Positions 1 to 21,691 of a stretch of 21,691 bases of DNA are shown here, piece after piece. The position numbers and the translations under genes are program-made. This stretch comes from Jaapia argillacea MUCL 33604 (taxonomy: Eukaryota > Basidiomycota > Agaricomycetes > Jaapiales > Jaapiaceae). Location of the stretch: the NCBI GenBank assembly GCA_000697665.1, contig KL197742.1:241606-263296 (forward strand), read 5' to 3'. Position 1 is the stretch's first letter, and each line of letters begins with the position of its first letter. The notes below the pieces were generated by a model. It was not told where the DNA came from. It was given only the letters and a program-made list of their open reading frames with translations, and ran no database searches.

Positions 1-1060
1 TGGCCTAGGTTACATACAATCTGTATGTTTTAGTCTACTGGGTACACCATGGGGTAGGTACAATCTGTATACCTGAGTCTAATGGGTATAGCCTAGGGTA
101 GGTACAGTCTGTATAGCTGATTATATCGGGTATGGCCTAGGGTAGGTACAATCTATACACATGAGTCTAACGGGTATAGCCTAGGGTAGGTACAATCTGT
201 ATACCTGAGCCCACTGGGTATGGCCTAGGGTACATACAATCTGTATAAGTAGTATCCTGGGTATGGCCTAGAATAGGTACAGTCTGTATAGCTGATTATA
301 TTGGGTATGGCCTAGGGTACGTACAATCTGTATACTTGAACCCACTGGGTATGGCCTAGGGTACATACAATCTGTATGTCTTGGTCTACTGGGTACAATG
401 TGGGGTGGGTACAATCTGTATACCTGAACCCACTGGGTATGACCTAGGGTAGGTACAATCTGTATACCTGAGTCTAACGGGTATAGCCTAGGGTAGGTAC
501 AATCTGTATACCTAAGTACATCAGGTATGGCCTAGGATACATACAATCTGTACATTTCAGTCTAATGGGTACACCGTGGGGTAGGTGCAATCTGTATAAT
601 TAGTATTCTGGGTATGGCCTAGGGTATATACAGTCTGTATACCTGAGCCTACCAGGTTTGGCCTAGGGTACGTGCAATCTGTATAGATGAGTACATTGGG
701 TATGGCCTGATCCTACATACAGCCTGTATTGGAGACTTGACTGGGTGTGGCCTAGCAAAGGTACAATCTGTATCTCTAGCATGTCTGGTATAGCCTAGTG
801 AAGGTACAATATGTATTGAACATGGGACTGGGTAAGCACTATGGTCAGTACAACCTGTATTGACTATCCTACCAGGTATGCCCAGGGCTAGATACAGTCT
901 GTATCCATTATCAACCAGGTATACCCTGCTTTAGGCACTGGCTGTAATCCCGATATACCCTATTTTGTGGTACATCTGTGTTCCGGGTGGCCTCCGGGTA
1001 GGCTGCAAAATATGCAATCTGTACACACCGGGTATACCCTTAGGTAAGGGTAAAAAGTAC
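1..1060. repeat. Minisatellite, 44-45 bp unit, about two dozen copies
   Basis: The unit reads roughly GGGTATGGCCTAGGGTAG followed by GTACAATCTGTATA and a variable tail such as CCTGAGTCTAA. The CTGTAT core recurs at positions 21, 65 and 108 and onward at steps of 43-45 bp. Units are clear to about position 700 and become more divergent towards 1045. Some variable positions alternate CG, TG and CA between units (for example ATATCGGG near 124, ATATTGGG near 297, ACATCAGG near 508), which fits decay of methylated CpG. No ORF of note crosses it. It could be subtelomeric or pericentromeric satellite DNA, but nothing here proves a location. Confidence 0.95.
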
Positions 1061-1251
1061 TGAAGGGGCTCAGTAGGCGTTGTTCAAAGGTGAGGAGATT
1101 TGCTGTAGTTCAGATTGGAGGGAACAGACTTTTCTGCACAGCCCAGTAAATGGGTTGTATGACCGTCTGATGATCTGTGAGCGGTGTTGGGTTACAAGCA
1201 AGCTGTAATGAGAGGCATCAGAAGACGAAGCCAGACTTAGGAAACGGGGCC

Positions 1252-1692
1252 TTATGCATCGACAGCTGATTGAACATCAGAGCATATCCCCACATGGATG
1301 ATGCTGGAGTTCGTAAGCTCCTGCTGAACACCCAGGAAGCGGTCGTGTAGAGCATGCCAGGAACTCAGGTTCGAAACTTGGATCACACCAATGACATGGT
1401 CAACTGCTCTTTTCTCCCTGGTAAAGGAAAACACTGAAACATAGCTGGGAGGGGGGCCATAGATGGGGTGAAGGATGTGGGTGTGATGGATACCCAACAA
1501 CACATTGGGTTTCATCACTGATAAGCAGAAATTGGATGGTGCCACCCATGGATGTCAGCAAAGGGATTCGAAAGTGATTATGACATGCAGGAACATCTGC
1601 ATAAATACTGCAATGGCAATGTATCCAATGAAGAACAGAAGACTGGAATACTTGACGATGACCCTGGCACAAGTGGTGGCAGAAGGTATCAT
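1252..1692 (-). pseudogene. Broken ORF with one hydrophobic segment, unknown
   Basis: I do not recognise this one. An ATG at 1692 (minus) opens a frame that starts MIPSATTCARVIVKYSSLLF and continues with a hydrophobic stretch that could be a membrane segment. The frame meets TGA at 1555-1557 and then continues, in the same frame, to a stop at 1252. The joined length would be about 147 residues. The TGA follows a C, so it could derive from CGA by a CpG transition, as elsewhere in this window. A TATA-like stretch (tttatata) lies about 50 bp upstream of the ATG on the minus strand. No homologue is recalled, and a chance ORF is a real alternative. Confidence 0.3.
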
Positions 1693-2205
1693 GGTGAAAA
1701 GTAGTTGTGATTGGTGGGAGATGGAAGGCACGAATCGAATATATAAATGGCCTGCTGGTGAGCCACTCGGAATGTGAAATTAGGTCAACAAAGGGACATA
1801 TGTGATGGAGTGCTCTCCTAGTGTAGGTCATCTCCATTGTTATTCAGGGTGGGAGGAAGGAAAGGGCCAGAGGGTTGTACAAAACAGCTTACTGAGTGGA
1901 CCGCTGACAAAGAGGGAAGTATGGGCGCCAAGCTGACACTACGTTTGATTTTCATGTCTTCGATGGGATTTACGGTTGGGTGCTATCAGAGGTGCTGCCA
2001 GGGTTTACACGTTTATGATTAGAGCTCTTGCACATATCAATGCTTTTTCTGGGCCAAACGACTTGGTGCCAGAATGAACACAAGTGCAAACATATGCATT
2101 TGGCAATCCAAGCGACTTCCAAGTTCCAAGTTTGCCTTCAACGTTAACCTGCTTAATGCCTAATTTCTTGAAGTACTTGCTTGAGAGTAGCACTTTGATA
2201 GGCGG
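1693..2205. other. No gene assigned
   Basis: Only short overlapping ORFs on both strands, with no recognisable protein, RNA gene or repeat. Confidence 0.5.
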
Positions 2206-3345
2206 CTAGAAAAGGGTGAACGTCAGTAGTGCGTTGAGAGCTTCATGGCTTGAATCGCGCGAAGGCAGCTCAAGATGCTGGGTTGTTGGAGGGTGATTTG
2301 AATTGATGATTGGTAAGATTCAGTCCCCTCCATAATTCAGCCCAGGTCGCTAATTGATTGGACAGGCTGTTGGGGTAGCATCAACATATGTGCCTGGAGC
2401 TCTCAGGTCTGCCCAGTTTTTCTCTTTCACGTCCAGCCAAGATTTTTGGCACATCTGACAGAGCATCTGGATGCAGTTCTTATTCAATCTCATGTTGTCA
2501 GCACATCACTTCCGTTGCGTGGCGCGGGGGAGATCACTTCGATGGTAGCCCTTTGATAGTCCTGCAGGGTAGAAAAGGGTGAATGTTGGTAGCACTATGA
2601 GAGCTTCGTGGCTTGAATCGCGTGAAGGCAACTTCAGATGGATGCAGGATCTCGAATTCGAAGGAGCTTCGATCAGGTTTCGATTGGTATGGTTTTGTTC
2701 TCTTTGTATTTCACCAAGGTTGCTAACTTGTGCACAGCGATTCTGTCTTGTCAGCAACACATGAAGGAGACTTGAAGGTGCCAAAATCAACCTGGGCGAC
2801 TGGATGAGTCAAATTTCTTGTGAGTTTTTTCTTTCACTCTCAGCCAAACTCTATGAGGCGTCTGATAGTGTACCGGAAGCAATTATGTCATTGCCAACGC
2901 ATCAAGCCCATTGCATGGTGTTGGGGGAGATCGCTTCGATGGTAGCCCTTTGATAGTCCTCTGGGCTAAAAAAGAGCGAATGTCAGTAGTGCTTTGAGAG
3001 TGTCGCGGCTTGATTTGCGTGAAGGCAACTTCCGATGCAGGATCTGATAGGAGATTCGATTCAGTGTCAATTGGTAAGATTTTTTTCTCTTCGTATTTCG
3101 CCAAGGTCGCTGACTTTTGCGCAGCGCTTCTGTCTTGTTAACACATGAAGGGGGCTTGGAGGCGTAGAAATTGACTCAAACAGTTGGGTGAATTGAAGTT
3201 CTTGTGAGTTTTCTCTTTCACTCTCAGCCAAAGTCCTCGAGGCGTCTAATGGTGTATCTGGAAACAGTTCTGCTGTTGCCAGTACGTCACTGTCATTGTA
3301 TGGCGTCAGGGGATCCCCTTGATGGCAGCCTTTTGGGTGGTTCTC
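2206..3345. repeat. Diverged tandem repeat, period about 360-400 bp, about three copies
   Basis: Two marker blocks recur in order. Block 1 (AGAAAAGGGTGAA..CAGTAG..GAGAGCTTC..GGCTTGAATCGCG) occurs near 2208, 2570 and 2965. Block 2 (TTTCTCTTTCAC..CAGCCAA..GGGGGAGATC..TTCGATGGTAGCCCTTTG) occurs near 2415, 2825 and 3209. Copies are visibly diverged, with substitutions and small indels, so the array is old. The last copy runs into an ORF that opens at 3204. No protein is recognisable in any copy, although each could derive from a duplicated gene fragment. Confidence 0.85.
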
Positions 3346-3605
3346 TTGACCAGAGTGAGTCTCTAGCCCAGTCTGCTCTTCATCACCATCCTGACATCCT
3401 GCAAGTGTTTGTCCTGAATTGGTTGGAAACTGTGTTTGAGCATTCTTATTGCCGTCCCACCCGTCCCCAAAGTGTTTGTCCTACAAGCTCAATCCATGGC
3501 TGTCTACTTGACATTACGGGAGCTCAGCTTATTTCGACTTCTCCAATACGTGATAACGGTCAACAGACGTCCTTTGTATTGACTACCTCTTTCCTTGCTT
3601 CACGT

Positions 3606-4262
3606 ATGTCTCGTCAACTCAATCCTACCGAACACAACATCCGCACCATCATATCAACTACACCTGGGACTGTTGGATTGGGAGTGGAGGGCTTTGTGAT
3701 AAAGAATGGGCTGAGTACTGTGCATGGTGCGGAGGTTGGGGCTGGGGCTGGTGGGAGAAGAGGGCTGGGTCAGAGGAATGAGAGTGGGACTGGTGTCAAT
3801 GATGTCGAGGAGGGTAATCTGGAGGATGATATTCAGAGTTTGTTCTCCATTAGGTATGATTAAGTTGTTTGCTTCATGTATGTTGACTAACATCAAGTGC
3901 TGTTTATTCTCGTTTATCAGATTGAATACCCCAGATCGTTCAGCTGCAGCCTCATTGATGAAGGATGAGGAACTTCCTGAGCCAAGGTTACAAATCAGTC
4001 AGCCCCATCTACTCACTAATAGTACCTCTGTAAGTCGATCACACCATTTTGCTGGAACAATTTTTGTTAAAGCATGTGTATTTAGCAGACGATGAGAAGG
4101 AACGGAACCAGGAACCTGACTTATGACCCACCATCCTCCACACCAACTTCCTTCGCCGTTCCATCCTGGTATTACAAACTAGGGAATGTCTGGGGTATCA
4201 GTGGGAGTTGTTTCAACTCTTCACCACGAGAGCATTCCAGTTTATCAGATTCTGTCCACTAA
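3606..4262 (+). CDS. Possible three-exon gene, function unknown
   Basis: I do not recognise the product. The ATG at 3606 starts MSRQLNPTEHNIRTIISTTP. Exon 1 ends at 3853 with a GTATGA donor, and intron 3854-3920 ends in TTTATCAG. Exon 2 is 3921-4029 with a GTAAGT donor, and intron 4030-4088 ends in TTAGCAG. Exon 3 runs in frame to TAA at 4260-4262. Phases agree at both junctions, giving about 176 residues, rich in Gly, Asn, Ser and Asp/Glu in the middle, without a clear domain. The same frame is open upstream of 3606 into the 390 bp repeats, so the true start is uncertain. It lies just upstream of a decayed ATPase and could itself be a truncated remnant whose 3' part has decayed; the first exon might even be an N-terminus once joined to other sequence. 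Confidence 0.4.
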
Positions 4263-4484
4263 CGAGCCATGGGAGGTCGGTTTCAAGAGACGAATAGGAA
4301 TTCGGTTGCGTATGGGAAGCTGCCTATAGGGAATCAGATGGAGTTGGATAAGAGGACGAGGGCTGGTGTAGTCGGACGATGGGAGGATGCGCATGTTTCC
4401 AGATGGTGGTCATAGTCAAAGTCGGTATGTGCGGAGAGAATGTCAGAGGGTTGTGCCTGCTTAGCGACAGCCACCATATGGAAT

Positions 4485-6890
4485 TGGATGAGAGACTGGA
4501 GGGAGAGGAAGGGTTGATGTTTGTGAGAAGGTTAGGGATGGGTTTGGCAGGGGGATTACAGGGTGCGGTTGCCTTGGCTGAGAGGAGTTGTATTGCACAC
4601 TTGTTCGGAATGGTTCGTCGCTGTCCTCTCTCCTTCCGTCCTACCACCCTCACACTTTCTGCCCCCCATCTGTTAGGAAGAGAACAGGCATGGTAATCTC
4701 CATTGGCACTCAAACTGAATTCGGCGCCAAATTCTCTATGCCCTCCAAACAGGAAGAAAAATGTATGCTGTTACAGTTGAGTTGGCAAAGAAGCTGAAGG
4801 TTTTGAATTTTGGGATTATTAGGGTTATTTGTGTTGTGTGGTTTGGCAGACGAGGAGAGCATCAGGGAAGTTTGCTATCATTGTGAGTTTCTCCTTTCCT
4901 TTCCTTCCCCCTTCTCCTTTCCTCCTCTACCCCCCTCCCTCCCCCTTTTCCATTACTTTCATATAATGGGTCAACAATATGCTCACCATTCTTTCTCTTG
5001 CGTGGGCACAGTATCACTGGCAGTAGCAGCTATACCTGAAGGTTTACTGATAGTAAGAACTGTTACTTTGGCGCTTGGAGAGTTGAAGATGTGAGGAGGA
5101 AAGTGATTGTGAGGAAGTTGCATTCGGCTGAGGCGTCGGGGAGTGTTTCAGCTGTTTGTTTGGATAAGACTGGTATGTGCTTTTTCTTCTGTTTTGGGTG
5201 TGAGGTAGGTGGGAGGTGCACGGATGTGGATCTTTGTCGCGCACACACCATCCAGTTTCAGCCATATACCATCTGCTTTTGAACATATACTCCCTTCCTT
5301 TATGCATACACCCACCTCTCATACTTTCCTGCCATTTCCTGCCTTCGCCTCAATGCTGACATGCGTTACCTAGGCACATAAACAAATTGCCACAGGCAAG
5401 ACGATCCCTATCGACCCTTCCTCCCCCACGCCACCATCCAAGCACATCTCAGGAGTGACAACCAAGACACTGAAATTGGGTGTCATAACATGCGAGTGAG
5501 TACAGATGTGGTTGGGGTTTATCATGGATGTGGCCTTGTTGAATTTTTTGTGTTTTTGGAAGAGGGATTATAGGAAGGTGCGTTTCTCGTTTTTGCTATT
5601 GTTGTCCCAGAGAAGATGCTGAAGTGTGGGGGTTGGACAGGGCTTCACTCAGCTTTCGAAACGGCCTTTCAGTCTGAAACTATGTTTATGGCTGTTAGCG
5701 GTTTTCATGGTTTTCAGCCTGGTGATCCTCAAGTCAATGGGACGGCGCACAAGGAGATGTATTACACCAAGGGTTCATTGATGCTATCATCTCTCGATGA
5801 AAGTTTTACTACGTCTCAGACGATTTGACAACTTTACTTGATGCCAATACTCGGAATGTCGCTCTCAACAAAGCTCAGGCCACCGCTGCTAAAGGTCTAC
5901 AGGTTATTGCTATGGTTCACAGACATGGATCTGTCGATCCCATTTAGTTTCGGATCTCTCTTCAGTGGCGCCTTCGACTTCTTCGAAATCGATCCATTCG
6001 TTGAGGGTGGGCATACCTGATTCGGACCATTTGGTGTTTCTTGGGTTTCAGACCGTGTTGGACCCACCTAGGAAAGGAGTGGCGGATGTCATTGGGTTGT
6101 TATAAAGTGGTGGGGTATAGGTTGTGATGATTACTGGGGATGCTGAGGAGAGTGCTTTGGGTGCTGGGAGAGAACTCGGGTTGCTGGTTGGTAGGGGTGG
6201 TGGGTCTAGGCAGTCGAGGGGTGAGAGTTTGGCTTTGGCTGGGGGTTTGGAGCGTTTGGGTATGGGGAATGGGAGAGGGAAGGGTCGTGTTGGGTCATCG
6301 AGTCAGGCGGGAGGAACATATTGTTTCACTGGGGCTATGATTGATAGGATGACAAAAGCACAGTTGAGGGAGGTGGTGTGGTGTTAGCATTTTCGCCAGG
6401 ACCAAGCTGGGGCATAGGGGATTGTGAAGGCTCTTCAGTCGAGAGGGACGGTTGTTGCTATGACTGGCAATGGTGGTATGTCTCTTTCCTCTTTTTACTA
6501 TGGTGATTGTGTGGACCTCATGGATGGAGCCCCGCAGTTGTTTGACCCATCACTTGGAGGGTTGACTATGCTTCTGTATGAAACTCAATGTGGTCATTGG
6601 AGTGATGGGATGGGCCCTCCTGCAATGCCAAGGCCCTCGAGAGTCACTAATCCACCCCCGTCTGACCGTCGCGGAGCGTTACCACTCCATATGAGGAGTC
6701 AACCCTCTGTATGTCCCAATGAACCCATCGCACCTCCCCATCTCAATATCAATCCCAATGTCCTGTCATTCGTCCAATCTCTGGATTGGACCATGGTGAT
6801 CTTGATGCTGGCTCATGAGTGGGAAAGGGTTGGGGTTTATCTTGGTGTTAGGTGGCTGAGCGAAGGAAGATGTTTGGTGCGATGAGCTGC
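4485..6890 (+). pseudogene. Decayed P-type Ca2+/Mn2+-ATPase, PMR1/SPCA type
   Basis: Scattered blocks in several frames follow the order of Golgi/secretory-pathway Ca2+-ATPases. They are: ERSCIA and TGMVISIGTQTEFGAKFSM (4575-4745; actuator region); VSLAVAAIPEG then TVTLALGELKM (4998-5094; the M4 calcium-site PEGL segment); KVIVRKL, GSVSAVCLDKTG (about 5098-5172; the phosphorylation loop DKTG); VSGFHGFQP and YYTKGSL (about 5690-5780; nucleotide-binding domain, KGA-like); LDPPRKGVADVIG (about 6056); VVMITGDAEESALGAGRELG (about 6120); RGTVVAMTGNGG (about 6445; normally MTGDGVND). Frameshifts and stops separate the blocks, and probable introns with GT and AG borders remain (for example after DKTG at about 5172). 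It is therefore a decayed copy of a genomic gene rather than a retrocopy. The Asp to Asn/Gly changes in the hinge motif would abolish activity. The ends are approximate; the 5' part before 4485 and the C-terminal membrane helices are not recognisable. Confidence 0.85.
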
Positions 6891-8040
6891 AAAGTCAGGT
6901 TGGACTCAGGGGGAAGTGATTCGTTGGGCTTTGGTTGCCACCTGTCTGTATGTCCCTCCTTTTCTTCGTCAAGTACCTCAACTGACTCCCACTGTAGTCA
7001 GTGATGAAGCTGTGCAGTGATTACACTGCACCCCAATGGCGCACCCATTTGCAAAAGCACTCAAAGATCTCCATGTCCAACCTGGAACCTGACTCAACCT
7101 CCATAGGCGAGAGGTTTTATGAGTTTTTTTTTTGAGGATTAAGAGCCTACAGTGATGACATGGTGGTGTGTATAGTTCACACCTTGGACTGCATCTGTTG
7201 TTGTTACCCCAGGTAGGTGGTGGGTGTTTCTCGCCATGAGCATTGGGAGCTGATGTTTTTGCTAGTTCTGGGTGTTCTACTTGAAAGGTGTTGGCAATAT
7301 CCCATGGCAAGTACCTCCTCAGTCCTTCCCCCCCCTGCAACTGATGTTTTATCATTTAGCCATGGGTATGGCTTCGACACTTTTATGAGGGTTGGATAGT
7401 TTCTGCACTTGCCTTCAGTGACGCCAACAATCTCCGTCACATGTGAGCATCTTTTCACAGGCCATTGGTCCAAAATTGATCGTATCATTCAGTCAGATTC
7501 TGCTCAGTGGTCTGATCACCTTATACTCGTTCATCCATGAGATATGTACCTGCAGGTCCTGTTCTAAGGATCCAAAGCTTCTGCAATCCAGATCATGACT
7601 GACATCCTCGCCTTCGTGGCAAACTGCCAGGTGTCACCACTCTCCAAATATCCAAGATTGATCCCTCAGACTTCAAGATGTTGGACCACCGTTCAACAAT
7701 GCTTCTCCAAGCCGCCCATTCCCATACAGAAACCATGGGCGAGGACTTTCTGCGGGGTTTGTTTGGTACCGTTGGCAGAGGTGAAAGCTAAGGTGTGTCT
7801 GTCCTTCGTCTGTCGACGGGTATTCATTATCTAACTTGATTTTTTAGGTTGAGGGGTGTGAAAACAAGGTCGCACTGGGTCTACGAGTGCATCTGAAGCT
7901 TGATGCAACTGCAAACATCAAGAGTAAATTATGACATGGCGCTTTGATCTGCGAAAGAGAACGATTCGACACGTCAGTGACCAGTAAGAAATTGTTTTCT
8001 CTCCGGTGATTTCATGCTGTACCGTTTTTTATTCAATGCG
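6891..8040. other. Unassigned, probably decayed coding DNA
   Basis: Short ORFs only. A plus-strand stretch near 7655-7790, read in an ORF-less frame, gives KIDPSDFKMLDHRSTMLL followed by a GEDFLRGLFGTVGRGE-like segment. It looks protein-like but I cannot name it. It may be the rest of the ATPase neighbourhood or a different gene remnant. Confidence 0.4.
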
Positions 8041-8470
8041 TGCTCAATGCCCTCTCCACATGTACAGATCCACCCATACTCAACCGATACCACCCTGCGC
8101 ACTGTCTTACCGTGCAAATCTGCTCTCCTTTTCGTTTTGAAGTGACATCGCCATCCAGATTAATCTGCATGATCCCACCAGAGACCTGGGTGTCCACCAC
8201 TGCTACCTTCACGGTCTCCGATTTGGAGCTGACCCTCATTCAGTTGTTGGCGTCATTGAATGTGTGCTCGACACCCTCCCACATGTTCAGATCCACCCAT
8301 GCTCATCCCATATCACCCTACACACTGTTTTACAGTGCAAATGTCCTCTCCTTTTCGTTTTGAACAACATCGCCAATCTGCATGATCTTTCTGGAGACCT
8401 AGTTGTCCACCACTGATATCTTCACATTCTCCGATTTGGGGCTAACCCTCATACAGCCATTGGTGCTCAT
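8041..8470. repeat. Tandem duplication, 224 bp period, two copies
   Basis: The segment starting TGCTCAATGCCCTC at 8041 is repeated from TGCTCGACACCCTCCC at 8265. Shared landmarks include CAGATCCACCCAT, CTCCTTTTCGTTTTGAA, CTGCATGATC and TCCGATTTGG. The second copy has many substitutions and small deletions. Nothing recognisable is encoded. Confidence 0.85.
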
Positions 8471-9554
8471 GGTCCCTCCATCCCACTGTTGTCATCCCCA
8501 ATTCCTATGCCAGTCGATCCCACGGATCTTGAATCCAAGGACCCATATTCGACCTATCTTGAGACAAATCCACCCTCCCACCCACAGATACACAAAATTG
8601 ATTATCACCAGGCCAAATATTATTCCTCATAGGCTGAGGTTGACCGGAATCTGCAAACCTACACTGGTACCTTGACCATGAGAGAAACAAGGTTGACACC
8701 GTATCACCCTCTCAACGGTTACCCAGCAGCAGCAAGTGTACGGAGGTCCGCTTGAACGTGTTACATATGACACGTTGACACTCACTGTATATCAGGTGCA
8801 GAGTCCTCTCTGATTTTTGGCCCACTGGATCGTCCTGAGCAATATGATTCCACAGATCACCACAACAGGGGGCCCAATCTCGGGATATCCATGATCCAGA
8901 ACAGCATGTCAACCACCCCTTGTTCACGGCAGTTTCTTGATGGAGTCCCAGAGGCCACTGGCATCCAAATTCTTCCCCTCAGCAGCTGTTCATCCTGTGT
9001 CGTCCATCTCATGTGTATCAGACTACTGTTGCTCCATCCTACCACTCCCATCCTCAGTCCGACCTCCCCTTCTTGACACAGTGGTTCAGGTACCATCCAT
9101 AACACCCACCTCTTGACATTCAACTTCTAACCATCGGCTCTTGCATGAAGCTAAACACCTACACATCCCACCGCCAGCCATGATTCCACACAGATGCTGG
9201 AGAAATGTCCTCCCATCATTCATTTAGGGTTTAGGATGTGGGAGCAGGGTCTTGTAGTGCGGTCCCCCAATCCCCTTTGTCTCTGTAGCACTGCCTGATT
9301 GAGTATGCAAGCGACTTGTACTAAGTAATGACTGCAATAAAAGCACACTGGTGTGAAAATGAAATTCTTCTATCCTTGCAAAAGGTCTGGCAGCAGAATC
9401 TATACAATTGTTGTCAAAGCTGCAGCTGAACCTATGTCTAAACCACAATGTATATGCTCTGAACCTCATGGATGGCACGACTGATAATGGTACGACTCTG
9501 GCTCTTCAAAGGATTTGTCGATAATCCATACATTCTGTCTCCAGCGACCAACAT
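8471..9554. other. Unassigned, possible gene remnant
   Basis: Plus-strand fragments in changing frames look protein-like, for example TGTLTMRETRLTPYHPLNGY near 8668 and PLDRPEQYDSTDHH near 8825, with frameshifts and stops between them. I do not recognise a family. 9100-9554 holds nothing supportable. Confidence 0.35.
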
Positions 9555-9567
9555 CATCAGGAAAAAA

Positions 9568-9594
9568 GGTTTGGAGCGAGAAGCAGTCCAGACC
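9568..9594. repeat. Terminal hairpin of Plavaka copy A
   Basis: GGTTTGGA and TCCAGACC form an imperfect 8 bp stem around a short loop; the same structure is at 11000-11026 in copy B. The loop contains AGAAGC, which could alternatively pair with GCTTCT just downstream (9595-9600). Hairpins close to transposon ends are often transposase binding or processing sites; that role is inferred. Confidence 0.6.
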
Positions 9595-9825
9595 GCTTCT
9601 ATAGATAGATCCTTCTAAATTAGGCAAAATTTCACCTTTCCCAGAATCTAGAGCATTCTGGATTTCTCAAAATTTTGGAAAAGAACTCTAAAGACAAGTT
9701 TTTTTGAGACGTCTTGAAACACATCACTATAAGCGCCATTGACAGGAAGGCACTTCTGTTCCTCAGATTATAGAGAACTCCAGACTACTACAGATTGAAC
9801 CCAGTAATTCTATAGTGTCCATAGT

Positions 9826-10434
9826 TCACCAGATGCATTGATATGAGTATAAGGAAGTCCAATTATTGACAAAGAAGGAACTGCAAAGGTCAAGAACATT
9901 GTTTGTGTCCCAGGACGCCTCTGGTGTATCCTTCAGAGTCTTAGGAAACTTGGGAACCAATTGACAGCTCTGACAAATATCTGCAACCTTCACTACCTCA
10001 CCAGGAGGAGAACCATCAGATCACAAGGCAGGTTTACTCACATCATACATCATGTGGTTTGGATCCGCAACCCATTTTAGCTTGCTGTACCACTGGATGT
10101 AAGCCAAGGGCTCAGCTGGCCATTCTTTTGGAGTGGTGACATGGTCGTGGCAAGATTCATCCCAAACCTTTGAAGGAAGTTTGAAAATGCAGTGCACCCT
10201 CCCCACTCTTGTACCTAACAAGAATTTAGTGGGAGTTATAAGGATGTATTCAGAAGGACAATGATCTTACCTTGCAAACCAGTAGATTCTGCTTCATCAT
10301 CAACAATCAGGATTGCAGTATCGTAACGTGCAGGTTTTTTCTTGATTGTAGGGTGAGCCTTGATAATACCCCTCTCTTCCTTCTGGTCATGAAGCTCTGG
10401 AGGTGAGAATTTGACGTTGTGATAAATGTCAAGA
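9826..10434 (-). pseudogene. Plavaka transposase C-terminal fragment (copy A)
   Basis: The reading frame matches the C-terminus of the copy B transposase. A 56 bp intron is conserved at 10215-10270. The last exon starts TRVGRV and carries KLPSKVWDESCHDHV and, further on, LVPKFP and NNVLDLCSSFFVN, ending at 9826. An in-frame TGA at 10021-10023 stands where copy B has CGA (Arg), so the fragment is dead by a CpG transition as well as by truncation. Upstream of the intron, the frame runs into the N gap at 10435. Confidence 0.8.
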
Positions 10435-10528
10435 NNNNNNNNNNNNNNNNNNNNNNNNNNNNNNNNNNNNNNNNNNNNNNNNNNNNNNNNNNNNNNNNNN
10501 NNNNNNNNNNNNNNNNNNNNNNNNNNNN
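10435..10528. other. Assembly gap (94 N)
   Basis: A run of N inside the repeat. Any ORF reported across it is meaningless. It probably marks a scaffold join in Plavaka sequence that short reads could not resolve. Confidence 0.99.
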
Positions 10529-10986
10529 AGCTTCCTTCAAACATTAGCACCTTTAGGTCTCTGAGGGCTGTCCAGAGGTTCAAACTGGATGGCATAATCA
10601 AGCATTTCAGAAGTAACAAAGGGGAACAACTATGCCACAAAGACTGAGATGATGGGGTGACACCTATAGATGATTTGGTATAGAGGCTTTGTAGACTATT
10701 CTGGGTGATGGGAAAAAGAGCTGGAGTAGGGATTGAGGGAAGATATGAAAAGCATAGAAATACAGCTGATTGGAAGGGTTCAGGTATGCAACCTGGGACA
10801 TTACCTGATAACAGGAGACCTTGTGATGGGGTTGGTGATGTCATCTTCATGGGCAAGGTTAGTGTTGTTAGTGTTTTGTTTTTGTCATCTCCAGTCCTTG
10901 TTACTGATCTTCCTTCTTGTGTAGACTAATACTCAACATGGTGAAGCTTGGGATGCCTTCCAATATGACAGCCATGTCTGTCCATA
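10529..10986. other. Unassigned spacer between Plavaka copies A and B
   Basis: Not homologous to copy B. Small ORFs on both strands; a possible GT-AG intron at about 10859-10924 (aggttagt ... tgtgtag, plus strand) hints at a gene remnant, but no family is recognisable. Confidence 0.4.
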
Positions 10987-10999
10987 CATCAGGAAAAAA

Positions 11000-11026
11000 G
11001 GTTTGGAGCAAGAAGCAGTCCAGACC
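11000..11026. repeat. Terminal hairpin of Plavaka copy B
   Basis: Same stem as in copy A (GGTTTGGA / TCCAGACC). One loop CpG present in A (GCGAG) is CA here (GCAAG). Confidence 0.6.
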
Positions 11027-11257
11027 GCTTCTATAGATAGATCCTTCTAAATTAGGCAAAATTTCACCTTTCCCAGAATCTAGAGCGTTCTGGATTTCTC
11101 AAAATTCTGGAAAAGAACTCTAAAGACAAGTTTTTTTGAGACGTCTGGAAAAACATCACTATAAGCGCCATTGACAGGAAGGCGCTTCTGTTCCTCAGAT
11201 TATAGAGAACTCCAGACTACTACAGATTGAACCCAGTAATTCTATAGCGTCCATAGT

Positions 11258-14200
11258 TCACCAGATGGATTGATATGAGTATAAAGAAGTCCAATTATTG
11301 ACAAAGAAGGAACTGCAAAGGTCAAGAACATTGTTTGTGTTCCAGGACGCCTCTGGTGTATCCTTCAAAGTCTTAGGAAACTTGGGAACCAATTGACAGC
11401 TCTGACGAATATCTGCAACCTTCACTACCTCACCAGGAGGAGAACCGTCAGATCGCAAGGCAGGTTTACTCACATCATACATCATGTGGTTTGGATCCGC
11501 GACAAGTTTTAGCTTGCTGTACCACTGGACGTAAGCCAAGGGCTCAGCTGGCCATTCTTTTGGAGCAGTGACATGGTCGTGGCAGGATTCGTCCCAAACC
11601 TTTGAAGGAAGTTTGAAAATGCAGCGCACCCTCCCCACTCTTGTACCTAACAAGAATTTAGTGGGAGTTATAAGGATGTATTCAGAAGGAAGATGATCTT
11701 ACCTTGCAAACCAGTAGATTCTGCTTCGTCGTCAACAATCAGGATTGCAGTATCGTAACGTGCAGGTTTTTTCTTGATTGTAGGGTGAGCCTTGATAATA
11801 TCCCTCTCTTCCTTCTGGTCGTGAAGCTCTGGAGGTGAGAATTTGACGTTGTGATAAACATCAAGATGTTCGAAAGGAAGCGTATAGCGGGTGGGAGAGA
11901 TTGCAGAGAGAGTCGCTAGGTATTTTGTCAGGTCTCGTCTAAGGCCGGGAGCTGAGTGGTCTCGCTCAATCTTGTCCAACAGGCAATTGGGAGAGTGTGG
12001 GCGCTTGGTCAATTTGATTGGTGAACCTTCTTTATTGCGCAAGATTGGGAGGTTTGAAGAGTTGGCCTGACGAGAGCACAATCTTTCCATCCAGGATATA
12101 TATCCATCAAAGGATGAGACTTTCTCCTGGCGAGCGACCCATTTGACCATTTGGGGACATTTGTCCTTGTGGTTTGTTGAACGCCAGGCGTCCTTGGTGA
12201 GGTCGATGTGGAGGCACTCAAACATTTTGGTGTTGTAGTTATCGGTCATACCAAAGTTTCTTATCACCGTGATGTAGTGGAGAAGAGAGTGAAATTTTGG
12301 TATATTGAAGTCCTTTCATATGCCCAGGGTGATGAAGATTTGGCGGTGGGTGTGGAAGGTATTGAGAGCGTCTCTCATGTAACCGAGGGTGGTGTCGTCA
12401 TGAGTGGGATTCTGAGCTTGATAGATGAAGTCCAAGAGAGCACGGCAGGCGATAATGCCTGACTGGGGCACCTTGCCGACCAAGCATGCAAGTAATACTC
12501 TTGCCATATCCTTCCTCTCCGAACCTGAGATCTGCGACAGTGCAGAGATACCGTTCTTGAAGTGACGAGTACCATAGGTGGGTGGAAGGCGTTGTAACCT
12601 CTCATCCAGTTCTGGAGCTCCCATGGCGTTCTGGCACCAAGTGACCAAGTGCTTAAAGACTCCTTGGTAGAGTTGGTGAAGGACATCTGGCGTTAGGGAT
12701 TGGTGAATGTCGGTAAATGGAAAGCCCTCCCAGAAAGGTTTATGAATGCAGCCAGAGACGTCTTTCTCCATACATAGCTTGGAGAACTCAGTTCTACTGG
12801 TAGTGGTTTGTTGAGTGGTATGAATTGTCCCCAATGTAGTCTCGGGGGTCTGTGCAACTCCAGGGGTGGCGTTCTGTAGGTCCTTATGTGGGTGATCACA
12901 TTTGGGGCATGTTCCGCTCTTGGTGCAGCTGACGAGACACTGCTCGGGGTAGTTGGCAATGTATGAGGTGAGAACAGGATGGACCATCCTGACCTTTCCA
13001 TCCCCACACACCATCTCCACCCCTTTCACACTTGCCTCTCTTAGCGGCTCCAGGATCGTTCTCATTGACTCATGAAACAATCTCTGCATCTTCGCCTTCT
13101 TCTCTGCCTTGGATAGATGAGAAGTGTTTATCTTGTCTGAAGAAAGATAGCTGAGGAGGACAGTGCTGTTTTCAGAGGGTCTGCGTTGGATGGATTTAGG
13201 TAGATTTCCAATAGTAAGGTATACTGGGTAGGCACTTTTGGATCCCGAGAATTGGGTAAGTTGAGTTTTGTTGGTGGAAACGATGATGGGCGCTAAGGTT
13301 GCTCCTTTGGGTAGCACAGTCTACAGGTCATAAGTGAGCTGCTATGTTCCTAGAAATGGAGAGAGAAGAATGTTTAAGTACTCACTTGAACTGCATTCCA
13401 CCACTTCCCTGTCCACATCTCACTATATATCCTGTTATCCATGCTCCTGTCGCTATACACCCTCAATGGCACAAATCTCATTTCTTTGGCATGGGCAGGG
13501 TTGGCGAAAAGGCTTCGGATTAAGGTGACCATGTCTCAGTACTGTATAAGATGCTTGTCATCTGGGTTGTCCCATAGAATGATGGTGCGCTCCAGCCATG
13601 GAGCTCGATCGGGTATGGAATCAACAATTTTCTCTATTCCTCGTACATCTCTGTAGGATAGGCCAAGTCTCTCCTTAACCTGAGGAGGGCAGTCAGAAAA
13701 CAGGCCAGAAGATAGTTGTAATGACTCACACCAGGGATAGCTAATAGACGATCAAAAGATCCTTTACCAGGAGACTCCTGGATTGCCCACTTCGCCACTC
13801 TCCAATCTAACTCTGAAGCAAAAGGAATGAATGGATTGTCCCCTTCTCCCCCATCCATTGACACATCTCCATCTCCTCCCTTACACCAACTCCTCCAAAC
13901 CTCCTCCTCCATCTCTCATGGAGCGTCCCCTCCATCCTTATCACAGTCCCAGCATTTGGACACTCCACAATAAACCTATCATCATCTTTATCCTCCCCAA
14001 ATCTCCCTTGAGAAGGACCTGCCTGCATCTCTTCGTCCTCCCCATCCCCATCCCCATGTCTATCACCGTCCTGTTCATCTCCATCATCACCAGGATCCCC
14101 AATCCCACCTTCATCCATTCTTTGCCATTCCATCTCCAAACTATTCATCGTATTATCCTCCTCCTCCTCAAAAGCCCTGTTCTTCCCCTTACAATACCAA

Positions 14201-14313
14201 GCACATTTCTTAGCTTGGGACAAGTGGGAGTGCATACCTCCAATGGTGCGAAAAACTGTATCACATGCGGGACATGTCCGAGATTGTTCTTGATTAAGTA
14301 CTGGATGTTGCAT
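11258..14313 (-). pseudogene. Plavaka-family transposase, nearly full length, disabled
   Basis: Four exons fit: 14313-13730, 13679-13386, 13320-11703 and 11646-11258. The introns are 50, 65 and 56 bp with GTGAGT, GTGAGT and GTAAGA donors; the total is about 960 residues. The N-terminus has a CCHC-like zinc finger (CPACDTVFRTIGGMHSHL then KKC), then an acidic linker. The core follows the Plavaka pattern: PFASELDWRVAKWA, IPG, NRIYSEMWTGKWW, GATLAPIIVSTNKTQLTQF, AYPVYLTIGNLPKSI, CTKSGTCPKCD, FWEGFPFTDIHQSLTPDVLH then QLYQGVFKHL, GMTDNYNT, LHIDLTKDAWR(S)TNHKD, and a C-terminal NVLDLCSSFFVN. The CPKC and LH...KH elements resemble the C/D(2)H motif of CACTA transposases (inference). Defects: a frameshift in the Gly-rich stretch at about 13870-13905, TGA at 13536-13538 and TGA at 12316-12318, both where CGA (Arg) is expected. 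Sequencing error could explain the frameshift but hardly both TGA codons. Confidence 0.88.
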
Positions 14314-14345
14314 CTTTGCATATTCTCAAGGTCAGATGTGAAGTT

Positions 14346-14875
14346 CGAATGTGTGTCTAGTGGAGGGCTTGTTGGAGATCAGAATAATAAGCTAGATAGT
14401 CAGTTACAACAGAGCAGAGGTAAAAATCTAAGTCTCGGCAAGTGGGAAAGTTGGGTTCAAAGTAGAGCAAGAGACCCAAAGCAAACCCAGTAGCAAAAGA
14501 TGGCCTAGTAGGAGGATCAGGGACAAAGGTCAAAGGTCAAAGGCCCAAAGAGTCTGAGATTGCCTCAGTTCCACAGTAACAGAAATGCACGGTCTACTTT
14601 TCCATTCGGTAGCGGCATGGGAGCGAGGGCCGTGCATTCCAATTATTTGCCACCTTCCTAAGTTCCACTTGCCTTGAGAACACCTTGACCTCGACGTGTT
14701 CCTGCCCTGCAGAGTGCACACCTTTCATTTATCTCAGCACTCATTTACCAACAGACTCGATCCTCGATCCTGCTCCTTCTGGCCACACTCCCACAGAGCA
14801 AATTATCCCTTCGTGTGCTCCAGGTCGTCTTTGCTCTTGGCTCAGCAAGTACTGCAGTGCACAAATGCTCCTGCT
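14346..14875. other. Unassigned spacer upstream of the Plavaka transposase
   Basis: No gene is recognisable. A short direct repeat (ACAAAGGTCAAAGGTCAAAGG) lies at 14522-14542. The right end of Plavaka copy B should fall in or near this stretch, but no inverted match to its left terminus was found. Confidence 0.4.
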
Positions 14876-15415
14876 TCTGCATTGGTATTTTGTGTGCACA
14901 GGAACTCACTCCCTAGGTAAGCAAAAATGTCACTTCTCGGTGTAGTCTCCAGCTCATCTGTAATCTTCATTTTGGATAGATCCCCTCGCAACTCCTCAAC
15001 CAACGGCAGCTAGGCGTTCATTCACCCCTTGCAAGTCCCGTTCCCCACTCCCTCGACGTTCAACACTTACACTATCCAATTCCGCATCCACAACCTCCTT
15101 GACGATGCAACAACTAGGTGTTCATTCACCCTCTCCATATCCACAACCTCCTCGACGACACAGCAACTAGGTGTCCATTCACCTCTCAAGCCCCATTCCC
15201 CACACGTTGACGTTGGACGCCGTGGGACCCTTGCGCTGTCAACGTCCGCAAACTGCAGAGAACGAACGCACTCGCTGCATTGGTATTTTGGGTGTATGGG
15301 AACTCACTCCCGAGGTAAGCAATAATATCACTTCTTGGTGTAGTCTTCATCTCACCATTGTAATTAGATCTCTCCCCTTGCAACTCCTTGACGAACAGTG
15401 GCTAGGCGTTCATTT
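14876..15415. repeat. 398 bp direct repeat pair at the head of the minisatellite
   Basis: The block that starts GCATTGGTATTTTG at 14879 recurs at 15277. Both copies continue with GGAACTCACTCCC, AGGTAAGCAA, a TCACTTCT..GGTGTAGTCT stretch and then CTAGGCGTTCATT, the minisatellite motif. So a larger, higher-order unit was duplicated, with shorter units amplified between and after the copies. Confidence 0.8.
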
Positions 15416-16270
15416 GCCTGCCCCTCACAAGTCCCATTCCCAACTCCCTCAACGTTCGGCGCTTGCGCTGTTCACTTCCGTGTCCACAACCCCCTTGACG
15501 ATGCAACAGCAAGGCATTCATTCGCCTGCCCCTCGCAAGTCCCATTCCCCACTCCCTCGACACTCGACACTTGCGCTTGTGCATCCACAACCTCCTCGAC
15601 AACGCAACAACAAGACATTCATTCGCCTACCCCTCACAAGTCCCATACCCCACTCCCTCAACATTCGATGCTTGTGCTGTCAATATCCACATCCACAACC
15701 TCCTCGACAACACAACAACAAGGTGTTCATTGGCTGGTCCCTTGCATGCAAGTCCCATTCCCTGCTCCCTCGACGTTCAGTGCTTGCGCTGTCAACATCC
15801 GTATCCACAACCTCCTCGACGACGCAGCACGACGTTCGACATTCGCACTGTCAAAGTCCTCCTCGACAACACAACCACAAGGTGTTCATTCGCCTGCCCC
15901 TTGCAAGTCCCATTCCCCACTCCCTCGACGTTCGACGCTTGCACTTGCGCATCCACAACCTCCTCGACAATGCAACAACAAGGCATTCATTCGCCTGCTC
16001 CCTTGCAAGTCCCATTCCCCGCTCCCTCGACGTTTGGTGCTTGCACCGTCAAATTCCGTATCCACAACCTCCTCGACAATGCAACAACAAGGCGTTCATT
16101 CACCGGTCCCTCACATGCAAGTCCCATTCCCTGCTCCCTCGACGTTCGGTGCTTGCGCTGTCAACATCCGTATCCACAACCTCCTCGACGATGCAGCAAC
16201 TAGGTGTCTGTTCGCCTCTCAAGTCCTATTCCCTACTCCCTACTCCTTGACGTTTGACACTTGCATTGTC
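15010..16270. repeat. Minisatellite, 102-112 bp unit, about ten copies
   Basis: The segment CAAGTCCCATTCCCC-ACTCCCTCGACGTTCG recurs with its CAAG at 15428, 15536, 15637, 15749, 15904, 16006, 16118 and 16220, with earlier diverged copies at about 15032 and 15187. Steps are 101-112 bp, except one of 155 bp that includes a partial extra unit. Each unit also holds ATCCACAACCTCCTCGAC, GCAACAACAAGG and GCGTTCATTCGCC. Long plus-strand ORFs (about 350 codons in two frames) cross it, but they are a product of the repeat having few stops. The array ends about 235 bp upstream of the dioxygenase start codon, so it may affect that promoter. Confidence 0.93.
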
Positions 16271-16505
16271 AACGTCCATCTCTTTTCTTTGCCAATGCCA
16301 GGACATTCGGCATTTGGTTCCTCACCAGGACATCCAACGTTCGCTTCCTCATTCGGTTCCCAATCGTTGTGTTTGCCATTCATAACATCTATCTGGGGCT
16401 TCTCCTCACCGACGCCAGGAGTTCAATGTTCCCTTCATCAACTCTAAGTTCAACCTTCTTGGTCGCCACACACTACACTTTCCCTCCCTCACCATCAACT
16501 ACTCC

Positions 16506-19353
16506 ATGGCGCTTCCAAACCCATCACCAACCCCGAGACATGGTTGCAATTTCACTCCTGAGGAATTGCAAAGATTGTTGAGAGTTGTTCAAGGGTTGTA
16601 TCATTTGGAGGGAGCTCCTAACCCCTCTGAAGTATTACCTCTTTTGAAGAAGCTTTCAGAGGCTGCTTCTGAGGATGTCTCCTCTCCTCAAGGTGAGGGA
16701 AATCTCACTTAAGCTGAAACACCTTTACTGACATCTAATTGCTACTAGGAGACCCTCAACAACTTTGGAGGCTTTCCAACCCACCCAACAACACCCACGC
16801 CCACTCATCTTCCCTGGTCCACAGATCTGCTGGAGTCAACCCATGTTACGAACCTTATGCACCTTACGACTGAGGACCTCCGGCTCGTATACAAGGTGGG
16901 GACCCACCCACAGAGCTTAGAAAGAAGTGTAAGAGGGGGGCTCAGCAACAGGTGCCAGCAGTGTGGGAGGCAGTGAATTCCCATATGGTGTTGTCGGAGC
17001 CTGCTGGAAGTTTTATCAGGAATGTTGCAGGGCTTTGCTGTTCAGTGGGAGGAAAGGATGGATGGATGGATGGGGTGATTCACACTGTTGATGGGGCGTC
17101 TTATTTGAGGGAAGCCAATGAAGGAAGCAATGTTTCTGACATTGTCGGCCTTTGTGTAGATATGGAGAGGGGGTTGTGGGATGCTACCATGAGGAGTGTG
17201 TTGGCTTACATTCGTTTGAAAGCGGCTGTTCAGAGGTTAGTTTTTTACCTGAGGAATGTTTAAATTATACTTAATGTTTGATGTCTTCCTTTCCTAGTAT
17301 TCTAGAGGAAGGTGCTGGTTGTCGGACCATGGGTCACTTTCCCTGTAGGACAAGCCAGGATGTTTACGACAATCATACCCAAGAAGACTCTGCTCGCCCA
17401 ACTTATCATGTTTTTAGCAAGTGGGTGAGGTGTGGCGCAAGTTATGCTTGTATATCAGGAGGAGGTAATTTCATTCCAACAGTTCCTGCTTCTTATATTA
17501 ACTTTTAGGCAGGGATGCTCTGTATCCTATTCATTATAGTTTGCTTCAATATAAAGTATCAGTTTGAGTCGCTTAGCAGGGATACCATGTATCAGCTGGC
17601 AAATGCATTGAGGGATCCAGATAAAGGTATGATCTTCTACTTCTGTTTAGCTCTCATTACTAACTGCTGTCTTTGGAGAAGCTCAACCTATGGGACAATT
17701 GATTGTGAATTGTATTATACCAATCATCAACATCCTCATCAAGTCCATCCCATTCAACATCCAAGCCACTCTCTTTTCCATTATTCCCCAGGACATGTTC
17801 GAGACACCTAGCATTCCCGCCTATTGTTTTTCCACATCTGACTCAATCTTTGATCTATTCAGTTACAGGTCAGTCTCATCTCCTTATCTCAGTTTCTTGA
17901 TGCTAACTATAGTCTAGGAACTTTCAGCTTAAGCCTCGTAGTTGCCTGTGGCCTCGCCTACCGCACTATCCATTAATACGGTCTCCTATTTGGCCAGCCT
18001 CCTCTGAATCAACTTTCTTTCTACCAAATGACATTCCACCCCTTCAACCACATTGTCATCCTTCTACTCTTGCAGAGCAGCTGGCAGAGGAAAGAAAGGA
18101 AAGGATTGAGACCATGAGAGTTACTACTATTCAAATTGACTTTGATCCAAAGTTGGAGGTCAACTCCACCTGTCCAGTTCCTAAAGACTCTTCAGATGCC
18201 TACTCCTGGACTGAGGGTGAAAGGTGTCTAGCAGAGATGGCTTATGAACCTATGAGTATTGAAGATCTTGAATTATGGGTGAGTCATCAATGATTTTTCT
18301 GTATTAGTCGTCTTGCATTCTGATTGAGGGTCTTGGCTCAGTTTAAAACCCATTTTGCTGGAGGAAGAAAGCTCACTGATGGTTATGTCGTCATTTCTGA
18401 GGAGATGTTTCCAAAGTATGTATCTCTTCTTGGCGTCCTTCCCCTCAAAATCTTAAAAGGTCCTTGAGTAGCCAGGTGGTGCAAATCCTGGATAAATATG
18501 GTGATACCCTACTTCTTGTGTGTACTGGAACTCCAGAAGGGATATGCTCCAACATGGACGCCAACATGTCCTGTGCCTTTGGAGATCGAGACCCCCTCAC
18601 CCATATGGACACATCTCTGCTAGGTATCAACCATAGATATGTCAGCTTTCACTGTTCAAACTACAATCATCATAGCACTCAAGTGAGTGGTTTTTTCCCC
18701 CTTATAAAACCTTGAAGACTTACTTTCTCTGTAGGGTCATGAAGCGCCTCCCACCCTCCACCCTTTGCAAGCCAAGAAGGTTAATGTCAAGCACACAAAC
18801 TATACTCAGATGGTTCCCAGACTATCTGTTGAAACTCATCAATATTCGGTCATCTATCGGAATGTCTGTAATGTCTTAGCAGACCTATTCCGTTGGGAGG
18901 AAGCTCTGGTAAGTCTGTCTTTGACTCTATCTTGGTCTTGGTATTCAATTACTACCCTACTAGATACAACGATTCTTTCCGAAAGATTTCAAAACCCTAT
19001 CTGAATACTGTGAGCTGCTACCATTGGACGACATGTCCCCTGTCTATCCCATGTCCTCGCTAGTGTTGAACCTTGATGTTGCCACCAACGGTCACAGAGA
19101 TAGCAAGGACATTGGGGTTTGTGTTGTTGTGGCTTGGGCACCTCACAAAAGAGGGGAGCTGTGTGTCAAGGAGATTGGTGTGGTGATTAGAACACGCCCT
19201 GTTGCCAGTGTTATTTTCTGCTCTGATTTCCTCACTCATTTCAACTTGCATTTTGAAGGAAAGAGGGGCTCTGTAGTCCTGCATGCAGATGGAGCGTTTG
19301 AGCAGTGGAAGAGAGATAGGAATGGCTGGCAGGACAATCAATTCATGACTTAG
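16506..19353 (+). CDS. TET/JBP-type 2-oxoglutarate/Fe(II) dioxygenase
   Basis: Predicted DNA-modifying dioxygenase of the fungal TET/JBP family, which oxidises 5-methylcytosine in nucleic acid. A ten-exon model keeps all phases. Introns: 16693-16748, 17236-17297, 17465-17512, 17627-17678, 17869-17917, 18279-18341, 18416-18459, 18683-18734 and 18909-18963. It gives 788 codons. The C-terminal exon carries the core: NGHRDSKD (19087 onward; His 703 and Asp 705, the HxD iron ligands; human TETs also read HRD), then THFNLHF (His 751, distal iron ligand) and GKRGSVVLHAD (Arg 760, 2-oxoglutarate contact). Assignment of these ligands is by family pattern. Upstream blocks such as IVGLCVDMERGLWDATMRSV, RDTMYQLANALRDPDK and IPAYCFSTSDSIFDLF look well conserved. 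One defect is seen: an in-frame TGA at 16871-16873 (codon 104) where CGA fits. A 51 bp GT-AG stretch (16851-16901) with a weak donor could splice it out in frame. The third intron could instead end at 17508, but that choice breaks the frame. In basidiomycetes these genes are expanded and often linked to transposons. Confidence 0.82.
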
Positions 19354-19469
19354 ATTAGAGTTGAAGTTTTATGTCGTTACACTTTTCAGCTTAGTTTCTT
19401 TAGTAATGCCAGAATTTAGAAAGGGAATACGGATTGCTTCTTCGCCTCACCTCTCCTGCATGTTCCACC

Positions 19470-19554
19470 CTATATTATTTTGAAGTGTCTTTCCTCTTTG
19501 CTCAGGCCTCTCTTCCACCCTCTTTTCGTTTTACTTCCCTCTCTCTATTCTTTA
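19470..19554 (+). promoter_or_regulatory. Probable core promoter and CT-rich leader
   Basis: CTATATTATTTT at 19470-19481 is TATA-like and lies about 80 bp before the ATG at 19555. It is followed by a strongly CT-rich stretch, the usual leader of basidiomycete genes. The upstream dioxygenase gene ends at 19353, so the next gene has its own promoter. Confidence 0.45.
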
Positions 19555-21630
19555 ATGTCTACTCGAAAGAAAGCCCCTAGTTCTGCTAAGTCAAAGAGCG
19601 CTGCTGGTCCCAAAAAAGCCACACGTTCTTCTGGTAAAGTGCCATCTCCTCCTCCATCTCCTCCCAAGGCACCACGTCCAAAGCCCAGGCCTCGAAACAA
19701 AACAGTTCAAGATGATGTTGAATCCTCTGCTGCCTCTCCAGCACCTTCTTCAAAGAGCAGAGCTAAGTCCTCTACCCCTGCTACATCGTCTAGGTCCACA
19801 ACTCCTGGTCACTCTCATACTTTGAGTAGAGAGGATCTCGCTTTGTTTTTGGAGCTCAAGAAGAGGAAGGAAGAGACTGACGCTCAAACTCTACTTGGTA
19901 GCTATCTACTTTTCTGCTTAGTGTCTTTACCATGAGCTGAATGTTTCCATTTTAGCCATTCAAAAGTGTAGTGCTGCCATTGTCGAGGAGGAGGAGGGGG
20001 AGAGTCATCAATCCGACCAGCCTCCACCCAAGTGTCTCAGGTCTGGTTCATCAGCACCACCTCTTGTTGACCTTGATGAGGAAGAGGAGGGTTTGGTGCG
20101 CTCCTTTAAACCTGCTGGTGGTATGTCAAGGATGTATTATGCTTCTTGTTTTTATTCGTTTAACTGTGACTCTAGCTGCTCCTGGCCCTGATCCTCAAGA
20201 AGAAGAGCATGAAGCTTCATTCACAAACAGCCCTGCAGCTGCTGCTCCTTCTCAAGCTTCTGGAGGTGAAGAGGAGGAAGAGGAGGAAGCTGAGGAAGAA
20301 GCTGAGGCGAAGTTGAAGGGTAATGTTGTCGACTTTGATGATGATGTGAGTATCTTTGTTTTCATCTGACCAACACCAGCTCTGATACTGATGTCTACAA
20401 TCTCATGTAGTTCTACTCTAGGTCAGATGGTGAGGAGGATAAGAAGAGGAAGAAGAAGAAGGATGTGAAGGAGCAGAGGGGTAGAAAGTCCAATAAGGGA
20501 GCGACTGACGTTGGTGGAGGCAAGAGGCCCACAGTGACAAAGAGTGACTTTGAAGGCGCCTCTCTTTGACTTGCTTGCCTAGGTCACACTCACTTCCGCA
20601 TCTTCATCTCCACTGAGGACGCCTTTCCAGATGTGGAGACTAATAGAGATACAGTCTGCGAGGAGGCATTGTCCAGAGTGGCTGCCACCAGTCCAGGACT
20701 ACAAGCAGAGTGGGATAAGGTGAGGAAAGATGAGGTGTTGAAGGAGACCATGATTCTTTATGTACATCCTTTCTTTCACCTTTAAATCTTTCTATGCTGA
20801 TGACAACAAGGTTTGGAAGGGTGCTGCTCAGATGAGGGGGGAGGTGAAGAGCAAGACCGATGAGCTCATGGATAAGTATAACATTCCTGGGTTGATTGGA
20901 GAAGGGGGCATCAAGGCCAGAGTGAAGTGGCTGCTGGGAGAAGGGAAGTGTCATTTCGCCTTTGGAGAAATTACTTTTGATGATGTGTGTGTTTCTCTTT
21001 CTTATTCTCATTGCATCTACTAACCACCAGTCCAGGCGGGTGGAGGGGCTGTGAACACCCTACTACCCTTGAGCCATGATGCCATCCTGACCACCCTACG
21101 CAAGCAATGGTTCAATACCGTCAAAAGTGAAGGTTTCAGGTACATCAAGAAGTTCAAAACCCTTCCTATTCCCCTTCTGGCTTTGATCTTGACTTGCATA
21201 TGCTCTTTCCTTTGTCTTCTCACCCACTCACTAAGTTGACTTTTTTTGGCGACACCTTATCAGCTGGAAGCGTCTTTGAAACAGTGGGAAGGAGGCAAAT
21301 TGGTGAAGGAGAACTTTTCTGACATCAAGTGGAGGAAGAAGTAAGTGTTCTCATTCTTTCCACTGGTGTAGCTAACCAACCCATATCCTGATAGATATTA
21401 TGGCCACATTGGTTACATTACCGCTCTTCAAGACCATGTTCCAACTTGGATCGCCAGCTACCAGGAGAAAGTCATTCGTCAAGTTTGGTAAGGTGTATCT
21501 GTAAAAACTAATCGTCCACCTCTGTTATTCTAACTGTTCTCTTCCTTGCCCATCCAGTTCTATTGCTGGGGTGGACATTGATGACATGGAAGAAGAGGTT
21601 GACCTCATCAGGAAAAAAGGTTTGGAGTGA
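19555..21630 (+). CDS. Basidiomycete gene, possibly DUF6532-like, interrupted at 3' end
   Basis: A ten-exon model keeps all phases: 19555-19897, 19956-20120, 20176-20345, 20411-20543, 20583-20761, 20811-20984, 21036-21197, 21264-21340, 21395-21487 and 21558-21630 (522 residues). The first 110 residues are Ser/Pro/Lys-rich and probably disordered. Glu-rich and Lys-rich tracts follow (about 165-250). The C-terminal half is globular: DTVCEEALSRVAA, WKGAAQMRGEVKSKTDELMD, KWLLGEGKCHFAFGEITFDD, LPIPLLALILTC and KYYGHIGYITAL. This pattern reminds me of DUF6532, a domain of unknown function common in Agaricomycetes, but that is a memory-based guess. Oddities: intron 21198-21263 starts AT where GT is needed, intron 20544-20582 is only 39 bp, and the last codons (from 21606) come from a Plavaka terminus, ending at TGA 21628-21630. 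It may be expressed with altered tail, or be a recent pseudogene. Confidence 0.65.
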
Positions 21631-21691
21631 TTCTCGCTCCAGACCACTTCTATAGTTAGATTGTTCTAAATTACGTGAATTACGAACTTCT
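21606..21691. mobile_element. Left terminus of a third Plavaka copy (C), running off the window
   Basis: CATCAGGAAAAAAGGTTTGG at 21606 is identical to the start of copies A and B and has the same orientation. Similarity continues through CCAGACC..CTTCTATAG..TAGAT..TTCTAAATTA to about 21672 and then stops, so C belongs to a related but different subfamily or to a non-autonomous derivative. Confidence 0.8.
21619..21645. repeat. Terminal hairpin of Plavaka copy C, loop inverted
   Basis: GGTTTGGAG and CTCCAGACC form a 9 bp stem with one G-T mismatch. The 9 nt loop TGATTCTCG is, apart from one base, the reverse complement of the copy A loop CGAGAAGCA. Confidence 0.6.

Follow-up and report, generated by a model that had tools for sequence, protein, structure and literature searches.

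The window analysed here is a stretch of 21,691 nt (C34:241606-263296 of the 43.7-Mb genome of Jaapia argillacea, with N on either border). It contains a diverged TET/JBP-like gene that is probably the cargo of a PlavakaB transposon, where its product would have oxidised the element's own DNA against silencing with a DUF6532 protein as helper. The observed basis is the gene order, the termini and target duplication (TSD) of complete copies, five loci with both the TET-like and the DUF6532 gene, the sign of purifying selection on the gene, residues of the metal and 2-oxoglutarate type in two copies (the window and contig C22), and a methyl-CpG-type decay of the element. On the other side, none of the copies compared is undamaged, the Tet_JBP scores are below the curated cut-off, the hhalign probabilities are 32-54%, Asp337 is not kept and CpG is low in TET+ copies. 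The features of the locus are as follows.

9555..10434, plus strand: left end of a separate Plavaka copy, with 95.7% identity to the left end on C22, broken off at a 94-base N gap
10987..21605, no strand assigned: PlavakaB element, from its left terminus to the interrupting Plavaka, in an order homologous to the C22 element
10987..11008, plus strand: left terminal sequence CATCAGGAAAAAAGGTTTGGAG, identical to the left terminus on C22
11258..14325, minus strand: Plavaka transposase gene, with zinc-finger-like start, PF18759 and downstream DUF6830
14446..16479, no strand assigned: non-coding spacer between the divergent genes, with tandem repeats of periods 53, 107-112 and 267
16506..19353, plus strand: TET/JBP-like gene of ten exons, from the splice model and exon conservation
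16506-16692, 16749-17235, 17298-17464, 17513-17626 and 17682-17868, plus strand: exons 1-5 of the TET-like gene, splice model
17918-18278, 18342-18415, 18472-18682, 18735-18908 and 18964-19353, plus strand: exons 6-10 of the TET-like gene, splice model
16871..16873, plus strand: TGA in frame at codon 104, within exon 2, splice model
18964..19353, plus strand: catalytic exon 10, with HRD at 19093-19101, the distal His at 19237-19239 and the Arg at 19264-19266
19555..21605, plus strand: gene encoding DUF6532 (PF20149), running in the direction of the TET gene, from Pfam and alignment with C22, cut at 21606
21606..21691, plus strand: left end of one more Plavaka copy, which interrupts the DUF6532 gene and continues into N

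The transposase gene of the window matched PF18759 at 12634-13314 and 13386-13655 (E 1e-83), as expected from the Plavaka assignment in the initial annotation, and it contains an in-frame TGA at 12316-12318. The right terminus of the element is absent from the window. A complete PlavakaB was found on C22 (392254-403851, 11,598 bp). Its ends are CATCA...TGATG, its TSD is TA, and its termini are CATCAGGAAAAAAGGTTTGGAG and the inverted copy with one mismatch. The transposase gene (minus strand) is followed there by the TET-like gene (plus) and the DUF6532 gene (plus), which is also the order in the window. The window element is 94%, 88% and 85% identical to the C22 element in three alignable parts; the window spacer was unalignable with the C22 spacer by blastn, and the latter has other repeats. 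A second bounded element, on C49 (175873-198970, 23.1 kb, TSD GC), has the gene order of C22. The hallmarks of PlavakaB are 5'-CATCA..TGATG-3' termini and a 2- or 3-bp TSD (PMC12730594, section 3.2.2). Such termini with TSD surround the TET-like gene on C22 and C49, and the window has the left terminus only. The complete C22 copy indicates that the gene lies inside PlavakaB and not merely between Plavaka copies, and the bounded, TSD-flanked copies show an HxD TET-like gene as Plavaka cargo.

The ten-exon model of the TET-like gene was derived by alignment with the paralogue on C22. All nine introns are GT..AG and 48-63 nt long. With the exons as queries (exon 2 as two queries), 11/11 were matched on C22, 9/11 on C36 and 10/11 on C49, whose remaining exon 1 was identified in a further search. 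Each exon was recognised in at least two of these three paralogous loci, with an identity of about 33-62% outside C22. The gene is real, and a fifth locus of the family, on C64, is a fragment. The window gene had been described as having an intact catalytic core and nine introns that can be placed without breaking the frame. The introns can indeed be placed, but the TGA at 16871-16873 in exon 2 interrupts the frame and contradicts an intact gene. This TGA can be avoided solely by an extra intron, for which a 51-nt stretch (GT..AAG, 16845-16895) is the most natural candidate. Since C22 and C49 are open without an extra intron across the matching stretch, the TGA is more likely a real stop than spliced out.

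Damage was found in all four TET-like copies compared. Besides the TGA in the window, exon 2 of the C22 copy carries a 1-nt frameshift and its exon 9 a stop, exons 2 and 3 of the C49 copy contain stops and its catalytic Asp is lost, and the C36 copy has lost the Arg. The element in the window is probably a decayed TET-carrying copy. Between the window and C22, dS was 0.65, dN 0.12 and dN/dS 0.18 over 705 codons (Nei-Gojobori method, stop codons excluded; dS was saturated against C36 and against C49), indicating that the TET-like protein was under purifying selection.

The HRD, the distal His and the Arg are present in exon 10 in the order and spacing of TET/JBP proteins, as had been read from the sequence before. 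The codons of His and Asp of the HRD are located at 19093-19095 and 19099-19101. In the present exon model these residues are His698, Asp700, His746 and Arg755; the earlier numbers 703, 705, 751 and 760 denote the same four residues, shifted by 5. The distance from His to His is 48 and from His to Arg 9, compared with 50 and 9 for H326, H376 and R385 of CcTET. The HxD, the distal His and the Arg are all present in the window and C22, while C36 is without the Arg and C49 without the Asp, so that HRD is found in three of the four copies and HRG in C49.

An association of Plavaka with TET has been implied earlier in five fungi, and complete TET+ Plavaka families are described for just one of them, Agaricus bisporus, and for Gymnopus confluens (PMC12730594). 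The TET+ PlavakaB elements of these two species (Kojima 2025, PMC12730594) share with the present family the PlavakaB transposase with an internal TET/JBP-like gene, the termini CATCA..TGATG and the 2- or 3-bp target duplications. The present gene might belong to the PE type, the TET type of those elements, or be a sister of it, in either case with HxD. Such kinship is possible but doubtful: the shared PlavakaB residence and CATCA..TGATG ends (PMC12730594, section 3.2.2) speak for it, whereas the hallmark of the PE type is HxE (PMC12730594, section 3.4) and here HRD is found in 3/4 and HRG in 1/4 copies, in a comparison with the published description of PE. As the Plavaka enzymes of Agaricales belong to the PE type and have HxE (PMC12730594) and those of the J. 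argillacea PlavakaB family have HxD, the HxD TET family paired with DUF6532 is a predicted new variant of TET+ PlavakaB, set apart from PE by the described HxE.

In the profile search against PF12851 (Tet_JBP), the window gave 15 bits (E 0.015) for exon 10 alone and 19.5 bits (E 6e-4) for exons 8-10, against a curated Pfam cut-off of 34.9 bits. Exons 8-10 of C36 reached 33.3 bits (E 3.6e-8), the best paralogue yet still below 34.9, and those of C22 reached 17.2 bits; a Tet_JBP match was absent for exons 8-10 of C49 in the Pfam search. The curated cut-off was thus reached by none of the window, C22, C36 and C49. Exon 10 alone matched PF12851 in 4/4 copies (best E 7.1e-7), and Tet_JBP was the sole Pfam family at E < 0.1 in any of the four. 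The HMM search proposed with the TET/JBP assignment therefore gave a Tet_JBP match, but one below the cut-off. The profile of the four copies scored 31.1 against CcTET plus ten TET rows of the genome, and the best of 100 column shuffles scored 22.9, so its likeness to TET exceeds chance. The hhalign probability of this profile was 32% with CcTET and ten TET rows and 54% with six rows. In the profile alignment the HRD falls on H326/D328 of CcTET, and H376 and R385 are matched by the distal His and the Arg. We conclude that the product of the window gene is a putative, distant TET/JBP-like 2OG/Fe(II) oxygenase. The assignment as a TET/JBP gene holds for a distant relative with an above-chance profile match and does not extend to the curated Pfam score (15-19.5 versus 34.9 bits).

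The subthreshold Pfam score and the weak profile probability would also suit some other 2OG/Fe(II) oxygenase, without action on DNA. The single-sequence AlphaFold model of the window protein had a mean pLDDT of 48.5, too poor for fold reading. TET was not found in the PDB sequence search with the window exon or the family profile; for the exon, a de novo protein came out best (E 0.45), and the only match of the 679-residue splice product was 7onh_A, named SAKe6BE-L3 (E 0.002). The search of IMG/VR gave 49 pattern matches and no relatives among them. An oxygenase of another kind is nevertheless improbable, because Tet_JBP is the only Pfam family at E < 0.1 in the four copies and a location inside a transposon suits a DNA-directed role.

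AG-type TETs (Kyakuja/Zisupton, CcTET, PDB 7vpn and 8jkk) share HxD...H...R with the PlavakaB family at near-equal spacing, with an alignable core. An AG-type TET could have been captured from the KDZ (Kyakuja) elements of this genome and moved into Plavaka, and KDZ-linked TETs are abundant here, as 19 of the 25 listed PF12851 matches have a KDZ match at most 12 kb away. We regard such a transfer as very improbable. In the tree the four PlavakaB copies grouped together with 100/100 support, on a branch of 3.31 changes per column and separate from CcTET and the KDZ-linked rows. The tree had 16 rows, namely 15 of 17 extracted rows plus CcTET, with two short fragments omitted, and sequence was available from 14 of the 25 PF12851 places. 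At the position of CcTET Asp337, reported as essential for 5mC activity (PMC12730594, section 3.4), all four copies have Cys in a MAFFT alignment that is gapped just before this column. The PlavakaB TET family also differs from the AG type in being without a KDZ transposase: none of its five loci (C36 being one of the 25 matches) is within 12 kb of a listed KDZ match. Two sequences of a further TET/JBP type, C4:1411550-1411960 and C3:1089810-1090217, are related and paired in the tree; they are distant from every KDZ or Plavaka match listed.

No KDZ match was found within the 21,691-nt window or between the element termini on C22 and C49, and a KDZ origin of the locus was rejected. The initial annotation, which had seen no KDZ transposase in the window, proposed either a different capture event or a KDZ element lying outside. 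The nearest listed KDZ match on the contig is 41 kb away. Of the two proposals it is the first that is borne out, by the complete C22 copy, which places the gene within a PlavakaB element. That a host or free-standing TET/JBP gene had Plavaka copies inserted around it by chance, as the three left ends in this Plavaka-rich window and the family members on C36 and C64 without Plavaka among the matches listed might suggest, is hardly credible, since it is already contradicted by the two bounded copies on C22 and C49, which lie between matched termini with target duplications and share order and orientation despite about 50% divergence in exon 10.

The second gene of the element was identified from its joined C-terminal exons, which matched PF20149 over positions 4-191 of 194 (E 1e-31, 110.8 bits, cut-off 24). 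The N-terminal part of its protein is rich in Lys/Ser/Pro and in Glu. An in-frame TGA is located at 20567-20569 in the window, where C22, C36 and C49 have sense codons. The DUF6532 core exon adjoins the TET-like gene in all five family loci found (window, C22, C49, C36 and C64). The core exon had a sixth match on C23, within 5 kb of sequence that includes a Plavaka end and in which a TET exon was not found. Genome-wide, 12 of the 16 listed DUF6532 loci are within 10 kb of a Plavaka transposase (p 2.6e-16, against 56 listed Plavaka places), and 10 of these 12 are divergent from it. The loci outside the 12 are C24:12179, C36, C64 and C49, the last sharing a bounded element with its transposase. 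The genome searches score best candidates only, and the genome-wide counts are therefore lower bounds. These data point to DUF6532, a domain of unknown function, as the product of the second gene that Plavaka elements usually carry in this genome.

A complete TET- Plavaka element with two genes, transposase and DUF6532, was found on C63 (6,575 bp, TSD CA). The end search gave no assignment of element ends at the DUF6532 loci on C20 and C6. The presence of DUF6532 in 5/5 TET loci and the 12/16 DUF6532 loci near Plavaka argue that the TET gene was added to a two-gene Plavaka, and it probably joined this pre-existing element between its genes; TET may instead have been lost from a three-gene ancestor. 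In the open-access literature searched, no report of a Plavaka-DUF6532 link was found. A term search of the main text of PMC12730594 gave no mention of DUF6532, and PMC8955403, in the part covered, names both members of the pair as extra domains without linking them.

The reading of the TET-like gene as PlavakaB cargo would work as follows. In an element type whose transposase and DUF6532 genes are transcribed divergently, one lineage would carry a diverged TET/JBP-type 2OG/Fe(II) dioxygenase gene between the two, oriented as DUF6532. The substrate of the enzyme would have been 5-methylcytosine or some other modified base in the DNA of the element itself, and its oxidation would have countered host silencing of the element. 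DUF6532 may help the transposase or target the enzyme. The TET-like cargo and its partner gene suggest a built-in anti-silencing tool, and their proteins can be tested jointly as the transposon's answer to DNA methylation. A more far-reaching version appears unlikely. It would make the pair a two-protein anti-silencing module of PlavakaB and an enzymatic counterpart of VANC, in which the diverged HxD TET would be the fourth TET type on transposons, after PU, AG and PE, and DUF6532 would bring the TET or the transposase to the element. VANC is not known to be a TET-type oxygenase. VANC of the Arabidopsis VANDAL elements is described as an element-encoded factor that removes the element's methylation (PMC5735166), and the likeness is a works-like analogy only. 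VANDAL elements also have non-coding tandem repeats that vary between relatives (PMC5735166), like the PlavakaB spacer. A similar layout is described for IS3EU of rust fungi, in which the TET is flanked by the transposase and an oppositely oriented second gene, as here; IS3EU differs in belonging to another transposon superfamily and in having an alpha-kinase for DUF6532 and a PU-type TET (PMC12730594, section 4.1).

Substitutions between the window and C22 were counted in the transposase 3' part, with 109 transitions and 17 transversions. Transitions were found at 52/155 CpG bases and 57/922 other C/G bases (p 3.6e-19). The excess had the same sign in 6/6 comparisons, which share sequences, and was weakest in the TET part (p 0.028). 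It is the trace expected from deamination of 5mC, and PF00145 matches at three or more loci of the genome suggest DNA methyltransferases in the host. The CpG observed/expected ratio was 0.28, 0.40 and 0.43 in the TET+ copies of C22, C49 and the window, against 0.92 in the TET- copy of C63, copy age being uncontrolled. With TET+ copies lower than the TET- copy, a lasting protective effect of TET was not seen, and TET as a shield against CpG decay is unsupported. The window spacer had a ratio of 0.79 and the genes 0.27-0.45. A CpG-rich spacer as protected target was considered and dropped, as the C22 spacer had a ratio of 0.42.

The TET part (16480-18956) was 70-85% identical to C22 in 250-column steps. 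It is more diverged than both of its flanks (94% in the transposase 3' part and 87-98% from 19207 on), which suggests that element copies recombined, giving a mosaic.

A scan for bacterial-type promoters and terminators and an Rfam search gave nothing useful, and a search for 5.8S was negative. Pieces at 4807-6885 resemble a broken P-type ATPase, with DKTG and TGD motifs which we take to be P-type ATPase-like; one piece matched PF00122 below the cut-off (E 2.8e-4), and four other pieces had no Pfam match. A 44-base tandem repeat array of about 16 copies occupies positions 1-708 of the window. On C22, a repeat of about 685 bp breaks the transposase at about 394482-395165; its flanking matches overlap by 8 bases, suggesting an 8-bp target duplication. 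Similar sequence is present in loci L026 and L030 and, more diverged, in L029 and L039. At C36:320554-322588, a stretch of about 2 kb has CATCAGGAAAAA-type inverted ends with CA on either side and is perhaps a non-autonomous Plavaka.
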